Source: Planctomycetota bacterium
Lineage (GTDB): Bacteria; Planctomycetota; Phycisphaerae; UBA1845; UTPLA1
DNA length: 64,000 bases
NCBI GenBank assembly: GCA_003576905.1
Contig: QEVG01000001.1
Coordinates: 186,001-250,000 of the forward strand
Direction: 5' to 3'
The position numbers and the translations under genes were made by a program. Position 1 is the first letter of the stretch, and every line of letters begins with the position of its first letter. This document shows, piece after piece, positions 1-64,000 of this stretch. Below the pieces are notes generated by a model. It ran no database searches, was not told the origin of the DNA, and saw only the letters and a list, made by a program, of their open reading frames with translations.

Positions 1-1706
1 ACGAGGACCTGCTCGACGTTGTCCACGACGTTATCCCCTCGCGTCGCGGCGGCGCCCGGCTGCACTGGATTGAGCACCCACGGCATGTGCACCTGCGACG
101 TCCCATCGAGCCGAACATCGAGATCGTTCACAAGAATCGGCGTGGGGTCGTCAAGTGCAGGAGACGGCACGGTGCCCGGCGGGTCGGTCCAGCAGATCGT
201 CGCGCGCACCTCGGAATGGGATGCGTCCGAAATCACATACCACAGGAGTTCCTCTCCTTCGCCGAGCGTCTGTTCGCTGATGAGCAGGGGCATGTTCACG
301 TCGGCACTGATAACGTCTGCCGCGCGCTGCGTATTGAGCAGTCCCCAGCCGAACTGATAATCCGGGCCCGGCGCACCGCCGCACTCGTCGGCCGTGTGAA
401 TCGCAAGACCCTTCATGGTTGACGAGAGCATCTCCGGCTCGGTCGAATGGGTCATTGCCCAGTGCTGCTGCAGAAGTCCGAGCGAGCCGCTGACGTTGGG
501 CGACGCCATCGAAGTGCCCGACAGGCTGCCGTAATCGCTATTGTTCAGTTCGAGGCACGAAAAGAGCTGAACGCCGTTGCCGACGACGTCAGGCTTGATG
601 CGGCCGTCGTCCGTCGGACCCCAGCACGAGAACGTCGACATGGTCACGCTGGCAGGACTGGAGTATCCGGCCGGCACGTCGTTCACCGCCCCGACAACCA
701 GTCCGTTCTTGCCGGTCGCGGAATGGCTCACCGAATCGTAGCCATTATTGCCGTCCTTGCTTCGTGTCGCCGTGCTGTATTCGAGCTCTCCCGAAACGGG
801 ATGAAAGTAGTAGTGACCGGTGCCGGGGGCCGGTCCCTGGTTCCGGTCGTTGCCCGCCGCCTTCACCCACAGGTAGCGCGGATTGGCGTGGGAGAACACG
901 TCCCAGGCGCGAGCCTCGTCGCTGTAATAACCAAAATAATGATCCTCGAAATCATTGACGCTCACGTCGCCGAACCAGACCCACACCGCGACCGGAATCG
1001 GACCGCCCCTCGGTTCTTCCGGTCCGCCGGGTTCAAAAATCAGGAACTGTTCCCACCCGGTAATCAATCCATAAGAATGATTCGATATACGAACCCCGCG
1101 CGATTGATAGGCGGTCAGCATCTCGTTGAGGTCGAAGTCCCAGTCATGGCAGTCGAGCTGAGCCTGAAACGCCATACCCTTCGCGGAGGCATTGATGCCA
1201 GCGGCGATCATCGTGCCTGCAACGTGAGTGGCATGAAAGTTGAGCGTGGTGACGAAGTCTCGCTGCGAGGCCCGGCCGGTGAATTCAGTGTGGCTCGTCC
1301 GGACCGCCCCGCCGTCCCAGATTCCCAGTCGAACACCCAGGCCGGTCAAGGAAAGGCCGCCGCCGCCTTCCGGATGAACCAGGTTCGTCTTGACGCTCTT
1401 CGCGGCGACGGCATTGAACGTCTTGTAGTAAAGCGGAATGCCGTTGACGAATTTTTGCAACGAATAGGTTCGCCCGTCCGCATCAGTGGTCGTAACCAGA
1501 ATCCCGCGATCCTTCGCCAGCTGCGCCACCGCCGACTTCTGTGAAACGACAACCTGCGCGCGCGCCGACGGACATGCCAAAGAGCACACCGCGAACAGGA
1601 CTGCGATGCAGCCGGACTGCGCTCGACCACTAAGGCACCGACCCTTCCGCCCCGGCACGCAACCCTTCGCGCCTGTCCTCCCAAGCGTTGCGATTTGAAC
1701 GATCAT
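1..1706 (-). CDS. Secreted subtilisin-like serine protease (S8 family), 3' end cut by window
   Basis: Reading the minus strand gives an open frame of 568 codons that runs off the window start, so the C-terminus is missing. The start is the ATG at 1706, preceded by a GGGAG ribosome site; the N-terminus is basic, then a hydrophobic stretch (about residues 31-50) ending near A-R-A, a probable signal peptide. The S8 catalytic triad is readable: Asp131 in IWDGG, His158 in HATHVAGT, and Ser399 in SGTSMASPNVS. After the catalytic domain the protein continues with a beta-rich segment, as in large secreted bacterial subtilases that carry C-terminal adhesion or sorting domains. It probably degrades extracellular protein. 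It stands alone, divergent from nadE. The protease assignment is firm; the substrate and the missing C-terminal domains are unknown. Confidence 0.93.
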   Translation of the reverse strand, partial: MIVQIATLGRTGAKGCVPGRKGRCLSGRAQSGCIAVLFAVCSLACPSARAQVVVSQKSAVAQLAKDRGILVTTTDADGRTYSLQKFVNGIPLYYKTFNAVAAKSVKTNLVHPEGGGGLSLTGLGVRLGIWDGGAVRTSHTEFTGRASQRDFVTTLNFHATHVAGTMIAAGINASAKGMAFQAQLDCHDWDFDLNEMLTAYQSRGVRISNHSYGLITGWEQFLIFEPGGPEEPRGGPIPVAVWVWFGDVSVNDFEDHYFGYYSDEARAWDVFSHANPRYLWVKAAGNDRNQGPAPGTGHYYFHPVSGELEYSTATRSKDGNNGYDSVSHSATGKNGLVVGAVNDVPAGYSSPASVTMSTFSCWGPTDDGRIKPDVVGNGVQLFSCLELNNSDYGSLSGTSMASPNVSGSLGLLQQHWAMTHSTEPEMLSSTMKGLAIHTADECGGAPGPDYQFGWGLLNTQRAADVISADVNMPLLISEQTLGEGEELLWYVISDASHSEVRATICWTDPPGTVPSPALDDPTPILVNDLDVRLDGTSQVHMPWVLNPVQPGAAATRGDNVVDNVEQVL

Positions 1707-1999
1707 CTTTGAGCTCCCACGAATCGATTGCGCCCATGGAGCGCGACCGCCTTCCAGCGTAAGTCGAACAAGGATGCCCGCCGCTTGTCTGATCGACGCG
1801 TGCCCGGCCCTGCCAGGTTGCGCTCATTAACCCCCGAACCGGGATGATGAGCAGCGCCGACCCTGCCTGGGACGAGGCAGAGGCCCTTGATCGACGTATG
1901 GATTGGCTCAGCCCGCAATTTTAACCGCTATGCCGACGCGCACACAAGTCCCGTTTTCGAGTTTCGCACCACCCGCCCCCGACTAGAATGTCGGGCAGC

Positions 2000-3652
2000 A
2001 TGAACATCGCCTTGGCACAGATAAACCCCATTGTCGGCGACATCTCCGGTAACTGCCGCCGGGTCATCGAGTGTGCCGCGGCAGCGCGCAGCCAGCGCGC
2101 GGACCTCGTGGTGTTTCCCGAACTCACCCTCTGCGGGTACCCACCCAAGGATCTCCTGCTCAAGCCCCGTTTCATCGAAGACATCGGCGCCGCGGCGCGC
2201 CGGCTTGCCGAGTCATTGGCTTCCGGCCCCCCCGTACTCGCAGGCTACGTGCGCCCCACCGAAAAGCCGGTCGGCCGAGCACTGCGCAACGTGATGGCAC
2301 TCCTCCGCGACGGCCGGGTCGCCGCGGAGTGCGTCAAAATGCTGTTGCCCACCTACGATGTCTTCGACGAACACCGCTACTTCGAGCCGGCCGAGTCCGC
2401 CACCGTGATCGAACTCGACGCCGGCGCCCGGAAGTGGCGGATCGGCGTTACAATCTGCGAAGACCTGTGGACCGATGGACAGCTTCTGGGCCGCCAGCTC
2501 TATGACCGGAACCCGCCGCAGGACCTCGTGAAATCGGGCATCGATTTGATCGTCAACGCCTCCGCATCCCCGTTCGTCATTGGAAAACAGGCCCTCCGTG
2601 AGCGGCTCATGGCCGGCCATGCTCGCAACGGCCGTGTCCCGATCTACTACGTAAACCAGGTCGGTGGCAACGACGAACTTGTATTCGACGGGGCAAGTTG
2701 CGTTTTCGGTCCCGACGGGTCCATCTTGGCAAGGGCCCGCGCCTTCTCTGAAGACATCCTATGCTTTGATGCGCAATCGGCCGGGCATGGCCGGGTCGAG
2801 ACATATCCCGACGACCTCGACTCCGTGTGGGATGCGCTCGTTCTCGGGACACGCGACTATGTCTCCAAGTGTGGATTCAGGGAGGTCGTTCTGGGCTTGT
2901 CCGGTGGGATCGACTCCGCGCTGACCGCGTGTCTGGCTGTCGAGGCCCTGTCGAAGGACCGGGTTCACGGCGTCGCCATGCCGTCGCGATACAGCAGCGA
3001 TCACAGTCTTGCCGACGCCGAAGCCCTGGCACGAAACCTCGGGATAGACTATCGAGTCATACCCATCGAACCGATGCACGAAGCCTTTGAGCGGGGTCTT
3101 GCGCCGGCGTTTGAGGGTCGCGGGCCCGACATCACCGAGGAGAATGTCCAGGCGCGAATCCGCGGCAACATCCTCATGAGCCTCTCCAACAAGTTCGGCT
3201 GGCTGCTACTCACCACCGGCAACAAGAGCGAGCTTGCCGTCGGGTACTGCACGCTGTACGGCGACATGTGCGGGGGGCTGGCGCTCATCAGCGATGTCCC
3301 CAAGACAATGGTCTATCAACTTGCGCGGCGCTACAACGACCGCCGCCGTCCGCCGATCATCCCCGAATCCAGCATCACCAAGGTTCCCTCAGCGGAGCTG
3401 CGCCCCGACCAGCATGATCAACAGTCGCTCCCACCCTATGAGATTCTCGACGCAATCCTTCATCGATACGTCGAGCTGGAGCAGGCGCCCGACACAATTC
3501 AGGCCGCCGGCTTCGACGAAGGGACGGTTCGCGAGGTAATCCGAATGGTCGATCGAAACGAGTACAAGCGCAAGCAGGCCGCCACCGGCCTGAAGGTCAC
3601 CAGCCGCGCCTTCGGCGGGGGCCGGCGGATGCCCATCGCTGCGAGCTTTTGA
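2000..3652 (+). CDS. nadE: Glutamine-dependent NAD+ synthetase
   Basis: Last step of NAD+ biosynthesis: amidates deamido-NAD+ using glutamine as nitrogen source and ATP. The 550-residue protein has both halves of the bacterial two-domain enzyme. The N-terminal nitrilase-type glutaminase carries the Glu-Lys-Cys triad (E41 in FPELTLCGYPP, K114 in CVKMLLPTYDVF, C153 in ICEDLW). The C-terminal synthetase domain has the PP-loop SGGIDSA at about 301-307 and the STTGNKSE-like stretch LTTGNKSELAVGY. I start at the second in-frame ATG (MNIALAQINP) because the family begins there; an upstream ATG at 1988 would add only four residues and neither has a clear Shine-Dalgarno. It is followed 92 bases later by a secreted beta-propeller gene. 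Cytoplasmic housekeeping enzyme. Confidence 0.97.
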   Translation: MNIALAQINPIVGDISGNCRRVIECAAAARSQRADLVVFPELTLCGYPPKDLLLKPRFIEDIGAAARRLAESLASGPPVLAGYVRPTEKPVGRALRNVMALLRDGRVAAECVKMLLPTYDVFDEHRYFEPAESATVIELDAGARKWRIGVTICEDLWTDGQLLGRQLYDRNPPQDLVKSGIDLIVNASASPFVIGKQALRERLMAGHARNGRVPIYYVNQVGGNDELVFDGASCVFGPDGSILARARAFSEDILCFDAQSAGHGRVETYPDDLDSVWDALVLGTRDYVSKCGFREVVLGLSGGIDSALTACLAVEALSKDRVHGVAMPSRYSSDHSLADAEALARNLGIDYRVIPIEPMHEAFERGLAPAFEGRGPDITEENVQARIRGNILMSLSNKFGWLLLTTGNKSELAVGYCTLYGDMCGGLALISDVPKTMVYQLARRYNDRRRPPIIPESSITKVPSAELRPDQHDQQSLPPYEILDAILHRYVELEQAPDTIQAAGFDEGTVREVIRMVDRNEYKRKQAATGLKVTSRAFGGGRRMPIAASF

Positions 3653-3744
3653 CGGACTCCTACCGGCCGCAATCGCCTCCGGCCCCCTTCCCAGATGTCC
3701 GTGTTACAATCCGCCTCGTTAAGTCGAAGCCGGAGCCCCCTTCC

Positions 3745-5028
3745 ATGAACCGACACAATCTGAGGTACGTTCACCCGACGTCGCCGGTCCATCCGGACCC
3801 CGATCACGGCGCAACTCGAACGACATTGGCAGTCCTGGCGATCCTATTGTTCGTGCAAACGCCGCAGCGGGTCCGCGCCGACGACTGGCCCTGTTTCCGA
3901 GGTCCTTCCCACGACGGCGCCAGCCCCGTCAAGCTACCCGCGCTCGAATGGGCAAAGAATCCGAAGGTTCTCTGGCGCCGGACCCTTGGCCGGGCGTTCA
4001 GTTCCTTCGCCGTCGTCGGAAATCGCCTGTACACCTGCGGCGAAGAAGATCAGCGTCAGGTTCTGTTATGCCTTCACGCCGACACCGGGGAAATCATCTG
4101 GAAACGACCGTTCGAGCGCGAGATCACCGATCCCGACCCCAACCTCTTTGGAACGCGCTCCACGCCAACGGTCGATTCGGGCCGCGTCTATATCGTCGGC
4201 GGCCACGAAACCCTGCTCTGCTGTGACGCGGACACCGGTTCAGAGCTCTGGAACCTCAAGCTCGATGGCCGCCCGCATTGGGGCTATGCGGGTTCCGTAC
4301 TTATCGAGGGGGACAAGGCGATCTTTCAGGCGGGCGGCTCCCGGGGTTCCCTCTGCGCCGTGAACAAGTCGAACGGAGAGCCGATCTGGAAATCCGGGAC
4401 CGCGCATACTGCCTATGCGACACCCTTGCCGTTCTCATTCAGGGACGCGCGCTATGTGTGCGCCGTCATGGCGAATTCGGCGATCGTTGTCGAAGTCGGA
4501 AGCGGACGTCAGGTCCTTGAAATTCCCCGCCCATCCCACGAGGGAGTCAATGTCGCCATGCCGATTTACCACGAAGGACACCTTTTCCTTTCGACCGGGT
4601 ATGGGCACGGCTGCGCCGTCTACAGGCTTGAGACGAAAAACGGCGGGCTTGACGCCGAGGAAGTCTGGTCTAACAAGGCCCTTAAGAACAAATTCCAGAC
4701 GCCCGTTCTGTACGACGGAAACCTCTATTCCTGCGACGAGATCTCACTCAAATGCGTCGAGTTCCTGACGGGCAAAACGCACTGGCGCAAGGGCGGGTCA
4801 CTTTCCCGCGGCTACGCCCATGGAACCGTCACGCTGGCCGATGGTCACTTGATCATTCTGTCGGCAAAAGGTGAGTTGCAGATTGCCAGGGCAACACCCG
4901 ATGGCTTCACCCCCCTCGTAAAATCGAAGATCCTCGACGGCCGCTGCTGGACGGTGCCGGTGCTTATCAACAACCGAATGTATGCGCGAAGCAATACCGA
5001 GGCCGTGTGCATCTCCGTCGCGGAATAA
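3745..5028 (+). CDS. Secreted PQQ-like beta-propeller repeat protein
   Basis: A 427-residue protein with an N-terminal hydrophobic segment (about residues 24-42, TTLAVLAILLFVQTPQ) and then DDWPCFRGPSHDG, the typical mature start of planctomycete PQQ-like propeller proteins. The body is made of repeated blades with the signature of tryptophan-docking motifs, for example DTGEIIWKRPF, DTGSELWNLKL, SNGEPIWKSG and LTGKTHWRKGG. The open frame can be extended upstream to a TTG at 3649 overlapping the nadE stop, but ATG 3745 gives a sensible signal peptide. No catalytic residues of quinoprotein dehydrogenases can be recognised, so it is more likely a binding or scaffold propeller than an enzyme. A homologous-architecture gene lies at 46166-47557. 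Role unknown. Confidence 0.88.
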   Translation: MNRHNLRYVHPTSPVHPDPDHGATRTTLAVLAILLFVQTPQRVRADDWPCFRGPSHDGASPVKLPALEWAKNPKVLWRRTLGRAFSSFAVVGNRLYTCGEEDQRQVLLCLHADTGEIIWKRPFEREITDPDPNLFGTRSTPTVDSGRVYIVGGHETLLCCDADTGSELWNLKLDGRPHWGYAGSVLIEGDKAIFQAGGSRGSLCAVNKSNGEPIWKSGTAHTAYATPLPFSFRDARYVCAVMANSAIVVEVGSGRQVLEIPRPSHEGVNVAMPIYHEGHLFLSTGYGHGCAVYRLETKNGGLDAEEVWSNKALKNKFQTPVLYDGNLYSCDEISLKCVEFLTGKTHWRKGGSLSRGYAHGTVTLADGHLIILSAKGELQIARATPDGFTPLVKSKILDGRCWTVPVLINNRMYARSNTEAVCISVAE

Positions 5029-5038
5029 ACCCCGAAAC

Positions 5039-5072
5039 AAAAAAAGCCCCGACGACGCGCGGTCATCGGGGC
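5039..5072 (-). terminator. Intrinsic terminator of the tRNA-Glu transcript
   Basis: On the minus strand a GCCCCGA / TCGGGGC stem (5066-5072 with 5046-5052) is followed directly by seven T residues (5045-5039). It sits 13 bases downstream of the tRNA 3' end. The T tract is on the minus side only, so it ends the tRNA transcript rather than the converging propeller gene. Confidence 0.85.
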
Positions 5073-5084
5073 CTCGTGCTTACG

Positions 5085-5157
5085 CACCCCCACGGGGACT
5101 CGAACCCCGGTCTCCAGGATGAGAACCTGATATCCTAGGCCACTAGACGATGGGGGC
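5085..5157 (-). tRNA. tRNA-Glu (anticodon CUC)
   Basis: The minus strand from 5157 to 5085 folds as a 73-nt cloverleaf: acceptor arm GCCCCCA with TGGGGGT, D-arm with the TCTAGTGGCCTAGGA stretch, anticodon arm TCAGG-TTCTCAT-CCTGG, and T-arm CCGGG-GTTCGAGT-CCCGT region. The anticodon at loop positions 3-5 is CTC, reading GAG (glutamate). The discriminator base is G, usual for tRNA-Glu, and the first acceptor pair is a G-T wobble in the DNA notation. CCA is not encoded. It is a single-gene unit with its own promoter and terminator. Confidence 0.96.
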
Positions 5158-5218
5158 CGGATACGCCCGCCGGCCTGATTGCCATGCCGAACGAGCCAGA
5201 CTGAAGGAGGACGGGTGT

Positions 5219-5247
5219 ATTAAAGACCAAGCCCGGTGTTCTGGCAA
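5219..5247 (-). promoter_or_regulatory. Sigma-70-type promoter of tRNA-Glu
   Basis: On the minus strand TTGCCA (5247-5242) and TTTAAT (5224-5219) are separated by exactly 17 bases. Transcription would begin near 5212, leaving a leader of about 55 bases before the mature tRNA 5' end. Confidence 0.55.
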
Positions 5248-5526
5248 GTCCCTTGTCTCGACAGGGAGTCAGTATGGCGTGGCACCCGCTGTTAGCCGGT
5301 GTGTTCATCTGCCCCCCAACGTGCGCACGGCCCCGGCGACTCGGCCCACCCTTGCCGATGGGACGCGGATTGCGTTCGCCCAGGTCTCCGAGCACTTGGC
5401 CCGCCCCGTCGCCCGCCGTCCAACCCCCGCGTTGTAACCCCTCGCAACGGTCGATATACTCGATTCAAGGTATGTGGGCCGAGCGATTCGAGTGCTCCGG
5501 CCGTCGAGTCCCCAAGAGTTGGTTTA
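5248..5526. other. Non-coding gap between tRNA promoter and zinc-ribbon gene
   Basis: Together with the tRNA leader this makes a gene-free stretch of about 370 bases. Short frames here lack coding character or recognisable motifs. It should hold the promoter for the zinc-ribbon gene at 5527, but I see no clear -35/-10 pair. Confidence 0.5.
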
Positions 5527-5757
5527 ATGCCGCTTTACGAATTCCATTGTGCCGCGTGTGACAGCGACTTCGAGGAGTTGGTCCGCACATCCGAAGACGC
5601 CGTGTCCGTCGGCTGCATCCATTGCGGAAGCCCACGGGTCACTCGCAAGTTCAGCACGTTTTCCGCCCGGTCCGGTACCACAGCGCCGTCCCCCGCCCCC
5701 CTGCCCATGGGCGGCTGCGGCCGATGCGGAGACCCGTCTGGCCCTTGCGCCCTGTGA
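5527..5757 (+). CDS. FmdB-type zinc ribbon protein
   Basis: A 76-residue protein that opens with MPLYEFHCAACDSDFEELV and carries two CxxC knuckles (CAAC at about residues 8-11, CIHC at about 31-34), the pattern of the small FmdB/CxxC putative regulatory family. A further Cys cluster, CGRCGDPSGPC, closes the protein, as in many members. The start is ATG 5527, matching the family N-terminus exactly. It probably binds one zinc ion. The family's molecular role is not established; members often sit near translation or envelope genes. Here it is followed 25 bases later by a membrane-protein gene on the same strand. Confidence 0.85.
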   Translation: MPLYEFHCAACDSDFEELVRTSEDAVSVGCIHCGSPRVTRKFSTFSARSGTTAPSPAPLPMGGCGRCGDPSGPCAL

Positions 5758-5782
5758 CCCGCACCTGGTAAGGACAGCCCGG

Positions 5783-6241
5783 ATGGCAAAGCCCGCAAAA
5801 GAAGCCGTGCCCGCTGGCGTACCTCCCGCCCCTCTTGCCGCTTTCCTGGCGTGGGTCCTGCCGGGGCTGGGTCACTGGTTGATCGGCGAACGCGCCCGCG
5901 GGGCGATCTTTTTCGTCGTGATTACGGTCACTTTTTGGGGCGGAATCGCAGTCGGTGGTGTGCGGACGACCATTACGCCTCGTGAAAACGGCGCGTGGAT
6001 TGCAGCGCAGCTCTGCGTCGGAAGCCAGGCCCTGGGCGCACTCTACTGGAGCCACCGGCGAAGCATTACTCATAAGGACGAAGCCAAGGCCCCGTGGCCC
6101 GCCTCCAATATTTCCGTCGTGTATGCCGGCGTGGCCGGTCTGCTCAACCTTCTGGTGATCATTGACGTACTTTCCCGCGTGGAGGCCAGGCAAGCCATGT
6201 CATTCGCCCGGCCCCCTCCACAGGTTCGGGGGAGGGCATAG
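5783..6241 (+). CDS. Small integral membrane protein (DUF6677-like?)
   Basis: A 152-residue protein with hydrophobic segments at about residues 17-35 (AAFLAWVLPGLGHWLIG), 38-58 (ARGAIFFVVITVTFWGGIAV), 75-95 and 115-132 (VYAGVAGLLNLLVIIDVL), suggesting three or four membrane passes. The opening motif A-W-x-x-P-G-x-G-H is like a planctomycete family of unknown function (my recollection is DUF6677; unverified). The stop codon is immediately followed by the ATG of the next small membrane protein, so the two are probably translated together. Function unknown. Confidence 0.75.
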   Translation: MAKPAKEAVPAGVPPAPLAAFLAWVLPGLGHWLIGERARGAIFFVVITVTFWGGIAVGGVRTTITPRENGAWIAAQLCVGSQALGALYWSHRRSITHKDEAKAPWPASNISVVYAGVAGLLNLLVIIDVLSRVEARQAMSFARPPPQVRGRA

Positions 6242-6472
6242 ATGAGTGAGAACCTTGCAACTTTTTTTACGCAACCGGTGACGATCAACGGTGTCGGCCG
6301 GCTCGCGATGCTGATCCCGCTGACGCTGAGCATCAGCATCGTCTACAAGACCATGCGATGCGAGCGCCTTTCGCGGGTGCCCGCTGCCAGCGTGGTTCTT
6401 ACGATCATGATTCTGCTCAGCATGGGAATGATCGGCCTCGTGCTTTTGGTCCTGTTCAGACTGCTCGCTTAG
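6242..6472 (+). CDS. 76-residue membrane protein, partner of upstream gene
   Basis: Starts at the base after the stop of the preceding membrane-protein gene. The product has two predicted membrane helices, about residues 21-36 (RLAMLIPLTLSISIVY) and 48-74 (VVLTIMILLSMGMIGLVLL), joined by a short basic loop. The exact gene junction, the same strand and the shared membrane nature argue that both proteins act in one complex. No known family recognised. Confidence 0.7.
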   Translation: MSENLATFFTQPVTINGVGRLAMLIPLTLSISIVYKTMRCERLSRVPAASVVLTIMILLSMGMIGLVLLVLFRLLA

Positions 6473-6576
6473 GGGGTCGTGCCAGAGAACTGCCCGCTCG
6501 CTCCGAATCACTGCGCATGCCGCGGTTTCTCCCGGTTTTCGGGGCGAAAACCGAATCACATTTTCAGAGGTCCGCG

Positions 6577-7755
6577 ATGCTAAGAAACGTAACGTCTTTC
6601 TTGTTCACAATTCTTGCACTCAGCGCGGTGCTCGTTAACTCTGCCGCTCGCGCACAAGCGCCGGCCGCGCCGCCGCCCCCGAAGCCGGGGGGCCCCGCGC
6701 CTGTCGCCAGCCCCGAAGGCGCGTCGTGGTCGCTCGACTCCGCCAGCCATGACTTCGGAACGACCTGGGCCGGGACGATGATGACCCACACGTTCATCGT
6801 CACGAACAAGGGAAACGACGTTCTGAAGATCCTCGAAGCCAAGCCGCGCTGCGCCTGCTCGGTCTCTGAAGACTACACCCGCGAAATCCCGCCCGGCGGA
6901 CAGGGAAACATCCCTTTCAAGCTCAACACCGCACTCAAGTCGGGCCAGGTCTCCGAAAGCCTTGTCATCAAGACCAGTGACCCGGTCCAGCCCTACATGA
7001 CGATCGAAATGCGCGGCTTCGTGAAGACCATCTGCAAGCTCGAAGTCATCGACGACAGCGTCGCCAAGCCGGGCACCACGGAATTCGCCAATATCCGAAA
7101 CACCGCCGCCAACTTCGGGCGCGTCAAGACCGACCAGAAGGTCTGGCGAAAGATCAGGATGGAAAACACAAGCGGGCAGCCTCTCGATCTAAAACTCCAG
7201 GGCATCAATCAGCCGACGCCGCGCTTCAAGGCCGAATTGAAGGAAATCAAGCCCAGGGAACTTTTCGAATTGAGCGTGACCGGCGAGCCGCCGTTTCCGT
7301 CCGGGTACACCAATGGCATGATTTCCTTTACTACAGGCATCGCCGAGCAGTCGGAGTTTCAGGTCGGCATCTACGCCTATGTCCCGCCGAGGATCGAGGT
7401 CATGCCGCCCAGGATGGTGGTCAATCCGAAATACCCCATCCAGACAATGCGATCCCTGAAGGTCAACAACAACGGCGACAGGCATTTCGAGATCAGCTCG
7501 ATCTCGTGCAGCAATCCAGACTTTGTCCTTATTCTCCGGGCCCCGTTGCCGGGCACACCGAAGACCCGCGAGATCCAGGTAAAACTGCCGCTCGGTCAGT
7601 ACCAGCCGCCGCGCTACGGAGACATCATCCGCATCGAAACCACCGATCCCGAGCAGCCGGTGATCGACGTGTACGTGCTTCCCGAGCTCAACATGGAGCC
7701 GGAACCGCGCCCGGAAGGCCTGCCTCTCGTCTTTCACGCCGGACGAATGAACTAG
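6577..7755 (+). CDS. Secreted DUF1573 protein
   Basis: A 392-residue exported protein. The start ATG 6577 follows an AGAGG ribosome site; a signal peptide (LFTILALSAVLVNSAARAQA) ends near residue 26, followed by a proline-rich linker. The domain from about residue 50 has the DUF1573 hallmark: H-D-F-G-T, then FIVTNKGNDVLKI and P-R-C-A-C-S-V, then IPPGGQGNIPFKLNT, an immunoglobulin-like beta sandwich common in Bacteroidota and Planctomycetota. Two more sandwich-like segments follow (around IKPRELFELSVTGEPP and IRIETTDPEQPVIDVYVLPEL). Probably periplasmic or surface-bound; binding partner unknown. Confidence 0.85.
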   Translation: MLRNVTSFLFTILALSAVLVNSAARAQAPAAPPPPKPGGPAPVASPEGASWSLDSASHDFGTTWAGTMMTHTFIVTNKGNDVLKILEAKPRCACSVSEDYTREIPPGGQGNIPFKLNTALKSGQVSESLVIKTSDPVQPYMTIEMRGFVKTICKLEVIDDSVAKPGTTEFANIRNTAANFGRVKTDQKVWRKIRMENTSGQPLDLKLQGINQPTPRFKAELKEIKPRELFELSVTGEPPFPSGYTNGMISFTTGIAEQSEFQVGIYAYVPPRIEVMPPRMVVNPKYPIQTMRSLKVNNNGDRHFEISSISCSNPDFVLILRAPLPGTPKTREIQVKLPLGQYQPPRYGDIIRIETTDPEQPVIDVYVLPELNMEPEPRPEGLPLVFHAGRMN

Positions 7756-7820
7756 CGCCGTCCGCATCGGCGCTTGCTTCGGCGCTTCAGCGAATCCAGG
7801 AATGCGATAGAATCCCCGCG

Positions 7821-8918
7821 ATGAGAGCCCGTCGCCGATGGCTGGATTATTCGCAGTACGTGCTCGTCCGGCTGGTGGCGATGCTCTTCTCGTGCTTCCC
7901 CATCGACACGAATCTTCGGCTCATGCGTAAGCTGGGCTGTCTCTGGTTTACGCTGCCCTATGCCCTGCCCGAGACAAGGTTTCCGCCGTGGCTCAAGCGC
8001 ATCGGCGTATTCCGGTGGCTCGGGGGTGTGGAGCATGCCGCCAACAAGCTCCTCTGGAAATTCCGCGATCACCGCCATAGGGCGGAGAACCACATCCGCG
8101 CGTCGTTTCCGGAGTTCACGAACGACCAGGTGCGCCACGTTGCCCTCGGATCCATGCAACAGCTTGCCATGCTGGCCGTCGAACTCCTCCTCGCCCCGCG
8201 ACTCATCACGCAGTGGACATGGGCCCGGCACGTCAAGCTCGGGAAGCTCGACGACGCCATCCGCGTCCTCCTCGACCGCCGCGGATGCATCATGATCACC
8301 GGGCACTACGGCAACTGGGAGCTGCTCGGCTTCACACTGGCCACGCTTGGCTTCGACATCGTGGCGGTCATGCGGCCCCTCGACAACGAGTATCTGAATC
8401 GCTTCCTGCTCGACCGCCGAGAAGAGAGCGGGCTTCGTCTGCTTTATAAAAAGGGCGCGACCCAGTCAGCGGAAGACGTCATCGAGTCGCGCGGCGCGCT
8501 CTGTTTCATCGCCGATCAGAATGCCGGGAGCAAGGGTGTCTTCGTCGATTTCTTCGGTCGGAAGGCATCCACGTACAAGTCCATCGGCCTGCTCGCCATG
8601 CAGTTGGAAGTCCCGATCGTCTGCGGCTGCGCCCGCCGCGTTTCGCAGCGATTCGAATACGAAGTGGATGTAAACCGAATCGTTTACCCGCACGAGTGGC
8701 GCGACAAGGATGACCCGCTCCTTTGGATCACGCAACAGTACTCAAAGGCAATGGAAGACGCGATCCGAGTGGCCCCTGAACAGTACCTGTGGATCCACCG
8801 GCGCTGGAAGTCGCGCCCGAAGGAAGAGCTGAAGAACGCCGGCGCTTCCCCCAAGCCGCCGCCGGCAACCATCGAGGCAGACCTTCTCGAACCAGCGGAC
8901 ACGATTCGAAAGGATTAG
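7821..8918 (+). CDS. LpxL/HtrB-type lipid A acyltransferase
   Basis: A 365-residue membrane-associated acyltransferase of the lysophospholipid/lipid A family. The catalytic H-x4-E motif is H162-Y-G-N-W-E167 in ITGHYGNWELLG, and a second family block is DQNAGSKGVFVDFFG around residues 235-250. The N-terminus has a hydrophobic membrane anchor (VLVRLVAMLFSCFPID). Such enzymes add a secondary acyl chain from acyl-ACP to the lipid A precursor at the inner face of the inner membrane. This fits the LPS core operon at 12.5-19 kb and FabI at 19 kb. The C-terminal ~30 residues are a low-complexity Pro/Ala tail. Whether it acts on lipid A or another lipid (for example ornithine lipid) is not decided by sequence. 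Confidence 0.88.
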   Translation: MRARRRWLDYSQYVLVRLVAMLFSCFPIDTNLRLMRKLGCLWFTLPYALPETRFPPWLKRIGVFRWLGGVEHAANKLLWKFRDHRHRAENHIRASFPEFTNDQVRHVALGSMQQLAMLAVELLLAPRLITQWTWARHVKLGKLDDAIRVLLDRRGCIMITGHYGNWELLGFTLATLGFDIVAVMRPLDNEYLNRFLLDRREESGLRLLYKKGATQSAEDVIESRGALCFIADQNAGSKGVFVDFFGRKASTYKSIGLLAMQLEVPIVCGCARRVSQRFEYEVDVNRIVYPHEWRDKDDPLLWITQQYSKAMEDAIRVAPEQYLWIHRRWKSRPKEELKNAGASPKPPPATIEADLLEPADTIRKD

Positions 8919-9096
8919 CGCCAACTTCGAGCGAGCATCGCGGGCGCCGGGTGAGCATGGCCTCGGGCCCGAACTACACATCGCTCTGCCCGTTTTTTCG
9001 AATGATGTGGCATTTTGAATAGAGCGCGGGCCCTGACGAGAAAGCCCCTTGCCCCCTCTCCGTCATGCCGGCTCACCCGTCCCTACCCATGAGAAA

Positions 9097-9124
9097 AGGG
9101 GTTCGGCCTTTCGACCGAACCCCT
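9097..9124 (-). terminator. Intrinsic terminator of the repeat lipoprotein gene
   Basis: Perfect 10-bp stem AGGGGTTCGG / CCGAACCCCT with an 8-base loop. On the minus strand it is followed by TTTTCTC. It lies 46 bases past the stop of the gene at 9170-12055. Confidence 0.75.
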
Positions 9125-9169
9125 GGTGTTGCATGACCCATCCTTCAGACTTTCGGCATGAGCCGGTGG

Positions 9170-11644
9170 TTAGGGCGCCGTTGTGAAGCTGAACACCGCG
9201 CCGGTGGTCGTACCGGCGGCATTCTTGGCGTCAACGCGCCACAGGTACGTCGTGTTCGGCAATAGCGCTCCGGGGCTGAAGTTTCGCGTCGTCTGGTTGC
9301 CCTGGAACGGCGGGCTCGTCGTCGTGGCCACCGCGATCTGATCCCCAGGCGGCAGCAATGCGTTGTCCGCCTGCGAGATGAAGTACACATCGTAGCTCTC
9401 AGCTCGATCCGCACCGCTCCACGTCAGCGACGTGCTCGTCGGTACGTTTGTCGCACCGTTGAGTGGGCTTGGATTACCAACCTGGCCGGGCGGCGCCAGC
9501 GTCGTGTACCGCCACACGTCACCCTTGGTCACCGGCGTGCCGCCCTGGGCGACCGTGTCGATCCGCCAGTAGTACGTCGTATTCGGCGAGATCGCCATGA
9601 CGCTTGTCGGGTCGAACAGGGTACCGGACTGGTTGCCGCGGAACTCGGGGCTTGCGGTGGTGGCATTCGTCACTGCTGCAAGGTCGGTTCCGAAGTACAC
9701 GTCGTTTGTGTCCGCACCCGCTCCGTTCGTCCACTCCAGGATCTGGTCGAGCGGAATGCCGGTGGCCATGTTCGCCGGATTCGGGGCCGTCGCCTTTCCA
9801 AGTTCCGTGGTAAAGGTCCATACGTCGCCCTTCGTGCGGCTTCCGTCCGAGGCAACCTCGTCAATACGCCAGAAGTGCGCCCGGTTCGCTGCCATGCTGC
9901 CCGGCGGGTCGAACGTCGTCGTCGCCTGGTTGCCGCGGAAGATTCCCACGGTAAGCGGCGTGGCATTGGTCACATCGTTCAGGTCTTCGCCAAGGTACAC
10001 GTCATGGCTCGTCGCACCGAGGCCCGCGGTCCACGTCAGGTTTCGCGTCACTTCAACGTTGACCTGGTTATTGGCCGGCGTCGGATTGATCGCCTTCCCA
10101 GGGCCCGTCTTGAAGTTCCAGACCGTCCCCTTCACGACGCCGCCGGTGCCGACCTCGTCGATTCGCCAGAAGTACTGCGTGTTCGCGACCAGGGCCGAGG
10201 GTACGCCGCTCGGCGGGTTGAACATCTCATTGCCAAGAAGCTGGTTCCCCTTGAATTCGGCGTCGTCCTCTCCGGCGTTGTTCACCGCCGTCTGGTTCGT
10301 GCCGAAATACACGTTGTGGCTAAGTACATTCGTGCCCGGCGTCCACGACAGGGCGACGTCCGGCGCAACCGCCGTCGCATTGTTGGCGGGCTGCGGACCG
10401 GAAGCCGTGCCCGGCAGCGTGCCGGTGCGGAACCGGAAGATCGGCCCTTCATTACGCCCGCCGGGACCAACGGCATCCACCGTCCAGAAGTGCTCGGTGT
10501 TTGCCGCAAGCGGCGAAGCCGGCGAGAATGTCGTGACCACAGAGCTGAGCGTGGCGACCTTTGCCGCGGCATTGCGCGTCAGCACCTGATTCTGGTTCGA
10601 GCTCAGGTACACGTCGAAGCTGTTAAGAGGGCCGCCGCCCCCGCCGGGCGTCCAGGTCAGGTCCAGCTCGACGTCCTGATCAAGGGCATTATCCGCCGGC
10701 GCGGTCAGCATGACCTGCGCGGGTATGTCCGCCGTGCGGAACGTAAGCACCAGGCCCATCGTCGTCCCACCCGGACCCTTGGTGTCGATTCGCCAGTAAT
10801 AGTCCGTATCAAACAGCAGCGTCGGCGGCTGGAAGTTCTTGCTCGTCCGATTTCCCTGGAACTCGGGGCTGGTCGTGTCGGCCAGCGTGACATCGACGGG
10901 ATCGATGCCCAGGTACACGTCATAGCTCTCCACGCTCGAGGGAGCGTTCCAGCTCAGGATGGTCGTCACCGGTACATCGACCGACGTGTCGGCCGGGTTC
11001 GGGCTCGAAATCATCGGCGGAGGAGCGCGCGTCGTGAACATCCACACGTCGCCCTTGGTCGTCCCCCCGGGTCCCTTTTCATCCACGCGCCAGTAATAGG
11101 TCGTCGAGCCGATCAATTCGCCCTCGATCGTCGCATTCTCATCCGACGGATCGAACGTATTGCCGCTCTGGTTCCCCTTGAAGATGTCCGGAGTCGTCGT
11201 GTCCGCGTCGGTGACCGCGGTCATGTCCGTGCCGAAGTAAATGTCGTGGCTGGTCGTGCTCGCACCCACCGTCCACTGGAGCACCTGGTCCACGCGGGCG
11301 TTGGTCGAACCGTTCTGCGGTACCGGCGACTTGGCCTTTTCGGGCGCGGCCGCTGTCGTAAAGCTCCGCACCGTTCCCTTCGTAATGCCGACAGCGTTGA
11401 TTTCGTCGATCCGCCAGAAGTACGTCGTGCCCGGGAGGAGTCCGCCCGGATCAAAAGAGGTCGTCGTTTGCCCGCCCTTGAAGATGTCCGGCGTCGTGTC
11501 ATTCGCGCTGTTGACGGCGGCCTGATCCAGGCCGAGGTAGACATCGTGGCTGGTAGCGCGAGCGCCGGAGGTCCAAACCAGCTTGGTCGTGACGGCGACG
11601 TTCTGAGCGCCATCCGCGGGATTGGCGCCGGAGATCTGCCCCGG
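9170..11644 (-). repeat. Eight tandem FN3-like protein repeats
   Basis: The coding region for residues 138-961 of the lipoprotein consists of eight head-to-tail units of about 300 bases. Each unit contains recognisable copies of S-H-D-V-Y-x-G, G-N-Q-x-T/S-x-x-F and W-R-I-D-E. The copies have diverged enough in sequence that they are old duplications rather than recent amplification. Confidence 0.8.
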
Positions 11645-12055
11645 AAGCTCAGTCTCGCCAGGCCCCGGATTGGGATTATCCGACGGATTGACCGTCACGG
11701 TGCCGTCGATCTGTTCGACGAGTCCGTTTGTGTCAAAAATGAAGGCCGTTACCTGGAATTGCCCGGTACTGTCGTACCGATAGCTGATTGTCGTGCGATT
11801 GGGAGCGCCTTCGACGAAGCCGGAGCCATCGCCGAACACCCAGTTCACCTTCGCCACGGACGAAGGGTTCGTCACGGCATTGTCAATGCTGAACGCGACC
11901 GTGTAGTCCGGCTGATCGAACACCTGCACGAAGGTAATGCTGCCGAACGGATTGAGTGACACGCCGTCCGTGCCGCAGCCGTTCAGCGACACGCCCATTG
12001 CGACGACCGCGAAAAGCATCGCGGGCGCCGCCGCCCATCGTCTCGACTTCATCAT
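9170..12055 (-). CDS. Large surface lipoprotein with PKD-like domain and eight FN3-like repeats
   Basis: A 961-residue lipoprotein. The start is the MM pair at 12055, seven bases after GGGAGGG; the hydrophobic region and lipobox VSLNGC put the lipidated Cys at residue 27. Residues about 40-125 look like a PKD domain (VNWVFGDGSG ... ISYRYDSTGQFQVTAF). From residue 138 to the end there are eight consecutive repeats of about 95-105 residues, each with the plan NPADGA..V, L-x-W-T-x-G, S-H-D-V-Y-L/F-G-x-D, FKGNQ-x-T-x-F-x-P, Y-F-W-R-I-D-E and KGxVWxFTT. This is the fibronectin-III-like ‘WRVDE’ module common in planctomycete surface proteins. Probably an outer-membrane or surface adhesin or carbohydrate-interacting protein; no enzymatic domain seen. 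A 694-codon opposite-strand frame in this region is a composition artefact. Confidence 0.88.
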   Translation of the reverse strand: MMKSRRWAAAPAMLFAVVAMGVSLNGCGTDGVSLNPFGSITFVQVFDQPDYTVAFSIDNAVTNPSSVAKVNWVFGDGSGFVEGAPNRTTISYRYDSTGQFQVTAFIFDTNGLVEQIDGTVTVNPSDNPNPGPGETELPGQISGANPADGAQNVAVTTKLVWTSGARATSHDVYLGLDQAAVNSANDTTPDIFKGGQTTTSFDPGGLLPGTTYFWRIDEINAVGITKGTVRSFTTAAAPEKAKSPVPQNGSTNARVDQVLQWTVGASTTSHDIYFGTDMTAVTDADTTTPDIFKGNQSGNTFDPSDENATIEGELIGSTTYYWRVDEKGPGGTTKGDVWMFTTRAPPPMISSPNPADTSVDVPVTTILSWNAPSSVESYDVYLGIDPVDVTLADTTSPEFQGNRTSKNFQPPTLLFDTDYYWRIDTKGPGGTTMGLVLTFRTADIPAQVMLTAPADNALDQDVELDLTWTPGGGGGPLNSFDVYLSSNQNQVLTRNAAAKVATLSSVVTTFSPASPLAANTEHFWTVDAVGPGGRNEGPIFRFRTGTLPGTASGPQPANNATAVAPDVALSWTPGTNVLSHNVYFGTNQTAVNNAGEDDAEFKGNQLLGNEMFNPPSGVPSALVANTQYFWRIDEVGTGGVVKGTVWNFKTGPGKAINPTPANNQVNVEVTRNLTWTAGLGATSHDVYLGEDLNDVTNATPLTVGIFRGNQATTTFDPPGSMAANRAHFWRIDEVASDGSRTKGDVWTFTTELGKATAPNPANMATGIPLDQILEWTNGAGADTNDVYFGTDLAAVTNATTASPEFRGNQSGTLFDPTSVMAISPNTTYYWRIDTVAQGGTPVTKGDVWRYTTLAPPGQVGNPSPLNGATNVPTSTSLTWSGADRAESYDVYFISQADNALLPPGDQIAVATTTSPPFQGNQTTRNFSPGALLPNTTYLWRVDAKNAAGTTTGAVFSFTTAP

Positions 12056-12539
12056 CGTGAAACCCTCCCGCGGAACGGCCCTGAAAGCAGAAGCCGTCCG
12101 ATCGATGCCCCAGGGAGTCATTTCCGCGATCTCAAGCGCGTCACACCCGACACGCTTGCCGATCCCTCGGCCAATGACAACCCGCCGCATCGAACTGGAT
12201 TGCGAGAATCCAAACCCCCCAAAGAACGCCCGCCCCCTAGGGCCAATGGCTCCGATCATCCCGCCCAAAGCCCGTTGAGTGCACATCGGGACGACGCGGA
12301 GCCGGCGGCTACGCAAAAGTCTACGTCGCGTCCATTCCCCAATCAAGGTGGCGGGACCGATCCGAAGCGAATTGGGGCCGCTCCGAAAATAGCCATGTTA
12401 TCCCGATAGAACGCGTGTAAATCGCGGAACATCCGCAACGCCGCAGTGGCAATCTGGGACCACGTCACGGGCCGGACCTTGCCTATTCTCATAACTCAGC
12501 GTGTCGGAAATGTCCGAGACGGATAATGGTTCTGCCCGC
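12056..12539. other. 484-base non-coding gap upstream of the repeat lipoprotein
   Basis: Lies between the end of plsY and the start of the lipoprotein, both on the minus strand. Only the ribosome site of the lipoprotein (GGGAGGG near 12063-12069) is recognisable. No convincing gene, RNA fold or promoter pair was found. Confidence 0.5.
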
Positions 12540-13220
12540 TCAGGCCGCCGGCGGTTTCGCCCCCTGCCCGATACGGTTCTCCGTGCCTGCCAGCAAACGG
12601 GCGATGTTTGCACGGTGTCGGGTGACCACGAGCGCCGCGACAATAACAAGGAGGGCGAGGAGCGGATAATGCTCGGCGAGGGGCCAGCGGGCCAGCTTGG
12701 CCATGACAAGAAAGCAGATCGGCACGAACACCGCCGCGACAATCGAGCCGAGTGAGACATACCGAGTAAACGTCACGACAAGCGCCCACAGAACAAACGC
12801 GCTCAGTGCCGGGAGGGTCAGATAGGGATAGATGCCGAGCATGACGCCGAGGGACGTCGCGACGCCTTTGCCGCCCTTGAACCCGGCGAAGACCGGAAAC
12901 ACGTTTCCCAGCACGCAGGCCATTCCCGTAGTAAGCCAGAGGATGTCCCGCCAGAACGGGGCGACGGGCGCCTCAGCCCACGGCCCGGAAACCAGCCCCG
13001 CGCAGATCGTCGCGGCCGCCCCTTTCGCAAGGTCAAGCAGAAACACGAGCACGCCCCACCACCTGCCAAGGACCCGCCCGACATTGGTCGCCCCGAAGTT
13101 TCCGCTTCCCTGCCGGCGGATATCCACACCCCGCGATCGCGCCACCACCAGCCCCGTCGGAATGCTTCCCAGAAGGTAGGAGCCGAGGATCAGGACGGCG
13201 TATTGCGGATTGAGAATCAT
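12540..13220 (-). CDS. plsY: Glycerol-3-phosphate acyltransferase PlsY
   Basis: Integral membrane enzyme that transfers the acyl group of acyl-phosphate to glycerol-3-phosphate, the first committed step of phospholipid synthesis in most bacteria. The 226-residue protein shows the three PlsY signature loops: GSIPTGLVVARSRGVDIR-x-x-GSGN-x-GATNV, then GNVFPVFAGFKGGKGVATSLG, then the final TRHRANIARLLAGTE. About five to seven hydrophobic helices are visible, and the length matches the family. Start at ATG 13220. It is the last gene of the reverse LPS operon, 23 bases after the GT4 gene, linking phospholipid and LPS synthesis. Confidence 0.96.
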   Translation of the reverse strand: MILNPQYAVLILGSYLLGSIPTGLVVARSRGVDIRRQGSGNFGATNVGRVLGRWWGVLVFLLDLAKGAAATICAGLVSGPWAEAPVAPFWRDILWLTTGMACVLGNVFPVFAGFKGGKGVATSLGVMLGIYPYLTLPALSAFVLWALVVTFTRYVSLGSIVAAVFVPICFLVMAKLARWPLAEHYPLLALLVIVAALVVTRHRANIARLLAGTENRIGQGAKPPAA

Positions 13221-13243
13221 GAGGCAATTGCGCAAACGGTCGG

Positions 13244-14422
13244 TCACACGGGCTGCGACCGCGCGGACCGTGTTTCGACCAGTTCCTTGAATACGAGTTC
13301 GAGTTCGTCGACGTGCCGCTGCATGCCCACCCGCTCGCGAAGCTCCAGCGCGCGCTGGGACATGCGCCGGCGAAGATCGCCGTCCGAGAGCTCTTGGATG
13401 CGCCGCGCCCACATGCCCACCGCATCCGGAGACTCGATGACGAAGCCGTCGTGGCCGTCGGTGATGACCTCCGCCGCGCCGTTGAACGCCGTCGTTATGC
13501 AGGGCAGCCCCGCCGACAGACCCTCCAGCACGACCCGGCTGCACGGGTCGTAATAGGTCGGATGCACGAGCACGTCCGCGGCATGCAGATAGTTCAGCGT
13601 CCGCTGCGTGGGCCCTGTAAACGTGACAAACCGCGCGATCCCCAGCTCCTGGAGCCGGCGCTGATACCCGATCGGGTTGTCCCGGCCGACCACCAGCAGG
13701 TGAAACGACTCAAACCCCGAGACAACCAGCCGCGATATCGTCTCAATCAGCGGGCTCAGTCCCTTCAGCCGAAAATTGTGCGCCACAAAGAGCAAGAGCA
13801 GTTGCCCGTCGGGCACCTGGTGTTGTCGCCGGATGTCCAGGCGATGTTCCTGCCGCTGCCCCTCCGGAACCCGCGGAACGCTCACACCGTTGAACACCAC
13901 GCGCACGCGCGGAGACGACACACCGTAAATCCGTTCGCATTGCCGCGCGACATAATTCGAGACCGCTAGGATCGTCGGCCCTCCCTCGCGGAATACGTGC
14001 CGCTCCAGGTCGAGTAGCGATCGCTGCTTCATGTTCATCGCGAGCAGCGCCTGCTTGAGCAGTTGCCGCGGCCGCGACGACCGGGTCGCCACGTTTCTCT
14101 CCAGCGTTTCCCCCAGGAGCCCCCCGCGCGGCTGGTAAGTGTCCCCCGTCCCAAGCGGAGAAATCGCGTGAACAATGTCGAACGACCGCGCTTTAAGAAA
14201 CTCCGTCGACCGGCGGATAAACGCCGCCATGCGCAGCGGCCGAAGCAGCGTTCCCCCCGGTATGCGATGCATTGTCAGGTCCGGGGGCGGCGCTGCGTTG
14301 GTCGTGGTCACGACGTGGACCTCGTGCCCCCTCGCCGCGAGAAGCCTTGCGATCTCCTGGGTCGACGTCTCCGCGCCGCCGCGCCAGGGTTCGAATCGTT
14401 CGATGACCAGTGCGATCTTCAA
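13244..14422 (-). CDS. GT4 family glycosyltransferase (WaaG-like)
   Basis: A 392-residue cytoplasmic GT-B glycosyltransferase. The N-terminal domain has MKIALVIERFEPWRGGAE with the usual glycine-rich acceptor loop; the C-terminal nucleotide-sugar domain has GLSPLIETI, LLVVGRDN and the E-x7-E block in SRVVLEGLSAGLPCITTAFNGAAEVI. The overall layout, and the placement next to WaaP-like kinases and a heptosyltransferase, match LPS glucosyltransferase WaaG, which adds the first hexose to heptose II. Its ATG overlaps the stop of the upstream kinase gene by four bases, indicating translational coupling. Sugar donor and acceptor are inferred from context only. Confidence 0.9.
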   Translation of the reverse strand: MKIALVIERFEPWRGGAETSTQEIARLLAARGHEVHVVTTTNAAPPPDLTMHRIPGGTLLRPLRMAAFIRRSTEFLKARSFDIVHAISPLGTGDTYQPRGGLLGETLERNVATRSSRPRQLLKQALLAMNMKQRSLLDLERHVFREGGPTILAVSNYVARQCERIYGVSSPRVRVVFNGVSVPRVPEGQRQEHRLDIRRQHQVPDGQLLLLFVAHNFRLKGLSPLIETISRLVVSGFESFHLLVVGRDNPIGYQRRLQELGIARFVTFTGPTQRTLNYLHAADVLVHPTYYDPCSRVVLEGLSAGLPCITTAFNGAAEVITDGHDGFVIESPDAVGMWARRIQELSDGDLRRRMSQRALELRERVGMQRHVDELELVFKELVETRSARSQPV

Positions 14423-16164
14423 GTAGCGTGCCTTTCGGTCCGCCGGCGGCGGCGGTTTGCATCATGCCGGGCCATTCGACGGGTCCGGGCCGCAATGAGC
14501 CGGATGATCTCGCGCGCCCGCTCTTTCCTCAGCCGCCGCGCGCCGGCCCATTGATAATGGTACAGGAAACGAATCCGGTCGGCACGGGTCACCACCGGGG
14601 ACGGGCTGCTGTAATCCAGGGCCGCAAGGTCCTTGAGCACCCACCTTTCAAAAAACACCGGCCGCTCAATCATTCGCGCCAGATCGATCAGTCGGAGGAC
14701 GATCCCACCGTCCGCGTTTCGGCTGATGAACACATGGCACAGATAGAGATCGCGATGAAAGTACCGGTGTCTGTGCAGGTGCCGGACCAGAATGGCCAGT
14801 TGGCGGATGATCTCGTGCCGCTCGCGTGGGCGTGGAATCGCCGTCGGATCGCTTTCGGCGCGCAGCGCCAGCTTTTCGAGCGACTCCCCGGCAAGTTCCT
14901 CGGTAATGAGAAAACTCCGCCGCTCCCATCGGCCAGACATCTCCTGCCCCCAGGCCAGCGCCCGCATCGTCGGTACGCCGATGCGCGAAAGGTGCTTGAT
15001 GAAATGCGCCTCGCGCTTCGCCGTGCTGTCGCGGCGATCGTGTTCACGCATTCGCCGCAGTTGCTCCCTCAGCGGCGGGCGGTCGTACCGCTTGAGATAG
15101 CAGACCCTTTCGCCGCTTGTGGCGTCTCTCAAGATCAGGCGCACGCGCTCCCGGTACGTCGCAAGGCCCGGCTTGCCCAGGCGCTGCCCCCCAACGGGGC
15201 CGAACACATCCTCAAGGCCATGGATGCCGTTCGCCTTGAGCAGGCTCCTTGCCTCCGGCGTGGCGACGACTTCCGACACACATTCCATTGTCCGCGCGCC
15301 GGGGTGCACATGATCCTCCGGGAGCCGCGGCGGATTCATCCATTCGCCGAAAAGCCGTGCGGTGCTACGAAGTTCCGCAGCGCTCAACACGCCGGCCGGA
15401 ACGTCGATCGCATCGAGGTATCCCCTCCCGAAATGCAGCATGTCGCGTCGCGTGAGCCTGCACGGAAGGAGCGACTCTCTTAGCCGAACGCCGTCCACTG
15501 CAAGTCGCACCGCGCCGTCATGCGCTGTCGACGCAGAGTCCCGGCCGCCGCGCGTCATTCGCTCCACGTCCACCATCCACAGCCGCCAGCCGAGAGGTTC
15601 CTCGCTCGCGCGACATGCGAAAATGTGCTTGGCGTCAATATCAGGCCATGTCATTCCGAGCCGATGAAACCCCGCCATCAACGCTCCGACCGCCTCGAAG
15701 AGCCTCCTCCGATCGGACTCCCCAGGCCCTCCCCCCTTTTTCCAGCCAGGCACCAGCAGGTGACGCAGCGTCGTCTCACACGGCACCTTTTCAACCAGTA
15801 GAAACGCCTCCCGGGGGACGCCCAGCACTCGGCGCTCGCCGAACGCGACCCTCTTCATCGCGGAAACGCCCGCCCGCTCAAGGTCCCAAAGTACGGCCCA
15901 TTCATGCCTCGGTTGCGAAACGCCCCGCCGAAGGCGAAGGAGTGGTGCAACTGCGTGCCGCGGCGGGACGCGAAACACCCGCTTGAGGAAGAACGCACGA
16001 GGTTTTCCGTCGATCACGATCTCGAGCGGAACGGTCTCCCGATGGGCATGCCTGCTCGCCGGCGGACCCGAGCCTTGAACGCGCATGAACCCCTCAAAAT
16101 CGCCAAGTCCGGCGGCCTGAAGTGCGGCGCGGTACTCCGGCACGATTTCAAGCAGCGGATTCAC
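14419..16164 (-). CDS. Tandem (double) LPS-core kinase, WaaP/InaA family
   Basis: A 581-residue protein made of two kinase-like halves. Half 1 (about 1-300) opens with LQAAGLGDFEGFM, has the Lys strand AFFLKRVFR, a catalytic loop changed to WPDIDAKHIF and a metal-binding VDVERM. Half 2 (about 310-570) opens with LKANGIHGLEDVF, has VCYLKRYDR, a classic WaaP loop YFHRDLYLCHVF and LIDLAR. In both the usual Asn of the HRDLxxxN loop is His, as in WaaP/RfaP heptose kinases. The single-kinase genes downstream of the heptosyltransferase share the same opening motif, so this gene probably arose by fusing two tandem copies. Expected role: phosphorylating two positions of the LPS inner core. Four-base overlaps on both sides. 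C-terminus is strongly basic (RRRRRTER). Confidence 0.85.
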   Translation of the reverse strand: MNPLLEIVPEYRAALQAAGLGDFEGFMRVQGSGPPASRHAHRETVPLEIVIDGKPRAFFLKRVFRVPPRHAVAPLLRLRRGVSQPRHEWAVLWDLERAGVSAMKRVAFGERRVLGVPREAFLLVEKVPCETTLRHLLVPGWKKGGGPGESDRRRLFEAVGALMAGFHRLGMTWPDIDAKHIFACRASEEPLGWRLWMVDVERMTRGGRDSASTAHDGAVRLAVDGVRLRESLLPCRLTRRDMLHFGRGYLDAIDVPAGVLSAAELRSTARLFGEWMNPPRLPEDHVHPGARTMECVSEVVATPEARSLLKANGIHGLEDVFGPVGGQRLGKPGLATYRERVRLILRDATSGERVCYLKRYDRPPLREQLRRMREHDRRDSTAKREAHFIKHLSRIGVPTMRALAWGQEMSGRWERRSFLITEELAGESLEKLALRAESDPTAIPRPRERHEIIRQLAILVRHLHRHRYFHRDLYLCHVFISRNADGGIVLRLIDLARMIERPVFFERWVLKDLAALDYSSPSPVVTRADRIRFLYHYQWAGARRLRKERAREIIRLIAARTRRMARHDANRRRRRTERHAT

Positions 16165-16964
16165 GCGGACTCCTCATGGTCCTTGATGGCGCGATCAAGG
16201 AGGATCGATCCCATCATCAGGCGATGCACCTCCGTCAGCTTCCGCACGTCCAGGTAGCGCCGCAACCACCAGATCTGCTGCCGCGGACTCAGCCGCACCC
16301 GCGCCTCCTTGTAAAGGCTTGACAGGTCGCGCAGTCGCCCATGCTCACAGCGCCACGGATGCCGCCGGCGCCCGCCGCGCGCGCAGTCGAGAAGGTACAC
16401 ACGCGGCTCTTCCGGGTTCGTTAGCGACACCAGCATGTTGCGCCACTGGAGGTCAATGTGATAAACTCGCGCCGTATGCATCCGCGCGACCGCCTCCGCC
16501 GTCCGCTCCATCACGTCGCGGCAGAGTTTATCACGAAGGCCGTCCAGGCGGAGGTTCGGCCGTCCCGCCGCGAACGCGTCGAGCGGCTGGCAATCCGGGA
16601 CCGCGCGGGTGACGACAAATCCGTCTGTCATCAGCGGCCCGCGCCGCCGGCTCCCAAGCGCCACCACGTCAGGCACGTCAATGCCGCACTGCTCACGCAG
16701 GAGCCGGTAGTTCCGCGCCTCGCGGAGCGGCTTACTCGATGTCAAGCGAAATGGAACCGCCTTTCCGTCATACCGATAGGCCTTGAGATACAGAACGTCG
16801 TCGCCGGATGCCGTCCGGACAGTCAGGCGCCGCGTACACGTGGTACCCGATTGATGGACCACTTCGCCGCCTGCGCATCCGACGAAATCCGCGTAGCGAA
16901 TGAGCCCGGCCGCGGCCAGCGGGGCCTTCATTTCGGGTTCGAGAATTCGAAGTAGGATGCTCAT
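16161..16964 (-). CDS. LPS-core kinase, InaA/WaaP family
   Basis: A 267-residue single-domain kinase of the lipopolysaccharide kinase family. It opens with LAAAGLIRYADFV, the same short motif found at the start of each kinase unit of this operon. The Lys-bearing strand is VLYLKAYRYDG, the catalytic loop is VYHIDLQWRNMLV (HID instead of HRD, Asn present) and the metal-binding block is LLDCARG. The last two codons overlap the start of the double kinase by four bases. Probably phosphorylates a heptose or Kdo residue of LPS; specificity cannot be read from sequence. Confidence 0.84.
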   Translation of the reverse strand: MSILLRILEPEMKAPLAAAGLIRYADFVGCAGGEVVHQSGTTCTRRLTVRTASGDDVLYLKAYRYDGKAVPFRLTSSKPLREARNYRLLREQCGIDVPDVVALGSRRRGPLMTDGFVVTRAVPDCQPLDAFAAGRPNLRLDGLRDKLCRDVMERTAEAVARMHTARVYHIDLQWRNMLVSLTNPEEPRVYLLDCARGGRRRHPWRCEHGRLRDLSSLYKEARVRLSPRQQIWWLRRYLDVRKLTEVHRLMMGSILLDRAIKDHEESA

Positions 16965-16996
16965 TCAGAAATGCGGGCTCGCTCCCCGAGGGACGA

Positions 16997-17863
16997 CTAG
17001 GCAGCGCCGGCGATCCGGATCGGCGGGTCGAAAACCGAGCCGCGCTCGAGCCGCTGAAGCTCCGAGTCGCGGAACTTGTCCTGTCGGGACTGAACGCGCC
17101 GAAGCCACTGCCGGTCTTCGGGCGTGAGCCGGTCCGTCGCCAAATATTCGAGAAGAAACCGGAGTTGATCCGACTTCGAACAGAACTCGGGCGCGAGCAC
17201 GCCCATCGCCGCGATATCGTGGACGATGCTTTCCTGTCGCCGCTGTGCAATCCGGATTCGCCGCCCCACCGAGGCATCCAGAAAATAAAACTCGAACCGT
17301 TCGTCCGGCAGCGGACGTATCAGCACGTTTCGCCAGAACAGGTCCCGGTGCACGAAGCCCATCTCGTGCATATGCCGCACCTGCCGTGCCAGCGATGTCA
17401 GGATTTCCACCTTTGCCCGGCGCGTATGCGACGTCATCACGTGGTCGGCAAACGTCTTGATAAACGTCACCAGCGACATGGCGTCTGGAACCGCCTCGGT
17501 AATCAGAAAACAGCTCTTCACGAAGTGCAGCGTGCGACGCTCGCCGAACGCGATCGGACGCACCGCCTGAATCCCGAGTCGCCGCATCGCCGAAAGAGCC
17601 CGGAATTCGCTCCGCGCCCGCGACGCCTTCAAGAACGTCCCCCGCAGCATCCCGCGAAATCGTCGCCGCCAGCCGGGGTAATGATACCGCTTGATGTAAA
17701 TGCTCCCGTCGCCGCCGGGCAACTTGACCAGAATGGTGTCCGTCGTCCGGCTCCAGGCCGCAAGTCGGTCTCCGACGCAGCGCAGGACCGATTGCACGCT
17801 GTCCAGTCCCGCCTTCTGAAGTCGCTCCCGGAAGGGCGCATCGATGAGCATGTAATCAGCCAT
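16997..17863 (-). CDS. LPS-core kinase, InaA/WaaP family
   Basis: A 288-residue kinase with an intact HRD: FVHRDLFWRNVLI, metal-binding FLDASVG, Lys strand SIYIKRYHYPG and the shared opening LQKAGLDSVQSVL. The start ATG 17863 lies inside the last codons of the heptosyltransferase gene (8-base overlap), so it is translationally coupled to it. Of the four kinase units in this operon this one has the most canonical active site. Expected substrate: inner-core heptose or Kdo of LPS. Confidence 0.85.
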   Translation of the reverse strand: MADYMLIDAPFRERLQKAGLDSVQSVLRCVGDRLAAWSRTTDTILVKLPGGDGSIYIKRYHYPGWRRRFRGMLRGTFLKASRARSEFRALSAMRRLGIQAVRPIAFGERRTLHFVKSCFLITEAVPDAMSLVTFIKTFADHVMTSHTRRAKVEILTSLARQVRHMHEMGFVHRDLFWRNVLIRPLPDERFEFYFLDASVGRRIRIAQRRQESIVHDIAAMGVLAPEFCSKSDQLRFLLEYLATDRLTPEDRQWLRRVQSRQDKFRDSELQRLERGSVFDPPIRIAGAA

Positions 17864-19001
17864 GCACTTCTTCCGATTGAACGGTCGCCCGGTCGCGCGA
17901 CGTCTCGCCCCTCTTCTGACGCCGGCCCGACGCCGGCAGGAGCTGCCTGATCTTCTCCATGACCATCTCGGGCGGCAGGTCCTGCATGCACTTGTGATGC
18001 TTGAGCGGGCATACCCGCTCCATGCACGGCTGGCACTCCAACGTGAGCATCGCGATGCGCTCTTGGGCAAATCGCGTGTCGGTCCACGCGGGATCGCTCG
18101 ACCCGAAGACTGTCACGACCGGTACGTCGAATGCCGCCGCGAAATGGCGCGGGCCCGTGTCATTCGTCACGAGCAGATCGCACCGCCGGACAAGCGCCTT
18201 GAGCGGACCCAGGCCCAGCGGCGGATCAACAAAGATCTCGATCGGGCTGCGCGCCGCCGCCGCCAGCCGATCTGCGATCGGTTTCTCCTTCGGAGATAGC
18301 GACGCCACCACCCGGGCGTCATACTGCCGCGTGAGCATTTCCGCCAGCAGTGCATACTTCTCTGCAGGCCAGCACTTCGCCGACCCGTAATTCGCCCCCG
18401 GATTCAGGGCAACAAGCGGCCGATCTTCGTCAATTGCCCCTAGCCGGGCATCCACGGCCGCTTCGTCCTCCGGGCCCGTGGCCAGTACGAGACGGTCCCC
18501 GGCCTCCCCGCATCCGAATGCCCGCGCAAGGTCGTTGTAATAGTCCAGCGCCGGCACCGGCACGTACTCACCGTCTTTTCTGGATGGCCTGAGCATCTCC
18601 GTCAGCAGCCAGCCGCGCCCGTCTCGGGCATAGCCCAGCCGACGGGGGATCCCCGCCGCCCTTGCGACGAGGGCCGAGCGAAACGAGTTGGTCAGCAGAA
18701 CGGCCGCGACGAAGTCGCGGCGTCGCAGGTCTCGAATATGTCGGACAGTGGCCCCCATTCCCGCCTGCGAATCCGGCCAGAACAGGAATTCATCGGCAAG
18801 CCCGGCGTGTGCAAGTACGTCGGCCACATAGGGCCGCATGAGAAACGCGATATGCGAATGTTGGTAGGTCCGCCGAATCGCACCAAGCGCCGCCGTGGCC
18901 ATCACCACATCACCAACCCAGTTAGGGATGAAAATCAGAATGGATCGGGGCTCGTCCACGCAGTCATACCTCGGCGGATCAGGAGCCAAGTATAGCCGCA
19001 T
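17856..19001 (-). CDS. GT9 family LPS heptosyltransferase (WaaF-like)
   Basis: A 381-residue GT-B enzyme of glycosyltransferase family 9. N-terminal domain: ILIFIPNWVGDVVMATAALG, the WaaC/WaaF hallmark. C-terminal domain: NPGANYGSAKCWPAEKYA and TNDTGPRHFAAAFDVPVVTVFGSSDP, matching the ADP-heptose site of heptosyltransferase II; a Cys-rich block near ECQPCMERVCPLKHHKC is also typical. First gene of the reverse LPS operon and so probably sets the order heptose transfer then phosphorylation. I start at ATG 19001; a GTG at 19037 would add 12 residues, and neither has a strong ribosome site. No adjacent waaC or gmh gene is present. Confidence 0.9.
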   Translation of the reverse strand: MRLYLAPDPPRYDCVDEPRSILIFIPNWVGDVVMATAALGAIRRTYQHSHIAFLMRPYVADVLAHAGLADEFLFWPDSQAGMGATVRHIRDLRRRDFVAAVLLTNSFRSALVARAAGIPRRLGYARDGRGWLLTEMLRPSRKDGEYVPVPALDYYNDLARAFGCGEAGDRLVLATGPEDEAAVDARLGAIDEDRPLVALNPGANYGSAKCWPAEKYALLAEMLTRQYDARVVASLSPKEKPIADRLAAAARSPIEIFVDPPLGLGPLKALVRRCDLLVTNDTGPRHFAAAFDVPVVTVFGSSDPAWTDTRFAQERIAMLTLECQPCMERVCPLKHHKCMQDLPPEMVMEKIRQLLPASGRRQKRGETSRDRATVQSEEVHG

Positions 19002-19171
19002 GGGGATGTTGCGCGAATGACAGTTGTCTTCGCCCACCGCGCGTGGGGTCCTGTTCGGCTGGACAAGGAACGGAAATTGACCTAAATTACCCCGTTTCAG
19101 GAGTTGCTCCCGTGCCGGGGTGCAAGATACGAGTCTGATTTACGCGACTGCGTAGCAGGAGAAACGTGGCC

Positions 19172-19945
19172 ATGGGATTGATGTCAGGCAAGAGAGGCGT
19201 CGTACTGGGTGTGGCAAACGATCACAGTCTCGCCTGGTACATCGCCGAATACCTGCACCGCGAAGGCGCCGAAATGGCCTTCAATCACCTCCCCGGCGAA
19301 AAAATGGAGCGCCGCGTCAAGAAGCTTACCGAGACCATTAACGCCAGGATCGTCCTGCCCTGCGACGTCAGCCAGGATTCCGACGTCGAGCACTTCTTCG
19401 GAAAAGTCCGCGAACAGTACGACCAGATCGACTTTCTCGTCCATGCCGTCGCCTTCGCGAATCGCGACGCCCTGACCAATCGCTTCTGGGAGACGCGCCG
19501 TGAGGACTTCAAGCAGGCGATGGACATCAGTTGTTATTCGCTGATTGCCGCATGCCAGAAGGCCTTCCACATGCTGCGCGAGGGGGCCAGTGTCCTGACC
19601 CTTAGCTACCTCGGATCCGTCAAGTTCGTCCCCGGTTACAACGTCATGGGCGTCTGCAAGGCCGCCCTGGAAAGCACCGTCCGCTACCTCTCGGCGGACC
19701 TGGGCGACCTCCGCCGTGTCCGCGTCAACGCCATCAGCGCCGGTCCCTGCCGGACGCTCAGCTCGGCCGGCATCGGCGGATTCGACAAGATCCTCGAACA
19801 CTACCCCACCAAGTCCCCGTTGCGCCGCAACATCGAATCCGACGAGGTCGGCAAGGCCGGCCTCTACCTGTGCAGTGACCTCTCCAGCGGCGTCACCGGC
19901 GAGATCCACTACGTCGACGCCGGGTACAACATTGTCGGCTGGTAG
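19172..19945 (+). CDS. fabI: Enoyl-[acyl-carrier-protein] reductase (NADH) FabI
   Basis: Reduces trans-2-enoyl-ACP in the last step of each fatty-acid elongation cycle. The 257-residue short-chain dehydrogenase fold aligns along its length with FabI: MGLMSGKRGVVLGVANDHS, the FabI-type Y-x6-K active site in SYLGSVKFVPGYNVMGVCKAALE (Tyr and Lys present), VNAISAGPCRTLSSAGI and the ending VDAGYNIVG. Start at ATG 19172, ten bases after AGGAG; a GTG six bases upstream is possible. Divergent from the LPS operon. Being the NADH type enoyl reductase, it is the expected target class of triclosan. Confidence 0.95.
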   Translation: MGLMSGKRGVVLGVANDHSLAWYIAEYLHREGAEMAFNHLPGEKMERRVKKLTETINARIVLPCDVSQDSDVEHFFGKVREQYDQIDFLVHAVAFANRDALTNRFWETRREDFKQAMDISCYSLIAACQKAFHMLREGASVLTLSYLGSVKFVPGYNVMGVCKAALESTVRYLSADLGDLRRVRVNAISAGPCRTLSSAGIGGFDKILEHYPTKSPLRRNIESDEVGKAGLYLCSDLSSGVTGEIHYVDAGYNIVGW

Positions 19946-19987
19946 GCGGTGTGTCCGTCCTTTGGCTCCCCCGCCTTCGTGCGAGGC

Positions 19988-21211
19988 CTATTGCACCCAC
20001 TCCAGGGCCGCGCAGGTCACGCAGTTTTCAATTTCCCGCGTGACGGCCTGGTGATACTCAAGCAGCCGCCCCTCGGCCCCCGTTCCCATCGCGACCCCCA
20101 GTGCGTACAGACATCCCACGCTGCAGATGTTTGTCTCGTTCGCCGCCGCCGTCACTCCCGCGCGAAAGTCCTCCGGACGCCCGCCCGCGAGTCGCGCCAA
20201 GGCCGCGCGGTCATATGCGGAGACCTGTGCCAGCGCGTCTTCCGAAAGAGGCCGGTGATCCTGAAAATACGCCCCCACGTGGCTCAGGTCCGCACCCGCG
20301 ATCACGCACGTTGTCACGCCATCCGCACGAATCAGATCACCCAGCGCCTCCGCGAAAACCCGCAGATCGGCGCCCCCATCCGGCGCGGCCGTCCCGTTCG
20401 GCCCGCACACGTCCGGACACAGAAACGGAACAATTGAAAAGGATCGATCGCCCAACAGGCGTTGCAGTAACACGACCTGTAGCTCGACCGAATGTTCGGC
20501 CAGGTGGTCGTACTCGAAACGGGTCAGATCGCTTTTGCATCGCTCGGAAAGGCGATTCATGAACGCGACATCGCACGGCACACGCCCCAGCGGAGTCTCG
20601 AAGTCCTTCGAAGTCCCGACGACCGACCGTGCCCTGCCAAAGTGGTTTGTCCCCAGGATGACGAATCGCTCCGCATCCGTCCGCCGGGCCAGGTCCCGAT
20701 AGGCGGCCGAATAGCACGGCGCTCCCCGTGAATAGTCCAGATGCGGGGCCACAAGCCCGCGAACCCGACCGCGTGCCGCCTCGTCTCGCTCCGGCGGATG
20801 TGTAGACAGAATTCGGTCGAGATACCCGGCGAGCGCGGCCGCCTCAACGCCGAATCCGTCAGGGTCGCGCACGGTACGCGCCGGTGCGTTTCGGTAGGCG
20901 GACGTCAGCGCATCCATGTGCCGGTCAAACGCCGGCCCCTGAAGAAACAGGGACTCGTCGAGCTGCCGGATCAGATCGCAAAGCTCGTCGGAGAAAAGCA
21001 TGCGCTGGTGCCGCAGCATGAACGCTGCCTGGATGTCTGCCCGGCTGTGGCGGCCGTCCATGCGAGAAAGAATAAACAGCGTCGGCCGCGACACCGTCAA
21101 TGCGCTTGTGGCGATGCCGGATGGATCAAACAGCTCGACCGCCTCGACCTGCCGGCGCGAAGGCCGAGCCTCGAGGGGGCGAAGGCGCGGATAGTCATCA
21201 TCGTGGGACAT
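19988..21211 (-). CDS. MEMO1/AmmeMemoRadiSam-B family protein with N-terminal extension
   Basis: A 407-residue protein. Residues from about 140 are the MEMO domain, with the metal-site motifs APHLDYSRG, LGTNHFG, EHSVELQ, GADLSHVG and ETNICSVG in order. The first ~115 residues (MSHDDDYPRLRPLEARP ... SRMDGRHSRADIQAAF) form an extra helical domain resembling those on other bacterial long MEMO proteins. In many genomes MEMO occurs with an AMMECR1 protein and a radical-SAM partner (AmmeMemoRadiSam); neither lies nearby. MEMO relates to non-haem iron dioxygenases but bacterial function is unproven. Cytoplasmic; convergent with fabI. Confidence 0.88.
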   Translation of the reverse strand: MSHDDDYPRLRPLEARPSRRQVEAVELFDPSGIATSALTVSRPTLFILSRMDGRHSRADIQAAFMLRHQRMLFSDELCDLIRQLDESLFLQGPAFDRHMDALTSAYRNAPARTVRDPDGFGVEAAALAGYLDRILSTHPPERDEAARGRVRGLVAPHLDYSRGAPCYSAAYRDLARRTDAERFVILGTNHFGRARSVVGTSKDFETPLGRVPCDVAFMNRLSERCKSDLTRFEYDHLAEHSVELQVVLLQRLLGDRSFSIVPFLCPDVCGPNGTAAPDGGADLRVFAEALGDLIRADGVTTCVIAGADLSHVGAYFQDHRPLSEDALAQVSAYDRAALARLAGGRPEDFRAGVTAAANETNICSVGCLYALGVAMGTGAEGRLLEYHQAVTREIENCVTCAALEWVQ

Positions 21212-21306
21212 GGTGCGGGATTACTACGTCGATGGCCCGCTTCCGCCGCATGGCAGGCTCAATGAGAAACATCCCGTCGCCGCGATCCCCTGAAAAATCA
21301 CCTGAT

Positions 21307-21768
21307 TCAGGAGTCGGAATCGTGGGACACGACCACGCGGTAAAGGTCATCCGCTGACTGCGCCTCCAGAAGCTGCCCGAGGATGCCGGGATTGGTCACA
21401 AGACGGCTCAGCTTCGCGAGTGCCTGGATGTGCGCGCTTGTTGCGCTGATGGGACTCGCCAGAAGGGCAAGCAGCGTCACGGGTTGACCGTCGATCGCCT
21501 TGAAGTCGATAGGCTCACGGCACCTGCCTATCGCCACGACCAGCCGATCCACGGCATCGCACTTGGCGTGCGGTATGGCGAACCCGCGGCCGATACCCGT
21601 CGATCGCTGGCTTTCCCGGTCCAGCACGGCCTGAAGCAGGCGGTCACGCGAACTCGTTAATCCCGCCCCGGCCACGAGCTCGACAAGCTCCGTGATAACC
21701 CCCGTCTTGTCCGCGGCAGCGAGCGGGACCTTGATCAGGGCGGGTGTCAGGTGTTCCGTCAGTTTCAT
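21307..21768 (-). CDS. PTS EIIA-like protein (fructose/nitrogen type, PtsN-like)
   Basis: A 153-residue EIIA domain of the fructose/mannitol/nitrogen class. The phosphorylatable His is in GFAIPHAKC (about residue 67), and STGIGRGFAIPH is the family consensus. Ends with LSRLVTNPGILGQLLEAQSADDLY, the usual helical tail. No EIIB/EIIC or HPr gene is near, so a regulatory (PtsN-type) role is more likely than sugar transport. It sits behind the MEMO gene on the same strand in transcription order but 95 bases apart. Confidence 0.9.
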   Translation of the reverse strand: MKLTEHLTPALIKVPLAAADKTGVITELVELVAGAGLTSSRDRLLQAVLDRESQRSTGIGRGFAIPHAKCDAVDRLVVAIGRCREPIDFKAIDGQPVTLLALLASPISATSAHIQALAKLSRLVTNPGILGQLLEAQSADDLYRVVVSHDSDS

Positions 21769-21908
21769 TCAGTCACAACCAAGTCTCGACGAAAGAGGAG
21801 AATGCTAACACCCCGGCCGATTCCTCTCAATGGCGACTTCGGGGAATTCGGCCGCTCGCCGCCAATCCCCTTCGCCCGCCGCGACCTGCTTGTGCCGCGC
21901 GCCGGGAC

Positions 21909-23900
21909 TCAAGGCGCCAGAATCTTGTCGACCAGGGCCTGAATATCCGCGCCGTTGGGACCGCTGGAGTTGTCCATGTCGGCCGCGCAGACCTTGCGTG
22001 GATCGGTCTCGAGGCCCAGGAGAACGTCCGTGAAGTGCGGGATATCGTCCACGGTCACGCTCCGATCCCCATCGACATCGCCCTTCAGCTCCACCGAAAA
22101 GAGCGACGGGGCCCCCACCGTGGCCATCTTGACCGGCGCGCTCTTGCCAGTGGCGACCCAGAGGTTGTAAGCAACCTGCCCGCGATTATTTGGATTCCCC
22201 GGAAACGGGTTGTTGTCCCTCAGAAACTCGATGTACTCCTTCGTCGTCGCCTGGTAATAGAGCGAAACCCGGGCCCCCACCGCGTACGCCGGAATCTCAA
22301 AAAAAGTATCGTCCCAGTATTGGCCGTCCGCGTAACTGTACGCCACCGGGCTGGCCTGCACGGCCGCGAATTTCAGGTTCGAAAACCCGCGCGGCGGAAT
22401 GCGATTGTCCTTGTAAATCTTGTTCGTCAGTACGAAATGCATGGCCGGACCCGCCGTCCGCCCAAGCGTTGCCGCCAGTGCTTCGTCGATCCCGCCCTTC
22501 ATCTCGTACACCTTGGTCGTGGCTGTATCGAGTTCCGCCGTGTTCGAGTCGTAGCCCCCAAACGTCACGACCGGATTCACGTAATCCGTGCAATCGAAAA
22601 ACTCGACTGTGACCCATATCCGGCGGCCCTCGGGGTATCCGCTCGGCAGCTTATGGCCCGTCTGGTTGACGACCCTTACTCTCAACTGTTCGATGCCCGG
22701 TGTCTGCGAATCATCCAGTGATGCCTCGAGGTCCGCGGCCCGCTCCAGCATGTCGATGTTACGCAGCTTGTTGTTCTGAAGCTGCGTGACCCGCGCCGCC
22801 GTCAGTTCGCCGGTTCCGCCCGGCCCGTATTGCTGTGCGATCGCATCCAGCTGCCACGTCGCCGCCCCGCTCAGATAGTGCCGGGGAAGGTCGTCGCGCG
22901 GCGCAGGTACCCAGCGGCACCCATGCGCCGTGTCATACGGCATGTGGCAATCCTGGCACTGTGACACGTACGTCTGGCCCGGCCCCCCGAAGCGTCCTCC
23001 GAGATCAACCCCCATCCCGACTGCAAAGTCGCTCTTGAGCCATTCGCTGTAGGTGCGCTCGATTGGAACCATGTCGTACTTGTTCCCGGTCGCGTGCGGA
23101 TTCCCGGGCGCGTTCGGCACGAACGACGTTCCCATCATGTCGTACGAAAAGTGCGGCAGGCTCACGTCGTGACACGTCGCGCAAAGCTGCGATCGGCGAT
23201 GAAACGGCGATTCAAATGTATCGTGGTAGATCTCGCAGTCCGCTTCATTTCCTTCAGGCTCTTCCCCTGTCGGAGGAAGTGGAAACGGCCCCCGCCGACG
23301 GTCCTGCGGATCGACGACGTAGTTCCCGTTGCCCCCGTGTCCCGTTGAGCTCGGCATGCCCCGGTCCATCTGCGGTGCCGGGGCATCGGCGCCCAGACCG
23401 GCCAGTATCGCCGCGTCGATCGACGGCGCGTCGCCCAGCTCATCAAAGGGGTCCACGAGCCGGTGGCAGAAGTGACAGTTGATTCCGTCGCGATCGGCAG
23501 CGGCGATCGCAGACCCATCCGTCGGCGTGGAGCGCCCTTCGAGCCAGGCCTTCGGTACGTGGCAGCGTATGCACAGGTCGCCCGAACCCGGTGCATCCGC
23601 CTCCGCAATGTCCAGACACGCGTAAAACACCGGGTCCCGCGCCGCCTGCGCCATCAGGCTGCCGGTCCAGTCGTCACTGATCACCACCGGCGAACCGTCG
23701 CCCGATACGATCCCCCCGTGACACGTCGAGCAACTGCTCGAACTGTGAATCGCGACGCTCAGCCCGCCGGGCTGCGTGCCGGGCATCCGAAAATTAGTGA
23801 CATTGGTGTTCATGGGGACTTGCCCCACGGCAACGGCTTCACCCATCAGCGTTATCAGGGCGATGAGAATCATCCGAGAGACCAGTGCGTGCGCGTTCAT
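21909..23900 (-). CDS. Secreted five-haem cytochrome c family protein with dockerin-like C-terminus
   Basis: A 663-residue exported protein. The start ATG 23900 follows GGGAG; signal peptide ends around VAVGQ. Five CxxCH haem-attachment motifs occur: CSTCH, CIRCH, CHFCH, CATCH and CQDCH, all in the N-terminal half (to about residue 310). The C-terminal half is a beta-rich region without Cys-His motifs. The last ~60 residues, GDVDGDRSVTVDDIPHFTDVLLG followed by AADMDNSSGPNGADIQALV, are two calcium-binding dockerin-type half repeats, a frequent planctomycete ending. Likely an extracytoplasmic electron-transfer protein or multihaem oxidoreductase anchored through the dockerin. Substrate unknown. 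Confidence 0.87.
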   Translation of the reverse strand: MNAHALVSRMILIALITLMGEAVAVGQVPMNTNVTNFRMPGTQPGGLSVAIHSSSSCSTCHGGIVSGDGSPVVISDDWTGSLMAQAARDPVFYACLDIAEADAPGSGDLCIRCHVPKAWLEGRSTPTDGSAIAAADRDGINCHFCHRLVDPFDELGDAPSIDAAILAGLGADAPAPQMDRGMPSSTGHGGNGNYVVDPQDRRRGPFPLPPTGEEPEGNEADCEIYHDTFESPFHRRSQLCATCHDVSLPHFSYDMMGTSFVPNAPGNPHATGNKYDMVPIERTYSEWLKSDFAVGMGVDLGGRFGGPGQTYVSQCQDCHMPYDTAHGCRWVPAPRDDLPRHYLSGAATWQLDAIAQQYGPGGTGELTAARVTQLQNNKLRNIDMLERAADLEASLDDSQTPGIEQLRVRVVNQTGHKLPSGYPEGRRIWVTVEFFDCTDYVNPVVTFGGYDSNTAELDTATTKVYEMKGGIDEALAATLGRTAGPAMHFVLTNKIYKDNRIPPRGFSNLKFAAVQASPVAYSYADGQYWDDTFFEIPAYAVGARVSLYYQATTKEYIEFLRDNNPFPGNPNNRGQVAYNLWVATGKSAPVKMATVGAPSLFSVELKGDVDGDRSVTVDDIPHFTDVLLGLETDPRKVCAADMDNSSGPNGADIQALVDKILAP

Positions 23901-24025
23901 GGAGACTCCCGCGTGGAGGTGACTTCGGCTCACCGGCGCGATTCACGAGCGGGCAGATGTGCAGGGAAACCCCCAGGTGCGATAGACCTCCCGGTCCCCT
24001 CTCACCCCCAATCTGACCCTTCACT

Positions 24026-24055
24026 ATAATAAGCATCGGTCGATTGCGCGATCAA
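24026..24055 (-). promoter_or_regulatory. Probable promoter of the multihaem gene
   Basis: On the minus strand TTGATC (24055-24050) and TTATTA or TATTAT (24032-24026) are spaced 17 or 18 bases apart, about 120 bases before the start codon of the cytochrome gene. The complementary strand reads TATAAT at 24025-24030, facing hutU, but without a matching -35. Confidence 0.45.
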
Positions 24056-24161
24056 TAGAGTAGCCCGTCGAATCGGCGATCGGGCGCATGCCGACCGATT
24101 ATTATCCGCCCCAATTTGCGCCGGGCGGACGCCGGCAGTTCAATCCCTTCGGAGAATAACG

Positions 24162-25835
24162 ATGACCACCATGGCCGATCCGATCATCCGCGGGCCTCGC
24201 GTCGTCCACGCCCCGCGCGGCCCGGAAATATCCTGCAAGGGCTGGCACCAGGAAGCCGCGCTGCGGATGCTCCACAACAACCTCGACCCTGACGTCGCCG
24301 AGGACCCGGATCGACTGATCGTCTACGGCGGAACGGGAAGGGCGGCCCGGTCATGGCCCGACTTCGACCGCATTGTCCGGGCCCTGCGTTCCCTCGCAAA
24401 CGACGAAACACTCCTTGTCCAGAGCGGCCGCGCCGTGGGTGTGGTGCGTACCCACGAAATGGCCCCCCGCGTCCTCATCAGCAACTCCATGCTCGTCCCC
24501 CACTGGGCGACATGGGACGAGTTCCGCCGGCTTGAGGCGATGGGCCTCACGATGTACGGCCAGATGACCGCCGGGAGTTGGATCTACATCGGCACCCAGG
24601 GCATCTTGCAGGGCACCTACGAGACCTTCGGCGCGGCCGCGCGACGCCACTTCGGCGGCACTCTCGCCGGGCGATTCGTGCTGACCGCCGGCCTCGGCGG
24701 CATGGGCGGCGCACAGCCCCTCGCCGCGACCATGCACGGAGCCGCGTGCCTTTGCGTCGAGGTTGATCCGCATCGGATCGAACGCCGCCTTCAGACGCGC
24801 TATCTCGACGTGGCCGCCGACAACCTCGACAGCGCGATCCAGCGCGTCCTCGACGCAAAAAAGGAAAAGCGCCCCCTCTCCGTGGGTCTGCTCGGAAATG
24901 CTGCCGCCGTACTGCCGGAGCTTGTCCGCCGCGGAATCACGCCCGATATCCTCACCGACCAGACCAGCGCTCACGACCCCCTTGCCGGGTATGTCCCCCA
25001 TCAGGTGTCCTATCGCGAAGCGCTCGACCTGCGCGAAAAGGACCCCGATCGTTATGTGCGTCTTTCCTTCGAATCCATGGGCGCGCACGTTCGCGCCATG
25101 CTCGACATGCAGAAACGCGGCGCGGTCGCGTTCGACTATGGAAACAATATTCGCGCGCAGGCCGTACAGGCGGGTGTCACGAACGCCTTCGACATTCCTG
25201 GGTTTGTCCCTGAGTACATCCGGCCGCTTTTCTGCGAAGGTTCCGGCCCGTTTCGCTGGTGTGCCCTCTCAGGCGACCCTGCCGACATCGCCGCGACCGA
25301 TCGCGTCATTCTCGATCTCTTTCCACAAAACGAACACCTGGCCCGATGGATTCGACTCGCGGGCGAACGCGTCAGGTTCCAGGGACTCCCGTGCCGCATC
25401 TGCTGGCTCGGCTACGGCGAACGCGCAAGAGCCGGACAGGCATTCAATGAATTGGTTCGAAGCGGCAAGGTGAAGGCCCCGATCGTCATCGGCCGCGATC
25501 ACCTCGACTGCGGCTCCGTCGCGTCCCCCAATCGCGAGACCGAGGGCATGAAGGACGGCAGCGATGCAATCGCCGACTGGCCCATCCTCAACGCCCTGGC
25601 CAATACCGCCTGCGGTGCGAGTTGGGTCAGCGTGCACCACGGAGGCGGAGTCGGCATCGGCTACTCAATTCACGCGGGCATGGTCTGCGTCGCGGACGGC
25701 ACAAAGCTCGCCGATGAGCGGCTCCTCCGCGTGCTCACCAGTGACCCGGCCATGGGCGTCTTCCGCCACGTCGATGCCGGGTATGACCGCGCCAAGGAAG
25801 TCGCCCGCGAACGCGGTGTCGCCATTCCTGAATAA
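24162..25835 (+). CDS. hutU: Urocanate hydratase
   Basis: Second enzyme of histidine catabolism: converts urocanate to imidazolone propionate using tightly bound NAD+. The 557-residue length is standard. Visible hallmarks are [11 protein letters not shown] near the N-terminus, the NAD-binding [26 protein letters not shown], the active-site Cys block [17 protein letters not shown], and the C-terminal [20 protein letters not shown] and [12 protein letters not shown]. Start at ATG 24162 after GGAG. No hutH, hutI or hutG is adjacent, so the pathway genes must be elsewhere if complete. Confidence 0.97.
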
Positions 25836-25925
25836 TGTGAGATACCCGACGTTCCGCGCAGCGGTCCGAAATTTGCTGGCGCAAGGCCGGCGCCCAGATT
25901 GCCAAGGCTCGCCGCCCGAGCACGT

Positions 25926-26471
25926 TCAGGCCTTCTCGAGCGACCGCAGGTAATCCAGAACTTCTTTCGCCTCGGGCCCGCCGGCTTCGGCGTGCCGGAT
26001 CAGCGAAATCCCGTGTGGCCCCGGCACCTTCGGTGTCTCGGGAAACGCCGCAACGGACGCCTTCACTACGTCCAGCTTGCCGAGCATGGCCGCCGCGAAC
26101 ACGTCCAGCCGCGCCCTATGATCGAGCAGATAAAGCGCAATGTCCCGCCGTCCCATGTGTGCCGCCGCGCCGAGCCCTGTCTCCCAGTCGCCCCCGCCCC
26201 AGTCATGCGCCGCGTTCACCAGCGTCGGATGCGCCTCCAGGAGTTCCTTGACCCGGTCGAAATCCCGATGGGCCACTCCCACGAAGTCCTGAACAAGCGA
26301 CAGTTCGAGCCGGGGGCCCTTGTCGCGCTTCTTGCTGGCGGACTTCTTCGCCTGTGCGTCTTCACACAGACCGGGCTCGGTCAGGACCAGTGGAAGCGCG
26401 GACGCCAGCCCCACGGCAGGGATCCTCGCCAGAAAAGTCCGCCGCGTCGATTCTCCCTGGTAGATGTTCAT
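25926..26471 (-). CDS. Tat-exported ankyrin-repeat protein
   Basis: A 181-residue protein. The N-terminus MNIYQGESTRRTFLARIPAVGLASALPL has a twin-arginine (STRRTFLA) Tat signal. After a Lys-rich linker, about residues 65-150 contain ankyrin-type helices (DFDRVKELLEAHPTLVNA, GAAAHMGRRDIALYLLDHRA, AAMLGKLDVVKASVAAFP). It probably folds before export and binds a periplasmic partner. Located behind the DJ-1/dioxygenase fusion gene, separated by the cloverleaf-like element. Partner unknown. Confidence 0.82.
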   Translation of the reverse strand: MNIYQGESTRRTFLARIPAVGLASALPLVLTEPGLCEDAQAKKSASKKRDKGPRLELSLVQDFVGVAHRDFDRVKELLEAHPTLVNAAHDWGGGDWETGLGAAAHMGRRDIALYLLDHRARLDVFAAAMLGKLDVVKASVAAFPETPKVPGPHGISLIRHAEAGGPEAKEVLDYLRSLEKA

Positions 26472-26496
26472 TGATTTTCCTCTGGTTTAATGAGAA

Positions 26497-26603
26497 ACGG
26501 CCCATCGCACCAGACCCGTACGGGTCGATTGCGACTGCTGACTTCCTGTAGGGTCAGATAGATACAGTACCGTTCAGCGCCGATCACCGGCGCGATGGGC
26601 CGT
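26497..26603. other. Cloverleaf-like inverted-repeat element (unknown structured DNA/RNA)
   Basis: A 12-bp perfect inverted repeat (ACGGCCCATCGC at 26497-26508, matching 26592-26603) encloses about 83 bases that contain three further local hairpins: the 14-base palindrome GACCCGTACGGGTC (26513-26526), CTGAC-tt-CC-TGTA-GG-GTCAG (26538-26557) and GCGCCG-ATCAC-CGGCGC (26577-26593, sharing two bases with the closing stem). The set would form a four-way junction on either strand. It has no tRNA invariant bases or T-loop. It lies in the gap between two reverse genes; no T tract follows, so it is not a simple terminator. Confidence 0.6.
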
Positions 26604-26624
26604 AGGCGTATGTCGCGGCCCGGA

Positions 26625-28067
26625 TCATTCCTTGCGTAGTACAAGGTCGCAGGTGCCCCGATACTCGCCATCCTCGGAACGCTCAAGCGGCGCGATGACG
26701 AACCCCTCGCGCTCGAAGATCGGTCGGTTCTCCCACGTCAGACGGTTGTCCCCCTCGAACATCATTTCGGTCACGAGTTTGCGATACCCGTCGGCCGTGA
26801 CCTCCAGGTGAATGTGCGCGGGAGGACCCTCTCCGGGGTAATGCCCGGGCCGGATCGTCCGCAGCAGGTACCATCCGTCTTCGCCCGTCCGCAGATAGGC
26901 AAAAAGACGCGGATTAAGCGAATCGCCCATGCTTCCGACGTCTCCGCCGCTCGATGAATAGTTGCCCTGAAGATCGGTGTGAAACGCATAGATCAGCGCG
27001 CGGTGAACCGCCTTGCCCCCCGTATCCCTTACGCTCCCGCGCACGACGAGCCGCTCACCCGGCTCGTCCGGTGTAATCATCGTGGCCTCCGCCTCATGCG
27101 AGAAAAGCCGGATCAGCTCCCGGAACTTCGGATTCTCGTGCAGGGCAAACAGCGCCGGGTCGGACAACACGACGCCGCCGCGCAGAATCCCCGCTCGAAG
27201 TTGCGACTCGATCATCGATAGCACCGCGTCCGGATTCGTTGCGATCCGCTCCCGCAGGCGAGCGGCCTCGCTCTTGCCCGACACATCAGGCCAGTATTCG
27301 TACTCCATGTACCGGGCGGTCTTCGCCGCCACATCCGGGCCGGTGAGTCGGGCCAACGCATGCAGGGCGCCGTCGATCCCCGCCGAAACGCCCGCGCTGG
27401 TAATGATGTCCCCGCTGTCCACATACCGCCGCGCATCCCAGACCTTCGTCCGAGGAGCCTCGCGGCGCAGGGCGTCCACCGCCCCGTGCCAGGTCGTTGC
27501 CTCGATCTCGTCCAGCAATCCGGCCTTGGCCAATACGAATGCGCCGGTACATACCGAGAGCATCATCTCGGTGTTGTTGGATGCTTTCTCGATCCAGTCC
27601 ATCAGTTCCGAGTTTCGCGTTACAACTCCGCTGTCGCCACCCGGTATGACCAGAACATCCGGCGCGGGGCAGTCAGAGATCGTGAAGTTCGGCGTGACGC
27701 GAAGAAATCCCTGGCTCACGATCGGATTCTGATCGACCCCGACCGTGAACACGTTAAATACGGGCTGCCCGGCGACGCGGGCCGCGGCGAACACCTCGGC
27801 CGGACCCGCAAAATCAAGGAGTTCGACGCCATCCCACAACAGGATCGCCACGTGCCGCAACGAGCTTCTCTCAACGAGCGTCATGTTGCAGCGGGGACAT
27901 CGGCCGGGCTTGTCAAAGGCCGCGTCGTGGCAATCCACCGGGCACGGCGGGCAGACGTACTTTTTCTGCGATGGGCTGTTTCTGATCTCGAGCCCCGGCG
28001 CGATGGCGGGGACCTGAAGAACCGACAGGAGGTATACCCAGGGCGCAATGGCTCCGTGACGGATCAT
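26625..28067 (-). CDS. Exported fusion: metal-binding motif + DJ-1/PfpI domain + intradiol dioxygenase-like domain
   Basis: A 480-residue protein with a signal peptide (YLLSVLQVPAIAPG), start ATG after GGAG at six bases. Residues about 35-67, YVCPPCPVDCHDAAF with PGRCPRCNMTLVE, match the heavy-metal-binding CP-x-CP / GxCPxCxMxL motif found before CusB and copper proteins. Residues about 70-260 are a DJ-1/PfpI-type domain with its nucleophile in SVCTGAFVLA followed by TTWHG. Residues about 340-480 resemble intradiol ring-cleavage dioxygenases: ALIYAFHTDLQGNY, YLLRTIRPGHYP and PAHIHLEV with His/Tyr metal ligands. Each part is a known fold; the combination is unusual. Export argues for periplasmic oxidation or metal-linked stress chemistry. 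Substrate not inferable. Confidence 0.82.
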   Translation of the reverse strand: MIRHGAIAPWVYLLSVLQVPAIAPGLEIRNSPSQKKYVCPPCPVDCHDAAFDKPGRCPRCNMTLVERSSLRHVAILLWDGVELLDFAGPAEVFAAARVAGQPVFNVFTVGVDQNPIVSQGFLRVTPNFTISDCPAPDVLVIPGGDSGVVTRNSELMDWIEKASNNTEMMLSVCTGAFVLAKAGLLDEIEATTWHGAVDALRREAPRTKVWDARRYVDSGDIITSAGVSAGIDGALHALARLTGPDVAAKTARYMEYEYWPDVSGKSEAARLRERIATNPDAVLSMIESQLRAGILRGGVVLSDPALFALHENPKFRELIRLFSHEAEATMITPDEPGERLVVRGSVRDTGGKAVHRALIYAFHTDLQGNYSSSGGDVGSMGDSLNPRLFAYLRTGEDGWYLLRTIRPGHYPGEGPPAHIHLEVTADGYRKLVTEMMFEGDNRLTWENRPIFEREGFVIAPLERSEDGEYRGTCDLVLRKE

Positions 28068-28183
28068 GGGATGCTCCGATCTGCGGATTGGCTCGCACCG
28101 AGGGCCGGGAGGAGGCAGCGGGTTTTCGCGCGAACCCGCCGCGCAAGTGTCCGAATCCAGCCCTCGCCTGTTAAAACGCTCCG

Positions 28184-30046
28184 TTATCTCGACGCTTTCG
28201 CGGATTCAGGCGGCCGCACCGCATGAGGCGCCTCTCCCTGATCGGACGTGTTCACCAGGGCGCTTGTCGCTTCCGGTTGCTTCGCGGGGACCCAGTCGAT
28301 ATAGCCGATCATCATCTCTTCCCATGTCTGCTCGCCCCATTTGACCGGCTTGGTGGGGTCTGGATTGTCGAAGTTCTTGTCGGAATTATCGAAGATGCCG
28401 ATGCACTCGATCTTCGACCCTTTGCGAACCAGAAGGGGCTTCTTCAGGATGTAGGATTCCTGCCAGTTGAAGTCATAGTCTGTAACAGACAGGACGGTCC
28501 GCTGCGCGCCGCTTGCGTCGTGGAGTATGTATTTCCACGATCTCCCTCGTGTGTGCATGTGCGGGAAAAACGAAAGGACTTCGATGTCCTCCGGCGGGGA
28601 GAATTCCGCGCGGACTTCGTGTCCCGCCGCCCCCGCAGGAATTTCGAAGTTCATGTTGTAGATGCCCCGGGTGGACACTTCGCGCTCAATCGCACCCTTC
28701 GAGAATTTCAGGCCGATCGCCGACCGGTCGCGCTGCGGCTTGCCATTGGTCGTGTAGTGCATCTGGAGCACGATCTTGGCGCCGGCCGGAAGCCGCTTGG
28801 CGCAGCCTTTCGGAAAGATGGAGGGCGTATCGCCCGGTACCGTGGCGCAAAGAAACCCATCCTCCAGCCCCAGTTGATCGGTCTTGCCTCGTCCATTCTT
28901 GGGATCGACGATGAATGCAAGTATGTGATGCACAACCTCGGGTGCGCCCGGATGCGCCTCCATGGCCACGATCCACTTGTCCTCCTTGAAGTCGGTGGGA
29001 ATCTCAAAATACTTGTACTCCACCGTCCCATCCTTGGGCACCAGGAACGACTCGGCCATGTAATAAACTTTGTCGGGCTTACCGATTCGCCATTGTTTCG
29101 GCCATTTCTTCGGCGGCGGTTCGCTCTTTACGTCCCCGCGCGGCATATCGCCGTCCAGCCACGCCAGCAGCGTCTCCTTCTCCTTCTTCGATAGTTTCCG
29201 CTCGTTGATAAAGTGCCCGTCGAATTCTTTGTCGGCGTTCCACGGAGGCATGCGGCCGTCGCGAACGACCATGCCGATCATGGCCGACCAGCCCGTCACC
29301 TGCTCATAGCTGTCAAGGGGAAACGGCCCGACCTGGCCCGGGCGGTGACAGGAAACACAGTTTTCCTGAATGATCCTCGCCACCTGCCCCGCGTAGGTGA
29401 TCTTGGATCCTGCGGATTTGCCCTTACTGCGAGATTCGCCGCGAGTAATCAGGCAACCCGGTGCCGCCGTCCGCGTCACCTGCGGGTCCTTCCCCTTCAG
29501 CGCGGCGTCGATCGCCTTTTGCAGATACTTGACCTTCGGCTTGTCTCGCTTCTCGCCCAGTGCGTATTGATCATCGATCATCCCGCGATAGCGAACGACC
29601 CGCTTCTTGTCGATTACAAATACCTCGGTCGATGTCCGGGCATCGAGTTGCCGGGTCAGTTCCTGGTTCTTGTCTTGTAGCATCGGGAATCCGACGCCCC
29701 GGTCCTTCGCTTCCTTGTGAATCGCCTTGAGAGCGTCTTTCGGACTGGCATTTATCCCCACAAAGTGCACGCCCTTCGACGCATATTTTTTGCTGAGCTC
29801 AGCGAGCCGCGGCATGTACCGCTCGCTGATCGGGCATCCCAGACCCGTGAAGGCGAGCACCAGCACCTTGCCTTTGTGATAGTCGAGAAGCTTGACTTCC
29901 TTTCCTTTCATGTCTCGAAGCGTCGCATTCTTCAATTCTGCGTTTACGCGGTCCTCCGGGGTGGCAAGCGTGCGCGTGGCCACGACCGCCATGATCACAA
30001 GGGCAAACACCGCCAAGGCTGTCCGACCCGCCCGATCCATGCTCAT
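28184..30046 (-). CDS. Exported redoxin + cytochrome c + copper monooxygenase-like fusion protein
   Basis: A 620-residue protein; start ATG 30046 lies eight bases after GGGAG and gives a signal/anchor (TALAVFALVIMAVVATRTLA). Residues about 45-185 are a thioredoxin-like redoxin (GKVLVLAFTGLGCPISERYMP) with only one Cys of the usual pair. Around residue 240 there is a single-haem cytochrome c segment NCVSCHRPGQVGP with a later M-P-P-W as probable axial Met. The C-terminal half contains EVVHHILAF, VLQMHYTTNG and FFPHMHTRG, the His and Met ligands of type II ascorbate-dependent copper monooxygenase folds. This architecture recurs in Planctomycetota. Periplasmic redox enzyme; substrate unknown. 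Confidence 0.85.
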   Translation of the reverse strand: MSMDRAGRTALAVFALVIMAVVATRTLATPEDRVNAELKNATLRDMKGKEVKLLDYHKGKVLVLAFTGLGCPISERYMPRLAELSKKYASKGVHFVGINASPKDALKAIHKEAKDRGVGFPMLQDKNQELTRQLDARTSTEVFVIDKKRVVRYRGMIDDQYALGEKRDKPKVKYLQKAIDAALKGKDPQVTRTAAPGCLITRGESRSKGKSAGSKITYAGQVARIIQENCVSCHRPGQVGPFPLDSYEQVTGWSAMIGMVVRDGRMPPWNADKEFDGHFINERKLSKKEKETLLAWLDGDMPRGDVKSEPPPKKWPKQWRIGKPDKVYYMAESFLVPKDGTVEYKYFEIPTDFKEDKWIVAMEAHPGAPEVVHHILAFIVDPKNGRGKTDQLGLEDGFLCATVPGDTPSIFPKGCAKRLPAGAKIVLQMHYTTNGKPQRDRSAIGLKFSKGAIEREVSTRGIYNMNFEIPAGAAGHEVRAEFSPPEDIEVLSFFPHMHTRGRSWKYILHDASGAQRTVLSVTDYDFNWQESYILKKPLLVRKGSKIECIGIFDNSDKNFDNPDPTKPVKWGEQTWEEMMIGYIDWVPAKQPEATSALVNTSDQGEAPHAVRPPESAKASR

Positions 30047-30180
30047 CTCATTTGCTCCCGGCAAATCGTAAACCGATGTCCAGAATCGGAAGGCGCGTGG
30101 ATTTCCCGCGAACCGACCCGTGCCCGACCCTCTATTTGAATACGTATCGGCCGGATCACCTTCACACGAAAAAGGCCTGT

Positions 30181-30843
30181 TCACTGGCTCGCCGGCCTGC
30201 CCGCAAACTGCCGAAACTCCTCTCTGAGCCGGGCGACTTCCGCCGCGAGTGCGTCAATGCGCGCTTCCAGTGCCGCATGCGCCGCCAGTTCTTCCGGCAT
30301 CAGTTCGCCCTCTCGCGTCGGTACCGACAACGGCAGCTCAGCCGATTCAATGCGTCCGCCAAGGAGCTGGGCCCAGCGCGTCGTGCTCTGCCCGGGCAGT
30401 CGCGAGAGTTCGACGGCCATCGGGGGATCGCACGTCTGAAGTTCCTTTAGAAGCTCCGAAAGGAACGGTCCATCCCCCAGGGGAGCCATGCGCGACGCGC
30501 GGGCACGCAACTCGCCCAGGGTCTGCGGCCCACGCAGCATGAGCTCCGCCATGATCGCCCGCTGGGCCGCGTTCCACCCGAACCGTTTCTCGACGTCATG
30601 CTGAAATCGGTTGGACCGCGCGCCGCGCTGTGTGTCGCCCAGGGACGCGAGCCGCCAGTTCTGCAATTCGTGCAGCGCGGCCGCAACCTCTCCTTCCGTC
30701 ACGTTCATCACCGGCTCGCGGTTCGTCTTTTGATTGCACCCCAGCGTGAGCGCATTGAGCGTGATCGGGTACGTATCCGGGTTGGTCATCGACTTCTCAA
30801 TCAGGACCCCCAGTACGCGAAGCTCGATGGGTTTCAGTTCCAT
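30181..30843 (-). CDS. YceH family protein (UPF0502/DUF480)
   Basis: A 220-residue cytoplasmic protein matching the YceH/DUF480 family: starts MELKPIELRVLGVLIEKSMTNPDTYPIT, then LTLGCNQKTNREPVM and a second winged-helix unit AELMLRGPQTLGELRARA. Tandem winged-helix domains suggest nucleic-acid binding, but the function is not known. The C-terminal ~40 residues (AALEARIDALAAEVARLREEFRQF) form a coiled coil. Start at ATG 30843, after AGGAG. Lies 26 bases behind the molybdopterin oxidoreductase gene on the same strand, possibly one operon. Confidence 0.92.
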   Translation of the reverse strand: MELKPIELRVLGVLIEKSMTNPDTYPITLNALTLGCNQKTNREPVMNVTEGEVAAALHELQNWRLASLGDTQRGARSNRFQHDVEKRFGWNAAQRAIMAELMLRGPQTLGELRARASRMAPLGDGPFLSELLKELQTCDPPMAVELSRLPGQSTTRWAQLLGGRIESAELPLSVPTREGELMPEELAAHAALEARIDALAAEVARLREEFRQFAGRPASQ

Positions 30844-30869
30844 GAATGAGTCGCTCCTTGCGGCGAAGG

Positions 30870-31508
30870 TCAGTCCGCGCGATACCTCTCTTCGCGCCAG
30901 GGGTCGCCCCGCATGTGGTAGCCGTTTTCTTCCCAGAAACCCGGACGATCCGTCGTGATGACTTCGACGCGCCGCACCCACTTGGCGCTCTTCCAGAAAT
31001 ACAGCCTCGGCACGACGACCCGCACCGGCCCCCCGTGATGCGGTGTCAGCGGCTTGCCGTCGTGCATCAGCGCAAACAGGCAGTCCTCGCCAAGAAAGTC
31101 CTCCAGCGAAAGATTCGTCGACCACGCCCCGCCGGAACCCTCGTACGCGTGCAGAAGCACAAACCGCGCCTCCGGAAGAAGCCGGACTGCCGCCATGACC
31201 GACGCCGTGCTTGGCCCCTCAAACACGTTGTCCAGCCGCGACCACGTCGTCACACAATGGATGTCGCAATGAACCCGCGCCCGCGGGAGCCGCGAGAACG
31301 TCTCCCAGTCAAGCCGCACCGGCGTCTCCACCGCCCCGTCGATCGTCAGCGACCATTGCGCGGTTTCAATGCGCGGGACTGTTCCATGATGCAGAACCGG
31401 CCAGTTCCGGGTCAGCATCTGACCCGGCGGCAACCGGTCGGCACGCCGCGTATCCCTGCTGTGAATCAACTCGGGAACCTCGCAATCCGGACTGCCGTGC
31501 GTTTCCAT
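30870..31508 (-). CDS. Sulfite-oxidase-type molybdopterin oxidoreductase
   Basis: A 212-residue single-domain enzyme of the SUOX/YedY fold. The molybdenum-coordinating Cys is in CDIHCVTTWSRLDNVFEG; LHAYEGSGGAWSTNLSLEDFL, PLTPHHGGPVRVVVPRLYFWKSAKW and the ending FWEENGYHMRGDPWREERY are the family blocks around the cofactor. No signal peptide and no haem or dimerisation domain, so it represents the short cytoplasmic subfamily whose substrate is unknown. Its ATG lies only eight bases after a TATAAT on the same strand, so the mRNA may be leaderless. Confidence 0.92.
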   Translation of the reverse strand: METHGSPDCEVPELIHSRDTRRADRLPPGQMLTRNWPVLHHGTVPRIETAQWSLTIDGAVETPVRLDWETFSRLPRARVHCDIHCVTTWSRLDNVFEGPSTASVMAAVRLLPEARFVLLHAYEGSGGAWSTNLSLEDFLGEDCLFALMHDGKPLTPHHGGPVRVVVPRLYFWKSAKWVRRVEVITTDRPGFWEENGYHMRGDPWREERYRAD

Positions 31509-31516
31509 GGCGGTCG

Positions 31517-31522
31517 ATTATA
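31517..31522 (-). promoter_or_regulatory. Candidate -10 box of a leaderless transcript
   Basis: Minus strand TATAAT at 31522-31517 is followed by eight bases and then the ATG of the molybdopterin oxidoreductase (31508). Transcription would start within one or two bases of the start codon. The -35 region (GTTCAT at a 17-base spacing) is weak. Confidence 0.4.
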
Positions 31523-31730
31523 CTGGTGTGATATTCGCGATGAACTGCAATACGTCAGGACTTTTTCCGTTATTGTATGTGGGCGGTGCAGGGGAGGGTC
31601 TGGCCGCGGCCATCGCGTACTGACCGGGCGTGCGGGTCCCGGCAGTTCCCCCTCCCGGGTTGCTACGCTCCGCGACCGGGTGGATACGCACGTCCACGCG
31701 GGTCGATGCTCGCTGAATGGAGGCACGACG

Positions 31731-32771
31731 ATGACAACCCCATCTTTCAGCGTCCTCATCTTTTTCGCAACCGTGTCCACTCTTTGGGCGCAGCCTCAAT
31801 CGGCTCCGCCCGCCGGGGGCGCGCAGGAACAACCCGAATCCGCCGGTACGAACGATCGCGAAGCGCGCCGCGAAAGGCGGCGGGAGCGATGGGAGCGCAT
31901 CCGCAATGCAACGCCTGCCGAGCGAGCTGAAATGCGCATCGACCGAATGGTCGATCGAGCGACCCGAACCTATGACCTCGATGAAATGCAGCGGGTCATG
32001 GTAAAACAGGAGATGCTCCGCATCCAGGCCGAGCGGCGCGCCGCGATGGGCGCCGACGCCGAAGAATACGACCGCCTGCGCGAGCGTGTGTTCGACTTCT
32101 GGAGCCAGCGGCGCGAGCCGGGCCCGGAGAATGACCAGAATCGCGACGGCCGTCGACGCCGCCGCGAGCTGCGCGACAACCCCGAATTCCGACAGCTCCG
32201 CGACCAGATGCGCGAGTTCGAGGAGAAGTATCCCATGGACTGGGATGCCGCCGCAGAGCGCATTGAATCCCTACTTCCGCCGGAGCAGGTGGAACGCGGT
32301 CGCCACCGACGACAGGAGTTCGAGAATCGGCGGCGAGATCGGGGCCGCAGAGAAGACCGCGGCGGCCGCCGCGCCACGCTGCAGGCTGAGAATGCGCCGG
32401 CGCAAACTGCGCCGGAGGCCGCCCAGGCGGTACCTGCAAAACCTCCAACCCCGCAATCCGACGCCCGACCCAACTCCAAGGCCGAACATCCGTGGGAGGT
32501 TTACACCCGCCAGTTCATCGCCCGGCACGAACTGACCGAAGCCCAGACCACCGCGGCGTATGCGATTCTTCAGGACATCCGCGCCCGCGCCGCCCAGATG
32601 GAGACTGCGCTTGCCGACCGGCTCCAGGAAGCCGCCCGAATCCGGGACTCCGTCTCGCGCCAGAACCGAATCACCGAACTGCGTGCGCCGATCGAGGACC
32701 TTTTCTCCGTGCTCAAGGCCCGCCTTGACGGTCTCTTGACCACGGCCCAGCGGCAGCGCGCCGGCCTTTAA
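31731..32771 (+). CDS. Exported, highly charged Spy-like helical protein
   Basis: A 346-residue protein with a clear start (GGAGG seven bases before ATG 31731) and signal peptide ending at WAQPQ. The mature protein is extremely rich in Arg and Glu (RREARRERRRERWERIRN-type runs, NRRRDRGRREDRGGRR), mostly helical, with a Pro/Ala/Gln linker in the middle. The C-terminal segment HELTEAQTTAAYAILQDIRARAAQ resembles the LTxxQ-type helices of periplasmic Spy/CpxP proteins. A periplasmic chaperone or stress sensor is possible; no firm family assignment. Gene stands between divergent units. Confidence 0.75.
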   Translation: MTTPSFSVLIFFATVSTLWAQPQSAPPAGGAQEQPESAGTNDREARRERRRERWERIRNATPAERAEMRIDRMVDRATRTYDLDEMQRVMVKQEMLRIQAERRAAMGADAEEYDRLRERVFDFWSQRREPGPENDQNRDGRRRRRELRDNPEFRQLRDQMREFEEKYPMDWDAAAERIESLLPPEQVERGRHRRQEFENRRRDRGRREDRGGRRATLQAENAPAQTAPEAAQAVPAKPPTPQSDARPNSKAEHPWEVYTRQFIARHELTEAQTTAAYAILQDIRARAAQMETALADRLQEAARIRDSVSRQNRITELRAPIEDLFSVLKARLDGLLTTAQRQRAGL

Positions 32772-32863
32772 CGCACGCTTTCTCTATGGTTTAGATCGCT
32801 CGACAGAAGGCCGCTCGCGCGCCATAATGGCGATTTTCCCCGGAGACCACGGGCAAAGACCGC

Positions 32864-35059
32864 ATGCCATACGAAGCACTCGAATCCCTCGCAAGAAGCA
32901 ATCGCTGGACCGACCTCGAACAGCAGTGGCTCAGCGCCATCGAACAGCCGGACTTCGACGAAGACGGATTGCTTTCCGTCATCGATCTGATGGTCAAGGC
33001 CGGCCAGGGCAAACTCGCCGACACCCTTGGCTGGGCATGGCTCTCGCAACTCAAGCAGAAGCGCAGGCCCGCCGAAGTTCTCGAGATTGGTCGCCATCTC
33101 CTTGTCCACCTGTCCGACGGCGGCGAACTACGCGACGAGATCCTCGGCCTCTTCCGGCAGACCTACGCCGACCGGGCCGACCTTGAAAAATGGGTGGACC
33201 GATCCGGCCTCAAGGCCGGAAAATCCGTGCGCCGTGCCCTGCGCTTCATTGATGTCGGCCTTCAGCTTCGCGACGGCGCGTTCCTCATTCACCGCACCGA
33301 GGACCAGGCCGCCCAGGTGATTTCGATTGATCTCGACGCCGATGAGGTCGTGATCAAGTCCGGCCGGCGATCGCAGACCCTGGACATTGCCTCAGTCGTC
33401 GATGACTACAACGTCGCCGACGAAAACGACTTCCGCGTGCTCCAGCAGCTTCATCCGGAAAAAATCGAGGACCTCCTTAAGAACGATCCCTGCACGCTTG
33501 CGATCGGCATCCTTCGCGCCCACAACAACAAGTTGAACCGCGACGCGTTCAAGCTCGTCCTCGTGCCGCGCTTCCTCGACGCCGCCGGCTGGTCGGACTG
33601 GTGGTCCCGTCTCCGCGCCGAAGTCAAGAAATCCGCCAATCTGCGCATCGAGGGCCGGTCGCCGATGTTCATCATCTACGACCCGGTCGGCCGCACCCCC
33701 GAAGACGATATGTGGGCCAACTTTGAAAAATCCGAACAGCCGCGCGAATGGCTCGAACAGGTCGAAGGCTACCTCCGCGATTGCCGGGAACAGAAACGAG
33801 CGGCAGACAAGTCCTTCCTCGATCGCGTTCAGACGGGCCTCGTCGAGCGGATAAACCGCTTCCGCCGCCACAAGGAGCCCGCCCTGGCCTTCGCGACGGC
33901 CCTTGTCCTCGAACGGCTTGCCGCCGACGGCCTGACCACCGCCATTGATGCCCACGGAATGGCACTTCAGGCCCTCCGCGAAGCGAAGAATCCCGCCGCC
34001 ATGGTCGCGACCGTCACCGATGCGCGGCTCTGGCCCCTCGCCGTCGCCGCCGTCGAACAGGCCCTGCCCGACAAATGGCCCGACGTCTTCGCAGAGCTCA
34101 TTCTCGTCTGTCCGGCCGGCCAATGCGACGTCCTCGCCAAGCGCATCGAAAAAGCAGGCCGCGGTGATCTCCTTCAGGCCATCGCCGACCGCGCCCTCGC
34201 CGAACCGGGACGATACACCGACGCCCTCATGTGGATCTGGAAAGGCCCCGGCGTCTCCACCGAGCTGAAAGTGCCGACGCTTCCCGAACTCATCACCCTC
34301 ATTCTCGGCTTGGTCGGCCCCGCCCGCATGTCCGAGGGCAAGGCCGCCGGCCAGTCAGTCAACGAGCTTCGCGCCAAGGTGCGCACCGGCCTGTCCGCCC
34401 GGGATTACGAACGCTTCCGCGCATGCGTCAGGGACCTTAATGACGCCATGGGACCGGCCATCCGCAGGCTCGTCGACCGCGCCGAGGGCCTCGGCCCCAG
34501 CGTCCAGGATGACATGGCCAACATCGTTCGCGCCCGCTTCCCGCACATGTACGCCAAGCCGAAGGTCGCCGTGTGGGACGACGACAGCGTGCTATACTTC
34601 ACTCATGCCGGCCTCAAGGCGAAGGAAGACGAGCTCGCGGAGATCGTAAACGTCAAGATGCGCGAGAACGCCAAGGCCATCGGAGAAGCCGCCGCCCACG
34701 GCGACCTCTCCGAAAACTCCGAATACAAGTTCGCACTCGAGGAGCGCGACCTCCTCCGGGCCCGCGTCGCGAAGCTCAACCGTGAGCTTTCCATCGCCAG
34801 GCTCCTCGATCCCCAGGATGTCCCCACCGACCACGTCAGCATCGGGCAGCGCATCACCCTCGCCCCCGAAAACGGCGGTCAATCCCTGGTTATCACCGTC
34901 CTCGGCTTCGACGAATCCGACATTGGTCGCCGCGTGTTTTCATATCACAGCCCACTGGCCCGCCAGGTGCTCGGAAAGAAGCCCGGCGACCCGGTCGCCG
35001 TGAGCCTGGACGGAATCGCGGGCGAGTACCGCGTCGACAAGATCGAACGGGCCCTTTGA
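32864..35059 (+). CDS. greA: Transcription elongation factor GreA fused to a ~570-residue N-terminal region
   Basis: A 731-residue protein. The last ~155 residues are complete GreA: coiled coil with the acidic tip motif AAHGDLSENSEYKFALEERDLLRARV (the Asp and Glu that stimulate RNA cleavage are present), then ISIGQR-like HVSIGQRITL and the FKBP-like C-terminal domain ending PVAVSLDGIAGEYRVDKIE. The first ~570 residues are helical, TPR-like in spacing, without a recognised family. Chlamydial GreA also carries a very long N-terminal extension, so this is a PVC-type form. Role: rescues backtracked RNA polymerase; the N-terminal part may tether other partners. Ends 19 bases before the EamA transporter. 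Confidence 0.9.
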   Translation: MPYEALESLARSNRWTDLEQQWLSAIEQPDFDEDGLLSVIDLMVKAGQGKLADTLGWAWLSQLKQKRRPAEVLEIGRHLLVHLSDGGELRDEILGLFRQTYADRADLEKWVDRSGLKAGKSVRRALRFIDVGLQLRDGAFLIHRTEDQAAQVISIDLDADEVVIKSGRRSQTLDIASVVDDYNVADENDFRVLQQLHPEKIEDLLKNDPCTLAIGILRAHNNKLNRDAFKLVLVPRFLDAAGWSDWWSRLRAEVKKSANLRIEGRSPMFIIYDPVGRTPEDDMWANFEKSEQPREWLEQVEGYLRDCREQKRAADKSFLDRVQTGLVERINRFRRHKEPALAFATALVLERLAADGLTTAIDAHGMALQALREAKNPAAMVATVTDARLWPLAVAAVEQALPDKWPDVFAELILVCPAGQCDVLAKRIEKAGRGDLLQAIADRALAEPGRYTDALMWIWKGPGVSTELKVPTLPELITLILGLVGPARMSEGKAAGQSVNELRAKVRTGLSARDYERFRACVRDLNDAMGPAIRRLVDRAEGLGPSVQDDMANIVRARFPHMYAKPKVAVWDDDSVLYFTHAGLKAKEDELAEIVNVKMRENAKAIGEAAAHGDLSENSEYKFALEERDLLRARVAKLNRELSIARLLDPQDVPTDHVSIGQRITLAPENGGQSLVITVLGFDESDIGRRVFSYHSPLARQVLGKKPGDPVAVSLDGIAGEYRVDKIERAL

Positions 35060-35078
35060 CCGGCGCAAGGTCAATCCC

Positions 35079-36128
35079 ATGTCACTTCCCTCGTCGGCCG
35101 CGTCCCGCCCTTCGATGAGCCAGGGTTCGCTCGGAATTGTCTATATCGTCTGCACGCTTCTGGGCTGGTCGAGCGTCCTCCTCTTTCTGAAGCACCTGGC
35201 GCCCTACATTGACGCCTGGACCGCGAATGGCTGGCGCTACGGCCTGTCGGCCCTGCTTTGGCTGCCGATTCTCCTGTGCGGCTCCTGGCGGCGTACGTTG
35301 CCCGCCGGTCTCTGGCGCCGTGCGGTCGTTCCTGCCGTCTTCAACTGCATCGCCCAGGTCTGCTTCGCGTGGGCTCCCTACTACATCGGCCCCGGGCTGG
35401 CGGCGTTCCTATTAAGGGTCAACATCATCTTCTCCACGGCGGGGGCGCTCATTCTCTTTGCCGATGAACGGCTGCTTGCCCGCAGTGCCGTCTTCTGGGC
35501 CGGGCTGGTTCTCGTCCTCCTCGGCTCGGCCGGCACCGTCCTCATGGGCGCAACCCCGATCGCCGGGGCAACCGCCACTGGCGTGGCACTGGGCCTCGTG
35601 GCCGGCGGCTTCTACGGCCTGTACGGCGTTTCCGTGCGCTACTGGATGCGCGGAGTGCCATCCATGACTTCGTTTGCCGTCATCTCGCTCTACACGGCAA
35701 TCGCCATGATCGCCATCATGCTCGCGCTGGCCGACCGGCGCGGCATGGCCGTTGTCGATCTCTCGGCATTCAACTGGCTGATGCTGGTCCTCTCCGCGCT
35801 GGTCGGCATCGCCCTGGGACATGTCTTCTACTACGCGGCGATCTCCCGCCTTGGAGTCGCCGTCTCCGCCGCCGTTGTCCAGCTCGCGCCGTTTATCTGC
35901 GGCGTGGCATCCATGATAATCTTCAAGGAGGTCCTTACCGCCGCACAGTGGCTTTGCGGCGCGGTGATGCTCATCGGTGCCGTCGTGCTCCTCAAGGCCG
36001 AAAAAAGCAGGCACCCCGCGATGGCCGCCCCCAGGGTGGACGCTCCAATCGAGCCGGAATCCGCCGGGGACCCGACCGAGCTTTCCGCGGCGGCGAGCCC
36101 GGAGCGCGATGCAATTGCGCGTGCGTAG
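35079..36128 (+). CDS. EamA/DMT family transporter
   Basis: A 349-residue integral membrane protein with ten hydrophobic helices in two five-helix halves, the EamA (drug/metabolite transporter) pattern: first half from GIVYIVCTLLGWSSVLLFLK, second half from GVALGLVAGGFYGLYGVS with LSALVGIALGHVFYYAAISRLGVAVSAAVVQLAPF as the conserved block. The C-terminal ~45 residues are a polar tail. Start ATG 35079; an internal ATG at 35115 is possible. Follows greA closely, perhaps co-transcribed. Substrate unknown (metabolite export likely). Confidence 0.9.
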   Translation: MSLPSSAASRPSMSQGSLGIVYIVCTLLGWSSVLLFLKHLAPYIDAWTANGWRYGLSALLWLPILLCGSWRRTLPAGLWRRAVVPAVFNCIAQVCFAWAPYYIGPGLAAFLLRVNIIFSTAGALILFADERLLARSAVFWAGLVLVLLGSAGTVLMGATPIAGATATGVALGLVAGGFYGLYGVSVRYWMRGVPSMTSFAVISLYTAIAMIAIMLALADRRGMAVVDLSAFNWLMLVLSALVGIALGHVFYYAAISRLGVAVSAAVVQLAPFICGVASMIIFKEVLTAAQWLCGAVMLIGAVVLLKAEKSRHPAMAAPRVDAPIEPESAGDPTELSAAASPERDAIARA

Positions 36129-36187
36129 GGCCGGTCCGCGCTCGCGAGCCGTCCTATGATTCGCCCGACGCATGAAGGTCTCACCCA

Positions 36188-36949
36188 ATGACCCCCGACA
36201 CGCAAATCCCAACACTGGCCCGTCTCTGCATGAATGCTGCCCGGGCGGTCGCGTTCACCGGCGCCGGCATCAGCACGGAAAGCGGCATCGAGGATTTCCG
36301 CAGCCCCGGCGGTTTCTGGACGCGCCACCAGCCCGTGTGGTTCAAGGACTTTATGGCCCACGAGGACGCCCGGCGCAGGTTCTGGCGACAGCGCCGGGAG
36401 ATGATTCCGCTCATGCTGGCTGCAGTGCCGAACGCGGGGCACAAGGCCCTCGCCGAGCTGGAGGCCCGCGGCCGTCTTCGCGGCGTCATCACCCAGAACA
36501 TCGATGAGCTGCACCAGCGGGCGGGCAGCCGAAACGTGCTTGAAGTGCACGGAACGGCCATGAAGGTCCACTGCCTCTCCTGCGACAAGCGCTGGCCCTG
36601 CGAGGAAATTCAAGCCCGGCTCGAAACCGGCGAAGAGGAGTTCATCTGCGACGACTGCGGCGGGTTTCTCAAGAGCATGACCGTCTCGTTCGGCCAGCAG
36701 CTTCCGCCCGACGTGCTCATCGAGGCGTCGCAATGGGCACGCGAGTGTGACCTGTTCGTGGCCCTTGGTTCGAGCCTCCAGGTTTATCCCGCCGCCGGCC
36801 TGCCCGAACTCGCCAGGAAACACGGCGCGACATTTGTCATCATCAACAGAGACCCGACGCCGCTCGACGACCTTGCCGATCTTGTGATCCATGCCCCCAT
36901 CGGCCCCAGCCTGGAGAAAATGATGACGTCTATGCGTCTCGCGTCATAG
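36188..36949 (+). CDS. Sirtuin, NAD+-dependent protein deacylase
   Basis: A 253-residue Sir2-family enzyme removing acyl groups from lysines with NAD+. Motifs in order: AFTGAGISTESGIEDFRSP (NAD binding), ITQNIDELHQRAGS, catalytic His in LEVHGT, zinc knuckles CLSC and CDDC, MTVSFGQQLP, ALGSSLQVYPAAGLP and IINRDPTPLD. Missing the Tyr-x-x-Arg pair that marks SIRT5-type desuccinylases in the expected place, so deacetylase activity is more likely. Cytoplasmic. Converges with the mechanosensitive channel gene with a 34-base gap. Confidence 0.95.
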   Translation: MTPDTQIPTLARLCMNAARAVAFTGAGISTESGIEDFRSPGGFWTRHQPVWFKDFMAHEDARRRFWRQRREMIPLMLAAVPNAGHKALAELEARGRLRGVITQNIDELHQRAGSRNVLEVHGTAMKVHCLSCDKRWPCEEIQARLETGEEEFICDDCGGFLKSMTVSFGQQLPPDVLIEASQWARECDLFVALGSSLQVYPAAGLPELARKHGATFVIINRDPTPLDDLADLVIHAPIGPSLEKMMTSMRLAS

Positions 36950-36983
36950 GCGGATCCGCCCACCCGCACCGATGAGTAATCCA

Positions 36984-39900
36984 TCACGCCGGCTCCGGCT
37001 TCGCGCCTGCCGCCGCACCGCTCGCGCCTCCGGCCGCCGACTCGGGAAGGATGCGCACCTCCAGCGGTTCGCCCTTGTCGAAACGAAGCGTCCGCTCCGG
37101 AAGGGGAATCTCAATCCCCGCCTCGCGGAATCGCTCTATGATCGTGTAGCGCATGTTGAGCATGCCGGCCCAGCGTTCGGCCGGATTGTTGAACCACGCG
37201 ACCAGTATGAAATTCAGCGAACTTGGCGCGAACTCCGTGAAGTGCACGTCCGGGGGCGGGTCCATGCGCACCTTCGGCTCCGCGAAGGCGATCTCCAGCA
37301 GCAGTTCCCGCACGCGCTTGGGATCCGCCGAATACGAAACGCCGACCGCAACCTGCCCGCGGATCGGCCGATTCTCAAGCGTCCAGTTCTCCACCTTCTG
37401 ATTGATGAATTCGCCGTTGGGGATGATCAGGTGGATGCCGTCGGCGGTCCGCACCGTCGTCGAGCGCATGCTGACCTTGACAACCTCGCCGATTTTGTCC
37501 CCGATCATGACTTGGTCGCCGACCTTGACATGCCGCTCAAACAGCATCAGCAGCCCGGAGATGAAGTTGACGATGAGCGGCTGAAGACCAAGGCCGATGC
37601 CCAGCCCAAGCCCGCCGAACAGCACCGCCAGCGCGCCAAAATCGATCCGCAGCGTCTGAAGCCCGATGTACACGCCGAGCGTGATCAGCACGTAGTTCAG
37701 CAGCGTATTGATCGCCGCCTGCGCGCCCCGGTCGATTGTCGGATGAGAAGGGTAGAACCGGGACTCAAGCGTCTGCCGGGTCGCCCGTGACAGGACGACG
37801 GCGATGAAAATCGCCAGCGCAGCGCCGCAGATGCGCCACAGCGTGACCGGCTGATCCCCGTGCCTCCACAGCTCAAGATCGAGAAGCTGCTTGATCTCGA
37901 AGGGCCGAATACCCCAGATACTCAGCGAAGAAACGAGGACGCCCGCGATCAGCGCCCAGCGAAGAACACTGAGCGCCGCCCGGGCGAGGGGCGGAAACTC
38001 ACTGGCCGTCGCCGGACCTTCCGCCGCCGGAGCGCCGCCCGCCTGAACCGCCGGTTTCTGCGCCGCGCCGGTCTCGCCGGCGGCGGCCGCGGGAGCATAG
38101 GACGCGTGCAGCTCGCGGATGCGCCGTGCCGACCAGCGAATCAACTCCTTGGCCAGTTGATACACGACCATCGCCGCCAGGATCAGGGCAATCGTCAGTG
38201 CCAGACCCGTCGTGATATAAACGGCCATGGCCCGGAACCCGATGGGGTGCATCACAATAAGCAGGACAAAAAGCACGATCAGAAACGGATGCGCGGCCCT
38301 GAGAAATGTAACCAGCCCCGCGAGCCGCCCGCGCTCCGCGCGCGGAAAAACATTCAGTACCGTGTCGCGCCGGATCAGAAACAGGAGCGTGATCACCGTC
38401 GCGAAAAAGCTGAACCAGTTTCGAAACTGCTGCGCCGCGGTCGGCGCCAGTTCCAGCGCACTGAGAATGTTGGCAGCCCCCACGAGCAGTGTCGCCAGGA
38501 TCACGAGCGTATAACCGAACTGCCGATAGTGCCGGGCGATCGTGCTGCTGCACGGAATGAGCCGGAAACGCGGCTTGGGCGCCTTGAACGCCGCGTTGAT
38601 CGCCGACACGAAGATCGTCACCGCCGCCACCAGCCGGCTCACGGTGTCGATGAGCCGCTCGGGCATCCCAACGACGTCGATGGCGATCGTAAACGCGAAT
38701 CCAAGCGCGGAAAGCGCGAGCAGCGGCACGGCAACGACGCCGACGCGCGCCGTATGAAAACGGAATCGTCGGCCGAACAGCGGCACCGACGCCGATTCCT
38801 CGCCCTGGCTCTCATTCAGCGCCTCCTCGATGGACTCGCGCCGAATGCGAAAGCACGCGCGCGTCAACAGGAAGGCGCAGTATAGGATGGCCAGCTCGGA
38901 GAAAATGAGCACGAGCCAGTCTACCAGTGTCACAACTTCGAGCCGGCTCCTGGCCTGCTCCAGCGCGGACTTGAGCTGCCCGCCAATCCCGGCGGGCCAC
39001 GCCGCCCGCAGCTCCTCCCCAACCGCCTTGAAGGCGTCAGGATCAAGGATCGTCGGTCCGCGAGTGATCAGGTGCGCCCAGTAGAGTGTGCTGGTTCCCT
39101 TCTCCCACAGGGTGACATTCTTGTCGGCGAGTTCAACGCCTTTTCGGAGACGGCCGATGACCTCCTGCTCGAGCTTGATCATCTCGTCGAAGGCGTTGCG
39201 CAGATCGAGCCGGAACCGCCCGACCTGCTGCGTCATCTTGATCGTTTCCTCGTCGGTCTCGCGCTCTGCAAGGCGCCGAAACTCCGCCTCGATTCGCCCG
39301 AATTCCTCGAGCGCCTGCCGCGCGCGGATCTCCAGCTCGCGGTCCTCCCGAAAGCTCAGGTCAAGAAGGGATTGCAGCCGCTTGAGCTCCTGCCGCGCCC
39401 GCAGAAGCTCGTTTTCCGCGTCGCGATAGGCGGACAACACTTCGGACGATGACCGGCGGGACAGCGACAGGCTGAACTCATCCCAGAATCGCTGCTCCCG
39501 TTCGAACCGGCTGGACCACGACTGGAACGCTGAATTCGGAAACCGATCGCGAATCGCGTTGGCCAGGTCCTTCTGTAACGCGGCGATGTTTTCGTCGCAG
39601 AGCAGTTCCAGCCGGTAGTACTCGCGCCGAAGGGGCGAAAGATTGCCTGACGCCAGCCGCTCGCGCAGACGCTCGGCACGGCTTCGGCTCCGGGCTTCTA
39701 TCAACGCGTTCATCCGCTCGCGCAGCGCGACCACGTACGGTTGCATCGCGTCGCGCCGCAGCTTGTTCTGCTCAAGCTCCTGCTGGGTCCGCTTCTCCTT
39801 GAGCTCCACGACGACCCGGGCCGTCTCCAGCGCCGCCACGCGGACCGCCGCGGACCGAACCCGCAGGCGGATGACCTCGCGCTCCGCGTCGGAACCGGCG

Positions 39901-40745
39901 CCCTTGAGATCGACTTCGAGCGTCGATTCCAGGCTCTCTTTCCGCCCCTGGACCTGTTGGATGTCCTCCTGAATCCTCGCCCGCTGATTGGAAAAACCGT
40001 CCCGAAGCAGCGCCTCCTGCTGGGTCAGCGTGGCGCTGAGGGCGTCGATGATCTGGTTGTTCTGCTCGTAAACGGCCCGCGCTTCCGCGACCGCCTCTTC
40101 CGTGATCACGTCCGGAATCGGCAGACGCGACACGTCTGTCGTTTTGGAGCGAAGCTCGTTGATCGCCTCGGTCAGCTTGGCGACTTCGGCATCCTGGGAC
40201 AGTGCATCCAGCGCCAGGACCTGCTTTTCGAGCTCGACCACCTGTGCGCGAAACTCCTGGAGACTCTTCCAGTACTCCAGTCGCCAACCGTCGAGCCGCG
40301 CCTCAAGGTCGCCGTTCGGCTGAGTCGTCGGCTGGGTCGTCGCCGGCTGGGTCGTCGCCGCCGTCGCCGTGAGCTGCACGTCAAGCTGCTCCGCAAGCCG
40401 CGTCACATCCGCGATCGTGCGAGGCGGCGTTGTGAACCGCACTTCAGGAAAGGACTCATCGGGGATCGCACTGTCCCCTACCGCGCTCGGCTGGCTCGTC
40501 GCCGGCTGGCTGGAGCCCGCGCCGCGATTCGCCTGCCACGCCTCCGTGCGGACCGGGCAAACGAGGATGATCGCAATCAACAGCCGCGAGCAGGACCGGA
40601 CGGCGCGACTCGGCCGTCGGTTCGGCGTATTGAATTCGCGCCCGCCGCGGCGCGCGGATTCACAGACGAAACTCTCGCGAAGCCCCGCGCCCCCAGGATC
40701 CGATGTCCTCTCAATCCGCGCCACGACGGAAGTATATATCAGCAC
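36984..40745 (-). CDS. Giant MscK/MscM-like mechanosensitive channel
   Basis: A protein of up to 1253 residues. A signal peptide lies at about residues 52-70 (RLLIAIILVCPVRTEAWQA), followed by a Thr/Gln/Pro-rich linker (TTQPATTQPTTQP) and a long periplasmic coiled-coil region to about residue 620. Around 11 membrane helices follow, and the C-terminus holds the MscS channel: GLGLGIGLGLQPLIVNFISG (pore helix), HVKVGDQVMIGDKIGEV, STTVRTADGIHLIIPNGEFI and the cytoplasmic cage. It opens on membrane stretch to relieve hypo-osmotic shock. The only upstream start is a GTG at 40745, leaving an odd 50-residue n-region, so the real start may be downstream. Confidence 0.9.
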   Translation of the reverse strand: MLIYTSVVARIERTSDPGGAGLRESFVCESARRGGREFNTPNRRPSRAVRSCSRLLIAIILVCPVRTEAWQANRGAGSSQPATSQPSAVGDSAIPDESFPEVRFTTPPRTIADVTRLAEQLDVQLTATAATTQPATTQPTTQPNGDLEARLDGWRLEYWKSLQEFRAQVVELEKQVLALDALSQDAEVAKLTEAINELRSKTTDVSRLPIPDVITEEAVAEARAVYEQNNQIIDALSATLTQQEALLRDGFSNQRARIQEDIQQVQGRKESLESTLEVDLKGAGSDAEREVIRLRVRSAAVRVAALETARVVVELKEKRTQQELEQNKLRRDAMQPYVVALRERMNALIEARSRSRAERLRERLASGNLSPLRREYYRLELLCDENIAALQKDLANAIRDRFPNSAFQSWSSRFEREQRFWDEFSLSLSRRSSSEVLSAYRDAENELLRARQELKRLQSLLDLSFREDRELEIRARQALEEFGRIEAEFRRLAERETDEETIKMTQQVGRFRLDLRNAFDEMIKLEQEVIGRLRKGVELADKNVTLWEKGTSTLYWAHLITRGPTILDPDAFKAVGEELRAAWPAGIGGQLKSALEQARSRLEVVTLVDWLVLIFSELAILYCAFLLTRACFRIRRESIEEALNESQGEESASVPLFGRRFRFHTARVGVVAVPLLALSALGFAFTIAIDVVGMPERLIDTVSRLVAAVTIFVSAINAAFKAPKPRFRLIPCSSTIARHYRQFGYTLVILATLLVGAANILSALELAPTAAQQFRNWFSFFATVITLLFLIRRDTVLNVFPRAERGRLAGLVTFLRAAHPFLIVLFVLLIVMHPIGFRAMAVYITTGLALTIALILAAMVVYQLAKELIRWSARRIRELHASYAPAAAAGETGAAQKPAVQAGGAPAAEGPATASEFPPLARAALSVLRWALIAGVLVSSLSIWGIRPFEIKQLLDLELWRHGDQPVTLWRICGAALAIFIAVVLSRATRQTLESRFYPSHPTIDRGAQAAINTLLNYVLITLGVYIGLQTLRIDFGALAVLFGGLGLGIGLGLQPLIVNFISGLLMLFERHVKVGDQVMIGDKIGEVVKVSMRSTTVRTADGIHLIIPNGEFINQKVENWTLENRPIRGQVAVGVSYSADPKRVRELLLEIAFAEPKVRMDPPPDVHFTEFAPSSLNFILVAWFNNPAERWAGMLNMRYTIIERFREAGIEIPLPERTLRFDKGEPLEVRILPESAAGGASGAAAGAKPEPA

Positions 40746-40811
40746 GGCTCCCTTGTCGCACGACGTCGGCCAATCGGATCAGAATCCCGGCGCCGAGCCG
40801 CCCTCTGCCGA

Positions 40812-41348
40812 TCAGCCGTCTTTCCGCGCCCATTCATAGGGAATGTCATTCTCGTGCGGGTGCGCGCGATACTCGTCCGGCTGCGTGTAGTTGTAACACT
40901 CCGTCGTCATGTTCACGACGATCGTCTCCACGTCGCACACGTTCATCCAGCCGTGATATACGCCCGGTGGAATCCGTACGAGCGAAGGCAGATGCTCGCT
41001 CATATAGATCTCATTGACCTCGCCCTTGGTCGGCGAATCCTCGCGCGCGTCGTACATCGCCAGCTTGATTGTCCCGCGCACGGTGTAAAAATGATCGGTC
41101 TGAAGCCGGTGATAGTGCCACGCTTTTACGATGCCCGGAAACGTCGTCGTGAAATAGACCTGTCCAAACTTCTCGAACCAGGGATCGTCGGCGCGGATGA
41201 TCTCACCCAGACGCCCGCGCTCGTCCGGCAGCACCCGGGCTCGCTTGGCCCGCACCCCGTCAATGACCGCCTTGAATCCCCGCACGAGCAGCGCTTCGTC
41301 GGAGAAAACCACGCGCAGGGGCGGAAGATTCTTCTTTTCCATCGCCAT
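40812..41348 (-). CDS. RmlC-like cupin (dTDP-4-dehydrorhamnose 3,5-epimerase family)
   Basis: A 178-residue cupin of the RfbC/RmlC family: FEKFGQVYFTTTFPGIVKAWHYH, then DHFYTVRGTIKLAMYDAREDS, LVRIPPGVYHGWMNV and NMTTECYNYTQPDEYRAHPHEND. The catalytic His (in WHYHRLQTDHF) and Asp/Tyr region are largely kept. Start ATG 41348, preceded by GAGGAG. rmlA, rmlB and rmlD are not nearby, so it may act on another nucleotide sugar. It sits between the channel and the RluA-like gene on the reverse strand. Confidence 0.86.
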   Translation of the reverse strand: MAMEKKNLPPLRVVFSDEALLVRGFKAVIDGVRAKRARVLPDERGRLGEIIRADDPWFEKFGQVYFTTTFPGIVKAWHYHRLQTDHFYTVRGTIKLAMYDAREDSPTKGEVNEIYMSEHLPSLVRIPPGVYHGWMNVCDVETIVVNMTTECYNYTQPDEYRAHPHENDIPYEWARKDG

Positions 41349-41471
41349 GAGCTGTGCTCCTCGCGAAAAAAAGGGGCCGGGGCGCGAGTATTCAGAGTGC
41401 GACCGCACCTGTCAACGATGCGCCGCAATGCGGCGACCGAGCGCCCAGCGATTGTTCGGGCGACGCCCCTC

Positions 41472-42296
41472 CTACTTCGCCGCCCGACCGTAACGATCGA
41501 GTTGATACAGCGTCGCCTTCATGTCCCGGTGAAACGCCGCCTCGAACGCCACCGGCGTACCGGTCACAGGGTGCGCAAATGTCGCCTGAGCGACGTGCAT
41601 CGACACGCGCTCGATCAGCGGCCGTTCGGGATGCCGAGCGCTGGGCCGGTAGCCGCCCTTGAATGAGGAAAGCTTCAGGCTGTTCGCCCCGCCATACGAC
41701 GGATCCACCATCAGCGGCAGCCCGGAATATTGCAGGTGCACGCGTACGATGTTCGGGTCGGCCGGCCGAGGCGAACATTCCAGGAGCGCCGCACCGACAT
41801 ATCCGTCCCGGCGGCGATACCGAGTCTGCGCCGGACTTCCCGTCTCGGCGTCCACCATCAGTAACGGGTTCGTTCGGCTGCGTTCGCGAACCGGCTGTTC
41901 GACAACGCCCTCCGCCGACTCGACCCGGCCCCGCACGAGCGTAAGGCAGATGATGTCGAACTCGCCGCTGGAAATCTGGGTGCGTAGGGCTTCGAGACTG
42001 CGCTCCGACCGCGCCAGAACCGCCAGCCCGCTCAACCGAGGCTCCAGCATATACGCCGGAAGCGGCGTCTCATCCGCACCGATGACCCCCGCCTCCCGCA
42101 ACTGGTCAATCGCCGTGGCCTCCTCTTCAATGGGAACATCCAGGCTCAAATAGGGCGGCTTGTTGACCACCACGATCGCGTCGTCGTGGTGCAGAACGTC
42201 GGCGACCAGCGACAATTTTCGCTCGTCCGCGTCGTCGCGATCCGGATACTCCGGCCGTCGATCTTCGAATCGGGGGCGATATCGTTTCATCGGCAT
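41472..42296 (-). CDS. RluA-family pseudouridine synthase homologue with degenerate active site
   Basis: A 274-residue protein with the RluA-type fold: DDAIVVVNKPPYLSLDVP near the N-terminus, LSGLAVLARSERSLEALRTQ, VRVHLQYSGLPLMVDPSYGG, and the ending VAQATFAHPVTGTPVAFEA. In active enzymes the catalytic Asp lies in HRLDxxTSG; here the matching segment is YMLEPRLSGLAVLAR, so the His-Arg is lost and the Asp has become Glu. Either it is a catalytically inactive RNA-binding derivative or it uses a different residue. No S4 domain. Start at ATG 42296. Lies between the RmlC-like gene and mreC. Confidence 0.82.
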   Translation of the reverse strand: MPMKRYRPRFEDRRPEYPDRDDADERKLSLVADVLHHDDAIVVVNKPPYLSLDVPIEEEATAIDQLREAGVIGADETPLPAYMLEPRLSGLAVLARSERSLEALRTQISSGEFDIICLTLVRGRVESAEGVVEQPVRERSRTNPLLMVDAETGSPAQTRYRRRDGYVGAALLECSPRPADPNIVRVHLQYSGLPLMVDPSYGGANSLKLSSFKGGYRPSARHPERPLIERVSMHVAQATFAHPVTGTPVAFEAAFHRDMKATLYQLDRYGRAAK

Positions 42297-42348
42297 GATT
42301 ATTGTCGGTCGAATGACCCGTTACAACCGCCCCTCCGGCCCCGACGCG

Positions 42349-43308
42349 CTACGGAATACGAAGTGTCTCAACCGGCACGATCGGGATAATAAACACATCC
42401 CGCACGTCAACAATCGTTACGAGCGGCTCGACAACAAGCGTGCTCACCAGGCGCTTGGTCGGGTTCTCCGTCACATCTACGATCTTTCCTACCGCCATCG
42501 GGACCGGCAGCCCGAGCTGCCCGGGCGCGGAGTACACAAGGTCGCCCACGCGAATCTTCTGGCGCGCTTCCGCGCCCTCGGCCTCATCACCCTCGGACGT
42601 CTGTATCAGTTTTGACTCGACGTTCTCGATCGCCATCCGCCCGCGCCCCATCCCGCGCAGGCTGCACGCATAATCGATCAGCGTCGCACGCTCTCCAGAC
42701 ACGCTTGCGATGCGGACTTCAATCCGCGGGCTGTCAATATCAGACAGGAGCTGCACGCGGGACATGTACGGGCTCACCTGCTCAACCCGGCCGACCAGCG
42801 TCTCCCGCGCCAGGACCGCCTGTCCGCTCTCCACTTCGCTCGCCGCCCCTCGGTTCACAAAGAACCGGGACGCCACCCAGTCGCGCCAGCTCACGCCCCG
42901 AAGCGATCCCCGCGAGACCAGCGCCGACTCGCGCCAGCCCGCCACGTCGTGCCCGACTACTTTCGCGTCCAGGAGCGGAATCGCAGGGGGGAGCTGGCTC
43001 TCGCGCAGGGCCCGCAGCCGCTGTAATTCGCCCTCAAGCTGAAGCACCAGCGCCTGGGTCGCCGCAAGTTCGCGCTCAATCGCTCCCTCGGACCCTGTCT
43101 CCAGTGGCCCGCCCCCGGTCTCCCGAACCGCCCGCGCCGCGTAAACGGCCCCCGTTCGAGATAGGTCCTGCGCCGGCACGAGAAACTGCACGATATGCTT
43201 GAGCGGATTGGTAAGCCAGGTAGGTAGAAACAATGCCAGGAATGACGCCCCAAGCAGGGCCGCGAATATCGCGTTGCGGCTGATGTTGAACCTGGACGAC
43301 ACCGACAT
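42349..43308 (-). CDS. mreC: Rod shape-determining protein MreC
   Basis: A 319-residue cell-shape protein that links the MreB filament to the periplasmic peptidoglycan elongasome. One N-terminal membrane helix (NAIFAALLGASFLALFLP), a coiled-coil stretch (GAIERELAATQALVLQLEGELQRLRALRE region) and the two beta-barrel domains: AKVVGHDVAGWRESALVSRGSLRGV, GQAVLARETLVGRVEQVSPYMSRVQLLSD and a C-terminal VGDLVYSAPGQLGLPVPMAVGKIVDV. Start ATG 43308. mreB and mreD are not in the window, so the usual mreBCD operon is split. Confidence 0.9.
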   Translation of the reverse strand: MSVSSRFNISRNAIFAALLGASFLALFLPTWLTNPLKHIVQFLVPAQDLSRTGAVYAARAVRETGGGPLETGSEGAIERELAATQALVLQLEGELQRLRALRESQLPPAIPLLDAKVVGHDVAGWRESALVSRGSLRGVSWRDWVASRFFVNRGAASEVESGQAVLARETLVGRVEQVSPYMSRVQLLSDIDSPRIEVRIASVSGERATLIDYACSLRGMGRGRMAIENVESKLIQTSEGDEAEGAEARQKIRVGDLVYSAPGQLGLPVPMAVGKIVDVTENPTKRLVSTLVVEPLVTIVDVRDVFIIPIVPVETLRIP

Positions 43309-43520
43309 CGCGGCGATTGTATCGCCGCCCGGACGAGTTGAAATGCCCTTCCCGCCCCGCAACAACCCGTGACCGGCAACCCCTTCCCGGCATCCAACCC
43401 TCGGTCATAGACTTCAGATGACTGTCACGCCGGGCCCCGAAAGGTTCCGTCTTCCGACGACCCGAGCGCGGCGGTTTTCGCAGCCTGCCGGCGCGACTGA
43501 CCATTTTGGGAGCATCGCAC

Positions 43521-44525
43521 ATGAGCCCCCGCGTTCCGATCGAAAAATTACTTCGGCGCATTGCGTTTTTCACACTCGCCTGCGCGGCAGTGGCCCTGCC
43601 CGCCGGATGCCAGAAACCATGCATCTGCGTCAGCGACGGCGTCACAACGCCCGCCGGCGATGTCGTGCTGTCCGCCAGTGTCGACCGCCATCCGGACCCG
43701 GATCGAACAGTCGGCATACCCGGCGTCGACGTAACCTTTTTCCACAAGGACCGCCCGCTTGGCGCGGCTCGTACCGATGCGCTCGGACAGGCACGGCTCA
43801 CGTGTGTCCTCCCGCCGGGCGTCACCCGCTTTCGCACCGAAGCCCGAGTCGGCGATGAAACGGTCTCCGGCGAGGGGGAGGTTTTCGCTTGGCCGCCCGG
43901 CCGCACCGTGATCATCTGCGACATCGACGGCACGATCTCAAACACCCACTACCGCGAACTCGTCTTCGACGCCGACGACCGGGCGTCAAAACCTATCGCC
44001 GACTCCGCCCAGGTCCTCACGGAACTGAGCCGCCGATTCGGACTTATCTACCTGACCGCCCGGCCCGCGTTTCTTCGCGAGAAGACCCGCCGCTGGCTCG
44101 ACGCGCACGGCTTCCCGCCCGCGCCGCTTATCTCCGCACCGACCCTCTCGCAGAGCATTACTCCGCAGACATTCAAGGCCATGAAGATTCACGAACTTCA
44201 GGAAGCCCTCGGCGACATCCGCATCGGCATCGGCGACGCCAAGTCGGACTCGGAAGCGTATGCCATGGAAAACCTCCTGACGATCATGATCGATCACAAC
44301 GACGAGAATCTCTTCCGCTCCCATGCGATTGTCATGCAGGACTGGAACATGCTGCGCGATTTCATCAACGCCAACCGGGAAGTCCTCGAAGACCCCGCCC
44401 GGATCCATGCGGCCATCGACCGGCAGGAACCCATCCTGCGCCCGATCCTCAAGTACCGTCCGCCCGGAAAGGCCCGTCCTCGCGAAGCCGCCCATGCCCA
44501 TGACGCGGCAAGCGCCCGCCGGTAG
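43521..44525 (+). CDS. Lipoprotein with lipin/App1-type (LNS2) HAD phosphatase domain
   Basis: A 334-residue lipoprotein; lipobox LPAGC places the lipidated Cys near residue 30, after GGGAG and ATG 43521. Residues about 45-120 form an immunoglobulin-like domain (VDVTFFHKDRPLGAARTDALGQA). From about 130 the HAD fold starts: nucleophile motif IICDIDGTISN (D134-x-D-G-T), YLTARP as motif II, KSDSEAY block IGIGDAKSDSEAYAMENL as motif III/IV. This matches the LNS2/App1 catalytic domain of phosphatidate phosphatases. An exported phosphatidate phosphatase acting on membrane lipid is the likely role. Confidence 0.85.
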   Translation: MSPRVPIEKLLRRIAFFTLACAAVALPAGCQKPCICVSDGVTTPAGDVVLSASVDRHPDPDRTVGIPGVDVTFFHKDRPLGAARTDALGQARLTCVLPPGVTRFRTEARVGDETVSGEGEVFAWPPGRTVIICDIDGTISNTHYRELVFDADDRASKPIADSAQVLTELSRRFGLIYLTARPAFLREKTRRWLDAHGFPPAPLISAPTLSQSITPQTFKAMKIHELQEALGDIRIGIGDAKSDSEAYAMENLLTIMIDHNDENLFRSHAIVMQDWNMLRDFINANREVLEDPARIHAAIDRQEPILRPILKYRPPGKARPREAAHAHDAASARR

Positions 44526-44572
44526 CGCGGCGCCACGAGTCGCCGCACGCGCCGGTGCGCCGTCTTGGCGAA

Positions 44573-45532
44573 ATGACCCTTCCGGTTACGATGCCGCGCG
44601 TGGAACCTCGCGCCGCCGATACATCGCGCATCGAAATCCGCGCCGCAGTCATGTCGATCGCCGTCGGCTGCGGACTGATGGCCATTAAGTTCGTCGCTTA
44701 TTTCATCACCGGCTCCGCGGCCATCTTCAGCGACGCCTTCGAATCCATCGTCAACGTCCTCGCGTCCGGATTCGCCTTTTACTCCCTTCGCCTGGCACAC
44801 CGGCCCGCCGACAGGGAGCACCCCTACGGGCACGGCAAGATCGAGTTCATGTCCGCGGGCTTTGAAGGCGGGCTGATCCTCATCGCCGCCCTCGTCATCG
44901 CCGTCAAGACACTCGACACGCTCCTGTTCCATCAGATTCAGGTTGAGGACCTCGGACTCGGACTCGCCCTCGTCGCCCTGGCCATGCTCGTCAACGGGGC
45001 GGTCGGACTTTACCTGATCGGTATCGGCCGGAAGCACCGCTCGATGACACTTGAGGCCGACGGAAAGCACCTGCTCTCCGATGCCGTGACATCCGTCGCG
45101 GCGCTGGCCGCGCTGCTCATCATCAAGCTTACCGGGTGGATCTATGCCGATCCGATCGCCGCCCTGCTGATTGCCGTTTACATTGCCTCACTCGGTGTCG
45201 GCCTGCTTCGCCGCTCGGCCGCGGGGCTGATGGACGAACAGGACATGGATGATACCCGCCTGCTCGAGGGAATCCTCGATGCCCACGCCGGACCCTCCGG
45301 GTCCGAACCGCGCATCTGCTCCTACCATAAGCTCCGCCACCGCCATGCCGGCCGATATCACTGGGTGGATTTCCACCTCGTCATTCCCGCCGAAATGAGG
45401 ATCGAGCAGGGGCATGACATCGCCAGCCGGATTGAGTTCGAGATCGAGCAGTCCCTCGGCGATGCCGATGCGACGGCCCATGTAGAACCGTGCACCGACA
45501 CAGGCTGCGCCGCCTGCCGGCCGGCCCGCTGA
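44573..45532 (+). CDS. Cation diffusion facilitator (zinc/iron/manganese exporter)
   Basis: A 319-residue CDF-family antiporter moving divalent metal out of the cytoplasm in exchange for protons. Six membrane helices; metal-site residues are visible in AAIFSDAFESIVNVLAS (TM2), HPYGHGKIEFMSAGFEG and LEADGKHLLSDAVTSVAALAAL (TM5, HxxxD). The C-terminal cytoplasmic ferredoxin-like domain (ICSYHKLRHRHAGRYHWVDFHLVIP) is rich in His. The final C-x-D-x-G-C-A-A-C motif is an extra Cys pair, a possible metal sensor tail. Start is uncertain (ATG 44573 chosen; 44591 and GTG 44555 also possible). Confidence 0.92.
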   Translation: MTLPVTMPRVEPRAADTSRIEIRAAVMSIAVGCGLMAIKFVAYFITGSAAIFSDAFESIVNVLASGFAFYSLRLAHRPADREHPYGHGKIEFMSAGFEGGLILIAALVIAVKTLDTLLFHQIQVEDLGLGLALVALAMLVNGAVGLYLIGIGRKHRSMTLEADGKHLLSDAVTSVAALAALLIIKLTGWIYADPIAALLIAVYIASLGVGLLRRSAAGLMDEQDMDDTRLLEGILDAHAGPSGSEPRICSYHKLRHRHAGRYHWVDFHLVIPAEMRIEQGHDIASRIEFEIEQSLGDADATAHVEPCTDTGCAACRPAR

Positions 45533-45616
45533 GCAGTATCTCTCGATGGTCTTGAGAATATTCCGGGACGACCAATCAATTCCCTGCTGATCCGCCGAAC
45601 AAGGAGCGACACTGTG

Positions 45617-46156
45617 ATGACGCACTCGTACGCAACCCCCACATACGTGACCCTCGCCGGAACCATCCTTGCCACTCTGGCCGCGTCCGGCTGCGCCGGC
45701 CCGAAGTCCGCGCCGGGTCAGCCGCCCGGAGGCTTTCCCGATCTGCCGGCCGCCTTGCGAAACACGCCCGGATGTCTTGGAGTTGAGACGGCCCGCACTT
45801 CGAGCGGAAAAAATGTCATATTCGCCTGGTTTGAGAACAAGAAGGCTGTCGAAAACTGGTACTACAGCAAATTGCACCGGGAGTCCATGCGCACATTCTT
45901 CCCGGGGGCTGGCGCGGGCAAGCCGCTCGAGGGCATACCCGATGATGCGGGCCCCATCCTGACCATCGCCTCGATCACCTTTTCCCAAAACCCGACGTTC
46001 GCCGAAACGAACCTGCCGATCAGCCAGATCGCCATCGAGCTGTACACGCCGATGAAGGGCGGCATTTTCCTCGGAGAGACATTCGCTCCGAAAGGGATGA
46101 AAGTACCCGATATGCAGAACTACACGCCGGCGGCCGCCGCCGCGTCAATGAAGTAA
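45617..46156 (+). CDS. Lipoprotein of unknown function
   Basis: A 179-residue lipoprotein. AAGGAG lies ten bases before ATG 45617 (a GTG directly before it could also start). The signal ends at the lipobox LAASGC. The mature part has a single-domain character with LGVETARTSSGKNVIFAWFENKKAVENWYYSKLH, which resembles small periplasmic domains of planctomycetes but no named family. It faces the CDF transporter gene from 84 bases downstream on the same strand. Confidence 0.75.
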   Translation: MTHSYATPTYVTLAGTILATLAASGCAGPKSAPGQPPGGFPDLPAALRNTPGCLGVETARTSSGKNVIFAWFENKKAVENWYYSKLHRESMRTFFPGAGAGKPLEGIPDDAGPILTIASITFSQNPTFAETNLPISQIAIELYTPMKGGIFLGETFAPKGMKVPDMQNYTPAAAAASMK

Positions 46157-46165
46157 CATTCTTTG

Positions 46166-47557
46166 TCATTGGCCGGAGATGTCACGACGCCCTTTGCGGT
46201 CCGCGGGTTCCTCTGCCCCGATGGCGATCACATGCCCGCGCGTCCGATAGTAGATGACGCCTTCGCTGATCGCCGGCGTCGACATGCAGACTTCTCCCAG
46301 CGGATTGGCTCGCGGCTTCCGAAACTCCCGCCCGGCGCCCACCGCGAATACGTCCCCCTCTTCGCTCGCGAAGTACACCCTGCCGTCGCCGGCCACGGGT
46401 GACGACGTGAACCCCGACATGCCCTTGCCCAGCCGCTCCTGGTAGAGCATTTCCCCGGTGCCGGCGTCATAACACTTCAGCACGCCCCGGTCGATGCAAC
46501 TGTACAACAGCCCGCGATACACGATCGGCGTCTGCATGTATGCCCCGTTGCGCGAAACGTGCCACACGACCGCCCCGCCCGGTGCCCCGTCCTTCGGCGT
46601 TATGTCCCCGACGGCTTCCGGCCGGACGGCATACAGCGGCGCCGCCGCGCCGTGCGCGTTGGTGATGTAGATCATCCCGTCCGCAACGACCGGCGTCGGC
46701 ACGGGCACATCGCCCCCGCCGACGATTTTCCAGAGTTCCTTGCCGGTCGCGAAGTCGTATCCGCCGATGTGCTTGTACCCGTTGACGGCGATCCGCGCCG
46801 CGCCGCCCTCTTTGTAGATGCTCGGCGTGCCCCAGGTTGGCACCTCGTCGCGCTTTGTCCGCCAGATTTCGCTTCCGCTGGCCGCGTCAAACGCCGCCAC
46901 GAACGCCTGGTCGTGCACATCGCACTGCACGATCACCCGGCCGTCGTGGATGATCGGCGAACTGGCGAATCCCCACTCCATCGTGTCGAATTCGAGCGGG
47001 CCGCCCTCGAGCCGACCGAGGTCCTTCTTCCAGACCGGCTTGCTGTCCATGTCGAAGCAGAACAGCCCTTCCGCGCCGAGAAACGTGACAATATGCTTTC
47101 CGTCCGTCGCCGGCGTCGAGTTGCAGTGCGTCGCCTTCGTGTGCCGCGCGACCGTCGGCGCGCCCCGATGCCCTTCCCGCTCCCAGAGCACTCTCCCCGT
47201 CGACTTGTCGAGGCAGATCAGCAGCCAGCGCTGCTCGCCCATGTCCTTGGCCGAGTCGCCGTCGCCATATAGCCCGACCTTCAGTTCGGGCTCCTTCTCC
47301 CCGCTGAGGGCCGTCGTCACGTAGATCCGGTCGTCCCAGATGATCGGGCTGCTGTGCCCCAATCCGGCGATCGGCGTTTTCCACCGCACGCCCACGCCCT
47401 CGGGCACGCTCCAGCTTCGCGGCAGCTTGTGACTGTCGGAAACACCGGAGGCATTCACGCCGCGAAACTGCGGCCAGTTCTCCGCCGCCGCGCCGGGAAT
47501 CGCCAACCCCGCACACCAGACCGCCACCGCCACGCGTGTAAACCTGCCCCTGGCCAT
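46166..47557 (-). CDS. Secreted PQQ-like beta-propeller repeat protein
   Basis: A 463-residue exported protein with start ATG 47557 seven bases after GGAGG. The signal peptide VAVAVWCAGLAIPGAAA is followed by ENWPQFRGVNASG, the same style of opening as the gene at 3745. Blades contain LDKSTGRVLWEREG, DAASGSEIWRTKRD, DFATGKELWKIVG, DAGTGEMLYQERLG, which are typical propeller tryptophan-docking motifs. Substrate and partners unknown; likely a periplasmic binding scaffold. Convergent with the lipoprotein gene by nine bases. Confidence 0.88.
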   Translation of the reverse strand: MARGRFTRVAVAVWCAGLAIPGAAAENWPQFRGVNASGVSDSHKLPRSWSVPEGVGVRWKTPIAGLGHSSPIIWDDRIYVTTALSGEKEPELKVGLYGDGDSAKDMGEQRWLLICLDKSTGRVLWEREGHRGAPTVARHTKATHCNSTPATDGKHIVTFLGAEGLFCFDMDSKPVWKKDLGRLEGGPLEFDTMEWGFASSPIIHDGRVIVQCDVHDQAFVAAFDAASGSEIWRTKRDEVPTWGTPSIYKEGGAARIAVNGYKHIGGYDFATGKELWKIVGGGDVPVPTPVVADGMIYITNAHGAAAPLYAVRPEAVGDITPKDGAPGGAVVWHVSRNGAYMQTPIVYRGLLYSCIDRGVLKCYDAGTGEMLYQERLGKGMSGFTSSPVAGDGRVYFASEEGDVFAVGAGREFRKPRANPLGEVCMSTPAISEGVIYYRTRGHVIAIGAEEPADRKGRRDISGQ

Positions 47558-48400
47558 GCATGCACCTCCGCCGCAATCCATTTCAACCTGTCCTGACCCT
47601 GCCCCATGTTATATGAAAACAGTGACAGCTAGGAGCACAAAGCGCGCGACGGCGACGGTGAAATCACCGGCAATGCCTCAACTCCATTTCGTCGGTTTGA
47701 TGTTTCAAGAAGGCGCGCACGGCGAGCAAGGAGGAAGGTCATAACCCGCGAGAGCCGCCCGGCGATCGCGCGAGAACTCGCGCGCCCCACGCCCCGCCCG
47801 CTCCGCGCCCGGAGGACGCGCCAATGCCTCGCTTTCAAAATCCGCAACTCACCGTTTGCGCCCCGCCCCGCCCCAAACCTGAATGCATTCAGGTTATTCA
47901 GGTTCCATTCAGCCTTCCTGCGCAAGAAACGCCGTTTTTCAGGACAAAAATAATTTGTGCATGCCCCCATTCAGGTTTGCTTATCCGGACCTCCGCCACG
48001 CATCGCACGGCTGGCAGCGCCTCCCCGCGTTCCGAGTCCACTCGATTGTGTGTCATGCCGGAGGCTCTCTACAGGGTGGAACTCCGATCGGGTCGAGTCG
48101 ATGTCGCGCCGGCCCGCGCAAGGGAAGGCCTCGCCCAATCGGAGCGACGAGTGCCGACGAGCCGGGGACTCGCGGCGCAGCGGTCGCGGACGGCCAACCG
48201 GCCGTGCATGCGGGTTCCTTTTCAATCTTGCCGCGCCGAACAGGCTGAGGCCTGTCCGTGGCGAGCCGCCCAACATCACGTGCACGGCGCGGTACGCAGG
48301 GCAGTCGCCGTGGCCGGCCGTTTGACGCGCCCGAGCGGCCCTCCTACAGTCGCCTGCCGGCTGTGAAATGCGCCACGGCCATTCCCGGCTTGGACACCCC
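47558..48400. other. 843-base non-coding region between divergent units
   Basis: Separates the reverse propeller gene from the forward lipoprotein gene. Apart from the ATTCAGGTT repeat cluster at 47876-47977 it contains no recognised promoter pair, RNA fold or coding frame with real codon character. Confidence 0.5.
47876..47977. repeat. ATTCAGGTT repeat cluster with a 20-bp palindrome
   Basis: The 9-mer ATTCAGGTT occurs at 47887-47895, 47896-47904 and 47969-47977 in direct orientation, and as its complement AACCTGAAT at 47876-47884. The first inverted and direct copies meet in a perfect 20-bp palindrome (47876-47895). A shortened copy follows (ATTCAG at 47907). The arrangement resembles a set of operator sites for a dimeric regulator. 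Confidence 0.6.
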
Positions 48401-49369
48401 ATGCTCACGACGCCAGCCCTTTTTGCATTGCCGCGAAGCCGACACCGGGTCCGTCGGGTCCTTCCCGTTGTGCTCACGGCCCTTTCCTTGGCGGTCGCGG
48501 GTTGTCTCGGGTCGCGCCGCGACGGTGACAACCCGGCCCCGGAAGGCGATACCCCTGGGTTTGACGTGCCCACGAGCCAGGCCGGCGAGGATGAGTCGCC
48601 CTTCGGCCGCCCCGTGACGAACCTCGTGGTCGAGTTCAACGTTCACCGGTACACAGCCCCGCGCGGCACCTTCACGCCCGATTCGGCGGTCATCTGGCAG
48701 GTCGTGACGGGCCCGCTGCCCAGCGCCGAGACGGCATTGCACCTGGCCGACAGCGGCTTTCGGGCTGCCATCGGTCGGCAGTCCGACCGCAAGCCGCTGG
48801 CCGAGGCCCTTGAGACGCTTCGCGAGTCCACGGATTTGCGCAGCGCGGTCGACCACATCACCCCCGATGCGTCCCGCGCGATGGAGATGGAGATCGGCCC
48901 GGTCTCTTGGTCGAGCCTCCCCGTCTTCTATGTGCAGGGCGACGGTTCACTCGCGGGACAGGATTTCCTGAACGCGACCACCAAGTTTCTGATGAACTTC
49001 GCGATCCGCGCGGAGCGTATGCGCGAAGTGTGGGTGCAGATCGTCCCGGCGATCGACGAGCCGCCCGGTCCGCTCCGCTGGGTCGGGACCGCCGAGGGCG
49101 GCTTTCAACAGGTGGCCGAGCAGCGCCGAAAGGTCTTCAGCGACGTGGTCCTCGATACGCCGGTGCCCGATGGCGGGTTCATCCTTCTCGGCGCGACACC
49201 GAGCGTGTACGATCGCCCCTACTTGGCACGACCGTTCTTCATTGAACAGGACCCGGGAGGGAAAGGGGCGGATCCGGACGCCGCCCGCGAGAGCATATTC
49301 ATCATCAGTCCCATTCTGCGGACGGTGCGCCCGGATCCGGCGGAAAGCAGCCCCGCGGCGCAACCCTAG
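48401..49369 (+). CDS. Lipoprotein of unknown function
   Basis: A 322-residue protein with a long basic n-region and a lipobox LAVAGC. The mature part begins with a Gly/Asp/Pro-rich linker, then NLVVEFNVHRYTAP, VIWQVVTGPLPSAETALHLADSGFRAA and YVQGDGSLAGQDFLNATTKFLMNFAIRAERMREVWVQ. No family recognised. The start may be ATG 48368 instead (11 more residues). It ends 38 bases before the histidine-kinase gene on the same strand and may be co-transcribed with it. Confidence 0.7.
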   Translation: MLTTPALFALPRSRHRVRRVLPVVLTALSLAVAGCLGSRRDGDNPAPEGDTPGFDVPTSQAGEDESPFGRPVTNLVVEFNVHRYTAPRGTFTPDSAVIWQVVTGPLPSAETALHLADSGFRAAIGRQSDRKPLAEALETLRESTDLRSAVDHITPDASRAMEMEIGPVSWSSLPVFYVQGDGSLAGQDFLNATTKFLMNFAIRAERMREVWVQIVPAIDEPPGPLRWVGTAEGGFQQVAEQRRKVFSDVVLDTPVPDGGFILLGATPSVYDRPYLARPFFIEQDPGGKGADPDAARESIFIISPILRTVRPDPAESSPAAQP

Positions 49370-49407
49370 GGTGCAACCGGACGCGGCCGGGGGCCGAAAA
49401 ATACAAC

Positions 49408-50535
49408 ATGGCGGAAATGGACAGCTATTACCGGCAGGTCTTCGAGCACCTCGGGTTCATCTGTGTGACGGTGGCCCGAGACCTGACCATTCAATCCTGC
49501 AACCGGGAAGCGATCCGCCGGTTCGGCCGGAGCGGCGAATCGCTGGAGGGGAAACGGTTCCTCGACCTGGTAGACCCGCAGGACCGCGAATCGGCCGAAA
49601 AGCTGCTCACCGACTGCATCGAGAACAGCCAACCCGGCGAGATGGAACTCCGCTATCAGCGGGGCGAGGAACGGCGCGAGATCTTCGTCCTGATCGCCTC
49701 GCCGATCGTCGAGGGCTCGGGTCGCGTGGACGGAGCATCCATCAGCATGCGCGACATCTCGGAGCGGAAGCGCCTGTCGCGCGAGCTGGCAAAGGCGCGG
49801 CGCATGGCCTCCCTCGGCACGATGGCCGAAAATGTCGCGCATCTGTTCAACAACATCCTCGGCGGAATGCAGACGAGCATCGACTGCGCGCTGCCGAGTG
49901 ACAGCCCGCGCGAACTGCGCCAGGCGCTTCGAGGACTCTCCCAGTCGATCGGCCGAGCGAGCCGAATCACCAGGCAGCTCGCGGCCTTTGCCGAGTCTGA
50001 AAACGCCCAGGACCAGGCCGTCGAGCTGGCTCCGATCATGGCGGATTTTGTTCAGCGGATGCGAGGGCGATGCGAGAAGTCCGGGATTGAACTCGAAACG
50101 CGGATTACCGACGTGCCGACGGCGCTTTTCGACGGCAACCGGCTGACATCCATCCTGAACAGCATCGCCCAGAACGCCTTTGACGCCATGACGAACGGCG
50201 GCAGGCTGACGATCGAGCTGGCGCAGGAGGGCGACAGCGCGGTCATCCGAATCACCGACAGCGGCTGCGGTATGAGCGAAGAGACGCTGGAACACCTGTT
50301 CGAGCCTTTTTTCACCACCAAGGGCGGCCTGGGCAGCGAGGGCATGGCCAACATCGGCCTGAGCATGGCCGCCGTCCACGGCCTGGTCGGCGAGATGGGC
50401 GGCAGCATCGTCGTAGCGTCGCGCATCGGCAAAGGGACCACGGTACAGATCCACCTGCCCCTGCGAAACGATCTGACGGCGGAGTCGGCCCGAACGTCCA
50501 CCGATGCCGGACCGCAGGCGCCCGGCCGATCGTAG
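49408..50535 (+). CDS. Soluble PAS-domain sensor histidine kinase
   Basis: A 375-residue cytoplasmic kinase without membrane helices. PAS domain at about residues 1-125 (FEHLGFICVTVARDLTIQSCNREAIRRFG ... GASISMRDISERKRLSREL). DHp helix holds the phospho-accepting His145 in MASLGTMAENVAHLFNN; the acidic residue that normally follows the His is Leu here. ATP-binding HATPase: N-box LNSIAQNAFDAM, G1 ITDSGCGMSEETLEHLFEPFFTTK and G2 GMANIGLSMAAVHGLV. No response regulator adjacent. The signal probably comes from a cytoplasmic ligand of the PAS domain. Confidence 0.9.
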   Translation: MAEMDSYYRQVFEHLGFICVTVARDLTIQSCNREAIRRFGRSGESLEGKRFLDLVDPQDRESAEKLLTDCIENSQPGEMELRYQRGEERREIFVLIASPIVEGSGRVDGASISMRDISERKRLSRELAKARRMASLGTMAENVAHLFNNILGGMQTSIDCALPSDSPRELRQALRGLSQSIGRASRITRQLAAFAESENAQDQAVELAPIMADFVQRMRGRCEKSGIELETRITDVPTALFDGNRLTSILNSIAQNAFDAMTNGGRLTIELAQEGDSAVIRITDSGCGMSEETLEHLFEPFFTTKGGLGSEGMANIGLSMAAVHGLVGEMGGSIVVASRIGKGTTVQIHLPLRNDLTAESARTSTDAGPQAPGRS

Positions 50536-50593
50536 GCCGGTCGCCGCGCGGACCCTGCGGCGCGGCAAGCGTGCGAGCGTGTGAGCGGCGAGC

Positions 50594-52978
50594 TCAGAAT
50601 GTCGTGCCGAAGGAGAAGCTGAAGATCTGCTCGTCGTCGTCGCCGTCCTTGGCAATCGGGAAGGCGAGGTCAAACGCGAGGGGAATCGGGCCGAAGTACT
50701 TGATATAGACGCGCACGCCGAAGCCGACGGCCGCCCGCCAGTCGTCGATGCCGAAGTCCTCTTCGACGGTGCCCATGTCAAGGAAGGTCACGCCGCGGAG
50801 CGTCTCCCCGACAAGCGGGAAGGAGTACTCCGTCGTCGTGGTCAGCATGAAGTCGCCGCCGATGCGGTCGTCGCGGATGCCGGCGCGGGGACTGATGCCG
50901 CGAAACTCAAAGCCGCGCATCGAACCGATTCCACCGCCGTAGAACTTTTCAAACACCGGCGCGTCGCCGAAGATCTGCCCCATGTTCAGGCCGAGGTGGA
51001 GGACGTGCTTGCGCTCGAAGGTATCTCGGTAGAGCGTGAAGTACTGGTCCATCTCGCCGAGGGCCTTGCCGAAGGTCCAGTCGCCGCCATAGACGCCGGC
51101 CTGCTCGTAGGAAAGCTTGAGGCGGTTTCCGCGGCTCGGCAGCCAGAGGCTGTCGGTCTTGTCGCGGACGAGCGAACCCTTGAGCGAGGTCAGCCAGCTT
51201 GTTCCCTTGGCGTCCTCGATCTCCCTGGCTGACAGCCACTCGACGTCGCTGATATCAACGTGCTCAAATCGGGAGGCCGCCTCGACGGCCCAGTCTTCAA
51301 GGATGCCCTCCCGGAATCGCTTGTCGAGGCTCACGTAGAACCCGATGCGCTGTTCGTCGTACTCGTCGCGGTCGCGCTGAAAGACGTAGGCCCCCGTGCC
51401 GAAGCCGATGTCCTTGTCGAACAGATAGGGCTCCCGGAACTCGATGCGTCCGCGGGTCAGCTCCGTGCCCGGCTCGATCTGAAGGCGCATGGTCTGTCCC
51501 GCGCCGCGGAAAGCCTTTCCCGAGAACAGCTCCTTGCTGCTGCGCGGCCAGTCGAAGATGTCGAAGTTCCTCTGCTCAAGTGAAATGGAACCGACGACCC
51601 CGTTGTTCGTCGTGACACCGACGCCGAAGAGGATGTTGGCGGTCTGGGCCTCGGTGACATCTACCAGTGCATCGCGGACGCCGGGCGTTTCCCCCTGGGG
51701 GGTGATCGTGGCCTCAGAGAAGAGCCGCGTCTCAACCAGGCGTTGCTCCGCCTTCTTCGCGGCCACGGAGTCATAGACCTGTTCGGGGTAAAACCGAAGT
51801 TCACGACGGATGACCTTGTCCTTGGTGTACTGATTGCCGCGGACGACGATCCGCCCGAAGTGATACTGCTCGCCTTCCTTGATGTTGATGGTCAGGTTGA
51901 CGTAGCCGGCCTCTTCGTCGAAGACGTGGGACGTGACCACTTCGGCGTAGATGTATCCCATGCTGCCGTAATGATCGACAAGCTTCTGCCGATCGGCCTT
52001 GAGAGCATCGGCGTCGATCGGCGCTGCGACGTTGGACTTGAGCATGGCCGCGATCTCGTCGGAGCTGACCACCGTGTTCCCGACGTACTCGACCGACTTG
52101 ATGATGTACTGGACGCCTTCGCTGATCTGGAAGATGACGGTGACGTCGGACTGGTTGTCGGCCAGCTCGGTCCGGTAGCCCACCTGGGCGTCGAGATAGC
52201 CTTTGTCGTTGTAATACTTCTTGAGCGTCGCGGTGTCGCGCTGGGCGGTTTCGTCGTCGAGAGCGCCCGTCCGAAAGAGCCAGATGTATGTCGTCGTCTC
52301 GATCTTCGATCGAAGCGTCAGGTCGTTGAACGCCGTGTTGCCTTCAAAGAGGATTTTTCGCACCTTTATGCGCGGCCCCTCCGCGATGCGAAAGACCGCC
52401 CGGCGCTCTCCGCGAAGCGTCTCCTGGTCCACCTCGACGCTGACGTTGTAATAGCCGCCTTCCTTGTACTTTCGCTCAATTGCCTGCCGGGCCTGCGTCA
52501 GCAGATACTCGCTGATCGGCGAGCCCGTCGACAGCTCGATTTCCTTGAGCAGCTCGGAAGTGCTGTACTTCTCATTCCCCACGAAGTCGACGGAGGTGAC
52601 GAACGGCCGTTCTTCCACCGCGAAGACCAGCACCAGCTTGCCCGCTTCGTCCCGGGCCTCGGCGAAGGGGCTGCCTTCGAACTTGCCGGTCGCGGCCAGC
52701 CGTGCACACGCGGCGGCGATTTCGTCTCGGTTCCAAGTCGCCCCCGGCGGAATCCGCACGACGCTCTGGAGATAAGCCTCGTCAAGCGTGGTCTGGCCCT
52801 CAAACCGAACAGCGTCGATAACTCGGCCTTCGGTCTGAACAGGAGTCTGGGCGGACGGGGCCTGCGGACCAGCCTGGAACAGGCCCATCATGGACGTGAC
52901 GGCGATCGCACCGCAGACGGCGATCGCGAGGGATCGAATGCCTCTGTGAATTGGAAACATCCCTGTGTCGGCCGCCAT
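50594..52978 (-). CDS. bamA: Outer membrane protein assembly factor BamA
   Basis: Core of the BAM machine that folds beta-barrel proteins into the outer membrane. The 794-residue protein has an N-terminal signal (RSLAIAVCGAIAVTSMMGLFQAG), about five POTRA domains (residues ~45-430, e.g. SVDFVGNEKYSTSELLKEIEL, KILFEGNTAFNDLTLRSKIE, SVEYVGNTVVSSDEIAAMLK, RIVVRGNQYTKDKVIRRELR) and a C-terminal 16-strand barrel with the Omp85 block SMRGFEFRGISPR. The final residue Phe is the outer-membrane sorting signal. Start ATG 52978 behind AGAGG. No bamD or lpxD nearby. Confidence 0.94.
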   Translation of the reverse strand: MAADTGMFPIHRGIRSLAIAVCGAIAVTSMMGLFQAGPQAPSAQTPVQTEGRVIDAVRFEGQTTLDEAYLQSVVRIPPGATWNRDEIAAACARLAATGKFEGSPFAEARDEAGKLVLVFAVEERPFVTSVDFVGNEKYSTSELLKEIELSTGSPISEYLLTQARQAIERKYKEGGYYNVSVEVDQETLRGERRAVFRIAEGPRIKVRKILFEGNTAFNDLTLRSKIETTTYIWLFRTGALDDETAQRDTATLKKYYNDKGYLDAQVGYRTELADNQSDVTVIFQISEGVQYIIKSVEYVGNTVVSSDEIAAMLKSNVAAPIDADALKADRQKLVDHYGSMGYIYAEVVTSHVFDEEAGYVNLTINIKEGEQYHFGRIVVRGNQYTKDKVIRRELRFYPEQVYDSVAAKKAEQRLVETRLFSEATITPQGETPGVRDALVDVTEAQTANILFGVGVTTNNGVVGSISLEQRNFDIFDWPRSSKELFSGKAFRGAGQTMRLQIEPGTELTRGRIEFREPYLFDKDIGFGTGAYVFQRDRDEYDEQRIGFYVSLDKRFREGILEDWAVEAASRFEHVDISDVEWLSAREIEDAKGTSWLTSLKGSLVRDKTDSLWLPSRGNRLKLSYEQAGVYGGDWTFGKALGEMDQYFTLYRDTFERKHVLHLGLNMGQIFGDAPVFEKFYGGGIGSMRGFEFRGISPRAGIRDDRIGGDFMLTTTTEYSFPLVGETLRGVTFLDMGTVEEDFGIDDWRAAVGFGVRVYIKYFGPIPLAFDLAFPIAKDGDDDEQIFSFSFGTTF

Positions 52979-53033
52979 CCGCATCCTCTGCCACGCACGG
53001 GAACACTTCTGTCCGCGCGTTACGGTGCGGCAG

Positions 53034-53061
53034 AATATACACGCAGGCCGAAGCGACACAA
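53034..53061 (-). promoter_or_regulatory. Sigma-70-type promoter of bamA
   Basis: Minus strand TTGTGT (53061-53056) and TATATT (53039-53034) are spaced 16 bases. The expected transcription start near 53027 leaves a 50-base leader before ATG 52978. The rest of the bamA-fxsA intergenic space (about 350 bases) shows nothing else clear. Confidence 0.5.
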
Positions 53062-53327
53062 AGAACAAATGAACCGCAAAAGAGGGCCGGGCAGTTCGTG
53101 TGAAATGTGAAAACGCGCGAGGAATTCCCCAGTGTACCGACAGAGGGGCCCAGCGTTTGGGATGACCATGCATTTGAACAGTCGGGGCAGCGTCATGCGA
53201 CGACGATATATCGGTGTGAAGGGATAAGGCGAGGCGGGCCGAAAGCCGGCGGCACACCTAATTGCATGATTCGCATAATCTTAGAAGACAAATGGAACTG
53301 CGGGCCGCGGGCTGCTCAAATCTGGGG

Positions 53328-53837
53328 ATGACATTCCCGCGACTGTTTCTGCTTTTCGCGTGCGTGCCTCTCATCGACCTCTTCCTGCTGTTTCGCAGCG
53401 GGGCGGGCTTGGGATTCTGGCCGACGCTGGCATTGGTCCTTCTGACCGGCGTGGTCGGCGCGGCACTCGCACGCGCGCAGGGGATCCGGACGATTATCAA
53501 GATTCATACGGAACTGGCGGCTGGACACATGCCCGCGGACGAGCTGGCAGACGGCGCGATGATTCTGCTCGCCGCGGCACTGCTGGTCACGCCGGGCTTT
53601 CTGACCGATGTCGTCGGTGTGGCCCTGTTAGTTCCGTGGTGTCGCCGGGTCGCGCGGAGAGTTCTCTCTCGCCATTTCGGGCAAAGGGTCTCCGTCATGC
53701 ACATTGGATTGACGCCGGCCAGAGAAGCGCCGTTTTCGGAGCCCACAGATAGCGGGGCGCCTTCTTCCCTCGGCGATGGGATGAAGTACGTCCGAAATGA
53801 ATCTCGCGACGGCAGGCCTACCGGCGCCGGGTCATAA
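53328..53837 (+). CDS. fxsA: FxsA family membrane protein
   Basis: A 169-residue integral membrane protein of the FxsA family (named after suppression of F-plasmid exclusion of phage T7). Helix 1 FPRLFLLFACVPLIDLFLLF, the conserved LALVLLTGVVGAALARAQGI, LADGAMILLAAALLVTPGFLTDVVGVALLVP, and a basic end of the last helix match the family. Start chosen at ATG 53328 because family members begin just before helix 1. The tail after residue 130 is polar and variable. Molecular role not known. Confidence 0.87.
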   Translation: MTFPRLFLLFACVPLIDLFLLFRSGAGLGFWPTLALVLLTGVVGAALARAQGIRTIIKIHTELAAGHMPADELADGAMILLAAALLVTPGFLTDVVGVALLVPWCRRVARRVLSRHFGQRVSVMHIGLTPAREAPFSEPTDSGAPSSLGDGMKYVRNESRDGRPTGAGS

Positions 53838-53887
53838 AAAAACCCCAGGTGAAACGCAAAGGAGGGTGCCTCGGCGTTACCCTGGGG
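53836..53887 (-). terminator. Intrinsic terminator of the candidate ncRNA
   Basis: Minus strand stem CCCCAGGGTAACGC (53887-53874) with GCGTTTCACCTGGGG (53857-53843), a small internal mismatch, and seven T residues directly after. The facing strand has A residues at this place and would not terminate. Confidence 0.75.
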
Positions 53888-54048
53888 AGCCGACAGGGGT
53901 GTGCCCCCTGCGGAGGAAGGTCACTTGGTCCGAGGGCAGCGCGTGCCTGCCCGGTCAAGATACGGGCAAACAGCGTGCCACTGGGGTTGTCGCTCGGCAG
54001 ATTCCCCCCAACCTCAACAGGGCCGACCGGCTTGTCCAGTTTCAGCCC
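53836..54048 (-). ncRNA. Candidate structured small RNA (~213 nt), 6S-like in layout
   Basis: On the minus strand a TATAAT (54060-54055) precedes a gene-free stretch that ends in a rho-independent terminator with seven T (53842-53836). Within the transcript strong helices are visible: UGCCCG/CGGGCA with flanking GGCA-CGC/GCG-UGCC and CCGAG/CUCGG form a long interrupted hairpin, extended by GGGGGAA/UUCCUCC; CAGGGG/CCCCUG forms a small side hairpin; and near the ends UGAAAC can pair with GUUUCA and AGG with CCU, closing the molecule as in 6S RNA. Signature sequences of SRP RNA, RNase P RNA and tmRNA were looked for and not found. Identity is inferred from architecture only. Confidence 0.5.
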
Positions 54049-54054
54049 TCACAC

Positions 54055-54060
54055 ATTATA
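54055..54060 (-). promoter_or_regulatory. -10 box of the candidate ncRNA
   Basis: Perfect TATAAT on the minus strand about seven bases before the predicted 5' end at 54048. No TTGACA-like -35 is found at 16-18 bases. Confidence 0.5.
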
Positions 54061-54248
54061 TGTCGCATCGCCTTGGAATTATTCCCAAATTCCTGACCTT
54101 CAAGAGTATCGTCTGCAATCTCGGACCTGCGGCGGGTCGCGCTCCGCGGAAAAATCCGCTCGGTTTCATCGGGCAACCCACATGAGATCAAACACCTAGG
54201 CCGCGTAGATCGGGAACATGTGCACAGGCGGTGTGGGCCTTTACCCAA

Positions 54249-54293
54249 GGCATTCTCCCCTTGCGGTGGAGGCAGGGTGACAAAAGGGGATGC
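54249..54293. other. Interrupted inverted repeat downstream of mutL
   Basis: GGCAT-tct-CCCCTT (54249-54262) pairs with AAGGGG-ATGCC (54283-54293) around a 20-base loop. Without a T tract on either strand it is not a terminator. It may stabilise the mutL 3' end. Rest of the 54061-54342 gap holds no recognisable gene. Confidence 0.45.
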
Positions 54294-54342
54294 CCAACTT
54301 CGCAAAAATGAAGCTCGGAATGAGGGCGACGGCCGCAGGGCG

Positions 54343-56295
54343 TCACGACCGTTTGAACTGCCGCTCCAGGTCGCGCGTAGTCAGTTGCAGCGATGTCGGA
54401 CGGCCGTGGGGGCAGTTGCTCGATCGATCTACGAGGTGGCGTTGTGCGAGAAGCGCCGTCATCTCTTCCTGCGTCAGGGGGTCGCCGGCCTTTACCGCGG
54501 CCTTACAGGCCATCATGTCGAGGGCGCTGTGGACAAGGGTCTCGCGCGATTGCGCCTCTCCGGTGTCGGCAAGCTTGTCGAGCAAATCGCCCACAAAGAC
54601 GGCGGGCTCCACTTCGCCCATAAGCACCGGGAAACTCTGCACGGCGAGCTGCCGGGGGCCAAACTCGGACACTTCGATGCCGAGCAACGAAAGCAACTCG
54701 GCCTGATCGCGCGAAACCTGCATCTGGATCGGCGATGCGTCGAAGGTCGGGGGGATGAGCAGTCTTTGCGACTCAAGGGGACCGGCGAGAAACCGCTCAC
54801 GGAAGCGTTCGTACAGAATTCGCTCGTGCAGGGCGTGCTGATCGATGATGACGATGCCGTCATCGGTCTGCGCGACCAAGTACGTGTTGTGCACTTGAAT
54901 CACCGAGGACGCGGCGGGCTGCGCGTCCAGCCGGCTCTTGGAAACGGTCGCTTCGGCTGGTGTTTCCGCACGCTGCGAGGTTGACTCCGCCGAAGGTGTA
55001 TCCGGCGTACCATCGCCCACATTGGAATCACCGAATGCGCAGGGGGCGAATGGCGCGACGCGTGTGAAATCATCATGGCCGTGCGCCAGGGCAGACGGCG
55101 GCGGTGCGGCGACCGGCGTCGCAAGAATCGACGGGCGAATGCCCTTCGTCGGAAACGGAGGCGGCGCGAACCGCAGCCTGGCCTGGGTCGGGTCAATCGA
55201 CTTCAGATAGTCGGCGAGAGCCTCCCGCGTCCGCTGCTGATGCGCGGTATCGGCCGGGGCCGCTTCGCCGGGCTCTTCTCGCCGGAATCCGAGCCTCGGC
55301 GTCAGGTCGTGCGAAAGAAGCGTCTCCCTGAGGACTGCGAGCACCTGTGACTGGATCAGCCCCGAATCGCGCCAGCGCACTTCGATCTTCGTAGGGTGGA
55401 CATTTACGTCATAGGACGTCGGATCGGTCGTAATGAAAACGAAGACGACCGGATAGCGATCGTGCTCAACCAGTCCGCGGTAGGCCTCACGGATGGCGTA
55501 GTTGATCCGCCGATCCGTGATGTAGCGGCCGTTGAGGAAGAGGTACTGCCACTTCGAGGACGCTCGGGAGTGGGCCGGGGGGGCGATCAGCGCTTCAATC
55601 CGGGCGGACCGTTCCTGTCGATCGACGACGAGGAGACAGTCGGCCAGATCGTTGCCGTAAAAATCTCCGATGCGCTGGCGGCGGCCCTGCGCCAGCGGGA
55701 GGTTTCGGGCTGTTCGGCCGTTATGGGTGAGGGTGAAGGCCACGCCGGGGTGCGCCAGCGCCAGGCGGGCAAGCTGCTCGGTGGCGTGGGAAAACTCGGT
55801 CGGCCCCTGCCTGAGGAACTTTCGCCGGGCGGGCACGTTGAAAAAAAGATTCCGTACTTCGATCGTGGTGCCAATAGGAGCGGCACACGGCCGGGGGCCT
55901 TCGATCCGTCCGTCGGCGGCGAGCAATTCGTGGCCATCGATGCGATCTTCGGTCCGGCTGGAAATGCGGAGATGGCTGACCGAAGCGATGGAGGCCAGGG
56001 CCTCGCCGCGAAAGCCGAGGGTGCGGATGGCGAAGAGGTCGTCCGACGATGTCAACTTGCTGGTGGCGTGTGGAGCCACCGCGAGCAGCAAATCCTCCGG
56101 CGCGATACCGCAGCCGTTGTCGGTGACACGAATGAGTCCGACGCCGCCCTCTTCGAGCGCCACGTCGATGCGCGTGGCCCCGGCGTCGAGAGCGTTTTCG
56201 AGGAGCTCCTTCACCACAGAGGCCGGGCGTTCGATCACCTCTCCGGCGGCGATCTTGTTGACCAGGGAGGGATCAAGCTGTCTGATGTGGGGCAT
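54343..56295 (-). CDS. mutL: DNA mismatch repair protein MutL (endonuclease type)
   Basis: A 650-residue mismatch repair factor coupling MutS recognition to strand cutting. The GHKL ATPase half shows KELLENALDAGATRI, DNGCGI, GFRGEALASI and the GTTIEVRNLFFNVPARRKF loop. A Pro-rich linker (about 350-470) joins the C-terminal dimerisation domain, which contains the metal-dependent endonuclease motif DQHALHERILYERF (DQHAx2Ex4E) near residue 482, the ACKAAV motif and the final CPHGRP zinc-site motif. So this is the nicking type found in bacteria without MutH. mutS is not in the window. Confidence 0.96.
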   Translation of the reverse strand: MPHIRQLDPSLVNKIAAGEVIERPASVVKELLENALDAGATRIDVALEEGGVGLIRVTDNGCGIAPEDLLLAVAPHATSKLTSSDDLFAIRTLGFRGEALASIASVSHLRISSRTEDRIDGHELLAADGRIEGPRPCAAPIGTTIEVRNLFFNVPARRKFLRQGPTEFSHATEQLARLALAHPGVAFTLTHNGRTARNLPLAQGRRQRIGDFYGNDLADCLLVVDRQERSARIEALIAPPAHSRASSKWQYLFLNGRYITDRRINYAIREAYRGLVEHDRYPVVFVFITTDPTSYDVNVHPTKIEVRWRDSGLIQSQVLAVLRETLLSHDLTPRLGFRREEPGEAAPADTAHQQRTREALADYLKSIDPTQARLRFAPPPFPTKGIRPSILATPVAAPPPSALAHGHDDFTRVAPFAPCAFGDSNVGDGTPDTPSAESTSQRAETPAEATVSKSRLDAQPAASSVIQVHNTYLVAQTDDGIVIIDQHALHERILYERFRERFLAGPLESQRLLIPPTFDASPIQMQVSRDQAELLSLLGIEVSEFGPRQLAVQSFPVLMGEVEPAVFVGDLLDKLADTGEAQSRETLVHSALDMMACKAAVKAGDPLTQEEMTALLAQRHLVDRSSNCPHGRPTSLQLTTRDLERQFKRS

Positions 56296-56361
56296 GGCGT
56301 CCGTGCACTTGAGTCGGATTCAGTCTCTCAGCACATAGGAAACCATGAGTATAGGTGCCGC

Positions 56362-57771
56362 ATGAAGCGAGGGTCAACGGTGGCTTGTTTCATCCCTCGG
56401 CATATGGCTGTGATTTTGCTGCTCGGGTTTGCCATGGAACTGCGCGCGGCGGAGCCGGTAACGATCGTCGCCGGCCCGATGTTCACCGTGACGGGAAAGG
56501 ACGAAATCACCGTTTGGCTTCAGACGAACCGACCCGCACGACTGCGTTTCGAAACGCATTGCCATTGGATGGGAAAGGACGACCGCGACGCGTTCGACGC
56601 CGCGGCTTCAAACCGGAGTTGCGTGACACTAAAGCTCAAGGTCAGGGCCGGCGCCATTTATGGATTGAAGGTTTATGAAAAACAGACAGCCTCTGAGGCG
56701 TCAACGGCGAACGCTGAGCCGATTATCTGCCTTGCCTACCGATGTCCGCCGCCTGACGGCAAATCCGGGCTCTCCACGTTCGCATTCGGCTCCTGCTCGC
56801 ACCAGGAAAAGTTCGGCGATAGCCAGCCCATCTGGACCGCCATCGCAAAGGAAAGGCCCGATTGCTTTCTCTTCATCGGCGACAACATCTACCTCCCCAA
56901 CCGGGCGAGCGATTACCAGGCGACACGCGAAGAAGTGCTCCGGCTCTACTGCGACACCTACGATCGCGAGCGGCGGGTGCCGGAAATGCAGTCGCTGCTG
57001 CGCTCCACCATGAGTTTCGCACTCTGGGACGACCACGACTACGGACCGAACAATTCGGATCGGACCTGGCCGTGGAAGGATGTCGCCCTGGAGGCACTGA
57101 AACTCTACTTTCCGAACAACTACGGACTGCCCGACGCGCCGGGCTGCTATTACAGATTCGCCTGGGGCGACATCGACGTCTTCATGCTGGACGACCGGAC
57201 GTATCGCGACCCGAACAGGGACGAGAATCGAACGACCTTTCTGGGCGCGAGGCAACTTGCCTGGCTCAAGGACGGGCTGGCCGCATCGAAGAGCACGTTC
57301 AAACTTGTGGCCTGCGGCAACCAGATTCTTTCCGACACGCACCCCCACGAAAGCTGGGGCGTCCAGTTCCGCCCGGAACGCGACGCATTCCTCGATTGGC
57401 TATGGGAGAAAAAGATCACCGGAGTCCTCTTTGTCGCGGGCGATCGCCATTTCGCCGAGTTGGTGCGAAAGCCGGACCCGAAAAAGCGCGGGCCGGACCT
57501 CTGGGAACTCACGAGTTCACCGCTGGCCAACGATCACTACAAGGACGGGCCGAGCTTCAAAAACCCTGAGCGCGTAGCCTGTTACGCCGGGGGAGTCAAT
57601 TATGGACTGCTGGAGTTCAATACGGTCTCCATCCCGGAGCGCGCCACGCTTTCGATTAAGGATGTCAAGGGAGCCACGGTCTTTCAACGGACGATCACAT
57701 TGCAGGGGCAGGAGCTGGGCGAACCCCCTTCGACACGCAAACCGCCAGCACCAGATCTCCCACCACGTTAA
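56362..57771 (+). CDS. Exported PhoD-like metallophosphatase
   Basis: A 469-residue secreted protein with the alkaline-phosphatase-D fold: signal anchor AVILLLGFAMELRAA, then an N-terminal beta domain (FTVTGKDEITVWLQTNRPARLRFE) and the catalytic domain with FAFGSCSHQEKFGD, FLFIGDNIYLP, ALWDDHDYGPNNSD, FMLDDRTYRD, VACGNQILSD and VAGDRHFAEL, i.e. Asp/Asn/His metal ligands of PhoD in order. Likely hydrolyses phosphodiesters or phosphomonoesters outside the cytoplasm. The last 77 bases of the gene overlap the 3' end of the convergent symporter gene. Confidence 0.9.
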   Translation: MKRGSTVACFIPRHMAVILLLGFAMELRAAEPVTIVAGPMFTVTGKDEITVWLQTNRPARLRFETHCHWMGKDDRDAFDAAASNRSCVTLKLKVRAGAIYGLKVYEKQTASEASTANAEPIICLAYRCPPPDGKSGLSTFAFGSCSHQEKFGDSQPIWTAIAKERPDCFLFIGDNIYLPNRASDYQATREEVLRLYCDTYDRERRVPEMQSLLRSTMSFALWDDHDYGPNNSDRTWPWKDVALEALKLYFPNNYGLPDAPGCYYRFAWGDIDVFMLDDRTYRDPNRDENRTTFLGARQLAWLKDGLAASKSTFKLVACGNQILSDTHPHESWGVQFRPERDAFLDWLWEKKITGVLFVAGDRHFAELVRKPDPKKRGPDLWELTSSPLANDHYKDGPSFKNPERVACYAGGVNYGLLEFNTVSIPERATLSIKDVKGATVFQRTITLQGQELGEPPSTRKPPAPDLPPR

Positions 57772-59056
57772 GCACGGTCCGCACCATGTCGAGGATGCGG
57801 TCGATTCCGAGGATGATCCCGATCCCGTCGGCCGGAACGCCCACACTGCTGCACACCACGGCGATGAGGGGAAGCGATCCGCCGGGTACTCCGGCCGTCC
57901 CCACGCCGGCAAGCACGGACATCAGAACGACCATCAGCTGTTGAGCGAAACTCAGCTCGACGCCGAAGACCTGTGCGAGGAAGAGGACGACGACGCCCTC
58001 GTAGAGCGCCGTGCCATTCTGATTACCGGTCGCGCCGACCGTAAGCACGAAGTGGCCGATTTCCTTTGGCAGTTTCAGATCCTGTTCCGCGCAGCGCAGC
58101 GACGTCGGCAGGGTCGCGTTGGATGAAGACGTGGCGAACGCGGTGACCATGACATCGGAGATATCTCGGAAGAAGCGTCCGGGGCTGGTTCGTCCCAGGG
58201 TCTTGAGCATGAGAGGGTATATGACCCCGATCTGAACGGCCATGCCCGCCAGGGCCGTCAGGGCGAAGCCGAGCAGCATCTTGAGCACATCCGCGCCGAC
58301 CCGGGCGGTCACGGAAAAGACCAGGCACGCGACGGCGACGGGTGCGATGCGCATGGCCATGCCGATGACCACCATGCACACATCGAAAACGGCCTGGATG
58401 CAGTCGACAAGCGGCCGGGCCCGCTCGTTCGGGATGAGTGTGATTGCCGCGCCGAAGACCAGGGCGAAGAACATCACGGCGAGCATGCCACCGCCCTTGG
58501 CGCTGCCGTCGAGAGCGCCGACCATCTCCTGCAAGGGGTTTTCGGGAATAATGTCGAGGAGGGTGTCGCGGACGCTCTTGGCCTTTTTTGCGTGCTCGAC
58601 CGCCTGTGCAGCGTTGCCGGAATACTGGGCGCGCAGGGCGTCGCGCTGCTCGGGCGGCAGCGACTCGCCGGGCCGGAAGAAATTCACAAGGGATACGCCC
58701 AGGATGACGGCGATACTGGAAAGCACGAGCGTATAGCCCAGAGTGCGCACGCCGATGCGGCCGAGCCTGCGAATGTCTCCGATCTCGACCACGCCCAGGG
58801 TCAGCGCGCAGAAGACCAGCGGCACGACGACCATGAAGATCAGGCGGAGGAAAACCTTACCCACAGAGTCGGTCACATTGTAGGTAAACCAATGCAGGCC
58901 CTCGCGGAGGGAGGCGCCCGGGGCTTCCGAGGGTTGCGTGCTGACGGCCGCCGGTCCGGATTCGGCAGGGCCGGCGATCCAGTCCGCGGCAACGCCGGCC
59001 GCGGCGCCCATGATCAGGCCGATGGCGATGTAAACATGGTGTCGTTTGCCCGACAT
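57695..59056 (-). CDS. Dicarboxylate/amino acid:cation symporter (DAACS, GltP-like)
   Basis: A 453-residue membrane transporter of the glutamate/aspartate/C4-dicarboxylate symporter family. Helical hairpins and motifs are present: FMVVVPLVFCALTLGV, the serine-rich ATSSSNATLPTS of HP1, GATGNQNGTALYEG (usually NMDGT; here the Asp is Asn), AGVGTAGVPGGSLPL of HP2 and GIDRILDMVRTVLNVVGD of TM8. A long insert (about residues 125-165) separates TM3 and TM4. Probably imports dicarboxylates or acidic amino acids with H+ or Na+. Converges on the PhoD-like gene with 77 shared bases. Confidence 0.92.
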   Translation of the reverse strand: MSGKRHHVYIAIGLIMGAAAGVAADWIAGPAESGPAAVSTQPSEAPGASLREGLHWFTYNVTDSVGKVFLRLIFMVVVPLVFCALTLGVVEIGDIRRLGRIGVRTLGYTLVLSSIAVILGVSLVNFFRPGESLPPEQRDALRAQYSGNAAQAVEHAKKAKSVRDTLLDIIPENPLQEMVGALDGSAKGGGMLAVMFFALVFGAAITLIPNERARPLVDCIQAVFDVCMVVIGMAMRIAPVAVACLVFSVTARVGADVLKMLLGFALTALAGMAVQIGVIYPLMLKTLGRTSPGRFFRDISDVMVTAFATSSSNATLPTSLRCAEQDLKLPKEIGHFVLTVGATGNQNGTALYEGVVVLFLAQVFGVELSFAQQLMVVLMSVLAGVGTAGVPGGSLPLIAVVCSSVGVPADGIGIILGIDRILDMVRTVLNVVGDLVLAVCVSKGVRPAPAPAM

Positions 59057-59261
59057 GGTGGGATTATGGCGCGACCATGGCGTTTTGTCGAAGAATCACG
59101 CGCCGATCCGATCCTCCGCGCGGCGACGAATCGAGCACGCTGCGTTGACCGCGCCGGTTCCGGGACGACCGGAATTCCGAAAAAATCTGACGTGGGCTCC
59201 GGCTCCATTGAGCGAACCGGCCTATCCTGTACCATGGAAGCGGAAACGGGAGAAAACTCGA

Positions 59262-60515
59262 ATGGCCACCATGCCGGACATCGCCCCGACGAGACTCGAA
59301 CGCGACGAACTCGGCGGCGACTTGTGGACGCTGAACTTCGGGCCGCAGCACCCGGCCACGCATACGACGCTCCGCCTCGTGCTCGAGCTTGACGGCGAAA
59401 CGGTGATCGCCTGCACGCCGCACATCGGCTACCTGCACAGCGGATTTGAGAAGCTCGGCGAGCACCTCAATTACAATCAATACGTCGTTGTTACCGACCG
59501 CATGAACTACATCAGCCCGATGGCCAACAACATCGCGTGGCACACGGCCTGCGAGGAACTGTTCGGCATCGAGCTGACCCCGCGCTGCAAGGTCATCCGC
59601 ACCATCATCGCCGAACTGGCCCGGATTCAGGATCATCTGCTTTGCGTCGGCACGGCGGGGCTGGACCTCGGTGCGTTTACGGCGTTCCTGTACACGTTCA
59701 ACGAGCGCGAGCACATCTACGACCTGTTCGAGGAGATTTGCGGCGCGCGGTTCACCACGAGCTACACGCGTGTCGGAGGGCTCATGCAGGACATGCCGGA
59801 CGAGTGGCCGGCCCATGTCCGCGCGTTCATGAAGCGGCTGCCCCGGGCCATCGAGGACACGGAATCGCTGCTCACGCGGAACCGAATCTTCATCGAGCGG
59901 ACGCGCGGGATCGGCGTTCTTTCATACGAGGATGCCATTCAGTGGAGCTGGACCGGACCGATCGCCCGGGCGTGCGGCGTTGTGCGCGATCTGCGCAAGG
60001 ACGAGCCGTACCTTTGCTACGCCGACAACTGGGACGGCAAAGGATCATCCGGCGTTCAGTTCAAGGTGCCGATCGGATCGCACGGCGATGTGTACGACCG
60101 GTATCTCGTCCGAATGGAGGAGATGCGGCAGTCCCTGTCGATTCTTGAGCAGCTTGTGGACAACATCCCCGCCGGCCCCGTCAACACGTTGCCCAACGAC
60201 AAGGTGACCCTGCCCGACAAGCGCGAGGTCTATTTCTCCATCGAGGGGCTGATCCACCACTTTGAAACCATCATGACCAACCGCGGCTTTGAGCCGCCGA
60301 TCGGCGAGGCCTACGGGGCGAATGAAACCGCGAACGGAGAGCTGGGCTTCTACCTTGCATCCGACGGGGGCAACTGTGCGTATCGTGCGCGGTGCCGCCC
60401 GCCGAGCTTCATTAACTACTCCGTGTTTCCCAAGCTCGTCGTGGGCCACTGCATCAGCGACGTCGTCGCGGTGCTGGGGAGCATCAACATCATTGCAGCG
60501 GAACTGGACCGTTAA
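59262..60515 (+). CDS. nuoD: NADH-quinone oxidoreductase subunit D (NuoD)
   Basis: A 417-residue 49-kDa subunit of respiratory complex I, forming the quinone pocket with NuoB. Motifs: LNFGPQHPATHTTLRLVLELDGE, IGYLHSGFEKLGE (quinone-site Tyr and His), the RMNYISPMANN block, GFEPPIGEAYGANETANGELGFYL and the ending CISDVVAVLGSINIIAAELDR, which is the family C-terminus. Start ATG 59262 about ten bases after GGGAG. No other nuo gene flanks it; neighbours are a divergent symporter and a lipoprotein, so the operon is scattered or this copy is separate. Confidence 0.96.
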   Translation: MATMPDIAPTRLERDELGGDLWTLNFGPQHPATHTTLRLVLELDGETVIACTPHIGYLHSGFEKLGEHLNYNQYVVVTDRMNYISPMANNIAWHTACEELFGIELTPRCKVIRTIIAELARIQDHLLCVGTAGLDLGAFTAFLYTFNEREHIYDLFEEICGARFTTSYTRVGGLMQDMPDEWPAHVRAFMKRLPRAIEDTESLLTRNRIFIERTRGIGVLSYEDAIQWSWTGPIARACGVVRDLRKDEPYLCYADNWDGKGSSGVQFKVPIGSHGDVYDRYLVRMEEMRQSLSILEQLVDNIPAGPVNTLPNDKVTLPDKREVYFSIEGLIHHFETIMTNRGFEPPIGEAYGANETANGELGFYLASDGGNCAYRARCRPPSFINYSVFPKLVVGHCISDVVAVLGSINIIAAELDR

Positions 60516-60574
60516 TCAAGAAACGCAGTCCGCCCGCCACTGATTGTGGACGAACACACATAGCAGATAGACTT

Positions 60575-61393
60575 ATGAACACTCATCGGCTCATGCACGT
60601 CGGCTTGGTCGTCCTCGTCGCCGCATTTGCGTCCTCCATCGGTGCGGGCTGCGGTCCGCAAGCTCCGAAGGAGATCCTCGAGGCGCCGCCGGACTACCCC
60701 GCTGTCCTCGGCGCCCGCAAGCTTTATCACACGCCACTGGCGTACATCTACGCGCGCTTCGACGCCGACGCGGGCGATGCGGATCGCTGGCTCCGTGACA
60801 TGCAGAAGTACATCCGCGACAAATACGACGGCGAACTGGATAAGGGCATCGTTGTCGTAATGTCCCCGGAGGACGTCCCGCTGGCGACGACGCTGGAAGA
60901 CCAGATGGCGATTGAGCGCGACCCGTCGTTGATGGTAACGCGCCCGCGCAATCCAAAGAGCGTCGAAGACGTTCGAAAACGCATGCGCGAAGAGGGCATA
61001 CCCGAGGCGGCCATGGTGCGCGCCAGCCCGCTTCCGCTCTCGCGCGAGGAGCTGCGCAAGCTCGGTTTTGCGAATCAGTCCGCCCCGTGGGCGGTGGCCG
61101 CGCCGTCGCATGCCCTGGCCGAGCAGTCCGGCGTGGAGGTCGGCATCGCCGCGCTGCGAAAGAAGCGGCCCGACATCAGCGAAGAACAAGCCCGAAGCGT
61201 CGTCCGCCGCATGGCGAGTTCTTTTGCCAAGCCGTTCGAGATGGTCCGGCCGATTCCCGTGTTCATCCTGTGGGCGCAGGGCCGGAAGGACTGGTCCGAT
61301 GACCAGCGGCGCGAGGCGATCCGCGAACAGATCAAGCACCTCTATCGTTCCAACTGGATGCCTGTCCCCTCGGACGAGGAGCTTCAGTGGTAA
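60575..61393 (+). CDS. Lipoprotein of unknown function
   Basis: A 272-residue lipoprotein with lipobox SSIGAGC (Cys about residue 26). The mature part is mostly helical, KLYHTPLAYIYARFDADAGDADRWLRDMQKYIRD, followed by several charged helices and the ending WMPVPSDEELQW. No named family recognised. It follows nuoD by 59 bases on the same strand. Confidence 0.75.
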   Translation: MNTHRLMHVGLVVLVAAFASSIGAGCGPQAPKEILEAPPDYPAVLGARKLYHTPLAYIYARFDADAGDADRWLRDMQKYIRDKYDGELDKGIVVVMSPEDVPLATTLEDQMAIERDPSLMVTRPRNPKSVEDVRKRMREEGIPEAAMVRASPLPLSREELRKLGFANQSAPWAVAAPSHALAEQSGVEVGIAALRKKRPDISEEQARSVVRRMASSFAKPFEMVRPIPVFILWAQGRKDWSDDQRREAIREQIKHLYRSNWMPVPSDEELQW

Positions 61394-61434
61394 CCCGCAG
61401 CGCGCTGCGGGCTTGCGCCCGACAAAGGGCTTCC

Positions 61435-62475
61435 TCAGGTCAGCGCGCTTCGCACCGCCGCGAGGGCCTTGTCGACGCCGTCCGGCGGGATATCAAGGTG
61501 GGTCACCCCGCGCAGTTGTGTCGGCTTCATCAGGCCGCTGAATCTCACGCCATGAGAAGCCAGTCGCCGCAGAAATTCCGCCCGCGACACGCCCGTACCG
61601 GCGATATCGAAGACGACGATGTTCGTCTCGACCGCCTTCACGTCGACCGAAACGCCTTTGATCACGGCAAGACCCTCCGCCAGCTTTCTTGCGCGAACAT
61701 GATCATCGGCCAGCCGGTTGATGTTATGCTCCAAGGCGTAGACGCCCGCGGCCGCAATGATACCCGCCTGGCGCATCGCCCCACCAAAGGTATGCTTGTA
61801 CCTCCACGCCTGGGCGATGAATTCCCGGCTTCCCGCAAGCACGGCGCCCACCGGACAGCCGAGTCCTTTTGACAGGTCGATCCAGCACGAATCAAAGGGT
61901 TCGCAGAACTCCTTCGCGGACACACCGCTGGCCACGACGGCGTTGAAGAGCCTCGCGCCGTCGAGATGCAGGAGCAATCTGTGCTTTCGGGCCATTGCGG
62001 CGACCGACTGAATCGCGGCGAGCGCCCAGACGCGTCCCCCCTTCAAGTTGTGCGTGTTTTCGACGCACACCAGGCGGGTATGCGGAAAATGCGGGTCGTC
62101 CGGCCGGATCGCGGCCTCCAGCTGCTCTGCCGTGAAGATTCCGGATTCGGTCTCGATCAGGCGCATCGCTGCCCGGCTGTGGACGGCCGGACCGCCGCCT
62201 TCGAAATGCACGGGGTGCGTTCCGGCTTCGAGGATGATCTCGTCACCAGGTCGGCAGTGCACGGCGTGGGCGATCAGATTGCACATGGTACCCGTCGGCA
62301 GGAAGAGTGCGGCTTCCTTGCCCGTCAGATGGGCGACCATTTCCTGGAGTCGATTGACCGTCGGGTCTTCGCGCTTCTGCTCGTCGCCGACCTCGGCAAG
62401 GGCCATGGCCTGTCGCATGGCGGGCGATGGGCGAGTCTGGGTGTCACTCGAAAAGTCATAGGGAAAGGCCGTCAT
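61435..62475 (-). CDS. Low-specificity L-threonine aldolase
   Basis: A 346-residue PLP enzyme that cleaves L-threonine or L-allo-threonine to glycine and acetaldehyde. Hallmarks: DFSSDTQTRPSPAMRQAM at the start, EDPTVNRLQEMVAHLTGKEAALFLPTGTMCN, VCVENTHNLKGGRVW, LHLDGARLFNA (PLP-stabilising Asp) and the Schiff-base Lys in CWIDLSKGLGCPVGAVLAGS. Fold type I aspartate-aminotransferase-like; the length fits. Start at ATG 62475. Convergent with the preceding lipoprotein gene with a 41-base gap. Confidence 0.94.
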   Translation of the reverse strand: MTAFPYDFSSDTQTRPSPAMRQAMALAEVGDEQKREDPTVNRLQEMVAHLTGKEAALFLPTGTMCNLIAHAVHCRPGDEIILEAGTHPVHFEGGGPAVHSRAAMRLIETESGIFTAEQLEAAIRPDDPHFPHTRLVCVENTHNLKGGRVWALAAIQSVAAMARKHRLLLHLDGARLFNAVVASGVSAKEFCEPFDSCWIDLSKGLGCPVGAVLAGSREFIAQAWRYKHTFGGAMRQAGIIAAAGVYALEHNINRLADDHVRARKLAEGLAVIKGVSVDVKAVETNIVVFDIAGTGVSRAEFLRRLASHGVRFSGLMKPTQLRGVTHLDIPPDGVDKALAAVRSALT

Positions 62476-62688
62476 TTGTTCACCATTGCCACACGGCCTG
62501 CCGAATATACGGCGCGCCGCGGGCGATTGCCATGCGGCGGGCGCGACCGCGTTCTCTTTCATCCCTCGCGGACCGGGCAGCCGATGCTTATACTGGTTGA
62601 GAATACCGGCAGGCAGGTCATTTTTCCGGAGGGGTCGGTGCATCGTGCCCCACCCCCGCCGGCGGAGACCCAATCGGAGCGATCAGGG

Positions 62689-62865
62689 ATGAGACGCAAA
62701 CGTCATCGGCGTTGGATCTTGCTGGCCGCGCTCTGTCTCGGTTCGGCCGCTCAGTTATCAACCTGCCGCAGCGATGCAGCGCTGTTCGGGCTTCGTACGG
62801 CGTTCAGTTCCATAACTCTTCCGGTCAATACGATCATCCGCCAGTTCTTCCTCGGCGGAATCTGA
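62689..62865 (+). CDS. 58-residue exported or membrane-anchored peptide
   Basis: A small open frame with its own GGAG nine bases before ATG 62689. The product begins MRRKRHRRWILLAALCLGSAAQLSTC, a basic n-region plus a hydrophobic core ending at a Cys (possible lipidation), and a short C-terminal part ending FFLGGI. Start signal, codon character and a plausible signal peptide favour a real gene. No family recognised. Confidence 0.5.
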   Translation: MRRKRHRRWILLAALCLGSAAQLSTCRSDAALFGLRTAFSSITLPVNTIIRQFFLGGI

Positions 62866-62892
62866 AGAGCGCGATCGCGGACGATCCATTTT

Positions 62893-63615
62893 CTATGCGC
62901 CGCGATCCGTCCGCTCGCGCTCGCGCCGTTCCCAGACCTCTTCGGCCTCGGGTCTTCGAAGATACAGAGGGACAAGGTCGCGCGCGGCCGTAAACTGCCC
63001 GGCCTGGGCCATCGGCCAACCCAGTTGATGCACGTTGGCGGCGGTCGGCGTCCACAGAGCGCGATCGACGACCCGCGCGCCGACGGCGGCGACCGCGTCG
63101 GGATGATACTCGACGCCCTCCCCCATCACTGAAACCGAGCCGGACGGGTGCGAAAGAAGTTCCGCAGGACGGGTCACTCGCGGCGGTTGTTCCTCAGCGT
63201 ATGCACCGCCGGAAAAGCGAAACACTGTGCCGAAGACCTGGCCCCTCTTGGCGTCCAGGATAACAGCAAGCGGTGAGGGCGGATCGGCTAGATCCGCACA
63301 GGCACGGGCGATCACGGAAAGCGTGGGCACGGCGACGATCTTTGCCCCGCAGGCCAGGGCCAGATGGCGCGCAAACGTGACCGCGACCCGCAGGCCGGTA
63401 AAGCTGCCGGGCCCGATCGACAGGTAACACTGGCGAACGGCGGATGCCACCACGCCGGTGTCCTCCTGGATCTTTTGGAGGGCGGGCAGAAGCTCGCGTG
63501 CATGTTCGGTCTGCGTCGAAAACGGGCACTGGCCGAGCAGGTCCCCCCCCCGGGCAAGGGCGACCGAGCCCGATCGGCCCGACGTTTCGATGGCGATGAT
63601 GAACGGTTCGGTCAT
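62893..63615 (-). CDS. tsaB: tRNA threonylcarbamoyladenosine biosynthesis protein TsaB
   Basis: A 240-residue ASKHA-fold partner of TsaD, needed for the t6A modification next to the anticodon of ANN-reading tRNAs. Motifs: IIAIETSGRSGSVALARG at the N-terminus, HARELLPALQKI, LSIGPGSFTGLRVAVTFAR and AVILDAKRGQVFGTVFRF. Full length and start are standard. tsaD, tsaE and tsaC are not in the window. Confidence 0.94.
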   Translation of the reverse strand: MTEPFIIAIETSGRSGSVALARGGDLLGQCPFSTQTEHARELLPALQKIQEDTGVVASAVRQCYLSIGPGSFTGLRVAVTFARHLALACGAKIVAVPTLSVIARACADLADPPSPLAVILDAKRGQVFGTVFRFSGGAYAEEQPPRVTRPAELLSHPSGSVSVMGEGVEYHPDAVAAVGARVVDRALWTPTAANVHQLGWPMAQAGQFTAARDLVPLYLRRPEAEEVWERRERERTDRGA

Positions 63616-63710
63616 GCCGGGTTCGACTCGCTCCGCGGTCCCTTCGCGGGTAGGATAGCGGGCCTGAGAGGAATGACCAAGTCACCCGGACTCCTGAGGA
63701 GCGTGTTCCC

Positions 63711-64000
63711 GTGGCCAGCTCGCACCTGCTGATTGAAGACTACGCCGGTGTCACCGTCGTGACGTTCACTGACAGCTCGATCCTGGATGCCGCGACGATC
63801 GACCAGATCGGCAAGGACCTGTATCACCTGACGGACGTTCAGAACAAGCAGAAGCTCGTGCTGGATTTTACGAATGTGAAGTTCCTTTCGTCGCATGCGC
63901 TGGGGGTGTTCATGACTCTTCAGCGAAAGGCCAACGCCATCAAAGGGGTCATGGTGATCGCGGCCCTGCGGAAGGAACTCATGAAGGTCTTCAGCCTGAC
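63711..64000 (+). CDS. STAS-domain anti-sigma factor antagonist, 3' end cut by window
   Basis: From GTG 63711 (GAGGAG about nine bases before) an open frame of 96 codons runs off the window end. The protein has the STAS fold: TVVTFTDSSILDAATIDQIGKDLYHL, then LVLDFTNVKFLSSHALGVFMTLQRKA. The phosphorylatable Ser of SpoIIAA-type proteins falls in FLSSHALG. It probably antagonises an anti-sigma factor or acts in a partner-switch pathway. An anti-sigma or phosphatase partner is not in the window. Confidence 0.85.
   Translation, partial: MASSHLLIEDYAGVTVVTFTDSSILDAATIDQIGKDLYHLTDVQNKQKLVLDFTNVKFLSSHALGVFMTLQRKANAIKGVMVIAALRKELMKVFSL

Follow-up and report, generated by a model that had tools for sequence, protein, structure and literature searches.

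Heptose (I) kinases of the RfaP/WaaP type transfer phosphate to heptose I and require acyl-ACP. In E. coli K-12, waaP adjoins waaG and the GT9 gene waaQ, and a second kinase, WaaY, is encoded in the cluster. Two kinase units can also share one chain, as in JAK-type pseudokinase-kinase tandems, in which the N-terminal kinase unit has an altered HRD motif. Four kinase genes (PA5006-PA5009) have been reported in the LPS-core operon of Pseudomonas aeruginosa (PMC8707732; PMC8005017 Table 1), and the core heptoses of this species are phosphorylated (PMC8707732, PMC8005017, PMC6147952). According to Table 1 of PMC6147952, loss of K51, E78, D163, H168 or D188 abolishes or cripples the function of P. 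aeruginosa WaaP, and the H161A and Y165A mutations abolish it. The lpx genes are described as essential in Planctopirus limnophila (PMC10632474). Among the papers listed by literature searches, none addressed core kinases of planctomycetes, WaaP pseudokinases, tandem heptose kinases or fusions of WaaP with a heptosyltransferase in its title or abstract opening.

We analyzed a 64,000-nucleotide stretch of DNA from a Phycisphaerae bacterium (the window), which carries an LPS-core operon with four WaaP-type kinase units. As outlined in the papers on P. aeruginosa, PA5006-PA5012 (waaF, waaC, wapG, waaP, wapP, wapQ, PA5006) likewise combines four WaaP-type kinases with heptosyltransferase and GT4 genes. 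The Pseudomonas kinases are encoded by four genes lying beyond both the heptosyltransferase and GT4 genes, whereas in the window four units are distributed over three genes, two of them fused, between these glycosyltransferases, and PlsY is an extra member; the likeness is one of layout. PA5006, which is at least 493 aa long (PMC8707732), could be a tandem too. E. coli K-12, in contrast, has two separate kinases, no tandem fusion and no PlsY. The number of kinases alone is not new because a four-kinase LPS operon has been published for P. aeruginosa, and the original prediction that four units would be unusual was not supported, for this reason and because the layout is normal in the window's own family. 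The window set, with two of its four units fused, is an old, family-conserved variant of a known arrangement.

Organization of the operon

Six minus-strand genes occupy positions 12540-19001 in the predicted order heptosyltransferase-kinase-kinase-double kinase-GT4-PlsY (Table 1). They had been described as joined by overlaps of 4-8 bases, which applies to three of the five junctions (heptosyltransferase/K1, 8 bases; K2/double kinase, 4; double kinase/GT4, 4), whereas gaps of 32 bases at K1/K2 and 23 bases at GT4/PlsY (GT4 end 13244, PlsY start 13220) separate the others. Terminator-like sites were not in excess across the operon region (3 found, 5.7 expected), so a single transcription unit remains plausible. 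The GT4 gene sits where WaaG/WapG sits in other core clusters, and the coupling of phospholipid synthesis to LPS proposed for PlsY is matched by a neighborhood that many loci conserve. KdtA, three GT9 proteins and an HldE-like protein, the last scoring 309.1 bits against a family threshold of 345 bits, are encoded in the same genome.

Table 1. Genes and kinase units of the LPS-core operon.
Feature	Position	Strand	Characteristics
Heptosyltransferase (GT9; TIGR02195 heptosyltransferase II)	17856..19001	-	381 aa; PF01075 135.1 bits; TIGR02195 191.9 vs cut-off 134.6
K1, single WaaP-family kinase	16997..17863	-	288 aa; HRD intact (HRDLFWRN); PF06293 80.5 bits
K2, single WaaP-family kinase	16161..16964	-	267 aa; HIDLQWRN; PF06293 61.3 bits
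dkN, N-terminal unit of double kinase (residues 1-290)	15295..16164	-	WPDxxxKH replaces HRDxYxxH; PF06293 60.3 bits
dkC, C-terminal unit of double kinase (residues 291-581)	14419..15294	-	WaaP orthologue (HRDLYLCH); PF06293 95.9 bits
GT4 glycosyltransferase	13244..14422	-	392 aa; PF00534 93.4, PF13439 76.6 bits
PlsY glycerol-3-phosphate acyltransferase	12540..13220	-	226 aa; PF02660 178.7 bits; TIGR00023 163.3 vs cut-off 137.2

Kinase family and fold

The prediction of four WaaP-type units in three genes of an LPS-core operon was confirmed by an HMM search, in which each unit exceeded the Pfam cut-off of 21.3 bits for PF06293 (Lipopolysaccharide kinase (Kdo/WaaP) family). The whole double kinase (DK) scored 152.9 bits in two stretches; the separate values for dkN and dkC come from the whole-genome search. 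Against the RfaP equivalog NF011703, DK reached 169.0 bits in two stretches, K1 69.1 and K2 45.2. Because all three proteins fall short of its 170-bit cut-off, no unit was filed as a heptose (I) kinase equivalog.

For dkC and K2, structural comparison agreed with the family assignment. The DK model (pLDDT 88.9, pTM 0.87) had WaaP (6dfl_A) as its top match, and its C-terminal unit adopts a WaaP-like fold (6dfl_A, VIA Z 21.6 over 237 residues, rmsd 3.2) in addition to matching 6dfl_A by sequence (E 1.1e-18). The VIA rows span residues 304-568 only and thus lie outside dkN; there, pLDDT is mostly above 90 for residues 1-200, with strands and helices in kinase-like order. For K2 (pLDDT 90.3) the best PDB match was again 6dfl_A (E 2e-13, TM 0.74 on target), and K1 matches this chain by sequence (E 3.1e-10). 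The unit dkC resembles the RfaP/WaaP heptose (I) kinase in fold, in its eight required residues and in grouping with E. coli WaaP, and differs from it in being fused to a second kinase unit.

Some units might instead phosphorylate non-heptose sugars, such as Kdo or a hexose added by GT4, or another glycolipid. The Kdo kinase model also matches K1 (36.7 bits) and K2 (36.0 bits), fitting K2 nearly as well as RfaP does, and in four genomes of the window's family the operon is split such that K2 travels with DK-GT4-PlsY, away from the heptosyltransferase. However, RfaP outscores Kdo kinase for all three proteins, which led us to reject the latter as best model, and the heptosyltransferase is both the neighbor of these kinases and, elsewhere, their fusion partner; we regard non-heptose acceptors as unlikely. 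The link to heptose is drawn from the heptosyltransferase-WaaP fusions, from K1 staying with the heptosyltransferase where the operon is split, and from the presence of KdtA, the HldE-like protein and three GT9 proteins. Such fusions in a single open reading frame were found in 15 of 80 related loci, and one of them (locus L149) was confirmed by matches to TIGR02195 (136.7 bits, cut-off 134.6) and RfaP (104.1 bits).

Catalytic residues and a proposed division of labor

All four window units possess the catalytic Lys, αC Glu, HRD Asp, Asn/His and DFG-Asp, and thus the equivalents of WaaP K51, E78, D163, H168 (H or N) and D188; the HRD His is absent from dkN, where it is replaced by W173. The Lys and Glu are kept across clades (K1, 30/30; K2, 15/15; dkN, 18/18; dkC, 16/17), and dkC carries all eight residues required for WaaP function. 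The position equivalent to Y165, which binds substrate in WaaP, distinguishes the clades: it is Tyr in 50 of 51 dkC and single WaaP sequences, Phe in 16 of 16 K1 copies from the window's family (f1) and a further family (f6), Gln (13) or Arg (2) in K2, and one of eight different letters among the 18 dkN rows. Such clade-to-clade differences fit the expectation for different acceptors.

From family, catalytic residues, fold (dkC and K2), neighborhood and four-clade phylogeny, we infer activity, acceptors and a division of labor: the operon would encode four heptose kinases with different inner-core acceptors, all most likely active, a reading to which we assign a probability of about 0.58. The operon would build and phosphorylate the LPS inner core, with heptose added by the heptosyltransferase (II-like) and then phosphorylated from ATP by the WaaP-family kinases on the cytoplasmic side of the inner membrane. 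GT4 would extend the core, and PlsY would make lysophosphatidate next door. In this scheme dkC would represent the ancestral WaaP, of the heptose I kinase type, and dkN its nearest paralogue, fused to it; K1 and K2 would be two further old paralogues lying between heptosyltransferase and WaaP. The units would probably serve different hydroxyls on heptose I, II and possibly III, and the outcome would be a strongly anionic, Mg-bridged inner core. By analogy with Pseudomonas, the set may bear on core-phosphate-dependent outer-membrane strength.

The N-terminal unit of the double kinase

The original prediction had left room for some units being now regulatory. For the window's K1, K2 and dkC, which have retained their catalytic residues, this is not supported; dkN may be such a unit. 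A pseudokinase-kinase pair would have one unit without the catalytic Asp, which is present in all four window units. Of the eight residues that WaaP requires, dkN is without the HRD His (Trp in 18/18 rows) and Y165, and its αF Asp aligns in just 7 of 18 rows. Among 15 aligned double kinases of f1 and f6, K61, E88, D175, H180, D199 and R202 are invariant. Overall, seven of the eight WaaP-required positions are invariant in this set (P = 2.8e-8 vs 21 invariant columns of 290), six as the WaaP residue and the seventh as Trp.

A competing explanation is that dkN regulates or scaffolds dkC in pseudokinase-kinase style, leaving only three units to phosphorylate the core. It would account for the Trp at the HRD His and the unconserved Y165 position, at both of which Ala substitutions abolish WaaP function, and for the fusion of dkN ahead of a WaaP in f1 and f6. 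In a wider set, the catalytic Lys and Glu are gone from the N units of two distant relatives (L114 and L117), whose C units are intact, and one genome (G030, locus L071) has a double kinase in which both units are degenerate. The DK model also aligned in Foldseek with three JAK-family chains, which are pseudokinase-kinase tandems, over 523-543 columns; this structural analogy extends to two kinase units per chain and an altered HRD in the N-terminal one, but dkN keeps the catalytic Asp, the substrates differ and no common family is claimed. Against a regulatory role, six residues are invariant in 15 double kinases even though the others are only 37-56% identical to the window protein, an invariance unexpected for a dead kinase, and L080, a single-domain relative of dkN, retains K, E, D, H and the DFG-Asp. 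We consider a regulatory dkN possible, yet less probable than an active one. In the N unit of a further relative, L130, Asn replaces the DFG-Asp.

Phylogeny and distribution of the four units

The four units share 26-28% pairwise identity and belong to four distinct clades that include orthologues from relatives. A 45-row tree, with hand-picked rows, recovered the K1 clade at 100/99 and the K2 clade at 100/100 and grouped dkC with E. coli WaaP and the single WaaPs of the order, in keeping with dkC being the order-wide WaaP. Its root was placed by choice on the K1 rows, with one named outgroup row falling on the wrong side, so this tree cannot show which unit is oldest. As for a possible single origin of dkN across Planctomycetia-type and Phycisphaerae records, all 13 N rows grouped at 92/93 (not starred), and holding together the 12 N rows other than L130 was not rejected (p-AU 0.512). 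The second unit of L130 entered the second quick tree and the 45-row tree as two HMM pieces taken as an uninterrupted segment of one open reading frame. The quick trees carry long-branch warnings, and four short domains were dropped before the first; the second omits nine loci of genomes already included (L106-L113, L173) and samples single kinases at every third locus number, with L117, L123, L124 and L128 added.

Of the 17 genomes in the window's family, 15 carry all four units, as does a single genome from a further family; elsewhere in the order, families have one or two kinases at this locus. Repeated duplication, as originally proposed, stands in so far as the units are related by ancient duplication; a recent duplication was rejected given the 26-28% identity and four clades common to other genomes. 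The short motif taken as its sign exists, with a different spacing: it reads L-x-x-[AN]-G-[LI]-x5-[FV], and the x4 form is absent from the window's kinases and turns up in 3 of 116 domains. Since single WaaP domains of relatives share the relaxed x5 form (24/34), the motif is a family trait and not a sign of recent duplication.

The set could also reflect ordinary LPS-kinase paralogy, that is, lineage-specific accumulation of partly redundant copies that contribute dosage and have no distinct acceptors. WaaP-family matches are common, with 18 to PF06293 in this genome at E <= 0.001 (the four operon units included), and other genomes of the phylum contain double-length kinase frames; wapQ is reported as deletable in P. 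aeruginosa, and its deletion alone in P. syringae as having small effects (PMC8982409). Yet every unit has a clade of its own in which the catalytic residues are conserved, the letter at the Y165 position is clade-specific for three of the four, and retention of redundant copies by 15 of 17 genomes would be unexpected. We find simple paralogy quite improbable and favor four kinases with different acceptors. The planctomycete layouts with one, two or four kinases, together with the kinase-kinase and heptosyltransferase-kinase fusions, offer a natural series in which to study which kinase adds which core phosphate, and why.

The catalytic Asp of K1

The catalytic Asp is present in all 17 K1 copies of f1 and f6, whereas the HRD Asp is missing from all 18 copies examined outside these families, and it is these K1 copies of other families that fit the idea of units turned regulatory. 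In the 14 of 18 Asp-less copies that were aligned, the ATP-binding Lys, Glu, Asn and DFG-Asp are all kept. The four additional K1 copies (L187-L190) were hand-picked as the strongest K1 matches outside f1, f4 and f6, besides genome G042. The K1 of L093 has Gln at the HRD Asp position in the alignment, and L187 reads HGSM by eye, a reading on which the count of two changes for the K1 Asp depends. A single loss of the Asp was not rejected (p-AU 0.363), so a regain is only a possibility.

The Asp-less copies elsewhere suggest that the ancestral role of K1 may have been non-catalytic. Under a speculative and rather doubtful scenario, K1 at the root was a catalytically dead partner of heptosyltransferase and WaaP, its Asp was possibly regained in the window lineage alongside K2 and the fused dkN, and the set grew from a single kinase and its silent partner into four active kinases. 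If true, this would be a naturally occurring example in which a bacterial pseudokinase was gained or lost within a sugar-kinase operon. Because the catalytic Asp of K1 differs between clades, the boundary between kinase and pseudokinase becomes testable among sugar kinases.

Another tandem kinase is encoded on a different contig (C25) of the same genome, after a release-factor gene. It was considered as an LPS component and set aside, as a scan of eight neighboring open reading frames gave no LPS gene: five lacked a Pfam match, and the remaining three encode the release factor, HEAT repeats and kynureninase.

Operon organization and relationships of the kinase units

The operon comprises six genes, in the order heptosyltransferase, K1, K2, a 581-aa double kinase (DK), GT4, and PlsY. 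A profile search placed all four kinase units (the single WaaP-family kinases K1 and K2, and the N- and C-terminal units of DK, dkN and dkC) above the PF06293 cut-off, in agreement with the original prediction. Junctions, in gene order, measure -8, +32, -4, -4, and +23 bases (the last with PlsY beginning at 13220); the proposed joining by overlaps thus holds at three of the five, the other two being gaps, and terminator-like sites showed no excess in the operon region. The N-terminal motif ascribed to the units is real, but its spacer has five residues rather than four, and single WaaP proteins have it as well.

Coordinates of the operon and of other features
Feature	Position	Strand	Description
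Operon	window 12540-19001	-	six genes
Enoyl-ACP reductase match	window 19166-19945	+	PF13561, 270.6 bits; divergent to operon
1058-aa ORF	window 9170-12346	-	downstream of PlsY; made up of Fn3-like repeats (by eye)
674-aa ORF	window 21909-23933	-	several CxxCH haem motifs, dockerin-like C-terminus (by eye)
Second tandem kinase	C25:29795-31843 (L079:7796-9844)		683-aa frame; two PF06293 stretches, 95.5 bits
Heptosyltransferase-WaaP fusion	L149:4873-6828		one ORF
Degenerate double kinase	L071:9334-11016 (G030, f5)		catalytic residues lost in both units
K1-like unit	L188:847-2844 (G040)		N-terminal part of 666-aa ORF; C-terminal part methyltransferase-like (by eye)

Linking the enoyl-ACP reductase gene to the operon through the acyl-ACP need of P. 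aeruginosa WaaP would be a mere guess. The 1058-aa ORF had no NCBIfam match at 1e-3.

dkC is the WaaP unit of DK. Among solved structures, P. aeruginosa WaaP (6dfl) comes nearest to it, both by sequence (E 1.1e-18) and by structure (Z 21.6); the single kinases of the order match this part of DK, and a careful 45-row tree puts it with E. coli WaaP (99/95). In that tree, K1 and K2 form separate groups (100/99 and 100/100), and dkN groups at 92/93 with its counterparts in other double kinases, joining WaaP/dkC at 100/97, away from K1 and K2; with its root set on K1 by choice, the tree gives no duplication order. A quick tree of 116 domains recovered the same four groups. Because pairwise identity among the window's units is only 26-28%, the duplications are old; the repeated duplication suggested earlier fits four related units, but not as a recent event. 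The predicted structure of DK (18 sequences; mean pLDDT 88.9, pTM 0.87) had WaaP as its top Foldseek match, after which came three JAK-family chains aligned along 523-543 columns; VIA rows on this model span its C-half only. WaaP was also the top match of the K2 model (pLDDT 90.3).

Distribution across the order and comparison with known systems

The operon does hold four kinases, an old arrangement that its family, f1, has conserved, with all four units in 15 of 17 genomes. K1-K2-DK are contiguous in nine (G000, G001, G002, G006, G008, G010, G011, G013, and G016); heptosyltransferase-K1 lies apart from K2-DK-GT4-PlsY in G003, G007, G014, and G015, the units are spread over three places in G004, and contig ends cut the run in G012. 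A contig end breaks the G005 locus after K2, and G009 yielded neither DK nor K2, its sole K1 match being a C25-type tandem. One f6 genome (G021) also holds four units, with no GT4 or PlsY detected adjoining. The layout is ordinary within f1. The remaining families hold one or two kinases: f4 has K1 and WaaP in 13/13 loci (heptosyltransferase detected in 12), and of the 22 loci in f2, f5, and f8, 21 carry just one WaaP at the corresponding site, while L064 carries two kinases. No heptosyltransferase was detected beside most f5 loci, and no neighbor of the operon's gene set at L070. Within these three families, G040, G046, G048, and G030 carry a K1-like or dkN-like unit elsewhere in the genome.

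Four kinases in one LPS-core operon had been called unusual, but this feature is shared with P. aeruginosa, whose published operon (PMC8707732; PMC8005017, Table 1) combines four kinase genes with heptosyltransferases and a GT4. Its core heptoses are described as strongly phosphorylated (PMC8005017, PMC6147952), and PMC8982409 gives wapQ as deletable. Judged by titles and abstract beginnings, our literature search returned no paper dealing with kinase expansion in Planctomycetota.

The host genome (4.7 Mb, 65 contigs) encodes KdtA, three GT9 proteins, and an HldE-like protein scoring below its family cut-off, and for this reason a Kdo-heptose core appears plausible. For Planctopirus limnophila, PMC10632474 gives nearly every lpx gene as essential.

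Active sites and proposed functions

In our best reading (probability roughly 0.6), the four units are heptose kinases of the inner core whose acceptors differ. Table 1 of PMC6147952 lists K51, H161, D163, Y165, H168, D188, and R191 of P. aeruginosa WaaP as required for growth, E78A as strongly impaired, and R162A as nearly neutral. Among 116 aligned domains, Lys, Glu, Asn, and DFG-Asp are retained in 30/30 K1 and, together with the HRD Asp, in 15/15 K2; the only degenerate dkC is that of L071. The Y165 position holds Y in 16/17 dkC and 34/34 single WaaPs, F in 16/16 K1 of f1/f6, and Q (13) or R (2) in K2, letters that would point to different acceptors.

At this position dkN shows eight different letters, which speaks against a fixed acceptor, and W replaces its HRD His in 18/18. 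A regulatory dkN is the main rival, possible but the less probable reading. dkN retains Lys, Glu, and the Mg-binding His in 18/18 and the HRD Asp and DFG-Asp in 17/18 each; across 15 aligned f1/f6 double kinases, 7/8 functional positions, one of them the W, are invariant versus 21/290 columns (P 2.8e-8). Across the broader set (18), R replaces Lys and T or M replaces Glu in dkN of L114 and L117, the L130 N unit has N for DFG-Asp, and N units of Planctomycetia type carry F or Y instead of the W.

K1 has the HRD Asp in 17/17 copies of f1 and f6, and 18/18 examined outside these families are without it: N (6), Q (6), or R (1) replaces it in 13/13 f4 copies, A (L064) or S (L187) in f5, and G in three f8 copies from two genomes. 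Lys, Glu, Asn, and DFG-Asp are intact in the 14 Asp-less copies aligned. A single loss is compatible with the tree test (p-AU 0.363); several losses or a regain may also have occurred. JAK pseudokinase domains have HGN where HRD is expected. A switch of K1 between kinase and pseudokinase seems unlikely. The K1-like units of L188, L189, and L190 (the latter two in G046) read HGGL for HRDL.

Fusions and tandem kinases

DK profile matches (E <= 1e-10) occur in 140/199 genomes of the phylum, the host included, and among the matches listed run mostly via the WaaP half. Of 80 named matches, topped by 'uncultured planctomycete isolate PLA6', two are labeled Omnitrophota and the rest Planctomycetota or its subgroups, mostly as MAGs. 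Double kinases in one ORF were found at 17 of these loci (2 cut by contig start, 9 from f1/f6-set genomes), including L116 (heptosyltransferase-DK-GT4-PlsY) and L130 (heptosyltransferase-DK; GT4 and PlsY not detected), both labeled Planctomycetia. Heptosyltransferase and WaaP-type kinase share an ORF of 617-727 aa at 15/80 loci (e.g., L149, L146, L167), eight in records titled Sedimentisphaerales; families were checked for L149 and for the double kinase L116. These fusions and the gene neighborhood tie WaaP to heptose transfer.

In MAGs titled Candidatus Omnitrophota, L124 and L142 encode WaaPs 38-40% identical to dkC; that of L124 sits among planctomycete WaaPs in another quick tree, and transfer and mis-binning are both possible. 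G030 has an intact WaaP (L070) elsewhere besides its degenerate double kinase. Many of the order's genomes contain frames of ~630-750 aa that weakly match the units. The host's second tandem kinase, on contig C25, directly follows a release-factor gene (PCRF, RF-1 domains), outside any LPS cluster.
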